NCBI GenBank assembly: GCA_020073005.1
Contig: JAIQFX010000029.1
Span: forward strand, 1-54,380
Length of the DNA stretch: 54,380 nucleotides
From: Terriglobia bacterium
GTDB taxonomy: Bacteria; Acidobacteriota; Vicinamibacteria; Vicinamibacterales; CAVVIG01
Direction: 5' to 3'
The notes below the pieces were generated by a model, which was given only the letters and a program-made list of their open reading frames with translations, was not told the DNA's origin and made no database searches. Made by a program: the position numbers and the translations under genes. Below are positions 1 through 54,380 of the stretch, one piece after another. The number at the start of each line of letters is the position of its first letter. Position 1 is the first letter of the stretch.

Positions 1-1
1 C

Positions 2-337
2 GGCACTCAGGCCACCATCGCGCGGCGCACGCCGTGCGCGCCGCGCCGGGACCTGACACTGCACGCCCTTGCGTACGGCGCCGGCGACCGCGAGCTGCGC
101 CGCGCGGACTTTCCGATGAGCGTTCTTCGGCTGGTGACGGCGGGCGGCAGGTTTCGGCTGATCAATCTCTGGACGTTCGGCGACGAGCGCGATCGGATCA
201 CGCTCGACGATCTCGAGTGTCAGGGACCGGGCTTGATCGTCGACGTGCGCGGCGCGAACGTCGGGCTGATGGTCGTGGGCAACGCGGCGCGCGGCACTCA
301 GGCGCAGGAGTCGCGCCTGCTGATGTGGACCGAGTAG
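2..337 (+). CDS. C-terminal part of an unidentified protein
   Basis: An open frame enters from the left edge and stops at TAG 335-337, giving about 111 residues with no start inside that is clearly the true one (an ATG at 116 is internal to the same open frame). The visible part contains a hydrophobic, strand-rich stretch (LRLVTAGGRFRLINLWTF) followed by a charged segment and a Val/Gly-rich end; no catalytic motif or transmembrane helix is evident. I do not recognise the family. It ends one base before the stop codon of the convergent cimA gene, so there is no room for a separate terminator between the two. The frame, GC-rich third positions and the tight convergent arrangement support it as a real gene. 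Confidence 0.55.
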   Translation, partial: GTQATIARRTPCAPRRDLTLHALAYGAGDRELRRADFPMSVLRLVTAGGRFRLINLWTFGDERDRITLDDLECQGPGLIVDVRGANVGLMVVGNAARGTQAQESRLLMWTE

Positions 338-338
338 A

Positions 339-1898
339 TTAAGCTCTGATCAGCGCGTACTCGAGACTGTCGACCAGCGCCTGCAAACTCGCCTCGATGA
401 TGTTCTCGTTCACGCCGATCGTGCCCCAGTCCGAGGTGCCGTCGCTCGACTCGATCAGCACGCGCGTGATCGCGGCCGTGCCGGACCGCGAGTCGACGAT
501 GCGGACCTTGTAGTCCGTCAGCCGCACGTTCTGCAGTTGCGGATAGAACGTCACGAGCGCCGATCGCAGCGCGGCGTCGAGCGCGTTCACGGGGCCGGCG
601 CCCTCCGCCACGGTGTGCGCGTGCTTGTCGCCGACGTGGATCTTGACCGTCGCCTCGCACACCGACGCGTGGCCTTCCGATCGCATCGAGACGTGATACG
701 CGTCGACGTTGAACGGCGGCGTCTCGCCGGTCAGCGCGCGGCGAATGAGCAGCGCCAGCGATCCGTCGGCGGCCTCGAATTCGTAGCCCCGATGCTCGAG
801 GTCCTTGATCTTCTTGAGCATCGCCTTCAGGTGCGGCGTCTCGTTCGACAGATCGAATCCGAGCTCGCGCGCCTTCAGCACGATGTTGCTGCGGCCGGCC
901 AGCTCGCTGATGAGGACGTGCCGCGTGTTGCCGACCGACGCGGGATCGATGTGCTCGTAGCTGCGCAGGACTTTCTGCACCGCGTTCACGTGCGCGCCGC
1001 CCTTGTGCGAGAACGCCGCCGCGCCCACCCACGGCAGCCGCGGATTCGGCCGCAGGTTCGCCATCTCGTCGACGAACTGCGACAGCTCGGTCAGCGTCGC
1101 CAGCGATTCCGGCGGGACGCACGTCCGCTTCATCTTGAACTGCAGATTCGGAATCACCGACGTCAGGTTGCAGTTGCCCGTGCGCTCGCCGTAGCCGTTG
1201 ATCGTCCCCTGCACGTGCGTCGCGCCGGCTTCGATCGCCGCGAGCGCGTTGGCCACGCCGAGCCCGATGTCGTCGTGCGTGTGGATGCCGATGCGAGCCT
1301 TCACGCCCGCGCGCACGAGCCTCGTGATCTCGGCCACGTCAGTCGGCAGCGATCCGCCGTTCGTGTCGCACAGCGTGATGACGTCCGCGCCCGCGGCCTC
1401 CGCGGCTGTGATCGTCGCCAGCGCGTGCTCGCGGTCCTCTTTGAACCCGTCGAAGCAGTGCTCCGCGTCGTAGACGACGAACTTGCCGTGCTTCTTGAGA
1501 TACCGCACGGTGTCCGCGATCATCTCGAGATTTTCTCTCGGCGTCGTCTGCAGGACTTCGCGGACGTGAAGGAGCGACGTCTTGCCGAAGATCGTCACGA
1601 CGGGCGTCCCGGCGTCGACGAGCAGCTTCACCTGGTCGTCTTCGCCCGCGATCGTGCCCTTGCGGCGCGTCGATCCGAACGCCGCGAGGCGCGCCGTCTT
1701 GAACGCGCGGCTCTTCGCTTCGCGGAAGAACTCGATGTCCTTGGGATTCGATCCGGGCCAGCCGCCTTCGATGTACGCGACGCCGAACGCGTCGAGCCGC
1801 TCCGCGATCCGCAGCTTGTCGGACACGGAAAACGAAATCCCGTGGCCCTGCGTGCCGTCGCGCAGCGTCGTGTCGTAGATCTCGACGTCCGGCGTCAT
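339..1898 (-). CDS. cimA: Citramalate synthase (DRE-TIM family)
   Basis: Predicted 519-residue enzyme that condenses acetyl-CoA and pyruvate to (R)-citramalate, the threonine-independent entry to isoleucine synthesis. The N-terminal TIM barrel shows the family start YDTTLRDGTQGHG at about residues 8-20, the segment ITLCDTNGG, the metal-site motif IGIHTHDDIGLG and the glycine-rich GTINGYGERTGNCNL. The C-terminal third (from about 390) matches the LeuA-type regulatory dimerisation domain. Length and the GWPGSNPKD segment fit CimA better than 2-isopropylmalate or homocitrate synthase. ATG 1898 is chosen because it lies 4 bp downstream of the stop of the preceding minus-strand gene and gives the normal N-terminus; no strong Shine-Dalgarno site is visible, so translation may be coupled to that gene. 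Regulation by isoleucine is plausible but not shown. Confidence 0.9.
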   Translation of the reverse strand: MTPDVEIYDTTLRDGTQGHGISFSVSDKLRIAERLDAFGVAYIEGGWPGSNPKDIEFFREAKSRAFKTARLAAFGSTRRKGTIAGEDDQVKLLVDAGTPVVTIFGKTSLLHVREVLQTTPRENLEMIADTVRYLKKHGKFVVYDAEHCFDGFKEDREHALATITAAEAAGADVITLCDTNGGSLPTDVAEITRLVRAGVKARIGIHTHDDIGLGVANALAAIEAGATHVQGTINGYGERTGNCNLTSVIPNLQFKMKRTCVPPESLATLTELSQFVDEMANLRPNPRLPWVGAAAFSHKGGAHVNAVQKVLRSYEHIDPASVGNTRHVLISELAGRSNIVLKARELGFDLSNETPHLKAMLKKIKDLEHRGYEFEAADGSLALLIRRALTGETPPFNVDAYHVSMRSEGHASVCEATVKIHVGDKHAHTVAEGAGPVNALDAALRSALVTFYPQLQNVRLTDYKVRIVDSRSGTAAITRVLIESSDGTSDWGTIGVNENIIEASLQALVDSLEYALIRA

Positions 1899-1902
1899 CG
1901 AC

Positions 1903-3864
1903 TCATCGCTGTTGTTGTCCGGTGCTCGTCGTCGCCGGCCTGGCCTTGCGCTCGTTGACGAGCTTCTGGAACTCCGCATCGTCGAGATAGACGACGTTCA
2001 CCCAGACCTGCAGCATGTCGTCGACGCTGCGCTCGCCGAAGCCGACCCACATGTTCGGATCCGGATTGCGCCGGTTGGCCGACGTGTTGTCGTGGATGCC
2101 GATCATGTGGAGCACGGTGCCGGCGGGCAGCAGCGGCGCCACCTCGTCCGCGTAGACGTAATTGATGTGCCAGTTGAAGTCGAAGTGATCGACCGAGCTC
2201 AGGATCTGCGTCCGGTTGTTGGCCGGATCGATCGCCTCGAGCGTCATGCCGCGGCCGCGCATGTGCATGTGCGGCTGGAACGCGTCGATGCGCGCGTTGC
2301 GCGGCAGGCGGAAGTAGCCGTCGGTCCGGACGACGGAGTTCGGCGGCACTTCGAGCTCGTCGTTCGGGATGTTGCGCATCGCGATCGAGCGGACCTGGTA
2401 CTTCGGCGTCACGCCCTTCGGGTAGAACGTGAACGCGATCGTCGTCTTGTTGTGCTGCTCGCTGCCGATCGCGAAGTAGTGCATGTCGAAGCGCAGGCGC
2501 GTGCCCTTCTTCAGCAGCCGGCCCGTGTTGTCGCCGAAGATGTCGCCGTACTTGCCGACGGCGTACTCGTGGAGCTGCACGCCGGTCTCGGGCGTGCCGT
2601 CCGGCGCGTCGGGCTCGATCGCGTAGATCACGGCGTGATGGACGATCTTCGGGTTGCTCGGCTTGATCTCCATCGCCTTGATCCAGCGATCCTCGGGCAT
2701 CACGACGTCGGCGAACTGATCGATCCACCAGTCGGGGCCGGTGGAGTACATCGTGAAGTCGTTGGGCGTGGTGACCTTCAGATCCGGCTCGCCGATGAAC
2801 CAGGCGGCTTCGGACGGGAACGTCATCGGCTTCGGCATGTCGGCCGCATTGCCCATCGGCGCGCCCTGATCGACCCAGCGCGTGATCGTCGCGATCTCAG
2901 TGTCGCTGAGCGACCGATCGTTCTTGTACTGCTTGATGCCGACGGTCTTGTCGAGGTGCCACGGCGGCATGTCGCGATTCGCCACGCGCTGCTGAATCGA
3001 CTTCGCCCACGGCCGGACTTCCTCGTAGGTGACGAGCGACATCGGCGCGGACGTGCCCTGGTGATGGCACGTCTGGCATTTCGCCTGGAAGATCGGCGCG
3101 ACGTCTTTCGCAAACGTCGGGATTGCGGATTGAGGAGTGCGGAGTGCGGATTGCTGACTGACGCCGCCGACCGTGATCTTCAGCTGCGCGTTGGTCCAGC
3201 AGCAGTGATAGCCGAAGTTGCCGGCCGACTCGCCCGAGCCGTCGTCGACCACGGCCTGCAGGATGTACTCGCCCGGCGCGCTGAACGTCGCCGACGTCGA
3301 CGCCGTGCCGCCGGCTCCGTCGTCAGTCGCGGACACCGTCAGCGTGGTCGAGCCCGGCGCGGCCAGCGCCGCCGCCGCCGAGCGCAGCGACACGACAGGC
3401 GGCGTGTTGGAACTGATCATCTCGCTGTTGCCGCCGCGCGTCGTCCGCTGGTGATCGATCTGCCACACCGGGTTGAGCGTCGCGACGACTTTCTGCGTCT
3501 GCCCGTGGACCTTCAGCGTCCACGTCAGCGTCTGCTTGCCGAAGTCCTTCGGCACTTTCACGCTGAAGACGTCCTTGTGACGCCGCGTGACGAAGTGCGT
3601 CGGCTGACCGCGATCGCCGCCGGGCTCGAGCGCGTTGTCCGGCCCGACTGGCACGTCGACTTCCTCCTCGTAGTTGCGGTTCATGTACCCGAACCACATG
3701 TTGTACGAGCCGTCGTCGTTGACGTCGAAGCCCTCGTACGCGGGCGCGACCGCTTGTCCCGATGCGTGGCGCACCGTGACGAGCTGCGACGCCGGCGTCT
3801 GCGCGAGGAGCGGAAGAGTGGCCAGGACGCCGAGAACGACGGACAGTCTCAATGCGTTCTTCAT
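1903..3864 (-). CDS. Secreted cytochrome c / type-II copper monooxygenase-like fusion
   Basis: Predicted 653-residue exported protein with a signal peptide (MKNALRLSVVLGVLATLPLL). An N-terminal beta-rich region (about 25-230) is followed by a c-type haem site CQTCHH (Cys263, Cys266, His267) and then a domain related to the copper type-II ascorbate-dependent monooxygenases, with HHAVIY (His409/410) and FQPHMHMRG (His532/534) as likely copper ligands. Such fusions are frequent in acidobacteria; substrate unknown. ATG 3864 is preferred over one 24 bp upstream because it gives a clean signal peptide and has GGAGAG at a good distance. A 7-bp-period tandem repeat (3119-3160) encodes residues about 235-249, just before the haem domain. 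It lies downstream of the PQQ dehydrogenase on the same strand, so electron transfer between the two secreted proteins is possible (inference). Confidence 0.75.
   Translation of the reverse strand: MKNALRLSVVLGVLATLPLLAQTPASQLVTVRHASGQAVAPAYEGFDVNDDGSYNMWFGYMNRNYEEEVDVPVGPDNALEPGGDRGQPTHFVTRRHKDVFSVKVPKDFGKQTLTWTLKVHGQTQKVVATLNPVWQIDHQRTTRGGNSEMISSNTPPVVSLRSAAAALAAPGSTTLTVSATDDGAGGTASTSATFSAPGEYILQAVVDDGSGESAGNFGYHCCWTNAQLKITVGGVSQQSALRTPQSAIPTFAKDVAPIFQAKCQTCHHQGTSAPMSLVTYEEVRPWAKSIQQRVANRDMPPWHLDKTVGIKQYKNDRSLSDTEIATITRWVDQGAPMGNAADMPKPMTFPSEAAWFIGEPDLKVTTPNDFTMYSTGPDWWIDQFADVVMPEDRWIKAMEIKPSNPKIVHHAVIYAIEPDAPDGTPETGVQLHEYAVGKYGDIFGDNTGRLLKKGTRLRFDMHYFAIGSEQHNKTTIAFTFYPKGVTPKYQVRSIAMRNIPNDELEVPPNSVVRTDGYFRLPRNARIDAFQPHMHMRGRGMTLEAIDPANNRTQILSSVDHFDFNWHINYVYADEVAPLLPAGTVLHMIGIHDNTSANRRNPDPNMWVGFGERSVDDMLQVWVNVVYLDDAEFQKLVNERKARPATTSTGQQQR
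3119..3160. repeat. Heptameric tandem repeat, 6 units, inside a coding region
   Basis: Six consecutive 7-bp units can be read on the plus strand: GGGATTG, CGGATTG, AGGAGTG, CGGAGTG, CGGATTG, CTGACTG. The period is exactly seven with only substitutions between units. It lies in the linker before the haem domain of the 1903-3864 gene and stays in frame there, encoding a Ser/Gln/Pro-rich stretch. It is one of four arrays with this period in the window. Confidence 0.85.
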
Positions 3865-3893
3865 GTCTTCTCTCCACTTAATCCGCAATCAGT

Positions 3894-6092
3894 CTACTTT
3901 TTTTCAGGCAAGGCGAAGACATACAGCGCATTCCCCGTCTGCGCCGGACGAATCTCCGGAATAATCGTGCGCGGCACGACGCGCGGGCTGCCGCCGCCCT
4001 GCGCGCCCGACGTTACGGCGATGTACTGCCGGCCGCCGATGCTGAACGCGACGGGGTAGCCCATCACCGCGGTGCCCAGCCGCGTCTGCCACAGCGTCTC
4101 GCCCGTGCGCACGTCGAACGCGCGGAACGTGCGATCGAGATCGCCGACGAATCCCACGCCGCTCGCCGTCGTCAGCACCGCCGTGAGGAACGGCGCGCGC
4201 TGCTCCCGGCTCCACACTTCCTTCATCGTCTTCACGTCGAACGCCGCGAGCTTGCCGACGTTGCCGTCGCTGCCGGGCATCTCGAAGAACCGCCGGTCCG
4301 CGCCCGTGCCGCCGGAGCCGTTGGTCGGCTCGATCACGCGGCCGCGCATCTCCATGCACGACTGACTCAGCGGAATGATCAGCATCCCGCTCGGCTGGTG
4401 ATAGCTCATCGCCTGCCAGTTGTGGCCGCCCTCCGTGCTCGGGCACGACTGCACCCACTCGCCGGTCTTCTGCTCGAGGATGTCCGCCCGGTACTGCGGC
4501 GCGCCGGATTTCGGGTCGATCGAGTCGAACACGTTCTGGAACAGCGTTTCCTTGTAGCCGATGAACTGGCCGTTGCGCCGATCGAGCTTCCACAGGATGC
4601 CGGCCTTGCCGATCGTGAAGACGACTTTCTGATCGCCGATGTCGACGAGCACGCGCTCGAACACTTCGTCGAGATCGAGCGATTCGCCCGGCGCGTGCTG
4701 GTAGTGCCACGCGAGCGTGCCGTCTTTCGGCCGCAGCGCGAGCGTGGAGCTCGTGTAGAGCGCGTTGTCGAAGTTCGTCGTCCCGCGGCTCGCGCGCATC
4801 CACGGCTTGGCCTGCGCGACGCCCCAGTACGTGAGATCGAGATCCGGATCGTAACTGCCGGCAATCCATGTCTCGCCGCCGACGCGCAAATTGTCCGCGA
4901 GCGTGCCCCACGTCTCGGCGCCAGCTTGTCCGGTTCTGGCGATAGTGTTGAATTTCCAGAGCTGTTTGCCCGTCGCCGCCTCGTAGCCGCTGATCCAGCA
5001 GCCGTCGTTGCCGTAGCGATCGCAGCCGACCAGACCGTTCAGGACGACGCCCTTGATGACGATCGGGCCGGCGGTGTTGGCGTAGCCTTTCGCGCGATCC
5101 GCGATCGGCGTATCCCAGATCTTGTTGCCTGTGCGGGCGTCCAGCGCGACCAGGCGGGCGTCGGTCGTCGCCACGAACACCTTGTCCTGGTAGATCGCCA
5201 TGTTGCGCATGGCGGCGATGCCGGTGGCCGTATTCGGCCCGACGTGGTTCTCCCAGATCACGTCGCCGCTCCTCGCGTCGAGCGCCTGGACGATGTTCGT
5301 CGTGTTGGTGAGATAGATGACGCCGTTGTGGACGAGCGGGGTCGGCTCGTTCGTCTGCCCCTCGTTCATCGACCACACCCACTGAAGCTGAAGCTCCTTC
5401 ACGTTGTCGCGCGAGACCTGCGTCAGCGGGCTGTAGCTCCAGCCTTGATAGTTGCGGCGCGCCATCAGCCAGTCGCCGGGATCCTCGTTGCGCAGCATCT
5501 CGTCCGTGACCGGGACGTAGTTCTTCACGTCGCCCGTCACCGTGAGACCGAGCACGCCCGCATTCGCGGGAGCGCCGCCGCGTCCGCCGGGAGCTTGACC
5601 AGCGCCGCCGCGTCCCTGCGCGCCGCGTCCACCGGCGCCGCCCGCCACGGCGTTCGTCTGGACGGCGCCTCTCGGGCCGGTCGCCACCGTGCCGATGGCC
5701 GCCGTTGCCGCCGGCGTGAACGCCTGCGATCCGGCCGCGGCGCCGTTGGCCTGCAGGATGTACGTCGTGATCGCGAGGTACTGCGCCGCGTCGAGGCTCG
5801 GCGCGTTGGGCGGCATCGTCTGGATGTACTCGTACAGATCGCGCGTCGTGCGGGTGCGCCAGGTGTTCATGAAGTTCGCGCCCGCCAGCTGCGGCGCTTC
5901 GTTGCGCCCCGCGAGATCCGGCAGGTGGCAGCTCGCGCAGTTGGCCTGATACGCCGCGCGGCCGGCGGCCGCCTGTTCGGCGGTGAAGATCGCGGCCGGC
6001 GGTTGCTGGCCCGCCTTGGGAGCGGCGCCCGCAACGCCCAGCACTGCTGCAGCCACGGCCACACCGGCACTCCACACGCGTCGTGTCGTCAT
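3894..6092 (-). CDS. PQQ-dependent quinoprotein dehydrogenase with N-terminal cytochrome c domain
   Basis: Predicted 732-residue periplasmic oxidoreductase. After a signal peptide, a c-type haem site CASCH (Cys52, Cys55, His56) lies in a cytochrome c domain to about residue 115; a Gly/Ala-rich linker (about 140-185) leads to an eight-bladed PQQ propeller with typical strands such as [12 protein letters not shown], repeated ALDARTG-type blade ends and a closing blade ending in [12 protein letters not shown]. Quinoprotein alcohol/sugar dehydrogenases of this type pass electrons from PQQ to haem c. Here the haem is N-terminal, whereas classical quinohaemoprotein alcohol dehydrogenases carry it at the C-terminus. 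Substrate not predictable. AGGAGAAG lies about 10 nt before the ATG at 6092. The gene leads the minus-strand group with the copper monooxygenase-like gene 29 bp downstream. Confidence 0.85.
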
Positions 6093-6157
6093 GAGGGGAC
6101 TTCTCCTGAGACCGCTTCGGGAAAATCTACAGCAAAAAGGACTGGAAGTGTCCGAAT

Positions 6158-7183
6158 TCAGTATTTCAGCGCCAGCTCGATCGCGTCGAGCTTATGGCGC
6201 GAGATCAGGCCGTACCAGTCGCGCACGCTGATCGTGCGCAGGCGCGTGATCTGCCGGCGCTTGGCGAGCATCCGCGGCAGCCGGACCAGCGCGGCCAGCC
6301 AGGCCTGGATCAGCACCACGAACAGCCGCGCGACGGAATATTCCTTCACGAATTCCGCGGACAGGCCCTGATGCGTCGCCGCCGCGTAGCCCTGCATGGC
6401 GTAGCGGTTCAGCGTGAAGAGGGGCGAGACGAAGACGAGATAGCGGGGCATCCACTTCCAGAGGCAGTACAGGCGATTGCGCTCGACGTGATACGCCTTG
6501 AAGACCGAGTAATTGCCGGAGGTCGCCGACTTCCGGTGACGCGCGCGCGCCTCGGGCACGTACCAGCACTTCCATCCCGCCAGCTGGCCCCGCACGCCGA
6601 GATCGAGATCCTCGAAGTAGCAGAAGAAGTCTTCGTCGTACCCGCCGATCCGATCGAGCATCGCCTTGCGCAGGGCGCACGCGCAGCCGTGCGGCGCGAG
6701 CACGGTCTCGGCGCGATCGTACTGGCCCTGATCTTTTTCCTGCCAGCCGCGCGGACGCGAGACGCCATCCGGGTAGAGGAGCAGGCCGACGGAGTCGAAG
6801 AAGTTCGGCTGATCGGCGCGGACCACGCGGCACGCCACCTGACCGACGTCCGGCTTGCCGGCGACGAACCGCATGACCTCCGCGATCGCATCCGGATCGC
6901 ACATCGCGTCGGAGTTCAGCAGAAAGATCCATTCGCCCTTCGCTCTCGCGAACCCGATGTTGTTGCCGCGAGCGAAGCCTTCGTTCCTGGCGTTGCGGAT
7001 GACGATCAGCGCGTCGCCGAACCGGCGCTGCGCCTGCTCGGCCGACCCGTCAGTGGAGCCGTTGTCCACCAGGATGACTTCGAGCGACGGCCAGGTCTGG
7101 GCGAAGAGCGACGCCAGCGCGTCCTGAAGCATGGCGCCGCCGTTCCAGTTGACGACGATCGCGCTGACAAGCGGAGCGGTCAT
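6158..7183 (-). CDS. Glycosyltransferase family 2 (rhamnosyltransferase-like)
   Basis: Predicted 341-residue cytoplasmic GT-A enzyme that would transfer a sugar from a nucleotide donor to a growing glycan. The N-terminus has the GT2 signature [11 protein letters not shown], then VDNGSTDGS at about residues 40-48, the metal/donor region [13 protein letters not shown], and the acceptor-side [14 protein letters not shown] basic C-terminal part without clear transmembrane helices may bind the membrane surface. The start ATG 7183 overlaps the stop of the upstream methyltransferase by 4 bp (ATGA), so the two are probably translated together. Acceptor and donor cannot be told from sequence. Confidence 0.85.
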
Positions 7184-7812
7184 GCGGCGGGACGCAGCGG
7201 CTTTCTACCGACGACGACGAATTCGTTGTAGGTGAACAACGGGCCGGCCCAGCGAGGAAACGGGAACGAGTAGGTGCGCTCGACCTGGAATCCCAGGCGA
7301 TCGGAAATCCGCGTCAGCCGGGCGAAGTCCATCATTTCGACGTGCGTGGCGTCGCTCCTGAATCCCGCTTCCTGAGGCGCCATCATGATCAGCGTGCCGC
7401 CGGGCCGGAGGAGCGACTCGTAGTCCCGCAGGAGCGTGACGACTTGATCCTCGGTCATGTGCTCCGCGACGTGCGCCAGCAGGATCGAATCGAAGCGGCC
7501 CGGGCGGCTGTACTCCGCCGACTCACGAAGCTCGTCCGGCGTGAACGCGATCAGCCCCCGCGCGATCGCCGCGCGGACGCAGTGCTCGTTGGTGTCCACG
7601 CCGACGCTCTGTCCGCGAAGGTGTTCGAGGTTGCGGCCGATGCCGCATCCGAGGTCGAGCGTGAATCCTGGATCGAGCCGCCGGAGATTCCAGCGGAAGG
7701 GCGCCTGGACGTCGAGCCACCGTTTCCACCGGGCCGTCTGAAGGCGCGTGAGCCGATCCGCGTACCCTTTCGCGCGAGTCGCGCCGCCGCCCGGGTTCAC
7801 GCCCGGCATCAT
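7180..7812 (-). CDS. Class I SAM-dependent methyltransferase
   Basis: Predicted 210-residue methyltransferase. Motif I is LDLGCGIGRNLEHL (about residues 50-63), the acidic end of strand 2 is GVDTNEH, motif IV is FDSILLAHVAEHM and post-motif LLRPGGTLIMMAPQ. These are typical of small-molecule or sugar methyltransferases of the Methyltransf_11/23 type. Start chosen at the first of two adjacent ATG codons (7812; 7809 is equally possible), 8 bp after the stop of the upstream CHRD gene. It overlaps the GT2 gene by 4 bp, so it probably modifies a glycan or glycolipid made by its neighbour (inference). Confidence 0.85.
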   Translation of the reverse strand: MMPGVNPGGGATRAKGYADRLTRLQTARWKRWLDVQAPFRWNLRRLDPGFTLDLGCGIGRNLEHLRGQSVGVDTNEHCVRAAIARGLIAFTPDELRESAEYSRPGRFDSILLAHVAEHMTEDQVVTLLRDYESLLRPGGTLIMMAPQEAGFRSDATHVEMMDFARLTRISDRLGFQVERTYSFPFPRWAGPLFTYNEFVVVGRKPLRPAA

Positions 7813-7820
7813 AGCAACGA

Positions 7821-8267
7821 TCAGCGTTTGCTTTCCTGAGGCTGCAGCCACCCCCAGAGGTTGCCGTCGGGCGCTTTCTCGCTGTGCAGCTGCACGTAGA
7901 GCCGGCCCTTTTCGAGATCGGCGATCTGCACGGGCGTGAGCGTCACGGATCCGCCGATCGATCCGCTGGTGCCCGTGGAACCGGGCGAGACCGTGAGATC
8001 GAAGATCGACGGTCCGCGCACGCCTTTGACCGGCCCCTTGTGAATCTGCGCGATCGTCGCCGGCGATTTCAATCCGTCGAACGTGCCCGCGATCGTCAGC
8101 TTGGTGCCGGTGAGCGCCGCGGAGACGCTGCCCGATCCTGCGACGGTCGCCTGCATCGCGACGTCCAGCGCGACCGGCGAGAGGCGCGCCCTGTACGTCT
8201 TGCTGCTTTGCGCGGAGACGCCGGCCGTCGCGATCACCAGGAGGAGCAGCCACTGTGCACGAAACAT
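7821..8267 (-). CDS. CHRD-domain secreted protein
   Basis: Predicted 148-residue exported protein. A signal peptide (MFRAQWLLLLVIATAGVSAQ) is followed by a single CHRD domain, recognised by its repeated beta pattern and the closing motif LYVQLHSEKAPDGNLWGWL, split here as LYVQLHSEKAPDG then NLWGWL. CHRD domains were named from chordin; in bacteria they occur in secreted or surface proteins of unknown role. A TGGAGT ribosome-binding site precedes ATG 8267. It sits between the membrane-propeller gene and the methyltransferase on the same strand, with short gaps of 15 and 8 bp, suggesting one transcript. Confidence 0.75.
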   Translation of the reverse strand: MFRAQWLLLLVIATAGVSAQSSKTYRARLSPVALDVAMQATVAGSGSVSAALTGTKLTIAGTFDGLKSPATIAQIHKGPVKGVRGPSIFDLTVSPGSTGTSGSIGGSVTLTPVQIADLEKGRLYVQLHSEKAPDGNLWGWLQPQESKR

Positions 8268-8282
8268 GATTGGACTCCAGTG

Positions 8283-10853
8283 TCAGGGCGGCGCCAGACG
8301 ATTGCGCCATTGCTGCACGATGAAGACCGGCGCCGACGGATGCTGGCCGAGCACGGCCCGCACGAACACGCGCTGGCCATCGGCCGACAGGGCGAAGTCG
8401 CTGGCGCCGTGCGTCGAATCGCCTGAAGGGAAATCTACTGCAAAAAGCCGTCGCGGCGCACTGGAATGAAATCCCGGCGCCGTTTCGATGTCCGCCGCCG
8501 CCAGGAAGCGGTCGCCGATGACGAAGAAGAGCGCGCGGCCGTCGGCGCGCCACCGGGGATGCAGGCCGCCCTCGTCTGAGATCGGCCACGCGGGTCCGTT
8601 CGATGGATTCGCCTGCACGAAGATCTGCGGTTTCCCCGACACAAACGACGTGTAGGCCACCCACCGGCCGTCGGGGGAGAGTTCCGACTCCAGCGCTGTC
8701 GATGGCGGTGTGCCGGCGGGCACCCGGCGTCCGATCGCCGGCGCTTCCACCTGAATCGGTGCCGGGCGTCCCGTCAGGTCGAGCCATTGCCCGACCGCGC
8801 TCGCGGGCGCGAGCGCGAGCTGCCACTGCGCCGTGGTCGACGCGTAGACGAGCGTGTGCTCGCCGACGGTGAACGCGCCGCGCCCGGACTCCGGCGCGTA
8901 CGCAAACGAATCGCGCGCGACTCGCGGCGATCCGAGCAGCTGTTGGCGACGAAGGTCGAACAGCTGGGCGAAGAGCGAGTCCTCGCGAGGATGCACGACG
9001 AAGCCGCCCGCGTATGTCGGGTGGTTGACGCCTCCACCCAGGCGCATGGGCGGCGCGGACGAGAGCGAACCGAGATACACGGAAGGCGCTCCAGTCGCCT
9101 CCCATGCCGTGAAGAGAAATCGTTTCCGGTCGGGCAGGAACGATGGCCATCGATGCGAGCGCTGCCCGGCCGCGGCGTCGAGTGAGGTGATCGGCGCGGG
9201 CGTTCCGCCGGGCGCGGAGACCTTGTACAGCCCGTCGTGTTCCGACGGCGCAAAGACGATGACGTCGTCCGCGCCCCAGGCACCACCGCGCGGCGTCGGC
9301 GCGTCGGCGACAACCTGCGCGCGCGCCGTGTCGACCTCGATCGTCTTGAGTGTGCCGTCGGCGAAGAACCCCAGCCGCCTTCCGTCGGGCGCCCAGAAGG
9401 GCGCCGTGGCGCCGTCGGTGCCGTTGAGCACTGTCGCGATCGTCTCGCCGAACCGCAGCCGCCACAGCCGGTGCACGCCCGAGCGATCGCTTCCCACGAA
9501 CACGAGCGCGCGCTCGTCCGGTGACAGCGCCAGCCCCGGCGTCCCCGCGTCATCGTCGACCACGGCGACGCCGTCCTGCAGCGACAGGCGCATGACCGGT
9601 GGAACGTGCGCGGATCGCCAGAGAAACACGACGACGAGTCCAATCGCGATGCCGAGTGCCGCGAGGGATAGACGGGTGACGTCAACGGCGCCGCGCCAGT
9701 CGGGACGCGCGCCGTCGAGATCCCCCGCCGGCGCGGATATTCGGCGCGTGGTCCAGATGCCGACCGCGACGATGGCGCCGAGCGCGGCCAGCACGATCGT
9801 CGACGATGGCAGCCATCCTGGCGCGGTGTTCAGACGGATGGTGAGCGCCGCGTTGACGATCAACAGGAGCACGGCGAGCGGCGTGGGCCACGCGCTCATG
9901 TAGCGCGCCGCTGGAATCAGCACGGCGTACGGAAACGACGCCAGCGCGCGGTCCGGCACCTGGTACAGCGCGAGGAAGAGCATCGCAGGCACGGAGGCGG
10001 CGGCGATGGCCCGCTCGTGACGGTTCGCGCGTGTCAGGCCCAGCGCGCCGAGAATCCATCCCGCCCCGAACGTGCCGAAGATATAGAGCGCAGCGAACCG
10101 CAGGTTCAGCGGCCACGGCGCGAGCCCCTTCAGCCACACGCCGAAGAAGTAGGTCCGGCGGAGGTACGACGCGTCGCTTGCGATCGCGTAGCCGTGATAC
10201 GCGTGCAGCACGGCGCGCACGCCCAGCCACGCCAGGGCTGGCGCCGCGATCATCGCCGCCATTCGCGCGAGTCTCGCGGTATGCAATGCCGCGCGCGGCG
10301 CCGTCATGATCACGTAGAGGGCGTAGACGCACGGTATCAACAGCACGCTTTCCTTGACGGCGGCGCCGCTGACGAGCATCGCGAGCGCGAGGCCGTGGCG
10401 TCCCGTGAGCAGCAAGAACAGCGACGCGAAGCACCAGAAGGCCTGAACAGGATCCGTGATCAACAGCGGATCGCTGAGGCTCAGGATCGGCGCCCACGTG
10501 ACCCAGTACCACGCGGTCGTCAGCCACGCGATGCGCGGCGACTCGCTGACGTGGGCGGCCAGATGCCACAGCGCGACGCCCGCGAGCACCTGGAAGACGA
10601 AGGTCGTGACGATGAACGCGTCCACGGTGGTGCCGGGCGCGAGCGCGGTGAAGAGCGGCGCCAGAAACCGGAAGCAGTGAAACGACGCGCACGACGAGAG
10701 CGGAAACGCCTGGCTCATCGCGACGTAGGTGTAGCGCTCGCCGCGGTCGGCCACGTCGGCGGGCAGCAGCGCGCGCGCGACGAGCGCGAGCGACAGATTG
10801 ACGATCCAGGGTGTCCAGCGCCAGGCCAGGACGCGCGTCAACCGCGAAGACAT
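8283..10853 (-). CDS. Polytopic membrane protein fused to a TolB-like beta-propeller
   Basis: Predicted 856-residue protein with two unlike halves. Residues about 10-410 hold roughly ten to eleven hydrophobic helices in an arrangement like membrane glycosyltransferases of the GT-C/DUF2029 type, including the loop YWVTWAPILSLSDPLLITDP after helix 3. Residues about 425-856 form a TolB/PD40-type propeller with repeated blades such as PGLALSPDERALVFVGSD, APFWAPDGRRLGFFADG and SELSPDGRWVAYTSFVSGKP. In acidobacteria such propellers are usually fused to Ser/Thr kinases or CadC-type helix-turn-helix proteins; here a membrane domain takes that place. No kinase or DNA-binding motif is present. Function unknown: a transporter, glycosyltransferase or surface sensor are all possible. 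The start ATG 10853 is the first good one and faces holB divergently. Confidence 0.7.
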   Translation of the reverse strand: MSSRLTRVLAWRWTPWIVNLSLALVARALLPADVADRGERYTYVAMSQAFPLSSCASFHCFRFLAPLFTALAPGTTVDAFIVTTFVFQVLAGVALWHLAAHVSESPRIAWLTTAWYWVTWAPILSLSDPLLITDPVQAFWCFASLFLLLTGRHGLALAMLVSGAAVKESVLLIPCVYALYVIMTAPRAALHTARLARMAAMIAAPALAWLGVRAVLHAYHGYAIASDASYLRRTYFFGVWLKGLAPWPLNLRFAALYIFGTFGAGWILGALGLTRANRHERAIAAASVPAMLFLALYQVPDRALASFPYAVLIPAARYMSAWPTPLAVLLLIVNAALTIRLNTAPGWLPSSTIVLAALGAIVAVGIWTTRRISAPAGDLDGARPDWRGAVDVTRLSLAALGIAIGLVVVFLWRSAHVPPVMRLSLQDGVAVVDDDAGTPGLALSPDERALVFVGSDRSGVHRLWRLRFGETIATVLNGTDGATAPFWAPDGRRLGFFADGTLKTIEVDTARAQVVADAPTPRGGAWGADDVIVFAPSEHDGLYKVSAPGGTPAPITSLDAAAGQRSHRWPSFLPDRKRFLFTAWEATGAPSVYLGSLSSAPPMRLGGGVNHPTYAGGFVVHPREDSLFAQLFDLRRQQLLGSPRVARDSFAYAPESGRGAFTVGEHTLVYASTTAQWQLALAPASAVGQWLDLTGRPAPIQVEAPAIGRRVPAGTPPSTALESELSPDGRWVAYTSFVSGKPQIFVQANPSNGPAWPISDEGGLHPRWRADGRALFFVIGDRFLAAADIETAPGFHSSAPRRLFAVDFPSGDSTHGASDFALSADGQRVFVRAVLGQHPSAPVFIVQQWRNRLAPP

Positions 10854-10915
10854 CGACCGTCATGATGCCCCAACCGCCGCGGCCAGCGTGATACGATTCG
10901 AGCCGAACCCTCAAC

Positions 10916-11914
10916 ATGCCGTTCAGCGACATCGCCGGCCACGTTCGTATGCGTGACTTGCTCGCCCGGTCCATCGCCGGCGGCACGTTGCCGCCGAGCC
11001 TTCTGCTGACGGGCCCGGACGGCATCGGGAAGAAGCTGACCGCCATCGCGGTCGCGCAGACGCTGAACTGCCTCGACCTTTCCGGCACCGACGCCTGCGG
11101 CGTCTGCGCCGCGTGCAGCCGCATCGCGCGCCGCGTGCATCCGGACGTGCTGCTCGTCGAGCCGGGCGACAGCGGCGCGATCAAGATCGATCAGGTGCGC
11201 GAGATCGTCGATCGCGCGGCCTACCGTCCGTTCGAGGGACGGCGCCGCGCCGTGATCATCGACGATGCCGACACGCTCGTCCCGCAGGCGCAGCACGCGC
11301 TGCTCAAGACGCTGGAAGAGCCGCCGCCTTCGTCCGTGTTCATGCTGGTCACGTCGCGGCCGGACGTCCTGCTGCCGACCGTGCGATCGCGGTGTCCGCA
11401 GCTGCGGTTCCGGCCGCTGTCGGCGGGCGACGTGGCGGCGGTCCTGATCGCGCGCGGGCAGACCGAGCGCGACGCGCGCGCCGTGGCCGCGATCGCGGAC
11501 GGCAGCGTCGGGCGCGCGCTCGAGGCGAGCAGCGAGGATCTCGTCGAGGCGCGCGATCGCGCCGAGCGCGTGCTGGCGCACGCCGCGGCGAGCGGCGATC
11601 CCGGCCGCCGTCTCGAGAGCGCGAAGGAGCTGCTGGCGAAGACGGGATCGGGCGGCGCCGCCGAACGCGATCATCTCGCGACGCACTTGCGCGCGATGGC
11701 GGCCCTCGTGCGTGACGTGGAACTTCTGGCAACCCGCGCGGACGTCCGCGCGCTCGCGAACCCCGACGTGCAGCCCGCGCTCGAGCGGCTCACGCCGGCG
11801 TATCGCGGCGAGCGTGGCGTGCGCGCGTTTACGGCGATCGATCAGGCGTTGGGGGCGCTGAAGGGCAATGCCGGCGCCAAGATCGTGGCGGACTGGCTGG
11901 TCCTGCAGCTGTAA
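10916..11914 (+). CDS. holB: DNA polymerase III delta' subunit
   Basis: Predicted 332-residue clamp-loader subunit. The AAA+ fold has a Walker A-like LTGPDGIGKK (residues 31-40; Lys in place of the usual Thr/Ser), the zinc-binding cysteines Cys52, Cys61, Cys64 and Cys67, a DEAD-box-like VIIDDADTL, the segment LLKTLEEPPPSSVFMLVTS and the SRC motif in VRSRCPQLRF. It loads the sliding clamp onto primed DNA together with DnaX and HolA. Followed by ricT, the order seen in many bacteria. The 62-bp divergent gap upstream has no convincing promoter beyond a weak TACGAT at 10892-10897. Confidence 0.9.
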   Translation: MPFSDIAGHVRMRDLLARSIAGGTLPPSLLLTGPDGIGKKLTAIAVAQTLNCLDLSGTDACGVCAACSRIARRVHPDVLLVEPGDSGAIKIDQVREIVDRAAYRPFEGRRRAVIIDDADTLVPQAQHALLKTLEEPPPSSVFMLVTSRPDVLLPTVRSRCPQLRFRPLSAGDVAAVLIARGQTERDARAVAAIADGSVGRALEASSEDLVEARDRAERVLAHAAASGDPGRRLESAKELLAKTGSGGAAERDHLATHLRAMAALVRDVELLATRADVRALANPDVQPALERLTPAYRGERGVRAFTAIDQALGALKGNAGAKIVADWLVLQL

Positions 11915-11922
11915 TTCCGAGG

Positions 11923-11943
11923 CCCCAGCCCCCAGCCCCCAGC
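11923..11943. repeat. Heptameric tandem repeat, 3 units (intergenic)
   Basis: Three perfect copies of CCCCAGC lie 9 bp after the holB stop, in the 61-bp gap before ricT. The unit is one base from the CCCCAGT-type heptamers known as STRR sequences in filamentous cyanobacteria. It is the shortest and only intergenic member of the four 7-bp-period arrays in the window. Confidence 0.75.
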
Positions 11944-11955
11944 CACGTTGGATCG

Positions 11956-11967
11956 CTTATATATAAG
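11956..11967. promoter_or_regulatory. AT-rich perfect 12-bp palindrome before ricT
   Basis: CTTATATATAAG is a perfect palindrome and an AT island in very GC-rich surroundings. It ends 8 bp before the GTG start of ricT and its last bases merge with AAGGTG, a likely ribosome-binding site. It could be a -10 region giving a very short leader, or a protein-binding site; the sequence alone does not decide. Confidence 0.35.
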
Positions 11968-11975
11968 GTGTACCC

Positions 11976-12758
11976 GTGAGCGCTCAGTTTCCCGCGCCGC
12001 TCGTCGCCGTCAAGCTGACGCCCGTGGGCCGGGCGCAGACGTTCCTGCTCGGCGACGGTCTTCCTGAATCCGTTCCCCGCACCGGCGACCGCGTCGTCGT
12101 CAACACCGACGGCGGCCCCGCCGTGGGCACCGTCGTGCGGTCGATTCCGCAGCTCGACGCCAAGCGGCGGCCGCCCGCCGATTCGCCGCACCGCGTGGTC
12201 CGCCTGGCGACGCGTGAGGACATCGTGATGCGGCTCAAGCATCAGCATCGCGAACAGGAGGCGCACCGGATCGCGATGCTGAAGATCCGCGAGCACGGGC
12301 TGGGCATGAAGCTCGCGCGCGTCGAGCAGGCGTTCGACGGCTCCAAGCTCATCTTCTACTTCACGGCCGACGGACGCGTCGATTTCCGCGAGCTCGTGCG
12401 CGAGCTCGCGTCCGAGTTCCGCGCGCGGATCGAGATGCGGCAGATCGGCGTGCGCGACGAAGCGAAGATCTACGGCGGTTACGGCACGTGCGGGCGCCCG
12501 CTGTGCTGCACGACGTTCCTGCAGTCGTTCGAGCCGGTGTCGATCAAGATGGCGAAGCAGCAGGACCTGAGCCTGAATCCGTCCAAGCTGTCCGGGTTGT
12601 GCGGCCGGCTGAAGTGCTGCCTGCGCTACGAACTGCCGAACGCGAAAGGCGTCCAGCACGGCGGCTGCGGCAGCGAAAGCGGGTGCGACAACCCGTCGGG
12701 TTGCGGATCGGGCGGATGCGGATCAGGCGGTTGCGGCTCATGCGGCTGCCACGCGTAG
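11976..12758 (+). CDS. ricT: PSP1/YaaT-family regulatory protein with Cys-rich tail
   Basis: Predicted 260-residue protein of the RicT (YaaT, PSP1 C-terminal domain) family. Conserved features are LKIREHGLGMKL, LIFYFTADGRVDFRELV, the segment GYGTCGRPLCC (about 168-178), the LSLNPSKLSGLCGRLKCC segment and LRYE. In Bacillus subtilis RicT forms an iron-sulphur-containing complex with RicA and RicF that acts on RNase Y and mRNA processing; the partners are not in this window. The start is GTG 11976 with AAGGTG 5 nt upstream. The last about 30 residues are a Gly/Ser/Cys tail with seven cysteines, not part of the core domain. The 3' end overlaps pdxA by 19 bp. Confidence 0.85.
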   Translation: MSAQFPAPLVAVKLTPVGRAQTFLLGDGLPESVPRTGDRVVVNTDGGPAVGTVVRSIPQLDAKRRPPADSPHRVVRLATREDIVMRLKHQHREQEAHRIAMLKIREHGLGMKLARVEQAFDGSKLIFYFTADGRVDFRELVRELASEFRARIEMRQIGVRDEAKIYGGYGTCGRPLCCTTFLQSFEPVSIKMAKQQDLSLNPSKLSGLCGRLKCCLRYELPNAKGVQHGGCGSESGCDNPSGCGSGGCGSGGCGSCGCHA

Positions 12759-13612
12759 CGATTACCGCGGGCGATCCGGCGGGCATCGGTCCGGAAATCG
12801 CGGCGCGCGCCGCGGCCGATCCGCGCGTGCTCGAGGCGTGCGAGCCGGTGATCTACGCGCCGCCGTCGTCGCCGGCGTTCACGCCGGGCGTGCTGAGCGG
12901 CGATGCCGGCCGCGCGGCGTACGACGTGATCGTGCGCGCCGTCGATGACGCGCAGCGCGGCACCGTGCAGGCGATCGCGACGGCGCCGGTGAACAAGGAA
13001 GCGTTCCGCCTCGCGGGCCTGCCGTGGCACGGGCATACGGATCTCCTGGCCCACCTCACCGGCGCGAGCGACGTCGCGATGATGTTCGACTCCGACGCGC
13101 TCCGCGTCGTGCTCGCGACGGTCCACATCCCGCTGGCGGAGGTGCCCCGCGCGCTGACCGCCGCGTCGCTTGAAAAGACGATCGCGCTGACCGCGCGCGA
13201 GCTGCCGCGCTTCGGCGTGGCGCGGCCGCGCATCGCGGTCGCCGGTCTGAATCCGCACGCGGGTGAGCACGGACTTTTCGGCTGCGAAGAGCAGACCGCG
13301 ATGGCGCCGGCGATCGCGGCGTGCCGGTCGCGCGGCATCGACGTGGCCGGACCGTTTCCCGCGGACACTGTTTTCGTCCGTGCGCGCCGCGGCGAGTTCG
13401 ACGTCGTCGTCGCGTGCTATCACGATCAAGGCTTGATTCCGGTCAAGCTCGTCGCGTTCGGCCGGGCCGTCAACGTGACGCTCGGTCTGCCGATCGTGCG
13501 CACGTCGGTCGATCACGGAACGGCATTCGACATCGCCGGCAAGGGCGTCGCGGATCCGCAGAGCATGATTGCCGCGGTCCTGCTGGCCGCGCGGCTGGCG
13601 AGGTCCGCCTGA
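12740..13612 (+). CDS. pdxA: 4-hydroxythreonine-4-phosphate dehydrogenase
   Basis: Predicted 290-residue enzyme of the DXP-dependent pyridoxal phosphate pathway, oxidising 4-phosphohydroxy-L-threonine with NAD. Motifs: VAITAGDPAGIGPEI at the N-terminus, ATAPVNKEAFRLAG, PWHGHTDLLAHLTG, VAGLNPHAGEHGLFG, ACYHDQGLIPVKL and RTSVDHGTAFDIAGKG, including the conserved metal-ligand histidines. It is about 40 residues shorter than the Escherichia coli protein because the segment between the first strand and the TAPVNK motif is compact. ATG 12740 lies inside the ricT tail and gives the family N-terminus directly. The TGA stop falls in the loop of the first hairpin of the repeat at 13603-13660. Confidence 0.9.
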   Translation: MRLPRVAITAGDPAGIGPEIAARAAADPRVLEACEPVIYAPPSSPAFTPGVLSGDAGRAAYDVIVRAVDDAQRGTVQAIATAPVNKEAFRLAGLPWHGHTDLLAHLTGASDVAMMFDSDALRVVLATVHIPLAEVPRALTAASLEKTIALTARELPRFGVARPRIAVAGLNPHAGEHGLFGCEEQTAMAPAIAACRSRGIDVAGPFPADTVFVRARRGEFDVVVACYHDQGLIPVKLVAFGRAVNVTLGLPIVRTSVDHGTAFDIAGKGVADPQSMIAAVLLAARLARSA

Positions 13613-13660
13613 AGGCGGACGCCACGTCTGACGTACGTGGGGTCCGGCTTCAGCCGGACC
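13603..13660. repeat. Triple-hairpin palindromic repeat (REP-like)
   Basis: Three adjacent perfect inverted repeats: GTCCGCCT/AGGCGGAC (13603-13610 and 13613-13620), CCACGT/ACGTGG (13622-13627 and 13635-13640) and GGTCCGGCT/AGCCGGACC (13641-13649 and 13652-13660). Spacers are 2, 7 and 2 nt. The element covers the last codons of pdxA and most of the 55-bp gap before smpB. The structure resembles REP/BIME-type dispersed repeats, and it could also end pdxA transcription or stabilise its 3' end. Only one copy is seen in this window. Confidence 0.75.
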
Positions 13661-13667
13661 ATGACGC

Positions 13668-14147
13668 ATGACTGAAAAAACCGAGCGCGAAAAAGCGCAG
13701 CGCAGCATCGCCGAGAACCGCAAGGCGTTTCACGATTACCACCTCCTCGAAACGTTCGAGGCGGGGCTCGTGCTGCTCGGCACCGAGGTGAAGGCGATCC
13801 GCGAAGGCCGCGTCAATCTGCGCGACAGCTTCGCGCGGCTGGAGGACGGCGAGGTCTATCTCTACAACGTCAACATCAGCCCGTACAGCCACCGCGGCTA
13901 CGCGGATCACGAGCCGCTGCGCCGGCGCAAGCTGCTGCTGCATCGCGAGGAGATCCGCAAGCTGATCGGCAAGACCGTCGAGAAGGGGATGACGCTCGTG
14001 CCGGTCCGCTTGTACTTCAAGAACGGCCGCGTCAAAGTGGCGGTGAGTCTCGCCAGAGGCAAGAAGGAGTACGACAAGCGGGAGACGATCAAGCGGCGCG
14101 AGGTCGAGCGCGAGACGCGCGCGGCCGTCAAATCGCGGCGCCTGTAA
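13668..14147 (+). CDS. smpB: SsrA-binding protein (trans-translation)
   Basis: Predicted 159-residue SmpB, which binds tmRNA and brings it to stalled ribosomes. Motifs: IAENRKAFHDYHLLETFEAG, GTEVKAIREGRVNLRDSF, NVNISPYSHRGYADHEPLR, RKLLLHREEIRKL and ARGKKEYDKRETIKRRE, with the basic C-terminal tail. Length and order are normal for the family. The tmRNA gene itself (ssrA) is not present in the window. The preceding triple hairpin separates it from pdxA; the symporter gene starts 10 bp downstream. Confidence 0.95.
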   Translation: MTEKTEREKAQRSIAENRKAFHDYHLLETFEAGLVLLGTEVKAIREGRVNLRDSFARLEDGEVYLYNVNISPYSHRGYADHEPLRRRKLLLHREEIRKLIGKTVEKGMTLVPVRLYFKNGRVKVAVSLARGKKEYDKRETIKRREVERETRAAVKSRRL

Positions 14148-14157
14148 ACGACGTGAT

Positions 14158-15459
14158 ATGGTGAGCGCCTTGACGACCAAGCGGAGCCGCCTGCCCGGGC
14201 TGACGACCCAGATCCTCATCGGCCTCGTCATCGGCATCGCCGCCGGGTATTTCTGGCCCTCGTCGGACGCCGGCGGCGTGCACGTCGCCGGCTACGCGGA
14301 ACAGATCAAGCCGATCGCCGACGCGTTCCTGCGAATGATCAAGATGATCATCGCGCCGCTCATCTTCGCGACGCTGGTCGTCGGCATCGCGGGCGCGGGC
14401 GATCTCAAAGCGACCGGCCGCATCGGCATCAAAGCGATCATCTATTTCGAGGCCGCGACCACCATCGCGTTGTTTCTCGGGCTGGGGCTCGTCAATCTCT
14501 TCACGCCGGGCGCGGGCCTGGCGATGCCGATCGGCGCCGACACGAAGGCCGCGGCGGCGATCGCGATGAGCCAGCAGCACGCGTGGGACATCTTCCTTCA
14601 TTTGTTCCCGACGTCGGTCATCGACGCGATGGCGCGCGGCGACATCCTCCAGCTCGTCGTCTTCTCCACGTTCTTCGGCATCGCGGTCGCGGCGATCGGC
14701 GCGAAGGGGCGGCCGATCGTCGACGTGCTCGAGAGCACGTCCGAAGTGATGTTCAAGTTCACCGGCTACGTGATGACGTTCGCGCCGGTCGGCGTGTTCG
14801 CGGCGATCGCGTCGACGGTCGGCAGCAAGGGCCTGGCCGTGCTGTTCACGCTCGGCAAGCTGATCGCGCTGATGTACTTCGGCCTCGCCGTGTTCGCGCT
14901 GCTCGTGATCGGCGGCGTGTCGCTTCTGATCCGCATTCCGTTCCTGACCTTCGTCCGCGCGATTCGCGAGCCGTTCCTGATTGCGTTCACGACGGCCAGC
15001 TCCGAAGCGGCGCTGCCGAAATCGCTCGAGGTGATGGAGCGCTTCGGCGTGCCGAAGCACATCGTCGCGTTCGTGCTGCCGACCGGCTACAGCTTCAATC
15101 TCGACGGCACGACGCTGTATCTGTCGCTCGCGAGCGTCTTCGTCGCGCAGCTGGCGGGCGTCCCGATGACCTTCGGCCAGCAGCTCGTGATGATGCTGAC
15201 GCTGATGCTGACCAGCAAGGGCGTGGCGGGCGTCCCGCGCGCCGCGCTCGTCGTGCTGACGGCGACGCTGACGCAGTTCAACCTGCCGCTCGAGGGCGCC
15301 GCCATCCTGCTCGGCATCGATCAGATCATGGACATGGGCCGCACGTCCGTGAACGTCATGGGCAACTGCCTCGCGACCGCCGTCGTCGCGCGCTGGGAAG
15401 GCGTCTTCGACGATGCGCGGCTGCGCGCGTTCGAGAGGGGGACGGGTCTCGCCCGATGA
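14158..15459 (+). CDS. Dicarboxylate/amino acid:cation symporter (DAACS family)
   Basis: Predicted 433-residue inner-membrane transporter of the GltP/DctA family, moving glutamate, aspartate or C4-dicarboxylates with sodium ions or protons. Eight membrane helices and two hairpins are expected; visible marks are LRMIKMIIAPLIFATLVVG, the serine-rich FTTASSEAALPKSLEVME of hairpin 1, the unwound-helix motif PTGYSFNLDGTTLYLSLA and the last-helix MGRTSVNVMGNCLAT. The substrate cannot be fixed from sequence. The last codons carry one arm of a 16-bp inverted repeat (15436-15481), and the stop TGA overlaps the ATG of a 10-codon mini-ORF. Confidence 0.9.
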   Translation: MVSALTTKRSRLPGLTTQILIGLVIGIAAGYFWPSSDAGGVHVAGYAEQIKPIADAFLRMIKMIIAPLIFATLVVGIAGAGDLKATGRIGIKAIIYFEAATTIALFLGLGLVNLFTPGAGLAMPIGADTKAAAAIAMSQQHAWDIFLHLFPTSVIDAMARGDILQLVVFSTFFGIAVAAIGAKGRPIVDVLESTSEVMFKFTGYVMTFAPVGVFAAIASTVGSKGLAVLFTLGKLIALMYFGLAVFALLVIGGVSLLIRIPFLTFVRAIREPFLIAFTTASSEAALPKSLEVMERFGVPKHIVAFVLPTGYSFNLDGTTLYLSLASVFVAQLAGVPMTFGQQLVMMLTLMLTSKGVAGVPRAALVVLTATLTQFNLPLEGAAILLGIDQIMDMGRTSVNVMGNCLATAVVARWEGVFDDARLRAFERGTGLAR

Positions 15460-15511
15460 TCCCCGCGAGACCCGTCCCCCTGATCTGATGCCCGCGAGAC
15501 CCGTCCCCCTG
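15436..15511. repeat. Inverted repeat plus 29-bp direct repeat between symporter gene and rmlD
   Basis: A 16-bp arm at 15436-15451 (AGGGGGACGGGTCTCG) is the exact reverse complement of 15466-15481, with a 14-nt loop. The right arm recurs at 15495-15510, because a unit starting at 15462 is duplicated with a 29-bp period (15462-15490, then 15491-15511). No T-run follows, so a classical terminator is unlikely. The duplication places a second copy of the rmlD start region just upstream of the true start. Confidence 0.8.
15456..15488 (+). other. Ten-codon mini-ORF linking symporter gene and rmlD
   Basis: ATG 15456 overlaps the symporter stop (ATGA) and the frame runs MIPARPVPLI to TGA 15486-15488, whose last base is the A of the rmlD ATG (TGATG). 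The peptide repeats the start of RmlD (MPARPVPL), as expected from the 29-bp duplication. It could carry terminating ribosomes to the rmlD start, a possible reinitiation bridge; expression is not shown. Confidence 0.4.
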
Positions 15512-16369
15512 CGCATCGTCGTGGTCGGCGCGCGGGGCCAGTTGGGCGCGGCCGTGGCGCACGAATGCGGCCCGGTGCACGAGACCGTGGCGCTCTCGCG
15601 TCAGGAGCTCGACGTCAGCGACGAGCGCGCCGTCACCGAGGCGATGGCGCGCGTGAAGCCGGACGTGATCGTCAACGGCGCGGCGTACACGGACGTCGAC
15701 GGCTCCGAGGATCATCCCGTCGACGCGCTCAACGGCAACGCCTTCGCGGCCCGCGCGCTCGCGCGCGCCGCCCTCACTCACGGCGCCGCGCTCGTCCACT
15801 ACAGCACCGACTTCGTGTTCGACGGCACGGGGACGCGTCCCTACACCGAGGAGGATCGGCCGAACCCGCGCAGTGTGTACGCGGCCTCGAAGCTGCTCGG
15901 CGAGTGGTTCGCGCTGGACGCGCCGCGCGCGTACGTGCTGCGCGTCGAAAGCCTCTTTGGACGCGCGCCTGGAGCCGGTCCGGCCAAGGGCAGCGTCGCC
16001 GGGATTCTCAACACGCTGCTGGCCGGCGGGTCGCCGAAGGTGTTCGAGGATCGCACGGTCTCGCCGACGTACGTGATCGATGCGGCGCGCGCCACGCGCC
16101 ATCTCGTCGAATCGTCCGCGCCGTCCGGCGTGTATCACTGCGTCAATTCCGGGCACGTCACGTGGCTGGGGTTCGCACAAGAGCTGGCGCGGCAGCTCGG
16201 CCGGCCGGAGTTGATCGCCAGACTGGTGCCCGTGCGCATGGCCGACGTGACGCTTCGCGCGGCGCGGCCGCGATACTGCGCGCTGTCGAATGACAAGCTG
16301 CGGTCGGCCGGTTTCGAGATGCCCGCGTGGCAGGATGCCGTCGCCCGTTTCCTTCGCGATGCTGTTTAA
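15488..16369 (+). CDS. rmlD: dTDP-4-dehydrorhamnose reductase
   Basis: Predicted 293-residue short-chain reductase that makes dTDP-L-rhamnose from dTDP-4-keto-L-rhamnose with NAD(P)H. The Rossmann motif is VVGARGQLG (about residues 13-21); later come DVIVNGAAYTDVDGSE, HYSTDFVFDG, the catalytic YAASKLLGE (Tyr and Lys) and LRVESLFG. The start ATG 15488 is used because residues before it would derive from the repeated DNA and are not family sequence. The rmlA, rmlB and rmlC genes are not in the window, so the substrate must come from another locus. The end overlaps the MBOAT gene by 11 bp. Confidence 0.9.
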   Translation: MPARPVPLRIVVVGARGQLGAAVAHECGPVHETVALSRQELDVSDERAVTEAMARVKPDVIVNGAAYTDVDGSEDHPVDALNGNAFAARALARAALTHGAALVHYSTDFVFDGTGTRPYTEEDRPNPRSVYAASKLLGEWFALDAPRAYVLRVESLFGRAPGAGPAKGSVAGILNTLLAGGSPKVFEDRTVSPTYVIDAARATRHLVESSAPSGVYHCVNSGHVTWLGFAQELARQLGRPELIARLVPVRMADVTLRAARPRYCALSNDKLRSAGFEMPAWQDAVARFLRDAV

Positions 16370-17852
16370 CACGCTCGGCTTCATCTTCGTTTTCCTTCCC
16401 GTGACGCTGGCCGGGTTCTTCCTGCTCGGCCGCGTCCACCAGACACTCGCGAGGGTCTGGCTGGCGTCGGCGTCGCTCGCGTTCTACGGCTGGTGGAATC
16501 CCACGTACGTGGTGCTGCTGGCCGGGTCGATTGGCGTGAACTACGTGATGGCCGCGTCGATCACCCGGGCGCGAGCGGCGGGCCGGCAGGCGCGGGCGCG
16601 CGCGCTGCTGACACTCGCGGTCGCGGCCAACCTCGTGCTGCTGGGCTGGTTCAAGTACGCGGCGTTCTTCGTCGCCAACCTCAATGCCGTCGCCGGCGCC
16701 CACTGGGTGATCCCGCGTGTCGTGCTCCCGCTCGGCATTTCCTTCTTCACGTTCACGCAGATCGCGTACCTCGTCGATCTGAGCCGTGACGAGCCGGTGC
16801 GGTATCCGTTCGTCGATTACGTGCTGTTCGTGACGTACTTTCCGCATCTGATCGCCGGCCCGATTCTTCATCACCGCGAGATGATGCCGCAGTTCAGGAA
16901 CGAAGGGACGTTCCGCTTCCGCGCCGATCGCGCGTCGGTCGGCCTCACCGTGTTCGCGATCGGCCTGTTCAAGAAAGTCATCCTCGCGGACGGCGTCAGC
17001 CGGTTCGTCGCGCCGGTGTTCGACACGCAGGCCGTTCAGCACTTGACGCTCCCCGACGCCTGGGGCGGCGCGCTGGCCTATACGCTGCAGCTGTACTTCG
17101 ACTTCTCGGCGTACTGCGACATGGCGATCGGCGCGTCGACGATGCTGGGCATGTCGATCCCGCTCAATTTCTTCTCGCCGTATCAGGCGACGAGCATCAT
17201 CGAGTTCTGGCGCCGATGGCACATGACGCTCTCGCGCTTCCTCCGCGACTATCTGTATTTCCCGCTGGGCGGCAATCGGCACGGTACGGCGCGCCGGTAC
17301 ATCAACCTGATGCTGACGATGGTCATCGGCGGGCTGTGGCACGGAGCGGCGTGGACGTTCGTCGCGTGGGGCGCGCTGCACGGCGCGTACTTGTGCGTCA
17401 ATCACGCGTGGCGCGCGCTGCGGACCGCGGTGTCTGGCGCGACGACGCCCAGCGCCGGCGGCCGCGTCATCGCGCAGACGCTGACGCTGCTCGCCGTCGT
17501 CGCCGGCTGGGTCGTCTTCCGCGCGCCCGATTTCGCGTCGGCGCGCGCCGTCCTGATGAGCATGGCGGGCCTGCGCGGCGCCGCCACCGGATCGGCCGTG
17601 GGATTTTCGTGGCCGGCCGTCTACGGATGGATCGTGGCGCTCATGGCGATCGCGCTCGTGGCGCCAAACACGCAGCAGATCATGGCCGGGCGCCGGCCGG
17701 CGCTCGCCGACGAGGCGTATTCGGGACAGGCGGCGTCCGCGTGGCTCCGCTGGTCGCCGAACGCGGCCGCCGCGCTCCTGGTTGCGGCGCTGTTCGTCAT
17801 CGCCGTCCTCAATCTCAATCAGCGCTCGCCCTTCCTCTATTTCCAGTTCTGA
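16359..17852 (+). CDS. MBOAT family O-acyltransferase (AlgI/DltB-like)
   Basis: Predicted 497-residue polytopic membrane protein that moves an acyl, usually acetyl, group across the membrane to a polysaccharide. The family signature is clear: WRRWHMTLSRFLRDYLYFPLGG and, split, GGLWHGAAWTF with the catalytic His near residue 328. The N-terminus MLFNTLGFIFVFLPVTL is the usual AlgI-type first helix, which fixes the start at 16359 inside the end of rmlD. The next gene encodes an SGNH-like protein 9 bp downstream, the usual partner arrangement (AlgI with AlgX/AlgJ, DltB with DltD), so acetylation of the exported glycan is likely (inference). Confidence 0.9.
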   Translation: MLFNTLGFIFVFLPVTLAGFFLLGRVHQTLARVWLASASLAFYGWWNPTYVVLLAGSIGVNYVMAASITRARAAGRQARARALLTLAVAANLVLLGWFKYAAFFVANLNAVAGAHWVIPRVVLPLGISFFTFTQIAYLVDLSRDEPVRYPFVDYVLFVTYFPHLIAGPILHHREMMPQFRNEGTFRFRADRASVGLTVFAIGLFKKVILADGVSRFVAPVFDTQAVQHLTLPDAWGGALAYTLQLYFDFSAYCDMAIGASTMLGMSIPLNFFSPYQATSIIEFWRRWHMTLSRFLRDYLYFPLGGNRHGTARRYINLMLTMVIGGLWHGAAWTFVAWGALHGAYLCVNHAWRALRTAVSGATTPSAGGRVIAQTLTLLAVVAGWVVFRAPDFASARAVLMSMAGLRGAATGSAVGFSWPAVYGWIVALMAIALVAPNTQQIMAGRRPALADEAYSGQAASAWLRWSPNAAAALLVAALFVIAVLNLNQRSPFLYFQF

Positions 17853-17861
17853 GATGAGGTC

Positions 17862-19019
17862 ATGAACCGGGACGCGCGCTACACGGTGACCGTGCTTCTG
17901 CTGACGGCCGCGGTTCTCGCGCCGATCGTCGTGCTGAACTATGTCGTCGGCGTCTACGTGCTGACGAACGAACAACTCCCGCCGCTGGCGCACGAATGGC
18001 AGACGCAGACGCGCGGGACGGTGTCGGTCTCGCCGGGGGCCGAGCTGCGGTTCAAGCGGCTCGCGCTCCGCGATCGCCTCGCGTCGATCGACACGCTCGT
18101 GCTCGGCTCGTCGACACTGACCACCGTGCAGGCCGTGATGATCGGTCACGCCGCGGGTGGTGACCGCTTCTACAACTTCACGGTGAGCAACAACGGCAGC
18201 CGTCTGATCGCGGGCGACGCGGACTTCGTCGTCGACGAGATGCCGTCGGTGCGGCTCGTGATCGTCGGCCTGGACTGGGCGACCGCGCAGGGGATCTTCG
18301 TCGAAGGCGAGGCGCGCCGGCGGGAAGGCGGGCTGACGCGCGACCCCGAGTCAGAACAGGTGTCGGTGTGGGAACAGTTGTCCGACACGCTCACCTGGCC
18401 GCGCACGGTCCAGCTGTACGGGTTGCTCAAAGGCTGGCTGCGCGGCGAGCCGGAAGTCCGTGACCTCCGCAATCTGAGAGACGCGCCCGCGTACTGTCCT
18501 GGCGACGGCACATGTCCGTCCGCGGACAGCTGCAGAGACTTCGACACCAGCGGCATGCTGCGTCGTCACGCGTGCCTCGGATTCCGCTGGGATGGCAGCG
18601 TGAACATATCGGCCTACGGCCACTTCGCGCGGGACGAGAACGCGAAGAAGTTGATGGATACGTACTCGGCGGCCGATGGCTACGGTCCGATGATGGCCGC
18701 CAGGGGTATTCCCAATCGCCTCGTTCTCGACTCCCTGGCCAGGTCAGCGCGCCGCCTCAGACAGCAGCACCGCGAAATGATCGTCGTGTTGCCGCCGATG
18801 CTGCCGCACCTGGCCGAGGAGCTGGCGCGGAGACCGTCCACCGCGGAGTACGTCACGCGCGTCAGGACGGAGCTCGCGCAATGGGCCGAGCGCGAGGGCA
18901 TGCACGTGATCGACGCGAACGCGTCGGAAGCGTTCGGCTGCGGCTTCGAGGACTTCTTCGACAACATTCACGCGGGCCCCGCGTGCTTCGAGAAGGTGCT
19001 CGCGTCGCTTCGGCGCTGA
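17862..19019 (+). CDS. Membrane-anchored SGNH-like protein, MBOAT partner
   Basis: Predicted 385-residue protein with one N-terminal membrane anchor (residues about 8-32) and an extracytoplasmic domain. The GDS-like block is VLGSSTLTTVQ (Ser about 87-88), a central stretch VIVGLDWATAQG follows, and the end has FFDNIHAGPACF, resembling the Asp-x-x-His block of SGNH enzymes. Six cysteines occur: four close together (Cys about 208, 214, 219 and 230 region) and two near the C-terminus, suggesting disulphides. Overall identity to named families is not obvious to me; placement directly after the MBOAT gene supports a role in transferring or accepting acyl groups on the surface glycan. Confidence 0.65.
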   Translation: MNRDARYTVTVLLLTAAVLAPIVVLNYVVGVYVLTNEQLPPLAHEWQTQTRGTVSVSPGAELRFKRLALRDRLASIDTLVLGSSTLTTVQAVMIGHAAGGDRFYNFTVSNNGSRLIAGDADFVVDEMPSVRLVIVGLDWATAQGIFVEGEARRREGGLTRDPESEQVSVWEQLSDTLTWPRTVQLYGLLKGWLRGEPEVRDLRNLRDAPAYCPGDGTCPSADSCRDFDTSGMLRRHACLGFRWDGSVNISAYGHFARDENAKKLMDTYSAADGYGPMMAARGIPNRLVLDSLARSARRLRQQHREMIVVLPPMLPHLAEELARRPSTAEYVTRVRTELAQWAEREGMHVIDANASEAFGCGFEDFFDNIHAGPACFEKVLASLRR

Positions 19020-19024
19020 CGTCC

Positions 19025-20119
19025 CTAGGTCTCAGCGACGAGATCCGCGACGAGCCGGCCGACGGCGAGGCACGACGTCAGGCCGGGCGAGTCCATGCCG
19101 GCCGCCTGCACGATCGCGGGATTGTCGCGATCCCGTCGAATCAGAAAATCCGCGAACGACTCGGTCGGGGGATGCAGCTTCGCGCGGATGCCGCTCCCTG
19201 ACAGCCGCAGGTCCGCGAGCGTGACGCCCTTCAGCAGCCGCCGCGCCGGCTCCACGAACGCGTCGACCGGCAGTCGATCGTTCTCGTAATCATCCTTGCG
19301 ATCCTGATACCGGATCGTCGGGCCGAGCCAGACCGCGCCGCCGATCGTGCGGACCAGATGGACGCCGAGTCCGTGTCCCGATGCGTGCGGCAGCGGATAC
19401 ACGAGCCCGTTGACGAGCGATCGCTTCGCCGGCACGAATTCCGCGTACTCGCCGCGGCACGGGTAGATGGTGAAGCGCTCGCCGCCCAGCATCGCGGAGA
19501 CGTCGTCCGCGTAGAGTCCGGCCGCGTTGACCACGACGCGCGCGGCGATCGTTTCGCGTTCGGTGTGGACACGCATGCCGGCGCCCTCGCGATCCGCGCC
19601 GACGAGGCGCGTGCCAGGCAGCAGGATCACGCCGCCAGCTTCGCCGTCCCGCGCGAGCGCCTTGACCAGCGCTTCGGCTTCGACGACGCCGCTGTCGGGC
19701 GACCAGAGAGCGGCGGCGGCGCCGACCGCCGGCTCGCGCGCCGCGATGAACGCGCGGCCGACCAACTCGAGGCCGCTGACGCCGTTCGCCGCTCCGCGCG
19801 CGCGGAGCGTCTCGAGCGCCGCGACGTCGCCTTCATCGTGCGCGACGACGAGCTTGCCGCAGCGCGCGTGCGGCACGTGATGGCGCGCGCAGAATTCGTA
19901 GAGCAGGCGGCGGCCCTCGATGCAGAGCCGCGACTTGAGGGAGTCCGCCGGGTGATAGAGGCCCGCATGAATGACGCCGGAGTTGTGCGTGCTGGTGTCG
20001 AGCCCCGGCCGCGGATGCCGTTCGATCACGCACGCCGAGAGGCCGCGCCGGGCGATCGCCCGCGCGGAGGCGAGGCCGGTCACGCCGGCGCCTATGACAA
20101 GGACGTCGACGTGCTCCAT
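19025..20119 (-). CDS. FAD-dependent oxidoreductase, L-2-hydroxyglutarate oxidase type
   Basis: Predicted 364-residue flavoprotein of the DAO/LhgO family. The FAD-binding motif is [20 protein letters not shown] (about residues 6-25), followed by [20 protein letters not shown], a typical LhgO segment, and [11 protein letters not shown] in the middle; the C-terminal end has [17 protein letters not shown]. LhgO oxidises L-2-hydroxyglutarate to 2-oxoglutarate and feeds the quinone pool; related enzymes act on other 2-hydroxy acids, so the substrate is uncertain. ATG 20119 shares one base with the stop of the upstream methyltransferase gene (TGATG). Its location among polysaccharide genes may be incidental. 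Confidence 0.8.
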
Positions 20120-21192
20120 CAACTCCTGAAGCCGATCACGGCATAGTCGAAATGCGAGAACAGCAGACCGTTGAGGATCGTCGCGTTCGTGTTGACCGCG
20201 TGCATGAGCTCGACCAGCGCGCGGGCTGACGGATCGATCGAGGCCTGGACGCCGGGGGGCACCTCGACGGTGCGCATCCTGACGTGGTCCGGCGCGGGCG
20301 CGCTGTAGCGGATGGTGACGCGCTCGAAGCCGTTCGCCCGCACGAGGAACTGCAGCGTCTCGGGATGAATCGGCCGCACGTGCGTGAGATCGCGGATGTA
20401 GCTGCTGAAGAACGCGAGCCAGCACGCCGGGTTGATCGTCTCGAGCGCGATGACGGCGCCCGGCGTCAGCTTCTGCCGCGCGACCGCGAGCAGGCGCGCG
20501 AGGTACGACGGCTCGAGATGCTCGACCACCTGCGCCGACAGCAGGCCGCCGACGGACTCGTCGGGCAGCGACGAGAGAAACGCCAGCGCATCGCCGTGGA
20601 CCGCGTCGAGGCCGCGGGCCCGCGCGGCCTCCACCATCGCGTGATTCACGTCCACGCCGCGCGCCGGCACGCCGGCCGCCTTCAGCGCCGCCAGAAACTC
20701 GCCGCGCCCGCAGCCGATGTCCACGACATTTCGCGCGCCGGCAAACAGCGGGATGTACTCGCTCTGCTTTGCCTGAATGCTCTCGACCGAGCCGCGGAAC
20801 TGATCCTCGAACGCGAGATAGATGGCGTCGTCGTGAGCGCCGGTGGCGGGTGGCTGGTGGCTGGTGACTGGTGGCTGAGAGCTGAGAGCTGACGGCTGAA
20901 CGCTGGCTTTCCGCTCGAGCACGCCGATCTTCGTCCGCAGCTCCGCGATCTGCTCCTGCGCGCCCGCGTCGAGCTGGCGATCCTTGGTGTCGACGAACGC
21001 CGTGATCTGCTGCAGGTACGCGATCAGCGCGTGCGTCAGCGGCGCGAAGTCGTCGCGGGCGAGCGCCGGCTTCGCGTTCAACCGTTCGACGACGGCGTCC
21101 AGCGCGGTGAGCGCGTCGTTGTACCGCCGGTCGGCGTCGCGCCGCTCGCGCTCGAGGCGCTCGGGATCGATGGGGGACATGTCGGTGCCCAT
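20119..21192 (-). CDS. SAM-dependent methyltransferase with helical N-terminal domain
   Basis: Predicted 357 residues. Residues about 1-95 are strongly helical and charged, likely coiled coil; residues about 97-117 are a Ser/Gln/Pro-rich linker encoded by a 7-bp-period repeat; from about 125 a class I methyltransferase fold follows with [47 protein letters not shown] and a [12 protein letters not shown] strand. A helical region before such a domain is common in glycan-modifying or chain-terminating methyltransferases, but the substrate is unknown. ATG 21192 is taken as start; ATG 21180 is an alternative. Confidence 0.8.
20842..20904. repeat. Heptameric tandem repeat, 9 units, in a domain linker
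   Basis: Nine 7-bp units in register on the plus strand: GGTGGCG, GGTGGCT twice, GGTGACT, GGTGGCT, GAGAGCT twice, GACGGCT and GAACGCT. The units drift from GGTGGCT to GAGAGCT along the array without losing the period. Nine units make 63 bp, so the reading frame of the methyltransferase gene is kept (21 residues, period seven amino acids per three units). Confidence 0.85.
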
Positions 21193-21401
21193 GTTATTCT
21201 GCGTGCTCGGACGGCGCCAAATCGGATGCCGAATTCTTCCTGCGCCGCGAGCACGGCGACCCGACCGCGTTCTGCGGCATCTCCGAAGGACGACCGCGCG
21301 ACATCCCGATCACGTGGCCGATGCGCTGCCGGTGGTTCGGGGCGAGAATCACGGATAATGATCCCGACTCCCAGGGCACAGCCACTGAGGACCTCAGTTG
21401 A
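21192..21401 (+). pseudogene. Possible gene remnant between two methyltransferase genes
   Basis: The plus-strand frame ending at TGA 21399-21401 is open back past 21192 without a usable start codon. Its about 65 residues include DAEFFLRREHGDPTAF and DIPITWPMRCRWFGARI, with a protein-like composition and GC-rich third positions. It ends 1 bp before the next ATG, as a coupled upstream gene would. I recognise no family. It may be the 3' end of a decayed gene whose 5' part was lost when the minus-strand methyltransferase arrived. The alternative is 210 bp of untranslated leader. Confidence 0.3.
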
Positions 21402-21402
21402 T

Positions 21403-22065
21403 ATGGACTCCGTCAAGATCGGCGCGGCCTATGACGAAATCGCCGACCACGTCTTTGAATCAAAGTCGATGTACGACGACGTCGTGGCCCTGGCGCCAGG
21501 GTGCGCCGGCAAGATACTCGACATCGGCTGCGGCCAGGGCAGGTTCCTCGAGCGGCTCCCTCAGTGTGAACGGTGGGGCTGCGATCTTTCGCCGAAGCTC
21601 GTGGCGATGGCCCGCGCCCGTGTGCCAACCGCTGATATTCGCGTCGCCGACGCCCTGACGTTGCCGTACCCCGACGCTGCATTCGACTGGGTCTTCATGG
21701 TCGCGAGCCTCGAGCACGTGGTCGACCATGCGCTCGCCCTGCGTGAAGCGGTCCGCGTCCTCAAACCTGGCGGTCGGCTGGTCATCGCCGTCCCGAACAG
21801 GGCGTGGCTGCGCTACGAGCGCTGGCTCGAGTGTCGCACCGCCTTCCAGCCAGTCGACGATTACTTCTTCATGCCCGACGAGCTCATCGGCCTGATCGAG
21901 GCGGCGGGGGCGAGAGTGGAACGGGTGCGCGGCGTGTGGGCCATTGTATGGAGCGACTGGCGGCATCGTCTCGAGATGATGGCCGCCGCGATATATCCGC
22001 CGCTGCATCGTCGAATGAAGTGCATTGGCGTCAGCGCAATCAAGCCGGCCACGGGAACTGCATAG
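21403..22065 (+). CDS. Class I SAM-dependent methyltransferase
   Basis: Predicted 220-residue methyltransferase. Motif I is ILDIGCGQGRFLERLPQCE (about residues 39-57), the next acidic loop is GCDLSPKLVAMAR, motif II/III is AFDWVFMVASLEHVVDH and the final strand is VLKPGGRLVIAVPNRAWLRY. This is the UbiE/Methyltransf_11 type often found in glycan clusters. ATG 21403 follows the remnant frame by 1 bp. A GT4 gene follows after 63 bp on the same strand. Substrate unknown. Confidence 0.85.
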   Translation: MDSVKIGAAYDEIADHVFESKSMYDDVVALAPGCAGKILDIGCGQGRFLERLPQCERWGCDLSPKLVAMARARVPTADIRVADALTLPYPDAAFDWVFMVASLEHVVDHALALREAVRVLKPGGRLVIAVPNRAWLRYERWLECRTAFQPVDDYFFMPDELIGLIEAAGARVERVRGVWAIVWSDWRHRLEMMAAAIYPPLHRRMKCIGVSAIKPATGTA

Positions 22066-22128
22066 GAACCGGCCCCCGAACTCCGGAATGACCGACAGCC
22101 CGATTCTGTTGACGAGCGAGGCGCCCGC

Positions 22129-23373
22129 GTGAGGATCATTCACGTGTGGGACGCGTACGCGCCGTCGCTCTTCGACCAGATTCACCCGTATCTGCTGAGC
22201 CGGCCCGAGCACGCATCCCTGCTGCTGGCGGCGCACCTGATCGAGAACCAGTCGACGATCCTGCCACACACGTACTACCTCGACAGCCGGCCGGTGAACG
22301 AAGACATCCTGCCGCCGCTCTGGGTGCGCGCGCGCCGGCGGCTGCGGCGCGAGTTCGCGGAGTTGGTGCGGCGTGTGGCGCGATCGAGCGCGGCCACGTC
22401 GATCTGGTCGACGGCGCCGCTGACACTGAGCCTCTTCAACCGCTTCTGTCTCGCGCACGCGCGCGAGTTTCACGGCGACCTCATCCACGCGCACTTCGGC
22501 ACGACCGGTGTCATGGCGCTGCCGTTCATCCGCGCGACCGGCCTGCCGGCCGTGGTGACCTTCTACGGCGTGGACGGCAGCGCGTCGCTGCGAATTCAGC
22601 GCTGGCGCGAGAACTTCGGCGAGATGTTCGAGCGCATGGCCCGCGTGATCGTGCTGTGCGACGCCGTCCGCGACCGGCTGCTCGCCATCGGCTGCCCGCA
22701 CGAAAAACTCGTCGTCTGGAATCTGCCAGCCGGGATCGAGCAGTACCCGTACCGGCCGCGATCAACGGCTGGCGGCCCGGTCCGCTTTCTGATCGCCGCG
22801 CGCTTCGTTGAAAAGAAGGGACACAAGTACCTGGTCGACGCGTTCGACCGTGTGGTGCGCGCGGGCATCGATGCGCAGCTCACGATGATCGGTTACGGGC
22901 CGTTCAGGCCGGCGATCGAAGCCGACGTCCAGCGCCGCGGCCTCGCTGCCCGTGTGACGATTGTCGACACGCAGCTCGCGTCGAGTTTCAGCGACACGTA
23001 CCGCGAGGCGCTCGTCTCGCATGACCTCTTCGTTCTCCCGTCGACGACCGGCGTCAACGGCGACGACGAAGGTGGACCTGCGTTGACGATGGTCTGCGCG
23101 CAGGCCGCGGGGTTGCCGGCCATCTCGACGCCGTTTGCGGGCGCTGAGCGATCGATGATCGACGGCGTGACGGGGTGGCTGTGCCGCCAGGACGACGCCG
23201 GATCGCTCGCGGAAAAGATGCAGTGGGCGGCCGCGCATCCGGAGGTCTGGAACACGGTCGGCAAAGCGGCGAGCGATCACGTGCGCGCGCATTTCTCGCT
23301 CGACGGCCAGATGGCACGGCTGCTCGCTCTCTATCGCGATGTGATCGACGAGGCGCATGGCGCGCGCGGGTGA
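22129..23373 (+). CDS. Glycosyltransferase family 4
   Basis: Predicted 414-residue GT-B enzyme with GTG start at 22129. The N-terminal domain has IHAHFGTTGVMALPF and VTFYGVDGSASL; the C-terminal donor domain has FLIAARFVEKKGHKYLVDAF, LTMIGYGPFRPAIE and the acidic DDEGGPALTMVCAQAAGLP. The first Glu of the usual E-x7-E motif is present but the second position is not Glu, so the motif is incomplete. Resembles colanic-acid-type (WcaL-like) transferases of the GT4 family. It overlaps the flippase gene by 17 bp, so it belongs with it in one polysaccharide operon. Sugar donor unknown. Confidence 0.85.
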   Translation: MRIIHVWDAYAPSLFDQIHPYLLSRPEHASLLLAAHLIENQSTILPHTYYLDSRPVNEDILPPLWVRARRRLRREFAELVRRVARSSAATSIWSTAPLTLSLFNRFCLAHAREFHGDLIHAHFGTTGVMALPFIRATGLPAVVTFYGVDGSASLRIQRWRENFGEMFERMARVIVLCDAVRDRLLAIGCPHEKLVVWNLPAGIEQYPYRPRSTAGGPVRFLIAARFVEKKGHKYLVDAFDRVVRAGIDAQLTMIGYGPFRPAIEADVQRRGLAARVTIVDTQLASSFSDTYREALVSHDLFVLPSTTGVNGDDEGGPALTMVCAQAAGLPAISTPFAGAERSMIDGVTGWLCRQDDAGSLAEKMQWAAAHPEVWNTVGKAASDHVRAHFSLDGQMARLLALYRDVIDEAHGARG

Positions 23374-24841
23374 AGATCCGGCGCCCGCCGGACGTTACGG
23401 AGTGTTGCGCCACCACGTCCACGCGTTCTTCGCGGGCGGGATTCTCAGCTTCACCCGGCTGGCGATGGGATTCGTCCGTATCAAATACGTCGCGCTGGTG
23501 CTCGGGACCGCCGGCGTCGGGCTCCTTGCCCAGGCGACTCAGCTTCAGCTCCTGGGCATCTCCATCGCGTCGTTCTCGATGGGCGCAGGCATTATCAATC
23601 GCATGGGCGCGATTGGCCCCGCGAACCGGGAACGGGAAGGCCGGCTGCTGTCGACGGCGTTTACAGTGCAGGCGGCGACCAGCGTGGCGCTGCTGATCGC
23701 TGCCGTCGTCCTTGCGAGACCCCTCATCGCGGCGGTGTTCGGCGTCGAGACGCTTGCCCACTCGCCCGTGTCGACGCTCGACATCCTCGCCGTGGTGTTC
23801 AGCGTCCCGATGTCGGTGGTCGCCTCGGGCTATCTCGAGGCCGTGTTTTTCGGTGGCGGCCGCTACGACTTGTACGTGCGCGCTTCTGTCTGGGCAACGG
23901 TCCTCGGCTTTCTCGCGACGCTCGCGCTCATCGCCGTCTGGCGGCTGCCCGGGGCGTTTTGGAGCGTGTTCGTCAGCTCCGCGCTCCTGATGTCGGCGTT
24001 CATCTTTCATGTGCGTCGCGTGCGTCCGCTGAGCCACCTCTTCCGGACCGGGTTTGACTGGCCGGAAGCCAACGCGCTGATGCGTTTCAGTGTCGCCGTT
24101 CTTGTGAGCGGCGCATTGGTGCCGACGGCGCGGCTGTGGGTCAACGGCCGGGTCATCGCGTTATTCGGCGTTGATGCCAATGGCCTTCTCGCCGTGCCAT
24201 TCGCCGTGAACGCGTACTACACACCCTTCCTCACGAACGGAATCATGGGACGGATGCATCCTGCGGTGACGCGCGTCGGGCCTTCGCCCGAAGGCCGTCA
24301 CGAGCTGACGACGGCACTGCGGCTCACGGTCGGCTTGGCGACCGCCGCGATCGTGGCCATCCTGTTTCTCAAGGACGTACTCGTGCCGATCGCCTACTCG
24401 CGCGCGTTCCTGCCCGCGGCGCGGCTGCTGCCGATGCAGCTGTTCGGCGACTACTTCTATTTCGTCGCGTTTCCGTTCACGATCTACGCGCTGGGCATTT
24501 CCCGTCTCCGCGTGTACCTGGCTGCGTGGGTGGGGTACGCGGTCGTCGCCATTCTCGCGTCGCTCGCCCTCATACCGATCTTCGGTCTGGTCGGCGTCCC
24601 CGCCGGGTACGCTGTCAGCAACGCCGTCGGCGCGGTCGTCGCGATAGGGTGGCTGATATCGCGACGGGAAGAGGGTCTGGCGGCCACGCTGCTGATTCTC
24701 GCGGCCGGCCTCGCGGTCGTCGCCATCCAGAGCTGGCTCGCCTGGCGCGGCCAGCTCATCGTCGTGCAGGGCGCGATCGCGGTCGTCACGGGCGTCGTCG
24801 TGCTGGGCGGACTCTGGAAGGCGCGCAATGCGTCCGGTTAG
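23357..24841 (+). CDS. Wzx-type oligosaccharide flippase (MOP superfamily)
   Basis: Predicted 494-residue polytopic membrane protein with about twelve to fourteen hydrophobic helices, first at residues about 22-40. The segment FFAGGILSFTRLAMGFVRIK and the later QLFGDYFYFVAFPFTIYALG resemble the O-antigen translocases of the polysaccharide transporter family, which flip undecaprenyl-linked repeat units outward. A Wzx usually works with a Wzy polymerase; no clear Wzy is recognised here, though polytopic proteins at 38824 and elsewhere could serve. Starts within the GT4 gene and ends within the glycoside hydrolase gene (14-bp overlap), so the three are tightly linked. Confidence 0.8.
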   Translation: MARAGEDPAPAGRYGVLRHHVHAFFAGGILSFTRLAMGFVRIKYVALVLGTAGVGLLAQATQLQLLGISIASFSMGAGIINRMGAIGPANREREGRLLSTAFTVQAATSVALLIAAVVLARPLIAAVFGVETLAHSPVSTLDILAVVFSVPMSVVASGYLEAVFFGGGRYDLYVRASVWATVLGFLATLALIAVWRLPGAFWSVFVSSALLMSAFIFHVRRVRPLSHLFRTGFDWPEANALMRFSVAVLVSGALVPTARLWVNGRVIALFGVDANGLLAVPFAVNAYYTPFLTNGIMGRMHPAVTRVGPSPEGRHELTTALRLTVGLATAAIVAILFLKDVLVPIAYSRAFLPAARLLPMQLFGDYFYFVAFPFTIYALGISRLRVYLAAWVGYAVVAILASLALIPIFGLVGVPAGYAVSNAVGAVVAIGWLISRREEGLAATLLILAAGLAVVAIQSWLAWRGQLIVVQGAIAVVTGVVVLGGLWKARNASG

Positions 24842-25775
24842 TCTCGCGCGGATGGCGATCGCCGCGCTCGTCGCAGGCGCGGTGCCGCCGCTGCTCGCGC
24901 AGGAATCGCCGAACATCCACTACGGCATGGTCACGCACTACGTCGACGCGCGAATGGCCGACAAGATGCGCGAGCTCGGCGCCGGTATCGCGCGCGTCGA
25001 CTTCAACTGGAGCGGGATGGAGCCGGCGCGATCGCGCAGGTACGACTTCGACTACACCGACACCAGCGTGCGCAGCGCTCGGCGTCGTGGGCTGGAAGTG
25101 TTTGCGACCATCGGCTACACGCCGAAGTGGTCCAATGGCGGCCGCAACGAACACGCGCCGCCGCTGCGAATCCAGGACTGGGAAGATTTCGTCACGACCG
25201 TCGTCGAGCGCTACCAGGGCCGCGACATGGACGTGAAGTACTTCGGCATCTGGAACGAGCCCGACCTGCACGCGTTTTTCGAAGGAAGCCTGGACGATTA
25301 CGTCGCGCTCGTTAAAGCCGGCCGACAAGCGATTCGCCGCGCCAACGGACAGGCCAAAGTGCTCGGCCCCGACGTCAGCCAGGACGGCGTCCTCAACGGC
25401 TTCTACGCGGCCGCAATGGAAGCCGCCGGCGATCAGTTCGACATCGTCACGGTTCACTGGTATCCGACGGGGCGCGGCGGCCGGAGGCTCGAAGCGTTCC
25501 TCGACGACAACGTGCGGCCGGCGTCGATGGGGAAGCCCGTGTGGCTGACGGAAGTCGGCCTGTCGGCGTGCGGTCGCGGCGGGGAAGACGCGCAGGCGGC
25601 GTTCTATGCGCGCATGCTCGACGCGTTTCAAGCGCGGCGAAGCTGGCTGACGTCGATCTTCTTCTACGACTTGTACGAGCCCGCGTCGAAGTGCTCGTAT
25701 CCGCCCGTGCGCGTGGACTGGTCGAATCGTCCCGCGTTTCGCGTCTACCGGGACGCGATCAAGGCTCATCCGTGA
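24828..25775 (+). CDS. Secreted clan GH-A glycoside hydrolase (GH39/GH5-like)
   Basis: Predicted 315-residue exported TIM-barrel hydrolase. A signal peptide ends near AQESPN (about residue 25). The acid/base Glu144 lies in YFGIWNEPDLHAFF and the likely nucleophile Glu242 in VWLTEVGLSACG, the spacing and surroundings typical of clan GH-A; the HWYPTG motif (His210) is also typical. Family within the clan is uncertain (GH39-like or a relative). In polysaccharide operons such enzymes trim or release the polymer. Overlaps the flippase gene by 14 bp and the convergent methyltransferase-like gene by 17 bp at its 3' end. Confidence 0.75.
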   Translation: MRPVSLARMAIAALVAGAVPPLLAQESPNIHYGMVTHYVDARMADKMRELGAGIARVDFNWSGMEPARSRRYDFDYTDTSVRSARRRGLEVFATIGYTPKWSNGGRNEHAPPLRIQDWEDFVTTVVERYQGRDMDVKYFGIWNEPDLHAFFEGSLDDYVALVKAGRQAIRRANGQAKVLGPDVSQDGVLNGFYAAAMEAAGDQFDIVTVHWYPTGRGGRRLEAFLDDNVRPASMGKPVWLTEVGLSACGRGGEDAQAAFYARMLDAFQARRSWLTSIFFYDLYEPASKCSYPPVRVDWSNRPAFRVYRDAIKAHP

Positions 25776-26652
25776 TCCGGCGGAACGCGCGGCGGTTGCG
25801 CAGCGTGCACAGCACCAACCGCTGATACCAGCCCGTCAGAAACGCTTTCAATCGCGGAGGCGCGCTCCGGAAGAGGGCGCGCTTCAATCCTCCCGTCGCG
25901 CCCGTTCGTCCCGCCGCATCGCCCCCGCTCCATCGCGCGACGTAGTCGCTCTGCTGCGGCGGCGTCCCGAGGACCGGCACGACGTCGACGCGCGTGGCTT
26001 CCATCATCAGGAACGCCGGCGTCCGCGTCATCAACGGCGCGCGCGCGCCGATCTCGGCCGGATCGACGACGTCGTACCACGTCTGGCGGGCGCTCAGCTC
26101 GGCGCCGGGGAACGGATGCGTGACGAGCACGAGGCGCGCGAGGGAAAACCCGTTCGCGTCCTTGAAGAGCCGGAAGAACAGCTCGGGACTGAGCTGATAG
26201 AAGCCGTGGCCGCACATGTTGTTGGCCGGTGACGAGAGAAACAGCGTCCCGCCGCGCTTCACGAGCTGCATGCAGGTCGCGATCGCCGTCGGCAGGTTGA
26301 AGACGTGTTCGAGCGTGCCCGAATCGATCACCGCGTCGAACTGCTCGCGCAGGTGCGCCGGAAGCGGCGCGTTCAGATCGTGCGTGATCGCCGCGCCTTC
26401 GTACGCGGAATGATCGAGCGCCTGCAGCTCGCGGACGTCGAGAAAGCGTTTCAGGAAATCGTCCGCCGGTTCTCCGTACCGGAGATCGTCGAGACGGCCG
26501 CGCAGGTCCGGCCGGTACCGCGCCGAGAGCGCGGTCAGGTCCGCCGGCGTGAGGTAGAGACGCTGACGGCCCAGCGTCAGCGTGCGGCTGAAGTCGACGC
26601 CGCGCGCGCGGGCTTCGAGGTAAAACGCAGCGTTACTGCGGATGATGCCCAT
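25759..26652 (-). CDS. Methyltransferase-like protein without a canonical motif I
   Basis: Predicted 297-residue protein. The middle matches the second half of class I methyltransferases: [20 protein letters not shown] and [19 protein letters not shown], then [20 protein letters not shown], which is usual in glycan-cluster methyltransferases. The glycine-rich SAM loop (DxGxGxG) expected before it is missing; the region reads [18 protein letters not shown]. It may bind SAM differently or have another role. A basic C-terminal tail may touch membrane. The start faces gmd divergently across 56 bp. Confidence 0.6.
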
Positions 26653-26661
26653 CGCGGCTTC

Positions 26662-26691
26662 TTGACCAACGTGTTTCTAACCTCATACAAT
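26662..26691 (+). promoter_or_regulatory. Sigma-70-type promoter for the gmd operon
   Basis: TTGACC (26662-26667) and TACAAT (26686-26691) are separated by 18 bp in the divergent gap before gmd, 5/6 matches each to the sigma-70 consensus. The start of transcription would be near 26698, giving a leader of about 11 nt. This is the best promoter match in the window and would drive the about 11-kb operon to 37766. Confidence 0.55.
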
Positions 26692-26708
26692 CGTGTGGTT
26701 TGCACGGA

Positions 26709-27704
26709 ATGTCAAAACGAGCCATTATCACCGGGATCACCGGCCAGGACGGATCCTACCTTGCCGAGCTGCTGCTTTCGAAAGGCTATGAGGTCGTCGG
26801 CGTCGTCCGCCGCGCGAGCGCGCCGAATTACTGGCGCATCCAGCACATCCTCGATCGCGTAACCCTGCGGCCGGCCGATCTTCTCGATCAATTGTCGCTC
26901 ATCCGCCTCGTCGACGAAGTGCGCCCGCACGAGTTCTACAACCTGGCCGCGATGTCCTTCGTGCCCGCGTCGTGGGATCAGCCGATGCTCACCGGCGAAT
27001 TCAACGCGCAGGGCGTCACGCGGGTGCTCGAGGCGATCCGCCAGGTCGATCCGAAGATTCGCGTCTACCAGGCGTCGTCGAGCGAGATGTTCGGCAAGGT
27101 GCGCGAGGTGCCGCAGACGGAGATGACGCCGTTCTATCCGCGGAGCCCGTACGGCGTGTCGAAAGTCTTCGCGCACTACATCACGGTCAACTATCGCGAG
27201 AGCTACGATCTGTTCGCCGTCTCCGGCATGCTCTTCAACCACGAGTCGCCGCGGCGCGGTCTCGAGTTCGTGACGCGCAAGGTGACCGACGGCGTCGCGC
27301 GCATCAAGCTCGGGCTGTCCAAGACGCTCGCGCTCGGCAACCTCGACGCGCATCGCGACTGGGGATTCGCCGGCGACTACGTCCGCGCGATGTGGCTGAT
27401 GCTGCAGCAGGAGCGCGCCGACGATTTCGTCATCGCCACCGGCATCGCGCATTCGGTGCGCGATCTGGTCGAAGTCGCGTTCGGCCACGCGGGCCTCGAC
27501 TGGCAGACATACGTCACGCTCGATCCGAAGCTGATTCGTCCGGCCGAGGTCGAGCATCTCATCGGCGACTGCTCGAAGGCGAAGGCGCAGCTCGGCTGGC
27601 AGCCGGCCGTCGACTTCACGGGTCTCGTCAAGATGATGGTCGACGCCGACATCGAGCGCGTCGCGGCCGCGCCGCAGCTCGCAGACCGGCTCTCGACGAT
27701 CTAG
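26709..27704 (+). CDS. gmd: GDP-mannose 4,6-dehydratase
   Basis: Predicted 331-residue extended short-chain dehydrogenase that converts GDP-D-mannose to GDP-4-keto-6-deoxy-D-mannose. NADP-binding motif [19 protein letters not shown] at residues 9-27, then YNLAAMSFV, the Ser/Glu site ASSSEMFGK (about 122-130) and the Tyr148/Lys152 pair in [12 protein letters not shown]; the segment [12 protein letters not shown] is diagnostic for Gmd. ATG 26709 is used because the promoter would start transcription just upstream, excluding an in-frame TTG at 26700. The product can lead to fucose, rhamnose or perosamine; the aminotransferase and formyltransferase downstream favour perosamine (inference). Confidence 0.92.
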
Positions 27705-27721
27705 TCAGCACGCCAGGATTC

Positions 27722-29074
27722 ATGAGTACACCCACTGCGATCACCACGCTGCTCTCCCGCATTCGCGACAGGCAGGCGCGCATCGGCGTCATCGGGCTCG
27801 GCTACGTCGGGCTGCCGCTGGCGTCCGAGTTCGCGCGCGCCGGATTCGACGTCACCGGCTTCGACGTGGACGCGTCGAAAGTGGCCGCGATCAACGCCGG
27901 CCGCAGCTACATCCCCGACGTCCCGCAGCACGAGCTGGCCGAGTCGGTGAAGGCCGGACGCCTGCGCGCGACGACGGACATGGCGAAACTGGCGGAGACG
28001 GACGTCGCGGACATCTGCGTCCCGACGCCGCTGCGCAAGACGAAGGATCCCGATCTGTCGTACGTGGTGAAGGCGCTCGAAGGCGTCGCCGCGTCGCTCA
28101 GAGCCGGTCAGCTGGTGATCCTCGAGTCGACGACCTATCCCGGCACGACCGACGAGGTGGCGCTGCCGATGCTCGAGGCGCGCGGCTTCAAGGCCGACCG
28201 CGACTTCTTCCTCGCGTTCTCGCCCGAGCGCGTCGATCCCGGCAATCCCACGTACTTGACGAAGAACATTCCGAAAGTCGTGGGCGGCCACGGCCCCGCG
28301 AGCATCGAGGCGGCCACGCTGCTGTACGCGCAGGTGGTATCGACGGTGGTGCCGGTCAGTTCGACGCGCGTCGCCGAAATGGTGAAGCTGCTCGAAAACA
28401 CGTTCCGCGCCGTCAACATCGGCCTGGTGAACGAGCTCGCGCAGATGTGCCACAAACTGGACATCGACGTGTGGGAAGTGATCGAGGCCGCCAAGACCAA
28501 GCCGTTCGGCTTCATGCCGTTCTATCCCGGCCCCGGGTTGGGCGGCCACTGCATCCCGATCGATCCGTACTATCTGTCGTGGAAGGCTCGGCAGAGCGGG
28601 TTCGAATGCCGCTTCATCGAGCTGGCCGGCCAGGTCAACTCGTCGATGCCCGACTTCGTCGTCGAGCGCGTCGCGGACGCGCTGAACACCGCGCGCAAGC
28701 CGATCAACGGGTCGCGCATCCATCTGTTCGGCATCGCGTACAAGAAGGACGTCGGCGACATGCGCGAGTCGCCGGCGCTGGACATCCTCGAGCTGCTGAC
28801 GCGCAAGGGCGCCGTCGTCTCGTACAGCGATCCGTTCGTGCCCTCGTTCAAGCACGGCGCGCACACGCTGGAGGCGGTGCCCGAAGGCGACGCGCTGCGC
28901 CGCGCGCCGGACTGCATCGTCATCTGCACGGATCACTCCAGCTTCAACTGGAAGACCGTCGTCGCCAGCGGCGTCCCCATCGTCGACACGCGGAACGCCT
29001 TGAAGGGCTACACCGCGCCGAACATCGTCCGCTTGTCGGGTCGCGTGACGGCGGCAGCGGCCGCCGCCGTTTAG
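27722..29074 (+). CDS. UDP-N-acetylhexosamine 6-dehydrogenase (WbpA/TviB-like)
   Basis: Predicted 450-residue NAD-dependent oxidase of nucleotide sugars to uronic acids. Rossmann motif IGVIGLGYVGLPLASEFARAG near residues 21-41 (split here as IGVIGLGYVGLPLA), SPERVDPGNP in the catalytic domain, and the catalytic Cys277 in GGHCIPIDPYYLSWKA. The GIAYKKDVGDMRESPA segment starts the C-terminal UDP-binding domain. The pattern fits UDP-GlcNAc 6-dehydrogenases such as WbpA better than UDP-glucose dehydrogenase. A long Ala-rich end follows. Gmd lies 17 bp upstream and a GT4 gene 3 bp downstream. Confidence 0.87.
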   Translation: MSTPTAITTLLSRIRDRQARIGVIGLGYVGLPLASEFARAGFDVTGFDVDASKVAAINAGRSYIPDVPQHELAESVKAGRLRATTDMAKLAETDVADICVPTPLRKTKDPDLSYVVKALEGVAASLRAGQLVILESTTYPGTTDEVALPMLEARGFKADRDFFLAFSPERVDPGNPTYLTKNIPKVVGGHGPASIEAATLLYAQVVSTVVPVSSTRVAEMVKLLENTFRAVNIGLVNELAQMCHKLDIDVWEVIEAAKTKPFGFMPFYPGPGLGGHCIPIDPYYLSWKARQSGFECRFIELAGQVNSSMPDFVVERVADALNTARKPINGSRIHLFGIAYKKDVGDMRESPALDILELLTRKGAVVSYSDPFVPSFKHGAHTLEAVPEGDALRRAPDCIVICTDHSSFNWKTVVASGVPIVDTRNALKGYTAPNIVRLSGRVTAAAAAAV

Positions 29075-29077
29075 GCG

Positions 29078-30379
29078 ATGAGGGGCCCGTCCCCCTTCCG
29101 CCGCGTCCTCTACGTTTCCTACGACGGCATGCTCGAACCGCTGGGCGAATCGCAGGTCGTCGCCTATCTGGAGCGCCTCGCCGATCGCGCCGCCATCACG
29201 CTGCTGTCGTTCGAGAAGCCGGCGGATCTCGCGGACGCCGCGCGCGTGGCGGCGATGCGCCAGCGGCTCGACCGCGCGGGCATCACGTGGATCGCGCGGG
29301 CGTACACCAAACGTCCGCCGGTGCTCTCCACGGCGTGGGACATCATCGTCGGGTGTCTGGCCGCGCGACGCTGGGCCCGCGCGGCGAGCGCCCAGCACCC
29401 GGCACCCGGCACCGAGCACCACGCACCCGGCACCCGGCACCCGGCACCCGGAATTGTGCATGCCCGCGGCTACGTTCCCGCGCTCATCGCGCTGCACGTC
29501 AAGCGCGCATCCGGCGCGCGGTTTCTTTTCGACATGCGCGGCTTCTGGATCGACGAGAAGGTCGAGGCTGGTCATTGGCCCGCCGGCGGACTCCTGTTTC
29601 GCGTCGGCAAATGGTGCGAGCGCCGGTTCTTCGCCGAGGCCGACGCGATCGTGTCGCTGACCGCGGCCGGCGTCCGCGAGTTTCCGAAGCTCGGACGTGT
29701 GCGCGAAGGCGTGCCGATCGTCGTGATTCCCACGTGCGCCGATCTGGACCGCTTTCAGCCTGCCGCGTCCGCGAGCGATGAGGACGCGCGGCGGCGCCGT
29801 CAGCTGGGGATCGACGGCGCGGTCGTGTTCGGGTGCGTCGGCACGCTGAGCAACTGGTACCTGCGCGAGGAGACGCTGTCGTACCTCGCGTGGCTCTCGA
29901 CGCGATTCGAACGGATGAAGGCGCTGATCGTCACGCGCGAGGACCACGATCGCCTGCGCGCCGACGCCGCGCGCGCCGGCCTGCCGGCCGATCGGCTGGT
30001 GCTCGCCCGCGCGCCGTTCGAGGAGATGCCGGCGCTGATGCGCCTCATGGACGCGGGCGTCTTCTTCATCCGCGTGTGTTTCTCGAAGCGGGCGTCGGCG
30101 GCGACGAAGCTGGCGGAGTTTCTCGGGTGCGGCGTTCCCGTCATCATCAACGACGGCATCGGCGACTCGGGCGACACGGTGCGGGCCGACGGCGTCGGCG
30201 TGGTCCTGCCGGACACGTCGCGGGCGGCCTTCGCGGCGTCCGAGGGCGCGGTGCGGTCGCTGCTGGCCGACGGCGGGGTCGCGGCCCGCTGCCGCGCGAC
30301 CGCCGTTCGCGAGTTCAGTCTGACCGAAGGCGCTGTACGATACGCGCAGCTGTACGACACACTGTGGGCACACGCATGA
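29078..30379 (+). CDS. Glycosyltransferase family 4 with repeat-encoded insertion
   Basis: Predicted 433-residue GT-B enzyme. N-terminal strand RRVLYVSYDGMLEPLGESQV, then VHARGYVPALIAL and FDMRGFWIDEKVEAG; C-terminal domain with FGCVGTLSNWYL and the donor loop FSKRASAATKLAEFLGCGVP, where the first Glu of E-x7-E is replaced, as in a known GT4 subgroup. Residues about 106-124 (QHPAPGTEHHAPGTRHPAPG) come from an 8-unit heptameric repeat inserted in a loop between helix and strand. It lies between two nucleotide-sugar dehydrogenase genes and overlaps the second by 4 bp, so it may use a uronic acid donor (inference). Confidence 0.82.
   Translation: MRGPSPFRRVLYVSYDGMLEPLGESQVVAYLERLADRAAITLLSFEKPADLADAARVAAMRQRLDRAGITWIARAYTKRPPVLSTAWDIIVGCLAARRWARAASAQHPAPGTEHHAPGTRHPAPGIVHARGYVPALIALHVKRASGARFLFDMRGFWIDEKVEAGHWPAGGLLFRVGKWCERRFFAEADAIVSLTAAGVREFPKLGRVREGVPIVVIPTCADLDRFQPAASASDEDARRRRQLGIDGAVVFGCVGTLSNWYLREETLSYLAWLSTRFERMKALIVTREDHDRLRADAARAGLPADRLVLARAPFEEMPALMRLMDAGVFFIRVCFSKRASAATKLAEFLGCGVPVIINDGIGDSGDTVRADGVGVVLPDTSRAAFAASEGAVRSLLADGGVAARCRATAVREFSLTEGAVRYAQLYDTLWAHA
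29394..29449. repeat. Heptameric tandem repeat, 8 units, in a glycosyltransferase loop
   Basis: Eight 7-bp units: AGCACCC, GGCACCC, GGCACCG, AGCACCA, CGCACCC and GGCACCC three times. It encodes a His/Pro/Gly-rich loop in the GT4 gene. Eight units give 56 bp, which is not a multiple of three, so the array alone would shift the frame; flanking bases restore it, meaning the insertion was selected or trimmed to stay in frame. Confidence 0.85.
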
Positions 30380-31602
30380 GTGACGTGAGAGTTCCCCGGC
30401 ATTCGCACCGCCACGCGCCGGTCGATCTGTGCATCGTCGGCGGCGCGGGCCATGTGGGATTGCCGCTCGGGCTGGCGTTCGCGGCCAAGGGCCTCAGCGT
30501 GGTGCTGTACGACCTCAACGAGGGCGTGCTGGATCAGCTGCGGCAGGGCCGCATGCCGTTTGTCGAGTACGGGGCCGACGAGATCCTGCCGCAGGTCCTC
30601 GACCGCACGCTGTTCCTCTCGTCGGATCCGGAGGACGTCTCGGCGGCGCGCGCCGTGATCGTCGCGATCGGCACGCCCGTCGACGAGTACCTGAATCCGA
30701 AGCTGCGCGGGCTGCTCGAGCTGATCGAGACGCTGCGGCCGCACCTGCGCGCGCCGCAGACGATCGTCATCCGCAGCACCGTCTACCCGCGGACGTGCCG
30801 GCAGGTGAAAGCGCTTCTCGAGCGCGACGGCCAGCGCTGGCAGGTCGCGTACTGTCCGGAGCGCATCGCGCAGGGCCACGCGATCAAGGAGCTGCGCGAG
30901 CTGCCGCAGCTCGTGTCGGCGCTGAGCGACGAGGCGCTGTCGGCCGCGACGAAGCTGTTCTCGGCCATCGCTCCGCGTGTGATCGCGGTCAGCGTCGAAG
31001 AGGCGGAGCTGGCGAAGCTGTTCTCGAATGCCTGGCGCTACATTCAGTTCGCGGCGGCCAATCAGTTCTACATGATGGCGAACGAGCTCGGCGTGGACTT
31101 CAACCGGGTCCGCGCGGCGATGGTCGACGGATACGGGCGCGCGGCGACGCTGCCCACGGCAGGCTTTGCCGCCGGCCCGTGTCTGCTGAAGGACACGCTG
31201 CAGCTCGCGGCGTTCAACAACAACAACTTCACGCTGGGCCACGCCGCGATGATGGTCAACGAAGGTCTGCCGGGGTTCATCGTCGAGGGACTGCGGCGCC
31301 GGTACGATCTCGCGAAGACCCGCGTCGGCATTCTCGGGATGGCGTTCAAGGCGGACATCGACGACACGCGGGACTCGCTGTCCTACAAGCTCGGCAAGAT
31401 TCTGCGGTTTCACGGCGCGCAGGTCGGATACTCGGACGAGTTCGCGAAGGATCCGACGTTCGTGAGCAAGGAACAGCTGGTGCAGTCGTCCGACGTCGTG
31501 ATCGTCGGCGTGCCTCACGCCGCCTACAAGACGCTCGCGATCCCGGCCACGGTCGACCTCGTGGACGTCTGGGGCGTCGTCAGGCCGGGCGCGTCCCTCT
31601 GA
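30376..31602 (+). CDS. Nucleotide-sugar dehydrogenase (WecC/UDP-ManNAc dehydrogenase-like)
   Basis: Predicted 408-residue NAD-dependent dehydrogenase, a second and clearly different copy in this operon. NAD motif CIVGGAGHVGLPLGLAFAAKG, then VIVAIGTPVDEYLNP, YCPERIAQGHAIKELRELPQ (Pro-Glu-Arg block) and the catalytic Cys269 in AGPCLLKDTLQLAAF; LGMAFKADIDDTRDSLSYKL starts the last domain. These blocks fit the UDP-ManNAc(A)/WecC branch. Substrate remains uncertain. ATG overlaps the GT4 stop (ATGA) and the stop shares one base with the next ATG. Confidence 0.85.
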   Translation: MSDVRVPRHSHRHAPVDLCIVGGAGHVGLPLGLAFAAKGLSVVLYDLNEGVLDQLRQGRMPFVEYGADEILPQVLDRTLFLSSDPEDVSAARAVIVAIGTPVDEYLNPKLRGLLELIETLRPHLRAPQTIVIRSTVYPRTCRQVKALLERDGQRWQVAYCPERIAQGHAIKELRELPQLVSALSDEALSAATKLFSAIAPRVIAVSVEEAELAKLFSNAWRYIQFAAANQFYMMANELGVDFNRVRAAMVDGYGRAATLPTAGFAAGPCLLKDTLQLAAFNNNNFTLGHAAMMVNEGLPGFIVEGLRRRYDLAKTRVGILGMAFKADIDDTRDSLSYKLGKILRFHGAQVGYSDEFAKDPTFVSKEQLVQSSDVVIVGVPHAAYKTLAIPATVDLVDVWGVVRPGASL

Positions 31603-32324
31603 TGCCCGTGAAGTACCGCTGTGTGTTGCTGATGACGGACCGCGCGGATCTCGCCGATCCCGCGGAAGCCGTCGCGTCGACGCTGTTCGAGGTCAGGCAC
31701 GCCAGCCGGCACGCGCGGCAGGAGACGGCATTTCCGGCGGCGGCGGCCGAGGCCGTCGGCCGCGGCGACGTCGACGTCCTGCTCAACTTTCTCGCGCCCA
31801 TGATCGTGCCCTCGCGGGTGCTCGGCGGCGTCCGGCGGGAAGCGATCAACTTTCATCCGGCGCCGCCGGACTGGCCCGGGATCGGCTCGGCGAGTTACGC
31901 GTTGTACCGCGGCGACGCCGAGTTCGGCGTGACGGCGCACCGGATGACGGCGACCATCGACGGCGGCGAGATCGTTCGCGTCGCGCGGTTTCCCGTCGAG
32001 CGCGGCGACACGTGCGAGACGCTGTTCGACCGGGCGCTCGTCCGCTCGGTCGGCGTGTTCAAGGACGTGTGCGAGGAGCTCGCGAGAAACGGCGGCCTGC
32101 GGCCGTCGGGCGATCGCTGGGCGCGGCCCGCGATCACGCGGAAGGAATTCGAGCGCTGGATGCTGCTGTCGCCCGAGGATTCCCGCGAGGAAGTGGCGCG
32201 AAAGGTCCGCGCGGTGAAGCATTCCCGCCTGCCGGGCCCGTTTTTTCTGATCGGCGGCGAGCGCGTGCCGGTCGATCATGTGAGTCTCGCGCCTGCGGCG
32301 CAGATTGGGCGGAAATCGTCATGA
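31602..32324 (+). CDS. Sugar N-formyltransferase-like protein
   Basis: Predicted 240-residue member of the methionyl-tRNA formyltransferase fold. The catalytic triad is visible: Asn83 and His85 in INFHPAPPDWPGIGSASYAL and Asp120 in TATIDGGEIVRV; the Asn-Asp spacing of 37 is close to that of tRNA formyltransferase. Only the N-terminal catalytic domain plus a short tail is present, as in enzymes that formylate amino sugars (WbkC, QdtF, VioF) rather than Met-tRNA. It would use N10-formyltetrahydrofolate. It overlaps the adjacent aminotransferase by 4 bp, which strongly suggests that it formylates the amino sugar that enzyme makes. Confidence 0.8.
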   Translation: MPVKYRCVLLMTDRADLADPAEAVASTLFEVRHASRHARQETAFPAAAAEAVGRGDVDVLLNFLAPMIVPSRVLGGVRREAINFHPAPPDWPGIGSASYALYRGDAEFGVTAHRMTATIDGGEIVRVARFPVERGDTCETLFDRALVRSVGVFKDVCEELARNGGLRPSGDRWARPAITRKEFERWMLLSPEDSREEVARKVRAVKHSRLPGPFFLIGGERVPVDHVSLAPAAQIGRKSS

Positions 32325-33427
32325 GCGATCGGTCCATCCCCTGGTGGGCGCCGAAGATCGGCGACGGCGAGTACGCGCTCGTGCGCGACGTGCTCGCCAG
32401 CGACTACCTGAACGAAGGCGACGTCACGACGCGCTTCGAGCGCGAGATCGCCGCGCTCGTCGGCGCGCGGCACGCGGTGGCCACGACGAGCGGCACGTCC
32501 GCGCTGTTCCTCGCGCTCGCGGCGCTCGGCGTCGGCCACGGCGACGAAGTGATCGTCCCCGACCTGACGTTCATCGCGACGGCCAACGCGGTGAAGCTGA
32601 CCGGCGCGACGCCCGTCCTCGTCGACATCGATCGCGCGACGCTCAACATGAGCCCGGACGCGTTCGAGCGCGCCATCACGCCGCGCACGCGCGCGGTCAT
32701 GCCCGTGCACGTCAGCGGACGCGCCGCGGATCTCACGGCGATTGGCACGATCGCGAACGCGCGCCGCATTCCGATCGTCGAAGATGCCGCCGAGGCGCTC
32801 ACGTCGCGCGCGGGCGGCCGGGCGCTCGGCACGATCGGCGCCGCGGGCTGCCTGTCGTTCTCGCCCAACAAGTCGATCACCACGGGCCAGGGCGGCATGG
32901 TGCTGACCGACGATGACGCGCTGCACGGCCGGCTGCGCGAGCTGAAGGATCACGGGCGGCCGGTCCGCGGCACGGGCGGCGACGACGTGCATCACAGCGT
33001 CGGTTTCAACTTCAAGCTGACGAATCTGCAGGCGGCAGTCGGGCTGGGACAGCTCGCGTACCTGCGCGAGCGGCTCGATCGCCAGAAGCGCAACTACGAA
33101 ATCTACGCGCGCGGGCTCGCCGGGCTCGACGGTCTGACGCTGCCCGGCTTCAACCTCGCGGGCGGCGAAGTGCCGCTGTGGACGGACGCGATCGTCGAGC
33201 GCCGCGGCGCGCTCGACACGTTTCTCGACGCGCGGCGCATGCACTGCCGGCGGTTCTGGTTTCCGCTGCACACGCAGGCGCCGTACCGCCAGCCCGACGA
33301 TCGGTTTCCGAATGCGATGTGGGCCGGGCCGCGCGCGCTGTGGCTGCCGTCGGCGTTCACGCTGACCGACCGGGACGTCGAGTGCGTGGTGGCGTCGGTG
33401 CGCGAGTGTCTCAAGAGCGCGAACTGA
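32321..33427 (+). CDS. DegT/DnrJ/EryC1 aminotransferase, perosamine synthase-like
   Basis: Predicted 368-residue PLP enzyme that aminates a 4-keto nucleotide sugar. Blocks: ATTSGTSALFLALAALGVG, VPDLTFIATANAV, IVEDAAEALTSRAGGRALGT and the PLP-binding Lys184 in LSFSPNKSITTGQGGM; FNFKLTNLQAAVGLGQL is the family helix. The NKSITTGQGG pattern resembles GDP-perosamine synthases (NKTITTGEGG), and Gmd, which makes their substrate, heads the operon. Other 4-keto sugars, such as a dTDP- or UDP-linked one, cannot be excluded. Coupled to the formyltransferase by ATGA overlap; the GT2 gene follows after 4 bp. Confidence 0.82.
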   Translation: MSDRSIPWWAPKIGDGEYALVRDVLASDYLNEGDVTTRFEREIAALVGARHAVATTSGTSALFLALAALGVGHGDEVIVPDLTFIATANAVKLTGATPVLVDIDRATLNMSPDAFERAITPRTRAVMPVHVSGRAADLTAIGTIANARRIPIVEDAAEALTSRAGGRALGTIGAAGCLSFSPNKSITTGQGGMVLTDDDALHGRLRELKDHGRPVRGTGGDDVHHSVGFNFKLTNLQAAVGLGQLAYLRERLDRQKRNYEIYARGLAGLDGLTLPGFNLAGGEVPLWTDAIVERRGALDTFLDARRMHCRRFWFPLHTQAPYRQPDDRFPNAMWAGPRALWLPSAFTLTDRDVECVVASVRECLKSAN

Positions 33428-33431
33428 CCCG

Positions 33432-34208
33432 ATGGCAAGCGACCTGACCCTCACGGTGCTGATGCCGGTCCGCAACGAGGGCATCAACCTGCGCATCATG
33501 CTCAAGATGCTGCGCGCCGTCGTGGACGTGCCGTACGAAGTCGTCATCGTCCACGACACGCCGGACGATGACAGCGTGCGCGTGGTTGCGGAGCTGCCGC
33601 CGGGCCAGCCCGTGCGCGCCGTGCACAACACGCTGGGGCGCGGCGTCGTCAATGCGATTCGCGCCGGCGTCGCCGCCGCGGCCGGCAAGTACGTCCTGAT
33701 CTTCGCCGCCGACGAAGTCGGACCCGTGCTGGCGATCGAAGACATGCTGGCGCTGATGGATCAGGGCTGCGAGTTCGTCAGCTGCACGCGCTACGCGCAC
33801 GGCGGGCGGCGGCTGGGCGGCTCGTTCGTCGGCGGGATTCTGTCGCGCATCGCGAACCGGCTCTTCCGGTGGCTGGCGGGATCGCTGATGACCGACTGCA
33901 CGACGGGCATCAAGATGTTCCGGCGCGATCAGTTCGATCGCTTCCATCTGGAGTCGCGGCCGATCGGCTGGGCCGTCGCGTTCGAGATGTCGATCAAGGC
34001 GCAACTGCTCGGCATGTCGCTCGGCGAAGTGCCGATCGTGTCGATCGATCGCTTGTACGGAGGGCAGTCGACGTTTCGCCTCGGCCCGTGGACCGGCGAG
34101 TACATGCGGTGGTTCTTGTGGGGGCTGACGCGGACGCGTCGGTCGCAGATGGGACGTGACGTGCGCGTGCGAATTCCCGCGGGCACGGCCCTCGGGGGCA
34201 AAGCGTGA
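33432..34208 (+). CDS. Glycosyltransferase family 2 (DPM1/polyprenol-phosphate transferase-like)
   Basis: Predicted 258-residue GT-A enzyme. VLMPVRNEGINLRIMLKML starts the domain, VIVHDTPDDDS (about 37-47) is the nucleotide-binding loop, YVLIFAADEVGP holds the metal site in modified form (ADE rather than DxD), and CTTGIKMFRRDQFDRF with the YGGQSTFRLGPWTGEYM segment resembles dolichol-phosphate mannose synthases. No clear C-terminal transmembrane helices. GTG-start epimerase gene overlaps its end (GTGA). Confidence 0.8.
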   Translation: MASDLTLTVLMPVRNEGINLRIMLKMLRAVVDVPYEVVIVHDTPDDDSVRVVAELPPGQPVRAVHNTLGRGVVNAIRAGVAAAAGKYVLIFAADEVGPVLAIEDMLALMDQGCEFVSCTRYAHGGRRLGGSFVGGILSRIANRLFRWLAGSLMTDCTTGIKMFRRDQFDRFHLESRPIGWAVAFEMSIKAQLLGMSLGEVPIVSIDRLYGGQSTFRLGPWTGEYMRWFLWGLTRTRRSQMGRDVRVRIPAGTALGGKA

Positions 34209-35230
34209 GTTTCTACCTAGTCACCGGCGGCACCGGCTTCCTCGGCAGCGCGCTGGTGCGGCGGCTCGTCGCCGATGGCCATCGCGTGCGCGTGTTCGAC
34301 AACAACTCGCGCGGACGTGCGGCGCGCCTCGCCGATCTCGACGGGCGCGTCGAGTACGTCGAGGGCGACATCCGCGACGCGCGCGCCGTGGCCGCGGCGG
34401 TCGCCGGCGTCGACTCGGTGTGTCATCTGGCGTTCATCAACGGGACCGAGTTCTTCTACTCGCAGCCCGACCTGGTGCTCGACGTCGCCGTGAAGGGGAT
34501 GGCGAACGTGCTGGACGCGTGCAGGGCGGCCGGCGTCGGCGAACTGATCCTCACGTCGAGCTCGGAGGTGTACCAGTCGCCGCCCCGCATTCCGACCGAT
34601 GAGACGGCGCCGCTGTCGATTCCGGATCCGCTGAATCCGCGGTACTCGTACGCGGGCGGCAAGATCATCAACGAGCTGATGGCCATCAACCACGGACGCC
34701 GCCATCTGAAGCGCGTCGTGATCGTCCGGCCGCACAATGTGTACGGGCCCGACATGGGATGGGAGCACGTCATCCCGCAGCTCGTCGTCCGGATGAAGCG
34801 GCTCGCCGAGACCGAAGGAGATCCGATTCCGTTTCCGATTCAGGGGACGGGCGCGCAGACGCGATCGTTCGTCTACATCGACGATTTCATCGACGGATTG
34901 GCGCTGGCGATGCAGCGCGGCGAGCATCTGGGCATCTACCACGTCGGCACGATGGAAGAGATCGCCATTGGCGACGTGTCGCAGATGATTGGCGAGTTCT
35001 TCGGCCGCCGCATCCGCGTCGTGCCGAGCGCCGCGGCGCTCGGCGGCACCGATCGCCGCTGTCCGGACATCGCGAAGATCGCCGCGCTCGGGTATCGACC
35101 GAAGTTGTCGTTTCGCGAGGGCCTGTCGCTGGCCGCGCGATGGTACGCCGACCATGCGCATCTCGCGCCGGCTGAGATGAATGGCATGAATGTGATGAAT
35201 GGCTTGAACGTGAGAAAAGTGACCCTATGA
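34205..35230 (+). CDS. NAD-dependent epimerase/dehydratase
   Basis: Predicted 341-residue extended short-chain dehydrogenase acting on a nucleotide sugar. NAD motif YLVTGGTGFLGSALVRRL (residues 4-21), acidic VFDNNSRG, the Ser site LTSSSEVYQ, catalytic YSYAGGKIINE (Tyr, Lys), VRPHNVYGPDMG and RSFVYIDDFIDGLALAM. Could be an epimerase, 4,6-dehydratase or reductase; the exact reaction is not fixed. Start is GTG 34205 within the previous stop. The C-terminal residues about 325-336 (MNGMNVMNGLNV) come from a 9-bp repeat and are unlikely to be part of the fold. Two C-methyltransferases follow directly. Confidence 0.82.
   Translation: MSFYLVTGGTGFLGSALVRRLVADGHRVRVFDNNSRGRAARLADLDGRVEYVEGDIRDARAVAAAVAGVDSVCHLAFINGTEFFYSQPDLVLDVAVKGMANVLDACRAAGVGELILTSSSEVYQSPPRIPTDETAPLSIPDPLNPRYSYAGGKIINELMAINHGRRHLKRVVIVRPHNVYGPDMGWEHVIPQLVVRMKRLAETEGDPIPFPIQGTGAQTRSFVYIDDFIDGLALAMQRGEHLGIYHVGTMEEIAIGDVSQMIGEFFGRRIRVVPSAAALGGTDRRCPDIAKIAALGYRPKLSFREGLSLAARWYADHAHLAPAEMNGMNVMNGLNVRKVTL
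35177..35212. repeat. 9-bp tandem repeat at an epimerase C-terminus
   Basis: Four 9-bp units ATGAATGGC, ATGAATGTG, ATGAATGGC, TTGAACGTG form two rounds of an 18-bp repeat, ending 15 bp before the stop of the epimerase gene. It is far less GC-rich than its surroundings and each unit encodes Met/Leu-Asn-Gly/Val. Three of the units begin with ATG in frame. Confidence 0.8.
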
Positions 35231-36486
35231 CCGCGTCCCGCGCCGCCGGCACCGGATCGAGCGTCGTCGTCGATCGGTGTCAGGTGTGCGACAACCCGGA
35301 TCTGCAGTCGGCCCTGTTCATCGGCTATCTGCCGCCTGTCAACCAGATGCGGCCGATCGGCCAGCGCCCGCACGAGCAGCCGGCGTACCCGGCCGAGTTC
35401 CTGTACTGTCCGCGCTGCGAGCTCGTGCAGATCGGCCTCATCGTCGATCCCGCGGTGCTGTTTCCGCCGGAATACCCGTACACCAGCGGCACGACGAAGA
35501 TCCTGCGCGACAATTTCGCCGAGCTGTACACGGACTGCCGGCGGATCCTTCCGCTGACGCCGGCGGACCTCGTCGTCGACATCGGATCGAACGACGGGAC
35601 GCTGCTGAGCAACTTCAAGAACGGCGGCCACCGCGTGCGCGGCATCGAGCCGACGCTGATGGCGAATCTCGCCAACGAGCGCGGCATCCCGACGACCATG
35701 TCGTTCTTCGGCCCGCAGGCCGCGGCGCGCGCGCGCGCGGAGGATGGCCCGGCGACGATCGTGACGGCGACGAACGTGTTCGCCCACATCGAGCACGTGC
35801 ACGAGATCGTCGACAGCATCCTGACCATGCTGAAGCCGGACGGCGTGTTCATCTCGGAATCGCATTACCTGATGAGCCTGCTCGAGACGGTGCAGTACGA
35901 CACGATCTACCACGAGCACCTGCGGTATTACTCGCTGCACAGCCTGAAGTTCCTGTTGGAGCGGCACGGACTCGAGGTGATCCACGCGAAGCGGATTCCG
36001 ACGCACGGCGGATCGATCCGCGTGTACTCCGCGCGGAAGGGCACGCGTCCGGTTCAGCCGTCGGTGGCCGCGATTCTGGCCGAAGAGCGATCCGCCGGCG
36101 CGTGGCCGGATCGGCTGGCGCGATTCAAGCGCGACGTCGTGCAGTCGAAGCTCGGCCTTCACGCGCTGCTGAAGGATCTGAAGCAGAAAGGCGCGCGCAT
36201 CTACGGTGTCGGCGCGCCGTCCCGCGCGAGCACGCTGATCAACTACGTCGGCCTCGACGATGGCATCGTCGAGTGCGTGCTCGAAGTGAAGGGCTCGTAC
36301 AAGGTCGGCAAGTACATGCCGGGCACGGTGATTCCGGTCGTCGACGAAGCGCGCCTGTTCGAGGATCAGCCCGAGTACGCGCTGCTGCTGTCCTGGCATA
36401 TTGCCGAGGAGCTCGCGCCGAAGTTGACCGCCAAGGGATTCAAGGGACGGTTCATCGTTCCTCTGCCGACGCCGAGAATCCTGTGA
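35227..36486 (+). CDS. Sugar C-methyltransferase (TylCIII/NovU type), first of a tandem pair
   Basis: Predicted 419-residue SAM-dependent enzyme that adds a methyl group to carbon 3 or 5 of a keto-deoxy nucleotide sugar. Zinc ligands in DRCQVCDNPD and LYCPRCELVQIG (N-terminal domain), SAM motif VVDIGSNDGTLLSNFKNGG (about 117-135), the catalytic-region YHEHLRYYSLHSLKFLLERH with its Tyr/His/Glu, and the C-terminal domain with IYGVGAPSRASTLINYVG. This three-domain layout (Methyltransf_13, 23, 14) is specific to sugar C-methyltransferases such as TcaB9 and TylCIII. ATGA overlap with the epimerase; GTGA overlap with the second copy. Confidence 0.88.
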   Translation: MTASRAAGTGSSVVVDRCQVCDNPDLQSALFIGYLPPVNQMRPIGQRPHEQPAYPAEFLYCPRCELVQIGLIVDPAVLFPPEYPYTSGTTKILRDNFAELYTDCRRILPLTPADLVVDIGSNDGTLLSNFKNGGHRVRGIEPTLMANLANERGIPTTMSFFGPQAAARARAEDGPATIVTATNVFAHIEHVHEIVDSILTMLKPDGVFISESHYLMSLLETVQYDTIYHEHLRYYSLHSLKFLLERHGLEVIHAKRIPTHGGSIRVYSARKGTRPVQPSVAAILAEERSAGAWPDRLARFKRDVVQSKLGLHALLKDLKQKGARIYGVGAPSRASTLINYVGLDDGIVECVLEVKGSYKVGKYMPGTVIPVVDEARLFEDQPEYALLLSWHIAEELAPKLTAKGFKGRFIVPLPTPRIL

Positions 36487-37766
36487 GCGCCCCGCGATCG
36501 CCGCAGCCGCCCGTCGTCGCGCCGAACCGCGGTCTTCAGGGGACACGGGTCACCACGCGCACGACCTGCCGCATCTGCGGATCGGATCGGCTGACGCTGC
36601 TCGTCGACTACGGCGACATGCCGCTCGCGGGCGGATTCCTGACCCGCGACGAGCTCGCGTATCAGACCGCGTTCCCGCTCCGGCTCGCGCGCTGCGCGGA
36701 GTGCACGCTGATGCAGATTCTCGACGTCGTGCCGCCGGCCGACATCTTCACGCAGTACTCGTACGTGTCGAGCACGACGCGGACGCTCATCGATCATTTC
36801 GCGGAGATGGGGCGGGAGATCGTCGCGGCGGAGCGCGCGGCCGGGCGGCTCGTCGTCGAGTTCGGGTGCAACGACGGCATTCTCGTGCGCCCGATGCGCG
36901 ACGCCGGCGCGCGCGTGGTCGGCGTCGACCCGTCGGATGTGGCCCTGCGGGCGAGCGTCGAGGGCGGCTGGCCGCTCGTGCAGGCGTACTTCGACCAGAC
37001 GACGGCGGCGCGCGTCAAGGCGGAGCACGGACCGGCGCGCATCGTCACGGGCAACAACGTCTTCGCGCACGTCGACGACCTGCACGCCATCGTCCGCGGC
37101 GTGACGACGCTGCTCGAAGAGGACGGCGTGTTCATCTTCGAGGTGCAGTATCAGGGCGACCTGCTTGCCCTCGTGCAGTACGACACGGTGTATCACGAGC
37201 ACACGTGCTATCACTCGCTGACGGCGCTCGCGCGGCTGCTCGACGGGCACGGCCTCAGGATTGTCGACGTCAAGCGGATCCCGATCCACGCGGGTTCGAT
37301 CCGCGTGACGGCCGCGCGCGCGAACACGCCGCGCCGGCCCGCGCCCGTCGTCGCGGAGATGCTCGAGGCCGAGCGCGCGTGGAAAGTCGATCGGTTCGGC
37401 GAACAGGTCGAGGCGCGCCGGCAGTCGCTGCGCCACCTCGTCACCGACCTCCGCGTCGCCGGCCGCCGCGTGGTGGGGTACGGCGCCGCCGGCCGCTCGA
37501 CGATTCTGCTGAACTTCTGCGGCCTCGGACCCGATCTGGTCGAATACGTGCTCGACATGTCACCGCTGCGATCCGGCAAGTACGTGCCCGGCGTGTCGAT
37601 TCCGATCGTCCCGCCGGAGGCGTTCCACGCGAATCCGCCCGACTACGCCATCATGACCGCGTGGAACTACGAGCCCGAGGTCGTCCGCAAGGAGCAGGCC
37701 TTCCTGTCCGGCGGCGGCCGCTTCATCGTGCCGCTCCCCGAGGTGCGCATCGTGGGCGCCGTCTGA
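36483..37766 (+). CDS. Sugar C-methyltransferase (TylCIII/NovU type), second of a tandem pair
   Basis: Predicted 427 residues from GTG 36483 inside the stop of the first copy. It has the same three-domain layout: zinc sites TTCRICGSD and LARCAECTLMQI, SAM motif VVEFGCNDGILVRPMRDAG, YDTVYHEHTCYHSLTALARL with the catalytic Tyr/His/Glu and VVGYGAAGRSTILLNFCG. Local motifs match the first copy only partly, so the two are old paralogues rather than a recent duplication, and may methylate different sugars or different carbons. The first about 20 residues (Pro-rich) are not part of the usual fold. Ends 3 bp before an SGNH gene. Confidence 0.87.
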   Translation: MSAPRSPQPPVVAPNRGLQGTRVTTRTTCRICGSDRLTLLVDYGDMPLAGGFLTRDELAYQTAFPLRLARCAECTLMQILDVVPPADIFTQYSYVSSTTRTLIDHFAEMGREIVAAERAAGRLVVEFGCNDGILVRPMRDAGARVVGVDPSDVALRASVEGGWPLVQAYFDQTTAARVKAEHGPARIVTGNNVFAHVDDLHAIVRGVTTLLEEDGVFIFEVQYQGDLLALVQYDTVYHEHTCYHSLTALARLLDGHGLRIVDVKRIPIHAGSIRVTAARANTPRRPAPVVAEMLEAERAWKVDRFGEQVEARRQSLRHLVTDLRVAGRRVVGYGAAGRSTILLNFCGLGPDLVEYVLDMSPLRSGKYVPGVSIPIVPPEAFHANPPDYAIMTAWNYEPEVVRKEQAFLSGGGRFIVPLPEVRIVGAV

Positions 37767-37769
37767 TCG

Positions 37770-38804
37770 ATGACCGCGCGTTTCACGCGGCCCAGGTTCG
37801 TCGCGTTCGCGCTGCTGAGCGTGACGCTCTCGCTCGCAATCTCGATGGCCGCGCTGCTGGCGGTCGACGTGTACGCGCACTCGAGGGTCGACAAGACGAG
37901 CGTCAACATCTGGGGCTATCGAGGCGCGGTGGTCGGCCGCAAGCGTCCAGGAGAAATTCGCGTCGTGGTGGCCGGCGGCAGCACGGTCCTGGGCTACGGC
38001 CTCGCGCCCGACGAGGCGTTTCCGCAGCAGCTCGAACGCGTCCTGAACGACTCGGCGGAGAACACGACCGCGCGGTTTCGCGTGGTCAACCTCGGCTTCA
38101 ACAACGAGGGCGCGTTTTCATTTCAGTACACGCTGGCCGACTACGCGTACCTGAACTACGACGTGGCCGTCCTCTACGAGGGCTATAACGATCTGACCGT
38201 GGTGAATCGCCACGTCTTCCGTCGCGAGGCGGCGTTGTTCCGGTGGTTCGGCTATTACCCGATGCTCCCGACGATCGCGATGGAAAAGATGATGCTGCTC
38301 CGGACCGGCGACCTGCGGGCGGCCTATCGCGGTGAGAAGACGGTCTTTCAGCCCACCGCCGTGGCGCGGACGAAAGCGGCGCTGCTCGACGCGTCCATGA
38401 GGCTGTATGCGTCGATGGAGCACCAGGCCGCCAGCTGGCATCGTGACGCGCCGTTGCGGATAACCGACATCGGTTGCAGCGAACGGTGGACGTTCTACTG
38501 CAGCGCCGTCGATGCCGGGATCGCGGCGGCGCTGGCGCGCCGCAGCCGGGTCGTCGTGGTCACGCAGCCCTGGCTCACGGATCTGCATCGCGCGCAGCAG
38601 GCGGAACTTCGACGCATGCTGCAGGCGCGCTACGGCACCGACCCCCGCGTGTCGTACCTCGGCCTTGGCGACGCGATCGATTTGCGCGATCCGGAACTGT
38701 GCTGGGACGGCATGCACTTGACTCCGCGAGGCAATCAGATCATTGCCCGTTCGCTGATGCCGGCCGTCCGCGGCGTCGCGACCGCGGCGCTATCGGCGCG
38801 ATGA
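37770..38804 (+). CDS. Membrane-anchored SGNH hydrolase-like protein, copy 1
   Basis: Predicted 344 residues: one N-terminal membrane helix (about 11-33) then an extracytoplasmic SGNH-type domain. Block I is VVVAGGSTVLGYGLAPDEAF with nucleophile Ser71, block III is LYEGYNDL (Asn), block V is CWDGMHLTPRGNQIIA with Asp313 and His316. All four SGNH blocks are therefore present. Two cysteines (CSERWTFYC) could form a disulphide. Such proteins remove or transfer acyl groups on glycans. A close paralogue is encoded at 43964-45001. It starts 3 bp after the C-methyltransferase stop and may be the last gene of that operon or the first of the next group. Confidence 0.75.
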   Translation: MTARFTRPRFVAFALLSVTLSLAISMAALLAVDVYAHSRVDKTSVNIWGYRGAVVGRKRPGEIRVVVAGGSTVLGYGLAPDEAFPQQLERVLNDSAENTTARFRVVNLGFNNEGAFSFQYTLADYAYLNYDVAVLYEGYNDLTVVNRHVFRREAALFRWFGYYPMLPTIAMEKMMLLRTGDLRAAYRGEKTVFQPTAVARTKAALLDASMRLYASMEHQAASWHRDAPLRITDIGCSERWTFYCSAVDAGIAAALARRSRVVVVTQPWLTDLHRAQQAELRRMLQARYGTDPRVSYLGLGDAIDLRDPELCWDGMHLTPRGNQIIARSLMPAVRGVATAALSAR

Positions 38805-38823
38805 CACGCGACCGAGTCCTCTG

Positions 38824-40167
38824 ATGGAGCACGTCGCGGTCGCGCGCCCGCTGTGGAAACGCATCGGCATTCCGGCCCTGACCGTGGTGGCGTGCGCGCG
38901 ATTCGCCGCCGCCGTTTATGGCGGCCCGGCCGCGCCGAGGGGCGATTTCTACAACACGCTTCCCGGGCCATATGCAGAACACCTGAACCCGGCGCTCTGG
39001 AACAGCCCGGACCTCGTGCAGAGCACCGCCTACCACGTGAAGTTCTACGTCTACGGACCGACGCAGTATCTGACGCTGTATCCGATTGCCTACTTGAATT
39101 CGTACGCGCAGATCGCCGCGCTTCTCTTGTTCGTGTACACCGCCGCGGCGGGTGCTGGCATCTATCTGCTCTGGCGCGCGATCACGGTCGGCGAGTCCGA
39201 TCGGTCCGCCGGGTTCTGGCTGGCGCTGTGCACCGCGCTCGTCTTTCTCCCTTTCATCCAGTGTGTGGTCCAGCGTGAGTTTGAAGTCGTTGGGTTTCTG
39301 AGTCTCTGCGCCGGCATCTACTGGCTGGTCGCGGGGCGCCCGGCCCTGGCGGGCGGCGCTTTCGGCTACATCACGTGGTTCAAGTTCCTGCCGATCCCTC
39401 TGTTGGGGTACATCCTGGTGCGACGCTGGTGGCGAGCCGTCATCGGGTTCGCCGTCGCGTCCTCGATCGTGCTCGTCGTCGCGCACGCGGTGTTCGGCCT
39501 CGACCGATTCATCCTGTTCAATCCGGCGATCGCCCCCGCCGGGCATATCACCGCCAGCTTCGTCAGGGATGCGCTGCTTCCCCTCGTGGAAGGAAGACCG
39601 AGCTTCTTCGCCACGTTTCCCACAGCGAACGGCCACGCGCTCGGCGGCACGGGCTTCTGTGATCGATGGGAGGAAACCAACGGCACGATGGTCAGTGTTC
39701 GGTGGGCGCTCTGCGGGATCAACGCCCGGCACTTCTGGTTCCCCAGCCGCGAACTGTTTTTCGCGAGCGTGCTGGCACTGGGCGGCGCGTTCCTCCTGGG
39801 CTTCTGGCGTCACGCGCATCGGCCGCATACCGAGTTGGAAGACAAGTGGCGCACCATCTGGGAGGTGTCGCTGATCGTCTTCGGATCGACATTTCTCGTG
39901 CGGGCTCACGCCTACTACGAAATCGTGCTTCTCCTCCCGCTCACGGCATTGATGTACCGGTACGCCGGATACGGCGCGACGAGATTCCGCGTCGGCCTCC
40001 TTGCCGCGGCCTACCTGCTGCTCGCCGGTTTCGTGCTCCCGTCATCGATGCTGTCCGCGCTCCTCCGCACGGACTTCTGGAGCGCGTACCTGGGGCATCA
40101 GCTCTACATGTACGGCCAGATCATCCTCGTCGGCTTGCTGCTCTCCGAGTACATCCCAAGGCGATGA
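38824..40167 (+). CDS. Polytopic membrane glycosyltransferase-like protein (DUF2029/GT87-like)
   Basis: Predicted 447-residue membrane protein with about ten hydrophobic helices. The first extracytoplasmic loop has RGDFYNTLPGPYAEHLNP, an Asp-containing stretch like the catalytic loop of GT-C enzymes that use polyprenyl-phosphate sugars, followed by YGPTQYLTLYPIAYLNSYAQ, typical of the DUF2029 group. GITWFKFLP-like helix sequence (YITWFKFLPIPLLGY) also fits that group. It could add a side-chain sugar outside the membrane, or act as a polymerase. It overlaps the downstream methyltransferase by 4 bp. Confidence 0.65.
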   Translation: MEHVAVARPLWKRIGIPALTVVACARFAAAVYGGPAAPRGDFYNTLPGPYAEHLNPALWNSPDLVQSTAYHVKFYVYGPTQYLTLYPIAYLNSYAQIAALLLFVYTAAAGAGIYLLWRAITVGESDRSAGFWLALCTALVFLPFIQCVVQREFEVVGFLSLCAGIYWLVAGRPALAGGAFGYITWFKFLPIPLLGYILVRRWWRAVIGFAVASSIVLVVAHAVFGLDRFILFNPAIAPAGHITASFVRDALLPLVEGRPSFFATFPTANGHALGGTGFCDRWEETNGTMVSVRWALCGINARHFWFPSRELFFASVLALGGAFLLGFWRHAHRPHTELEDKWRTIWEVSLIVFGSTFLVRAHAYYEIVLLLPLTALMYRYAGYGATRFRVGLLAAAYLLLAGFVLPSSMLSALLRTDFWSAYLGHQLYMYGQIILVGLLLSEYIPRR

Positions 40168-40979
40168 CGCCCCTGATGACGCTCCCCGCCGGATGGCGAG
40201 AAGCGAACGGCGTCGTGACCTCGCCCGACGCGCCGGCGGGCGATCCGACGTATTCCGACGAACTGCGCGCGTGGATCGCGAAGATCGAGCCCGAACATTT
40301 CTGGTTCACGTCGCGCGCCGTCCTGATCGCCGCCATCGTCGAGCGGTTCGTGCCGCCCGAGGGTTGGCTCGAGCTGGGTTGCGGAAATGGATTCGTTCTC
40401 CGTGAGGTGCAGCGCCGCTATGCGGGTCCTTGTTTCGGCCAGGAGGTGGCGGCGACTGCGCTGGCGCTGGCCCGCGCGCGCACCGACGCGCGGCTGTTTC
40501 ATTGCGGACCCGGTGAGGTGCCGGTGCGTGACATCGGGGGCGTGGGCCTGCTCGACGTCATCGAGCATCTCGCCGACGATGTCGCTGCGCTCAGGGGCGC
40601 GGCGCGATACGTTCGTCCGGGTGGAGCGGTCGTCGTTTCCGTGCCGGCGCATCAGTGGCTGTGGAGCGACGTCGACGAAGCGTCCGGTCATCAGCGCCGA
40701 TACAGCCGGGCCGCATTGATTGCGGCGATGACCGCCGCCGGGTTGCGGGTCGAGTGGTGCCGGCCGTTCTTCCTCTCACTGCTCCCCGGCCTGATCGTGC
40801 GGCGTGGTCTCCGGGCTCCGACGAGCGACGCACTGCTGCATCGCGCGATCGCGCCGCCGCCGCCGGTGATCAATACAGTGTTCCGATGGCTGACGCGAGC
40901 GGAGTCCGCGGCCACGCGCGCCGGCCTACTCCCGGCCGGCACGAGCTGGCTCGCCGTCGGGCGCACCGCGCGCGCCTAG
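40164..40979 (+). CDS. Class I SAM-dependent methyltransferase
   Basis: Predicted 271 residues. WLELGCGNGFVLREVQRRY (about 69-87) is motif I, GQEVAATALALAR the next loop, GVGLLDVIEHLADDVAAL motif IV and VRPGGAVVVSVPAHQWLWSD the last core strand; GHQRRYSRAAL is the usual segment that follows. Belongs to the Methyltransf_11/12 group common in glycan clusters. The C-terminus holds a hydrophobic, positively charged stretch that may bind membrane. Its TAG stop overlaps the stop of the convergent aminotransferase gene. Confidence 0.85.
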   Translation: MTPLMTLPAGWREANGVVTSPDAPAGDPTYSDELRAWIAKIEPEHFWFTSRAVLIAAIVERFVPPEGWLELGCGNGFVLREVQRRYAGPCFGQEVAATALALARARTDARLFHCGPGEVPVRDIGGVGLLDVIEHLADDVAALRGAARYVRPGGAVVVSVPAHQWLWSDVDEASGHQRRYSRAALIAAMTAAGLRVEWCRPFFLSLLPGLIVRRGLRAPTSDALLHRAIAPPPPVINTVFRWLTRAESAATRAGLLPAGTSWLAVGRTARA

Positions 40980-42112
40980 ATCGGCGCCGAACGCACCGCG
41001 GCGATCACGCGGTCCTGATCTTCTTCAGACAGCGTCGTGTAGAACGGCAACCGTACCAGGCATCGACTGACGCGCTCGGTGACCGGGAGATTGCCTTCCT
41101 CGTATCCCCAGCGCCGTCCCATCGGCGACGAGTGAAGGGGGATGTAGTGGAAGATCGCCATGACGTCGTGGTCGCGCAGATGCGCGATCAGCCGGTCGCG
41201 CTGGTCCGGCGTCGACGTCACCAGATAGAACATGTGGTAGCTCTGCTGGCACGAGGCCGGAATCGTCGGCAACTGCACGCCGCTGGCGGCGGCCCAGCCG
41301 GCCAGTCCCGAAGCGTAACGCTCGAACACCCGCTGTCGCGCGGCCTGCACCGATGCGCGCTGTTCGAGTTGACCGAACAGAAACGCCGCGAGAAGGTCCG
41401 ACGGCGGATAGCTGGACCCGACGTCGCACCATGTGTACTTGTCGACGATCCCCTGCAGGAACTTCGTGCGGTTCGTGCCCTTGGCGCGGATGACGTCGGC
41501 GCGGTCGATCAACCGCGGATCGTTGATCAGGAGCGCCCCGCCTTCTCCACAGCTGAGATTCTTCGTTTCGTGAAAGCTCAGGGCGGCCAGGCAGCCAAAC
41601 GTCCCGAGCGCACGCCCCTTGTAGGCGCCGAACAGCCCGTGCGCGTTGTCCTCGACGACGGCGAGGCCGTGCCGCGCGGCGAGCGGCAGGATGGTGTCCA
41701 TCTCGCAGGCGACGCCGGCGTAATGGACGGGCACGATCGCCCGCGTTCTGGCGGTGATCGCCTCGGGCAACCGCGACTCGTCGAGATTGAGCGTGTCCGG
41801 CCGGATGTCGACGAAGACGGGCCGTGCGCCTCGAAGCACGAACGCGTTGGCGGTCGACACGAACGTGAACGACGGCAGAATGACCTCGTCGTCCGGCTGG
41901 AGGTCGAGCAGCAGCGCCGCGAGCTCGAGGGCGTGCGTGCACGAGGTCGTGAGCAGCGCCTTGCTGACGCCCAGTTCGCGCTCGAGCAGATCGCTGCACC
42001 GGCGCGTAAACGGACCGTCACCCGAGATGTGTCCCGCCGCCAGTGCTTCGGCGATGTACTGCTGCTCGCGGCCGACGATGGTCGGCCGATTGAAGACGAT
42101 TCTTGGGCTCAC
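40976..42112 (-). CDS. wecE: dTDP-4-amino-4,6-dideoxygalactose transaminase (WecE/RffA)
   Basis: Predicted 378-residue PLP aminotransferase, close to Escherichia coli WecE, which makes dTDP-Fuc4N from dTDP-4-keto-6-deoxyglucose. Diagnostic blocks: GDGPFTRRCSDLLER, TTSCTHALELAALLLDLQP, PSFTFVSTANAFVLRGAR, VPVHYAGVACEMDTILPLA, the PLP Lys184 in LSFHETKNLSCGEGG and AKGTNRTKFLQG with DKYTWCDVGSSY. GTG 42112 overlaps the upstream stop by 4 bp and gives an N-terminus (SPRIVFNRPTIVG) matching WecE. The dTDP-sugar substrate would need rmlA and rmlB from outside the window. Confidence 0.88.
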   Translation of the reverse strand: MSPRIVFNRPTIVGREQQYIAEALAAGHISGDGPFTRRCSDLLERELGVSKALLTTSCTHALELAALLLDLQPDDEVILPSFTFVSTANAFVLRGARPVFVDIRPDTLNLDESRLPEAITARTRAIVPVHYAGVACEMDTILPLAARHGLAVVEDNAHGLFGAYKGRALGTFGCLAALSFHETKNLSCGEGGALLINDPRLIDRADVIRAKGTNRTKFLQGIVDKYTWCDVGSSYPPSDLLAAFLFGQLEQRASVQAARQRVFERYASGLAGWAAASGVQLPTIPASCQQSYHMFYLVTSTPDQRDRLIAHLRDHDVMAIFHYIPLHSSPMGRRWGYEEGNLPVTERVSRCLVRLPFYTTLSEEDQDRVIAAVRSAPI

Positions 42113-42900
42113 CGTTTTCTGAAGATGAAGAGCTTTTGTGTGCCGTAGTCGCCGGCGGCGGGCAACTGCGCCGCCCAGCGATTCCACTCCATGTCCGGGT
42201 TGGCCGCATCAACGCCCGCGGTGGCGGCCAGAAGCGGCTTAATCACGCGTGTCATCACATAGTACGTACTGGCGAAATCCGCGAGCCGGACGAGGTCGAA
42301 TGCCGGCGCCAGCGCGGCGATCACGGCGTCCTCGCCGACGTAGTTGTTGAACCACGGCATCGGCAGGGCCGGCAGGCGCCATTCCTGGCGCATCGTGTTC
42401 AAGCGCTGCCACCCGCCGATCGTGGCCTCCGAGAGAAGGAGCAGGCCGCCCGGCGCGACGACGCGTCCACACTGCGCGAGGGCGCGCGCCTGGCGTTCCC
42501 AGTCGCCGACGTTGATGATCACGCGCGTCGCGATGACTTTGTCGTAGGCGCCGTCGGGCTCCTCCAGGGTGACGACGTCGCCGACGTCGAACGTGACGGT
42601 CCCGCGCAGGCCGGCGCCTTCCGCCGCGGCGCGCTGTCGCGCCTGCTCGACCATCGACGGCGCGAAATCGATCCCCTTGGCGGCGATGCGCTTCGCCGCG
42701 GCGTACCGGCAGGTCGAATAGCCGTTCGCGCACCCGATATCAAGGACGCGATCCCCATCCTGCAGCCACTCGCCAATCGTCGCGATCTCGAGCTCGATGA
42801 GCCGGATGTCCGACCAGGATGCGGTCGGCGACTGGCCCTTGGCGCGGGCCTGCTCGTTCCAGAACCGCAGCACCTCCTCGGGGTTCAGCTGCGGGCTCAC
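42109..42900 (-). CDS. Class I SAM-dependent methyltransferase
   Basis: Predicted 263 residues from GTG 42900. RVLDIGCANGYSTCRYAAAK (about 51-70) is motif I, GIDFAPSMVEQARQRA the next loop, AYDKVIATRVIINVGDW motif IV, and VVAPGGLLLLSEATIGGWQR the end of the core. The N-terminus (LNPEEVLRFWNEQARAKGQS) and the C-terminal YYVMTRVIKPLLAAT segment are typical of glycan-cluster methyltransferases whose target is not known. It is joined to genes on both sides by GTGA overlaps. Confidence 0.85.
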   Translation of the reverse strand: MSPQLNPEEVLRFWNEQARAKGQSPTASWSDIRLIELEIATIGEWLQDGDRVLDIGCANGYSTCRYAAAKRIAAKGIDFAPSMVEQARQRAAAEGAGLRGTVTFDVGDVVTLEEPDGAYDKVIATRVIINVGDWERQARALAQCGRVVAPGGLLLLSEATIGGWQRLNTMRQEWRLPALPMPWFNNYVGEDAVIAALAPAFDLVRLADFASTYYVMTRVIKPLLAATAGVDAANPDMEWNRWAAQLPAAGDYGTQKLFIFRKR

Positions 42901-43892
42901 GCCGGTCGCACCGAATCCGCCGCGGGGCGGGCGCCGCCGGCCCGCTCGCGCACGACGTACGGCGGCTGTTCCAGCGTGCGGAAGTGCATGCGCGCGAGGT
43001 ACTCGCCAATGACACCGAGCGCGAACAGTTCGACCCCGAAGAAGATGGCCATGATCGACGCAAGAAACGGGAAGCCCGGCACCGTGCTTCCCTGAATCAG
43101 ATAGCGGCCCATGACGAAGGCGAGGATGCCGACGCCCACCAGCGTGAACGCAAACCCCAGCAAGCTCGCGAATTGCAGCGGCATGGTGCTGAAGCCGGTC
43201 ACCATGTTGACGGCGTGCGTGATCAGCCTGCCCCAGGTGTAGTTCGATTCGCCTTCGGCCCGCGGATCGTGCCGCACGGGGACGGCCGCGAACCGTGTCG
43301 TGCCCCACGTCAGCAGGATGTCGATAGAGATGAACGGGCTGCGGAACGCGGCGAAGGCGTCGCGCGTCTGCGCGCGGAACACGCGGAACGGGCTGACGTA
43401 CCTGGCCGTCTCCGCGCCCATGACGCTGCTCAGCGCCAGCTTCGTGATGCGGGACGCCAGCAGGCGCAGAAACCCGTGCCGCTGCTGCACCGGCGTTCCG
43501 TAGACGACATCGAAGCCTTCATCGATCTTCTTCACGAGCGCGGGCAGCTCCTCCGGCGGATTCTGAAGGTCGTCGTCGATGGTGGCGATCAGATCGCCCG
43601 CGGCGGCGCGGACGCCGCACAGCACGGCGTTGTGCTGGCCGTAGTTGCGCATCAGGTTGATCCCGACCACGAAATCGAAACGCGCCGCCAGCTCCTCGAT
43701 AATCGGCCAGCTGCGATCGGAACTGCCGTCGTTGACGAGGACGATCTCATACCGGTCCGCGAGCGCGGGCGCGACCGCCGCCAGGCGCGTGACCAACTCC
43801 GTCAGCGTGGCCTGCGCGTTGTACACTGGAACCACGATGGAAATCGACGCGCGCGGACCGACGTCCCTCGCAGCATGAGCAGGCGTGAGCAT
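42897..43892 (-). CDS. GtrB/ArnC-like glycosyltransferase family 2 with two membrane helices
   Basis: Predicted 331 residues. GT-A core with SISIVVPVYNAQATLTELV, VLVNDGSSDRSW (about 52-63) and the metal-binding IATIDDDLQNPPEELPALV; then VSPFRVFRAQTRDAF and the RAEGESNYTWGRLI segment, both typical for polyprenyl-phosphate glycosyltransferases (GtrB, ArnC, DPMS). Two transmembrane helices near residues 235-290 end the protein. It would load a sugar onto undecaprenyl phosphate for use outside the membrane by a GT-C enzyme. It is the first gene of a three-gene minus-strand operon (GtrB-like, methyltransferase, WecE). Confidence 0.87.
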   Translation of the reverse strand: MLTPAHAARDVGPRASISIVVPVYNAQATLTELVTRLAAVAPALADRYEIVLVNDGSSDRSWPIIEELAARFDFVVGINLMRNYGQHNAVLCGVRAAAGDLIATIDDDLQNPPEELPALVKKIDEGFDVVYGTPVQQRHGFLRLLASRITKLALSSVMGAETARYVSPFRVFRAQTRDAFAAFRSPFISIDILLTWGTTRFAAVPVRHDPRAEGESNYTWGRLITHAVNMVTGFSTMPLQFASLLGFAFTLVGVGILAFVMGRYLIQGSTVPGFPFLASIMAIFFGVELFALGVIGEYLARMHFRTLEQPPYVVRERAGGARPAADSVRPA

Positions 43893-43963
43893 CGTGGTGA
43901 CTGCAATGTTAGCCCAACTTCACGGCCGATTCGCGACTGTCGCGGACGCCGCTTGACTCTTCC

Positions 43964-45001
43964 GTGGCGCGGGAACCGATCGTGAAGCGGATGCGTGCGC
44001 GATTCGTCGTGTTCGCGCTGGCGAGCGTCGCGATGTCGCTCGTGCTGTGTCTCGCGGTCCTTCTGGCGATCGACGTCTACGTCCACGGCAAGTTCGACCG
44101 GACGGGCGTCAATATCTGGGGCTACCGGGGAGCGACCGTCGGGCGCAAGCGGCCGGGAGAATTCCGCGTCGTCGTCGCCGGCGGAAGCACGGTCCTGGGG
44201 TACGGGCTTCCTCCGGACGCCGCGTTTCCTCATCAGCTCGAACTGGCTTTGAACGGGCGGGACGCGAGCGCCTCCCGCTTCCGTGTGGTCAATCTGGGCT
44301 TCAGCAACGAGGGCGCGTACTCGTTTCGATTCACGCTCGCCGACTATGCCTACCTCGATTACGACCTGACGATCCTCTACGAGGGCTACAACGATCTCGG
44401 CGGGCCGAATCTCTCCACCAGGCGCCGCGACGCGGCCCTGTTCCGCTGGTTTGGATACTTTCCGATGCTGCCGCTCGTGGCGACGGAGAAGATGCGGGCG
44501 CTGCGCTCCGGCGATCTCCGGGCCGCGTATCGTGGCGAGAAGACGACGTTCCGGCCGAATGCCGTCGCCCGGACCGAGGCGACGCTGCTCCAGGCGTCGG
44601 TCGCGCTCTACGATTCGATTGAGGCGCAGGCGGCGCGCTGGCGGCCCGAGTCCGCCCCCGCCGTGCCCGACGATGACGGGTGCAGTCCGTACTGGGCGTT
44701 CTACTGTCACAGCGTCCACGCGGGCATCGATGCGGCGCTCGCGCGGCACAGCCGCGTGATCGTGGTGACGCAGCCCTACCTCGAGCACAGTCACCGCGCG
44801 CAGCAGGAGGAGCTGCGCGGCATGCTGGCGCGGCGCTACGCATCGAATCCGCTCGTCAAGTACGTGAATCTCGGCGATGCGGTCAGCGTCCGCGATCCGC
44901 AGATGTGCTGGGACGGAATGCATCTGACGGAGCGCGGCAACGAAATCATTGGACGCGCACTCGCGCCGTCGGTGCTGGAACTGGCGCGCGTCACCCGATG
45001 A
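43964..45001 (+). CDS. Membrane-anchored SGNH hydrolase-like protein, copy 2
   Basis: Predicted 345 residues, a paralogue of the protein at 37770-38804 over the full length. Shared blocks include VNIWGYRGA, VGRKRPGE, VVVAGGSTVLGYGLPPDAAF (catalytic Ser), LYEGYNDL and CWDGMHLTERGNEIIG (catalytic Asp/His), with the pair CSPYWAFYC in place of CSERWTFYC. One membrane helix near residues 14-36. The start is uncertain: GTG 43964 or ATG 43991, which matches the paralogue better. It stands alone on the plus strand between two minus-strand operons. Confidence 0.75.
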   Translation: MAREPIVKRMRARFVVFALASVAMSLVLCLAVLLAIDVYVHGKFDRTGVNIWGYRGATVGRKRPGEFRVVVAGGSTVLGYGLPPDAAFPHQLELALNGRDASASRFRVVNLGFSNEGAYSFRFTLADYAYLDYDLTILYEGYNDLGGPNLSTRRRDAALFRWFGYFPMLPLVATEKMRALRSGDLRAAYRGEKTTFRPNAVARTEATLLQASVALYDSIEAQAARWRPESAPAVPDDDGCSPYWAFYCHSVHAGIDAALARHSRVIVVTQPYLEHSHRAQQEELRGMLARRYASNPLVKYVNLGDAVSVRDPQMCWDGMHLTERGNEIIGRALAPSVLELARVTR

Positions 45002-45007
45002 AGCGCG

Positions 45008-46201
45008 TCAGTCCGACAGCACTCGACGGTACAGCGCCGCGATATCGCGGGTCAGCCTGGCGAAATTGAAACGGGCCAGAGCGGCCTTCCGCGCGGCCGC
45101 CGAGATGTCCTTGAGCGCCCGCGCGTCGTCCACGAGACCCATGACGGCGTCTGCGAGCGCGCGCGCATCGTCGGGCGGCACCACGCGTCCCATCGACTCG
45201 TCGGCGATCACGTCCCGCACGCCACCGACATCCGTCGCCACGCCGGGGACGCCGGCCGCCATGGCCTCGATGAGCGCGACGGGCGTGCCCTCGTTCTTCG
45301 ACGTAATGACGAACACGTCGGTGGCGCCGTAGATCGTCGCGAGATCGCGCCGCCACCCGAGGAACCGCACGCGATCGACGAGACCGTGCGCCCGCGCGGC
45401 GGATTCGAGGTCGGACTGCAGTTCGCCGCCCCCGGCGATCAGGAAGACGGCGTCCGGACGCGCCTCGGCGATCAGCCGCGCCATCTCGAGAAACAGCGCG
45501 TGGTTCTTGATGGCCGTCAGGCGCCCCACGGTCGTGATCACCAGCGCGTGCGGCGGAAGTCCGAGCGCGGCTCGCGCCTCGGCGCGCTGCTGTTCGCCGA
45601 TGGCGGCGAACGCGTCGAGGTCGAGCCCGAGCGCGACGACGGAAAAGCGGGACGGAGTCCCGATGCGGTACCTGACCAGCAGGTCCTCGCGCACCCGGGT
45701 CGACACGGCGATGAGCTGGTCCGTGACGGTGGCGAGCATCCGTTCGAGGGTGATGAACAATCGCGTCATCGGACCTGAGAAGTAACCCTCGAGGACGTGC
45801 CCGTGGTAAGTGTGCACGATGCGCACGCGCGACGACGGGTGCGTCAGGTTGAACCACGCCGCGGCGACTCGCGCCAGGAGGCCGGCCTTGGCCATGTGCG
45901 TGTGCAGGATGTGGGGCTTGAATTCCTTCATCGCGCGGTACAGGGACAGGATCGCCCGGACGTCGGACCACGGCGCGATTGGCCGCTGCAGATGGGCGAG
46001 GTACCTGGTGCGCGATCCGCGGTCGGGCAGCAGATAGCTCATGTCGCCTTCGCCCGCGCCCAGCCGCCCGTGGACGAGGAGCGTCTCGAAGCCCAGGGTA
46101 TCGAGACTGCTGGCCAGCCGCGTCGCCTGGATCGAGGGACCGCCGACGTTGAGGCGCGTGATGACGCGCAGTACGCGTACCGGTGATGTCGAAGAAGGCA
46201 C
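45008..46201 (-). CDS. Glycosyltransferase family 4
   Basis: Predicted 397-residue GT-B enzyme with GTG start. N-terminal RVLRVITRLNVGGPSIQATR with the usual glycine-rich loop, HILHTHMAKAGLLAR and IVHTYHGHVLEGYF; C-terminal TVGRLTAIKNHALFLEMARL, VFLIAGGGELQSDLE and a complete E-x7-E motif in SKNEGTPVALIEAMAAGVP. This pattern resembles transferases of capsule and LPS loci. Last gene of the minus-strand operon running from 50688; 6 bp separate it from the GT39-like gene upstream. Confidence 0.88.
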   Translation of the reverse strand: MPSSTSPVRVLRVITRLNVGGPSIQATRLASSLDTLGFETLLVHGRLGAGEGDMSYLLPDRGSRTRYLAHLQRPIAPWSDVRAILSLYRAMKEFKPHILHTHMAKAGLLARVAAAWFNLTHPSSRVRIVHTYHGHVLEGYFSGPMTRLFITLERMLATVTDQLIAVSTRVREDLLVRYRIGTPSRFSVVALGLDLDAFAAIGEQQRAEARAALGLPPHALVITTVGRLTAIKNHALFLEMARLIAEARPDAVFLIAGGGELQSDLESAARAHGLVDRVRFLGWRRDLATIYGATDVFVITSKNEGTPVALIEAMAAGVPGVATDVGGVRDVIADESMGRVVPPDDARALADAVMGLVDDARALKDISAAARKAALARFNFARLTRDIAALYRRVLSD

Positions 46202-46207
46202 GACTGG

Positions 46208-47509
46208 CTAGCCCGTGACCGTTGGTCCGCTCCGCGCATCGCGGCGGTTCGATCGCAGGCGTGTCGCTGCGAGCGCGGCGAACGACAGGACGAAGGGCAG
46301 AGCGGGCACCTGATAGCGAGGCGTGGCGAAGATGATGAAGTGCACCGCCGTGACGGCCACGACGGGCATGGCGAGCATCCACGCGGCCAGGGGCGACACG
46401 GCGCGTGACCTCGCCACCATCGCGCCCCATGCCGCCAGCGACAGCATGGCGACTTGCAGCGCGAAGAGCGCTGCCTTGATCGCGATTCGCGTGTACGCGG
46501 CACGATCGTAGTACGAGCGGAAGCTCTCGGTCAGGCCTCGGATGTACGTCGTGTGGCTGGAGATCCAGAGCATCGGCATGCGCTGGAAGCAGTACACGAG
46601 GAACTGCCCGGGCGACGCCATGATGATGCGAATCGCATCGCGCTGCATGGCCGCGTTGCGCTCGACGTAGCTCCGGCCGTCCACGAGCCGGCGCAGTTCG
46701 GGATCGTCGAAGTGCCACTCGCTCCAGCCCTTCGCCGAGATCCACAGCTGCTCGCCGCCGTGCACCGAGATGAGGATCGGCTGGTGGAACAGCACGTAAT
46801 TGCGGACGGTCCAGGCGCCGACACAGACGAGCGTCGCCATCACGAAGGCCCCGATGCCGGGCCACGCAGGACGCGGTCGCCCTTTCCACCACACGAGTCC
46901 CGCGAAGGCGGGCAGCAGAAGAATCATCTCCTCGCGCAGCAGAATCAGCGCGCCCAACGCGACGCCGGCGGGCACGAACGACATCGGGGTCCCGCGCCGG
47001 ACCGCCCGAAGGATCAGCGCCATCGAGGCGAGGAGCAGCGCGACGGACAGGTTTTCCGTCAGCACCATGCCCGTGTACATCACGAGCGGCGGCGAGAGCG
47101 CGACGAGCCACGCGCAGACGATGGCCGCCGCGCTCCCGAACGCCGCCATCGTCAGCAGCCAGGCCAGCGGCACGATCAGCGCGCCAAGAAACGCCTGTGC
47201 GATGCGCACGGCCGGGATGGAGTGACCGACCGTCCCGTAGATCACGGCGAGGAACGCGGGATAGACGGGACCGAACCCGACCTCTGGAGCGTTGGCGCCT
47301 TCGCCCACTCCCCAGGACATCGGATCGTCGGATGTCCCGCCTACCAATCCTCTGCCCGCGAGCAGATTCGTCGCGAGGCGATCGTAGACCTGGCAGTCCG
47401 GGCACGCGCCGAACTGCGGGTACGCGAGCACGAATGCCAGACGCACCACGCACGCGGCGAGGGTGGCGATCCACACGGACCGCGGCACGGGCGTCCTAGC
47501 GGGCAGCAT
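46208..47509 (-). CDS. GT39-like polytopic glycosyltransferase, copy 1
   Basis: Predicted 433-residue membrane protein with about ten helices, of the PMT/ArnT-type GT-C superfamily that uses polyprenyl-phosphate sugars outside the membrane. The first loop after helix 1 reads FGACPDCQVYDRLATNLLAG, then GFGPVYPAFLAVIYGTVG; LREEMILLLPAF and TVRNYVLFHQPILISVHGG are typical family segments, the latter starting the C-terminal soluble part. A paralogue with the same order of motifs lies at 49405-50688. Overlaps the upstream methyltransferase by 14 bp. Confidence 0.8.
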   Translation of the reverse strand: MLPARTPVPRSVWIATLAACVVRLAFVLAYPQFGACPDCQVYDRLATNLLAGRGLVGGTSDDPMSWGVGEGANAPEVGFGPVYPAFLAVIYGTVGHSIPAVRIAQAFLGALIVPLAWLLTMAAFGSAAAIVCAWLVALSPPLVMYTGMVLTENLSVALLLASMALILRAVRRGTPMSFVPAGVALGALILLREEMILLLPAFAGLVWWKGRPRPAWPGIGAFVMATLVCVGAWTVRNYVLFHQPILISVHGGEQLWISAKGWSEWHFDDPELRRLVDGRSYVERNAAMQRDAIRIIMASPGQFLVYCFQRMPMLWISSHTTYIRGLTESFRSYYDRAAYTRIAIKAALFALQVAMLSLAAWGAMVARSRAVSPLAAWMLAMPVVAVTAVHFIIFATPRYQVPALPFVLSFAALAATRLRSNRRDARSGPTVTG

Positions 47510-48179
47510 CTACCGCTCCACCTGGCGCCGCGCGGCGCGCCAGCACCATCAGCTTGCCCCAACGCCGCTGCAGGACGACCGGCTCGAGATGGCGGCGGAC
47601 GGTCGCGAGTATCGCGGCGGGTTGTCCGAGCCATGCGTCGTAGGTCGTGTGTTCGAGTTCGTACATGCGTTCGAAGGCATCCATTTTCTTCCACAGCCGC
47701 CTGATCGGAGACTGGCGCGACAGCGCGTGGACCGCCGTGAGAAACGGTGTCGACCAGGGCTCCACGATGACGACGCGTCCATCAGGCCGGATCACGCGAG
47801 CCACCTCGCGCAGCGTCGCCTCGAGATCTTCGAGCGATGGAAGATGATGCAATCCGCCGTGGACCGCGACGATGTCCTGCGACGCGTCGGCCACGGGCAT
47901 CGCGCGGATGTCGCCGACGACACGCGTTGTGCCGGCGTCCGCGAGACGCAGCAGCGCATACGACAAATCCAGGCCGATGGCCCGTCGGAACCCCAGGCGA
48001 CGCCAGGCGACGAGCGCGTTGCCGCGTCCGCAACAGATTTCCAGAATGCGCGACGATCGATCGAGCCGGTCCGCGCCGAGCGCCCGCAATCGGCGCTCGA
48101 ATTTCCGAATCTCCTCCGCCGGGGTTTCGAAGTCCCGGTAGGCGCGCTCCCAGGAGTCCAGGTCGTGGGCGGTGTTCAT
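47496..48179 (-). CDS. Class I SAM-dependent methyltransferase
   Basis: Predicted 227 residues. RILEICCGRGNALVAWRRLG (about 44-63) is motif I with Cys in place of the common Gly/Asp, GLDLSYALLRLAD the next loop, DIVAVHGGLHHLPSLEDLE motif IV and VIRPDGRVVIVEPWSTPFL the end of the core. Methyltransf_11 type. Start ATG 48179 overlaps the GT2 stop by 4 bp. Sits between two glycosyltransferase genes, so the target is probably a glycan intermediate (inference). Confidence 0.83.
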   Translation of the reverse strand: MNTAHDLDSWERAYRDFETPAEEIRKFERRLRALGADRLDRSSRILEICCGRGNALVAWRRLGFRRAIGLDLSYALLRLADAGTTRVVGDIRAMPVADASQDIVAVHGGLHHLPSLEDLEATLREVARVIRPDGRVVIVEPWSTPFLTAVHALSRQSPIRRLWKKMDAFERMYELEHTTYDAWLGQPAAILATVRRHLEPVVLQRRWGKLMVLARRAAPGGAVDAAR

Positions 48180-49408
48180 CGTGCGGAGCCCGCGTCCTGC
48201 GCGCCCTGGATTCCCTGGAGTCGAAGATACGCCAGCCGATCGGCCAGCAGGTCGAGCGTGATGTCGACCAGGCGCGCCGCGCCGAGCACGAACGCGACGG
48301 AAAACGCGAACGACATCGTCAGGAAGCGCGACCAGTGATGCGTCGCCGGATCGACGACACCGGTCCGGAAATAGTCCAGCGCCGCTGGCGCGATTGCCCA
48401 CGCGCCGATCACGGCGAGAGCCGAGGGCACGGCCCAGAATGCGGAATGCGACAGCAGCGCGCCGACAGGACCGCGGCGGCGATACCGGGTCGGATCCGCG
48501 GACAGCGTGATTCCGACGGCTTTGTGGCCGAGGTAGCCGGCCGTCGCCAGCAGCACGCCCGCCGTGGCCGAGAGCTGAATGACGACAAAGTGATAGATCA
48601 TCCATTCTTCGAGAGCACCGTATCGGTGGAGTTGCCACGCCAGCCGTGCGGTCCAGCCCGCCGCCGAAAGAAAACAGGCGACGGCGAGGATGCCGAGCGG
48701 GCGCGACGGGCGATAGAGAAAAGCGGCCGACAGGATGACCCGCAGGAAGCGGAGGCCGTCACGGAACGGGCGCAGCTTGGATCGGCCCGCGCGCTCCTGA
48801 TAGCTCATGTCGATCTCGACGATCTTGAGATCGTCGGCGAGGATCGCGCGCGCGCTCATCGCCGGCGTGAAATGCAGGCCCGTTGGCAGGGGCATGAGGC
48901 GCGGCAGGCAGCTGCGCCGGACCACGCGCATGCCGCTCGCCGCGTCACGGACGCGCGTCGACCCGAATGTGGTGAGCATTGTCGCGAATACCGTGTTGCC
49001 GATTCGACGCAGCAACGGCATCTGGCTGTCTCGGTGCATCCGGCAACCCAGCGCGACGTGCGCGTCCTGCGCGATCAGCGCCTGGCACAGGTCCGTGAAG
49101 AACCGCGGATCGCACGTGCCGTCGGCGTCGAGGAATGACAGGAGCTCCGCGTCGGACCGCCCCCACGCTTCCATGATCGCGGCGCCGTAGCCGCGGTTGC
49201 GCTCGAACACGATCAGCGTAATCGCCGATCCGAACGCCGACGCCCGCTCGACCGTGCGATCGGTGGACCCGTCGCTGACGACGGTGATCTCGACCTCGGT
49301 AATCGGCGTGTGCGCGACGATGTGCGACCGCGCGTCCAGCGTGCGCTGAACGATGCTGGTGATGCTGTCCTCTTCGTTGAGCGCCGGGATTGCGATGAGC
49401 AGTTTCAT
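48176..49408 (-). CDS. Glycosyltransferase family 2 with C-terminal membrane domain
   Basis: Predicted 410 residues. GT-A core: LLIAIPALNEEDSITSIVQR, VVSDGSTDRTVERASAFGS (about 43-61), LSFLDADGTCDPRFFTDLC with the DAD metal site, and DAASGMRVVRRSCLPRLMP. The SGMRV segment is typical of DPM/UgtP-like and EPS transferases. After residue about 240 come four hydrophobic helices, ending in a coiled charged tail (ITLDLLADRLAYLRLQGIQG). It would make a polyprenyl-linked sugar or start a repeat unit. Two perfect heptamers (CGCATTC) occur inside at 48437-48450. Confidence 0.83.
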   Translation of the reverse strand: MKLLIAIPALNEEDSITSIVQRTLDARSHIVAHTPITEVEITVVSDGSTDRTVERASAFGSAITLIVFERNRGYGAAIMEAWGRSDAELLSFLDADGTCDPRFFTDLCQALIAQDAHVALGCRMHRDSQMPLLRRIGNTVFATMLTTFGSTRVRDAASGMRVVRRSCLPRLMPLPTGLHFTPAMSARAILADDLKIVEIDMSYQERAGRSKLRPFRDGLRFLRVILSAAFLYRPSRPLGILAVACFLSAAGWTARLAWQLHRYGALEEWMIYHFVVIQLSATAGVLLATAGYLGHKAVGITLSADPTRYRRRGPVGALLSHSAFWAVPSALAVIGAWAIAPAALDYFRTGVVDPATHHWSRFLTMSFAFSVAFVLGAARLVDITLDLLADRLAYLRLQGIQGAQDAGSAR

Positions 49409-50688
49409 CGCGCGGCACCTTCGAATGCCCCGCGGCCCATCCAGGCGGCGAACGCGAGCACGAACGGCATCATCGGAATCTGATAGCGCGGCGCCGCGAA
49501 CAGGACGAGGTGCACGGTCGCGATGCAGACGATGGGCGTCGCAAGGAGCAGCACATCGGGCCGCGACAGCGCTGCGCTCGTCACCGCACGGAACCCGCCG
49601 ACCAGTCCCAATCCGATCAGGCCGACGTTCAGCGCGAGCAGCACGCCCTTGACGCCGACGACGCCGTACGCGCCGCGCCGCCAGTACGTCTGGAAACTGT
49701 CGGTGACGCCGGTCACGTTGCTCGAATGGCCGGTCAACCAGAGATCGGGAAACCGCTTCAGCCGCGTCCATGCGAAGCGCAACGGCCGATCCGCGATCTC
49801 GCGCAGCGCGGCGCCTTTCAACGCGTCGGATTCCTCCAGATAACTCAGCCCGCGCACCAGGTTCTGCAGTTCCGGATCACCGAACCGCCATTCGCGCCAG
49901 CCCTTGACGGAAATCCACAGCGTGTCGCCGTCGTGCGCCGAGACGAGAATGAATCGGTGGAACAGCCGGTAGTTGCGGATCGTCCACGGCGTCATCGTCG
50001 CGGCCGCGGCGGCCGTGACCAGCACGAGCGCCATCACCGTGCGGCGCGTCGGCTGACGCCACAACGTGAGCAGCGCCGCGGCGCCGAGCACGACGACGAA
50101 TTCCGCCCGCAGCAGCGCGGCCAGCGCCATCATCACGCCCGTGAACGCCCACCACATCGGCGTGCCGCGAGTCCAGGCGCGCTGGAGTGTCCACATCGTG
50201 GCGATCAGCATCGCGGTCGAAAGGCTCTCGGTGAGCACGAACCCCGAGTACACGATGAATGCCGGGTACAGCGCGACGAGGACGCACGTGCCCAGCGCGG
50301 CCGCGCGGCCCAGCACGCGATCCACGAGCGCGAACAGCGGGATGATGGCCAGCGATGTGATCAACGCCTGCGCGACGCGCACCCACCGGAACTCGTGACC
50401 GAAGACGCGATAGATCGCCGCAAGAAATGTCGGATAGACCGGGCCGATCCCGATTTCCGGCGCGTCCGGATCATGAACCTGAGGCCAGAACAGCGTGTCC
50501 CCGCCGAATCCGCCGACGAAGCCGCGGCCCTCCGCGAGATGGCGCCCGACCTCGTCGTACGCCTGGCAGTCGGGACACATCGGCATCTGCGGATAGAGGA
50601 GCACGTACGCCAGTCGAAGGGCGATGGCCAGCGCCAGCACCGCCCAGAACGCGGTCGGCCACGAGGCGTCGCGCGATGCGTCAGGCAT
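49405..50688 (-). CDS. GT39-like polytopic glycosyltransferase, copy 2
   Basis: Predicted 427-residue membrane protein, paralogue of the one at 46208-47509. Matching blocks: YPQMPMCPDCQAYDEVGRHL after helix 1, IGIGPVYPTFLAAIYRVFG, LTESLSTAMLIATMWTLQRA, TIRNYRLFHRFILVSAHDGD and APRYQIPMMPFVLAFAA. Each copy is followed by a different gene, so the pair may add two different sugars. First gene of the minus-strand operon; the start ATG 50688 faces a GT2 gene across 32 bp. Overlaps the next gene by 4 bp. Confidence 0.8.
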   Translation of the reverse strand: MPDASRDASWPTAFWAVLALAIALRLAYVLLYPQMPMCPDCQAYDEVGRHLAEGRGFVGGFGGDTLFWPQVHDPDAPEIGIGPVYPTFLAAIYRVFGHEFRWVRVAQALITSLAIIPLFALVDRVLGRAAALGTCVLVALYPAFIVYSGFVLTESLSTAMLIATMWTLQRAWTRGTPMWWAFTGVMMALAALLRAEFVVVLGAAALLTLWRQPTRRTVMALVLVTAAAAATMTPWTIRNYRLFHRFILVSAHDGDTLWISVKGWREWRFGDPELQNLVRGLSYLEESDALKGAALREIADRPLRFAWTRLKRFPDLWLTGHSSNVTGVTDSFQTYWRRGAYGVVGVKGVLLALNVGLIGLGLVGGFRAVTSAALSRPDVLLLATPIVCIATVHLVLFAAPRYQIPMMPFVLAFAAWMGRGAFEGAAR

Positions 50689-50697
50689 TCACAGGCA

Positions 50698-50703
50698 TAT
50701 TAT
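50698..50703. promoter_or_regulatory. AT island in a 32-bp divergent gap
   Basis: TATTAT is the only AT-rich stretch in the gap between the minus-strand operon (starts at 50688) and the GT2 gene (starts at 50721). It lies within CATATTATG, which reads almost the same on both strands, so it could serve as a -10 region in either direction. No good -35 is visible in the free space. Confidence 0.3.
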
Positions 50704-50720
50704 GTTACCGTCGTTTCCCG

Positions 50721-51425
50721 ATGGCCGCCGAGCCGACTGCCGCGCCGCTGCTGTCGGTCGTCATGCCCGTCTTCAACGAGCGGGAGACGATCGACGAGAT
50801 CATCGCCCGCGTCCTGGCCGTTCCTCTCCGAATCGAGCTCATCGTCGTCGACGATCGATCGACCGACGGCACGTGGGACCGGCTGCAGGCCTTGCGCGGC
50901 GACGGCCGGTTTCGGCTGCTCCGCCACGAGCGCAATCAGGGTAAGGGCGCCGCGCTCCGCACCGGGTTCGCCCATGTGACCGGCGACCTCGTCGTCATTC
51001 AGGACGCGGACCTCGAATATTCGCCGGAGGAGTACCCCGAGCTCATCGATCTCATCGTCAAGGGCCGCGCCGACGTCGTGTACGGCTCGCGGTTCCTCGG
51101 CCGCCACCGCGTGTTCCTCTTCACGCACTATCTTGGCAACCGGCTGCTCACGCTGATCACCAACGTTCTCTACAACACGATGCTCACCGACATGGAGACC
51201 TGTTACAAGGTGATGCGCGCCGACGTGTTGAAGGCGTTCACGCTGCGGTCGAACGGCTTCGGGATCGAGCCGGAATTGACCGCGAAGATCTTCAAGCGCG
51301 GCTACCGGGTGTACGAGGTGCCGATCACCTACGACGGCCGGGGCTACGAGCAGGGAAAGAAGATCACGTGGAAGGACGGCGTCGTCGCGCTGTGGGTGCT
51401 GCTGAAGTACCGCTTCACGGAATAA
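50721..51425 (+). CDS. Glycosyltransferase family 2 (DPM1/UgtP-like)
   Basis: Predicted 234-residue GT-A enzyme. LLSVVMPVFNERETIDEII at the N-terminus, VVDDRSTDGTWDRLQAL (about 41-57), NQGKGAALRTGFAHVTGD, the metal site VVIQDADLEYSPEEYPELI, YGSRFLG and DMETCYKVMRADVLKAF are all classical for polyprenol monophosphomannose synthase-like transferases. The ITYDGRGYEQGKKITWKDG end is also typical. No membrane helix. The 272-bp gap after it is the leader of the regulator-wzm-wzt operon. Confidence 0.9.
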   Translation: MAAEPTAAPLLSVVMPVFNERETIDEIIARVLAVPLRIELIVVDDRSTDGTWDRLQALRGDGRFRLLRHERNQGKGAALRTGFAHVTGDLVVIQDADLEYSPEEYPELIDLIVKGRADVVYGSRFLGRHRVFLFTHYLGNRLLTLITNVLYNTMLTDMETCYKVMRADVLKAFTLRSNGFGIEPELTAKIFKRGYRVYEVPITYDGRGYEQGKKITWKDGVVALWVLLKYRFTE

Positions 51426-51476
51426 CCGTCCGAATCTCCCTGACGCCAACCCAATGAAAGATTTGGGGTTCCGAGC

Positions 51477-51513
51477 TTGACACGGTTACGTTCCTGTTGT
51501 TCACTATATGAAC
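51477..51513 (+). promoter_or_regulatory. Promoter candidate with overlapping palindromic operator
   Basis: A perfect -35 hexamer TTGACA (51477-51482) is followed by a poor -10 (CACTAT 51502-51507, spacing 19). Covering the -10 is an inverted repeat GTTCA-CTATA-TGAAC (51499-51513). A TATAAC at 51530-51535 is an alternative -10 without a good -35. The arrangement of a palindrome over the core promoter suggests control, perhaps by the winged-helix protein encoded downstream (inference). Confidence 0.4.
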
Positions 51514-51574
51514 GCTTCTCTCGGGCCGATATAACCCGTCAGCCCCCAGTCACCCCAGGCCCTCGTTCGCCCCA

Positions 51575-51601
51575 GGCTGTAAGTGACAGGGCGGTAGCCT
51601 G
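51575..51601 (+). promoter_or_regulatory. ops/JUMPstart-like antitermination element in operon leader
   Basis: GGCGGTAGCCTG at 51590-51601 matches the Escherichia coli ops element (GGCGGTAGCGTG) at 11 of 12 positions. Just upstream GGCTGTAAGTGACAGG (51575-51590) resembles the part of JUMPstart that precedes ops. In enterobacteria this element pauses RNA polymerase and recruits RfaH, a NusG paralogue, to polysaccharide operons. Here it lies 97 bp before the first gene of an operon containing wzm and wzt. A short hairpin ACAGG/CCTGT (51586-51602) followed by TTT overlaps it. No NusG paralogue gene is in the window. Confidence 0.5.
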
Positions 51602-51697
51602 TTTTGGCAGTCAGCCTAGCTGTCAATTCCCCACGTAATCCCGCGTTGTAGTTCGCTCTAACACTCTGTATCAAAAGCAGTTAGAAGAGAGATTCCC

Positions 51698-52357
51698 ATG
51701 GAACGGATAAACATGGATGTGGAAGCGCGCCGGGAGCTCACCGTGCTTGACGCCGTCGCGCGCGACCAGCACATCACGCAGCGGAATCTGGCGGCCAAGC
51801 TCGGCATCGCCTTGGGCCTTACCAACATCTATCTAAAGCGGCTTATCCGGAAGGGCTATATCAAGTGCATCAACGTGCAGTCCAACCGCCTGCTTTATTT
51901 GATCACGCCGCAGGGAATCGCCGAGAAATCGCGGCTCACGTACGAGTTCATGGACTACTCGCTCCATCTGTATCGGGAGGTCCGCCAGCACCTGAGCGAA
52001 GTCCTTCGGCCGTGCAAGGACGACGGCCCGCAGCGAATCGCGGTGTTCGGCACCGGTGAGGCGGCGGAGCTCGCCTACCTGTCGCTGAGGGAACAGGGCC
52101 TCGAACCCGTCGCGATTTTCGCGGCGGAGGCGGGCGGAACATTTCTGGGCATGCCGATTCGCGGTCTGGATGAGTGCGCAACGGTGGCGTTCGACCGTCT
52201 GATCGTCGCGACGCTCGACAAACCCGATTCGCTGGTCGCGCAGCTGGTTGGTGCCGGCATTCCGTCCGCGAAGCTGCTCACGCTGAAACCTGCGGCGCAG
52301 TCTGCGGCGCAGGCGTCGCTGGACCGCGAGGCCCAGAAGGATGTCGCGCGTGTCTGA
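51698..52357 (+). CDS. Winged-helix regulator with Rossmann-like C-terminal domain
   Basis: Predicted 219 residues. Residues about 10-75 form a MarR-like winged helix (TVLDAVARDQHITQRNLAAK, LTNIYLKRLIRKGYIKC, YLITPQGIAEKSRL). A helical linker leads to a Rossmann-like domain from about 112 with RIAVFGTGEAAELAYLSLRE and later FDRLIVATLDKPDSLVAQL, resembling nucleotide- or CoA-binding sensory domains of the CoA-binding/polysaccharide-serine type. It probably regulates the adjacent polysaccharide export genes in response to a small ligand (inference). AGAAGAGAG lies before ATG 51698. The 3' end overlaps wzm by 17 bp. Confidence 0.72.
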   Translation: MERINMDVEARRELTVLDAVARDQHITQRNLAAKLGIALGLTNIYLKRLIRKGYIKCINVQSNRLLYLITPQGIAEKSRLTYEFMDYSLHLYREVRQHLSEVLRPCKDDGPQRIAVFGTGEAAELAYLSLREQGLEPVAIFAAEAGGTFLGMPIRGLDECATVAFDRLIVATLDKPDSLVAQLVGAGIPSAKLLTLKPAAQSAAQASLDREAQKDVARV

Positions 52358-53243
52358 TCGATCGGTAGCCTCCGCCACGCCGGCGGCCGCTGCCATCCCG
52401 CGCGACGCCGCGGCCGACGCCGCACCGCATGTGATTCGCGTTCAGCGATCGCGCGGCTGGGTGTCGTTGAAGCTCGGCGATCTCTGGAACTACCGCGAGC
52501 TCGTCTACTTCCTCACGTGGCGCGACGTGAAGGTCCGCTACAAGCAAACGGTCCTCGGCGCCGCGTGGGCGATCCTGCAGCCGCTGTTGACGATGCTCGT
52601 GTTCAGTCTCTTCTTCGGGAAACTCGCGAAGATACCGTCGGAAGGCGTGCCCTATCCCGTCTTCACGCTCGCCGCGCTGGTGCCGTGGACGTTCTTCTCC
52701 AACGGGCTCACGCAATCGTCGAACAGCCTCGTTGGCAACGCGAATCTCATCACAAAGGTGTACTTTCCGCGGCTGATCGTGCCGGTCGCCACGATTCTCT
52801 CGGGCGTCATCGACTTCGTGCTCGCGTTCGTCGTGTTGCTCGTGATGATGGCCTACTACCATCTGACGCCCGCCGCCACCGTGGTCTGGTTGCCGCTGTT
52901 TCTCCTGCTGGCGCTCGTCGCCTCACTCGGGACTGGACTCTGGCTGTCGGCGATGAACGTGCAGTTCCGCGACGTCCGATACACCGTGCCGTTCCTCACG
53001 CAGTTCTGGCTGTTCGCGACGCCGATTGCGTATCCCAGCTCGCTGCTTCACGAGCCGTGGCGCACGCTCTTCGGCCTCAACCCGATGGTGGGCGCGGTCG
53101 AGGGCTTCCGCTGGGCGCTCTTCGGCACGATGGCCGCGCCCGTCACCATCGTCGCCATGTCGTTCGCGACAGCGCTGGTCGTCCTCGTCACGGGCGCGCT
53201 GTATTTCCGCCGCATGGAACGCACCTTCGCCGACATCGTGTGA
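52341..53243 (+). CDS. wzm: ABC-2 type polysaccharide export permease
   Basis: Predicted 300-residue inner-membrane subunit. The cytoplasmic N-terminal end leads to WNYRELVYFLTWRDVKVRYK, a conserved segment before helix 1, then LGAAWAILQPLLTMLVFSLF, PYPVFTLAALVPWTFFSNGL, ITKVYFPRLIVPVATILSG and the C-terminal FGLNPMVGAVEGFRWALFG, all typical for Wzm/KpsM-type permeases; six helices expected. With Wzt it exports an undecaprenyl-linked polysaccharide. The first about 35 residues are Ala-rich and may not be conserved; a later start is possible. The stop shares one base with the wzt ATG (TGATG). Confidence 0.92.
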   Translation: MSRVSDRSVASATPAAAAIPRDAAADAAPHVIRVQRSRGWVSLKLGDLWNYRELVYFLTWRDVKVRYKQTVLGAAWAILQPLLTMLVFSLFFGKLAKIPSEGVPYPVFTLAALVPWTFFSNGLTQSSNSLVGNANLITKVYFPRLIVPVATILSGVIDFVLAFVVLLVMMAYYHLTPAATVVWLPLFLLLALVASLGTGLWLSAMNVQFRDVRYTVPFLTQFWLFATPIAYPSSLLHEPWRTLFGLNPMVGAVEGFRWALFGTMAAPVTIVAMSFATALVVLVTGALYFRRMERTFADIV

Positions 53244-54380
53244 TGACGCATCCCGCGATCCGCATCGAGCATCTCGGGAAGGAATATCGCATCGGCGGGC
53301 AGCCCGAGCGCTATCGATCGCTGCGCGACTCGGTGGTGAAAGCGGCGAAGGCGCCGTTTCAACGCGTGGCGTCCGTCCTCAGCGGACGCTCGTCCGTGCT
53401 CTCGGAGCGGACGTTCTGGGCGCTGCGCGACATCACGCTCGACATCCAGCCCGGAGAAGTCGTCGGCATCATCGGCCGCAACGGCGCAGGGAAGAGCACG
53501 CTGCTGAAGATCCTGTCGCGGATCACCGAGCCGACCGTCGGCCACGCCGACATCTACGGCCGCGTCGGATCGCTCCTCGAAGTGGGAACAGGATTCCATC
53601 CGGAGCTCACCGGCCGCGAGAACATCTACTTGAACGGCGCGATCCTCGGCATGGCGCGCGCCGAGATCGAACGCAAGTTCGACGAGATCGTCGCGTTCTC
53701 CGAGATCGAGACGTTCATCGACACGATGGTGAAGCACTACTCGAGCGGCATGTACATGCGGCTCGCCTTCGCGGTCGCCGCGCACCTCGAACCGGAGATC
53801 CTTCTCATCGATGAGGTGCTCGCGGTCGGCGACCTCGAGTTCCAGCGCAAGTGCCTCGGCAAGATGGAAGACGTGAGCCGGCTCGGGCGCACGGTCCTGT
53901 TCGTCTCGCACAACATGTCGGCGGTGACGCGGACGCCCGCGGTCGTCGCCGAATACGTGTTCAAGGGCTACGGCACGCGCGCCGAGCGGCAATGGCTGGA
54001 TGAATCGCGCGCTCCAGGCGACGACACTGTGCGCCTGCTCCGCGTCCGCGCGCATGACCCGGCCGGCGTCGTGCAGGAATCGTTCGACATCCGTCAACCG
54101 ATTGCGATCGAGATTCAGTACAAGGTGATGAAGCCAGGCTTGCGGTTCACACCGTGCTTCGACGTGCTGAATGACGCGGGTGTCGTGCTGTTCCTGAGCC
54201 AGGAATCGCTGGACTGGGAGCGCATCGATCGCCCTGTGGGGACGCAGGTGGCGACGTGCTGGATCCCCGGCAACTTCCTCGCCGAAGGTACGTTCAGCAT
54301 CGACGTCGCGCTCTGGGGATTCAGGACGCCGCCGACGGGCGTCATCGAAGAGAACGGCGTGATTTCCATCTCCGTGCACG
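53243..54380 (+). CDS. wzt: ABC transporter ATP-binding subunit for polysaccharide export (partial, runs off the edge)
   Basis: At least 379 residues, cut by the right edge. Walker A GIIGRNGAGKSTLLKILSR (Gly about 75 on), VGSLLEVGTGFHPELTGREN, ABC signature HYSSGMYMRLAFAVAAHL, Walker B EILLIDEVLAVGD and H-loop His223 in VLFVSHNMSAV are all present. After residue about 230 (VTRTPAVVAEYV) the usual strands of the form CxRAIxLxxGxxxxxG between the H-loop and the VxxY helix are missing, so about 20 residues seem lost in frame. From about 265 a Wzt_C-type beta-sandwich begins, the domain that binds the glycan end in O9a-type systems. Confidence 0.88.
   Translation, partial: MTHPAIRIEHLGKEYRIGGQPERYRSLRDSVVKAAKAPFQRVASVLSGRSSVLSERTFWALRDITLDIQPGEVVGIIGRNGAGKSTLLKILSRITEPTVGHADIYGRVGSLLEVGTGFHPELTGRENIYLNGAILGMARAEIERKFDEIVAFSEIETFIDTMVKHYSSGMYMRLAFAVAAHLEPEILLIDEVLAVGDLEFQRKCLGKMEDVSRLGRTVLFVSHNMSAVTRTPAVVAEYVFKGYGTRAERQWLDESRAPGDDTVRLLRVRAHDPAGVVQESFDIRQPIAIEIQYKVMKPGLRFTPCFDVLNDAGVVLFLSQESLDWERIDRPVGTQVATCWIPGNFLAEGTFSIDVALWGFRTPPTGVIEENGVISISVH

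Follow-up and report, generated by a model that had tools for sequence, protein, structure and literature searches.

Heptanucleotides have been described as a favored unit of long repeats in bacteria, with polymerase slippage proposed as their source (Mrazek et al. 2007, as cited in PMC4692102 and PMC4679880). In Xanthomonas, arrays of the unit GGGAATC occur many times per genome, with 11% and 7% of them inside genes in two genomes, and when two Xanthomonas species are compared, most repeats lie between the same genes, vary in length and sequence, and in some cases form inverted pairs (PMC4692102). Arrays of TAACTGA are found in marine Beggiatoaceae and cyanobacteria, where some are read through in proteins (PMC4679880). 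Another case is neuO, a glycan-modifying gene of E. coli K1, in which a heptanucleotide array of 3–53 repeats lies in the 5′ region, length variants have been shown, repeat numbers divisible by three give full-length protein, and 42 of 64 carrier genomes are out of frame (PMC13001214).

Here we describe a heptamer array within a putative glycosyltransferase gene of an Acidobacteria-like lineage. The arrays of this lineage have in common with other long 7-nt simple sequence repeats the preference for period 7; they differ in the lineage itself and in that some of them encode parts of loops in housekeeping enzymes. As with GGGAATC of Xanthomonas and GGGGA(T/C)T of Nostoc, there are many arrays, a minority of them genic, sites between the same genes and inverted pairs; however, those arrays consist of one G-rich, quadruplex-forming unit type (PMC4692102), whereas the units here differ strongly by locus and include AT-rich ones. 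Heptamer arrays that are read through in proteins are shared with the TAACTGA system, although the Beggiatoaceae genome studied has one dominant unit, placed for the most part immediately before start codons (PMC4679880), unlike here. As in neuO, the array occupies a gene of glycan metabolism and unit numbers in multiples of three keep the frame, but it is interrupted and lies further into the gene. Heptanucleotide repeats are thus, on these sources, already known in other phyla, and the arrays found here extend them to an Acidobacteria-like lineage; our literature search found no report of heptanucleotide repeats in Acidobacteria.

Results

A heptamer array in a putative GT4-type glycosyltransferase gene

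The window, by which we mean the whole stretch of 54,380 nucleotides that was analyzed, is one entire contig (C99) of a 5.86-Mb assembly (G000). The array and its surroundings comprise the following features.

26709–27704, plus strand: GDP-mannose 4,6-dehydratase (TIGR01472, 427.8 bits; cut-off 415)
27722–29074, plus strand: nucleotide-sugar dehydrogenase, upstream (TIGR03026, 448 bits; cut-off 189.8)
29078–30379, plus strand: putative GT-B/GT4-type glycosyltransferase, 433 amino acids (Pfam just under gathering scores; AlphaFold2; Foldseek)
29391–29451, plus strand: period-7 tandem array, consensus CCCGGCA/GGCACCC, 8.7 copies (Tandem Repeats Finder), in frame, coding for residues ~106–124
29423–29451, plus strand: pure part of the array, an exact period-7 run of ~4.1 units over its last 29 bases
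30364–31602, plus strand: nucleotide-sugar dehydrogenase, downstream (TIGR03026, 256.8 bits; cut-off 189.8)

The glycosyltransferase scores 25.4 bits with Glycos_transf_1 (cut-off 26.4) and 28.9 bits with Glyco_trans_4_4 (cut-off 29.7), and a sequence search against solved structures gave no match. Its AlphaFold2 model, built from 46 aligned sequences, has a mean pLDDT of 92.8. Foldseek matched this model to MshA, BshA, PimB′, WaaG and HepE with E values of ~1e-16 to 1e-13 and query TM scores mostly of 0.6–0.7 (0.42–0.43 for two MshA chains). Judged by its predicted structure, the protein is a GT4-type glycosyltransferase with a GT-B fold of two Rossmann domains. Position 339, which we take to be the place of the first Glu in the E-x7-E motif of GT4 enzymes, is Ala (A339), and E347 is invariant in the alignment of 46. 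Among the matches listed, the closest named relatives come from Acidobacteria metagenome assemblies, the best being on contig JACPZW010000073.1 (NC_groundwater_900). Further neighbors of the gene match sugar-modifying families.

Tandem Repeats Finder gave the array 87% matches and a score of 87, the highest of the 58 rows for the window. Between 29394 and 29449 its units read AGCACCC, GGCACCC, GGCACCG, AGCACCA, CGCACCC, GGCACCC, GGCACCC and GGCACCC, four of the eight being identical and the other four carrying one or two differences. It lies roughly one quarter along the length of the gene, and the long pure tract expected of a phase-variable repeat was not found in it, the longest being ~4.1 units. 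When periods 4–15 were scanned for exact runs with at least 14 repeated bases, only period 7 gave any in the window. When 353 kb from this genome were shuffled once under a third-order Markov model, no such period-7 runs appeared, against four observed, and periods 10 and 15 gave one run each. The perfect triple of ACCCGGC occurs once in the 5.86-Mb assembly, at this array; it is also present in five other genomes, most often in G029 (20), and a control pattern matched in 1 of 60 genomes.

The original prediction, made from the window alone, had described eight heptamers at 29394–29449 that encode an insert at about residues 106–124 of a GT4 enzyme, lying between two sugar dehydrogenase genes. 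The repeat search, the unit list (which in frame gives these residues) and the shuffle agree with this, and both flanking genes score above the TIGR03026 cut-off. The prediction also held that a change of one or two units would shift the frame, and the computed products confirm it: changes of −1, +1, −2 and +2 units yield 191, 236, 229 and 198 amino acids in place of 433, whereas −3 and +3 units keep the frame and yield 426 and 440.

The array lengthens a loop that is short in most relatives

We compared the loop from D88 to H128 in 81 sequences, comprising the window's own and the best 80 of at least 556 relatives (two with an internal stop in the matched stretch were retained). It measures 22 amino acids in 78 of them, in keeping with the predicted insert in a conserved GT4-type fold that homologues lack. 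The exceptions are the window (41 amino acids), the sister species G001 (28) and G018 (26). In G018 the loop is 4 amino acids longer despite the absence of arrays in the 100 kb sampled, which counts against a microsatellite origin. Only 4 of 27 family genomes, this one included, have a glycosyltransferase match at E ≤ 1e-40, which limits placement of the insert to the genus. In the AlphaFold2 model, the insert joins helix 81–105 to strand 126–130 of the N-terminal domain and contains the part of lowest confidence, with block means of 75 and 57.

Sister species carry arrays at some of the same sites, often with different units

The G001 glycosyltransferase has 88% protein identity to that of the window. 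Its corresponding loop is encoded in part by CCAGCCA units in place of CCCGGCA, is in frame, and is a net 39 bp, or 13 residues, shorter. To extend the comparison, we used fetched syntenic stretches. Fourteen G001 array sites were considered, of which one had no flank, three were unmappable and ten could be compared; at these ten, this genome has no array at six, another unit at three and the same unit at one. In the reverse direction, eight sites gave one unmapped, one without an array, one weak, three with another unit and two with the same unit. The partner species therefore lacks an array at 7 of the 17 mapped comparisons, a count that spans the two directions, which share sites. To judge from these alignments, array position is not generally conserved between the sister species: some arrays recur at orthologous sites with other units or lengths, and others are present in one species only. 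Three further arrays of the window are listed here.

3120–3154, plus strand: weaker heptamer array of GGATTGC type in a called gene at 1903–3888 (Tandem Repeats Finder score 49)
11923–11944, plus strand: intergenic heptamer array of CCCCAGC (Tandem Repeats Finder); the orthologous G001 site has a short heptamer array of other units
20842–20892, minus strand: heptamer array, GGTGGCT then GCTGAGA, within a methyltransferase gene at 20119–21192 (Tandem Repeats Finder, alignment, Pfam)

The methyltransferase site was left unmapped by our script; by eye, both species have arrays there, with partly different units. The G001 place orthologous to 3120–3154 holds a REP-like palindrome. Such REP-like, GC-rich palindromes were seen at ~5255–5320 of locus L070 (G001:C75) and at the G001 orthologues of window positions 3134 and 11923; one has a GTAG head, and in this genome either a heptamer array or a short gap takes their place. 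We also observed AT-rich heptamer arrays, of TTCAGAT type, in a 67% GC genome (loci L062, L054 and L070, and the G001 orthologue of window position 1885).

Heptamer arrays are numerous in samples of this genome and several relatives and lie mainly outside genes

To obtain a period spectrum, we took samples of 13 genomes and counted, for each period from 4 to 12, exact runs of 11 or more repeated bases. At period 7 this genome gave 14 runs in 353 kb (second came period 9, with 7), G001 gave 53 in 470 kb (next highest count, 16) and G029 gave 79 in 440 kb (next highest count, 14). Four other genomes had 5–8 such runs in 60–120 kb, and G045 had 2 in 40 kb. None were found in the samples of G018 (100 kb), G039 (60 kb), G057, G027 and G021 (40 kb each), zero counts that are weak, except perhaps for G018. 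Sampling was not random: in G029, G045, G001 and other genomes, part of the stretches had been picked around matches. Periods 8 and 9 were also above shuffle in G001, less strongly than period 7. In the samples of this genome, G001 and G029, period 7 exceeds every other period counted, and over the stretches sampled heptamer arrays are more frequent than chance predicts, as described for long heptanucleotide repeats. Perfect triples of ACCAGCC gave 35, 77 and 21 matches in the three genomes of the genus (overlapping ones counted) and were found in 4 of 57 other genomes; a reversed-pattern control matched in 2 of 60.

Arrays are depleted inside genes and lie mainly outside coding sequence. Genes called by a home-made program contain 5 of the 14 arrays of this genome and 18 of the 53 of G001, where the coding fractions are 0.93 and 0.89; some of these genes are weak calls or carry the array in their last codons. 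Arrays outside genes or at gene edges favor gaps between same-strand genes (38 of 43, against 284 of 405 intergenic gaps; p ~0.005–0.012 for gaps of at least 20 bp and arrays with two neighbors, with runs at one site not independent). Neighboring runs within 150 bp were inverted copies of each other in 24 of 73 pairs from the seven genomes sampled, against ~10–11 expected at random. Inverted, or foldback, pairs were seen in G001 at the ribosomal-protein junctions L4–L23, L2–S19, S11–S4, RpoA–L17 and S14–S8.

~1120–1290, 2350–2470, 6410–6600, 13290–13430 and 15200–15345 of L070 (G001:C75): foldback pairs at ribosomal-protein operon junctions

At L4–L23, L2–S19, S11–S4 and RpoA–L17 this genome (G000:C152) has short gaps, and at S14–S8 it has other sequence. 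At the SecY–Adk junction the larger inverted pair is that of this genome.

We also looked for genes split by an array. Eleven runs lie at gene edges; one, between divergent genes, was left out, and Pfam scans of the ten same-strand pairs revealed none that was clearly one broken gene, although three were judged on one member, the other having no match, and one was ambiguous. The ambiguous pair corresponds to the catalytic part and the B12-binding part of methylmalonyl-CoA mutase, an enzyme that some organisms make as a single chain and others as two.

Arrays within housekeeping enzymes

Eight genes chosen for their internal arrays, a set that carries no enrichment statistic for surface versus other genes, were searched with Pfam. 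They matched the rRNA dimethylase RsmA, aspartokinase, a menaquinone-pathway enzyme (MqnA, named chorismate dehydratase by solved relatives), a protein kinase, a molybdopterin enzyme and a methyltransferase, and two had no match. A ninth array-bearing gene, a weak call, also had no Pfam match; genes with the array in their last codons were mostly left out of the scan.

In aspartokinase the array-bearing loop is 38 amino acids in G001 against 31 in 12 other aligned family genomes (one fragment and a distant second aspartokinase type set aside), a gain of 21 bp, or three units. RsmA was aligned from 22 of 24 matched genomes (two partial ones were dropped). One and the same loop bears arrays in G001 and, built of a different unit (CCCGAAC), in G017, with a degenerate one in this genome; in the family this loop varies in length without arrays too (18–44 amino acids). 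MqnA and the methyltransferase have in-frame arrays in both sister species. All ten in-gene array copies checked, with both glycosyltransferases counted, are open across the array, a sample that is not neutral since intact frames are easier to find by called frames and tblastn. The peptide PATSHQP, present in the G001 glycosyltransferase, RsmA and MqnA, owes its recurrence to a shared DNA unit.

Discussion

We consider it probable, at roughly three chances in four, that the glycosyltransferase array belongs to a class of heptanucleotide microsatellites spread through the genome, and is one of those that lie in coding sequence. Its units would turn over locally, the loop would tolerate it, and selection would keep the frame. 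Such arrays would grow and turn over in 7-base steps by polymerase slippage, which template switching may sometimes join, yielding inverted pairs. Should an array arise in a loop able to take up extra residues, only versions that preserve the frame would survive purifying selection. In the glycosyltransferase, the array lengthens the loop between helix 81–105 and strand 126–130, and the extension probably affects catalysis little. A slip of one or two units would create a null mutant, as for any frameshift.

How does this explanation compare with a phase-variable switch? The original prediction saw the behavior expected of a contingency locus that controls a surface glycan. At such a locus, slippage of one or two units would turn the glycosyltransferase off and on and diversify the glycan. 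The unit length is not a multiple of three, gains or losses of one or two units truncate the protein, the gene sits within a nucleotide-sugar cluster, and neuO offers a heptanucleotide precedent. This part of the prediction is weakened, however: like arrays occur in housekeeping enzymes and mostly outside genes, the array is short and interrupted, with only ~4 pure units against the 3–53 repeats of neuO, the glycosyltransferase is in frame in both species where most neuO carriers are not (42 of 64 out of frame; PMC13001214), and none of the ten array-edge gene pairs is clearly one broken gene. Since similar repeats are scattered through the genome, housekeeping enzymes included, the array is better read as a tolerated, frame-kept microsatellite than as a switch, and we regard a contingency locus as unlikely. 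Quite unlikely, too, is the spread of a mobile foldback element made of inverted heptamer pairs, of which the glycosyltransferase array would be a one-armed remnant. Inverted pairs do exceed random pairing, G001 has foldbacks at L4–L23, L2–S19, S11–S4 and RpoA–L17 where this genome has short gaps, and the ACCAGCC unit is common to many loci within the genus. Yet by eye we saw no target-site duplication in filled and empty pairs and no second arm at the glycosyltransferase locus, and the window's unit is unique in the genome as a perfect triple, which argues for local growth.

The Pro/His/Gly stretch could instead be a selected linker or interaction segment of the glycosyltransferase, as its expansion in two sister species, Pro-rich in both, might suggest. 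This is very improbable given that PATSHQP recurs in the sister glycosyltransferase, RsmA and MqnA from a shared DNA unit, that the insert has low model confidence, and that the best relatives make do with the plain 22-residue loop in 78 of 81 sequences. An assembly artefact is scarcely credible: a relative that was deposited separately (contig JACPZW010000073.1) also has an array at the orthologous site, and the frame is intact. What speaks for it is that two contig ends of this genome (the end of C75 and the start of C48) lie within ~80 bases of sister-genome arrays, so that arrays may trouble assembly. Heptamer arrays may be under-counted in G000; the other contig ends looked at were not clearly near arrays.

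Although microsatellite turnover remains our preferred explanation for the array, slippage alone explains neither the dominance of period 7 nor the excess of inverted pairs. One speculative and rather doubtful possibility is that a dedicated process of 7-base-phased DNA growth, or a foldback element, seeds arrays at operon junctions, in protein loops and at similar sites, in some of them keeping place and phase and swapping the unit. Essential proteins would in this way continually receive in-frame loop insertions in steps of 7 residues.

Several ideas about the source of the arrays were tried and dropped. A fixed 4-base core with three variable bases fared poorly, as column heterogeneity reached p ≤ 0.05 in only 7 of 45 arrays and contiguous variable triples were found in 6 of 21, with 20% expected. 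A primase-site core of CAG/CTG was also considered: of the 76 distinct units, 30 contain CAG, where the background is 0.23. Since TCA, GAA, AAC and CCC are over-represented as well, we claim no specific core. Loss of mismatch repair was set aside, as each of the 14 genomes tested, whether rich or poor in arrays, has a mutS1 match, in 13 of them above the cut-off. In this genome, mutS1 is split over contigs G000:C154 and G000:C172, and each piece falls below the family cut-off. Inspection by eye of 22 stretches of G029, a single-contig genome with weak GC skew, showed no pattern of replication-strand bias.

Finally, we note that a heptamer array in a sugar-transferase gene is easily mistaken for a phase-variation switch, and that the way to tell is to ask whether such repeats also occur in housekeeping genes and between genes. 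The same sites with different units, together with the 21-bp gains in aspartokinase and RsmA, form a natural series for probing why 7-base units dominate among long repeats of bacteria. The same series bears on how repeats feed new loops into proteins.
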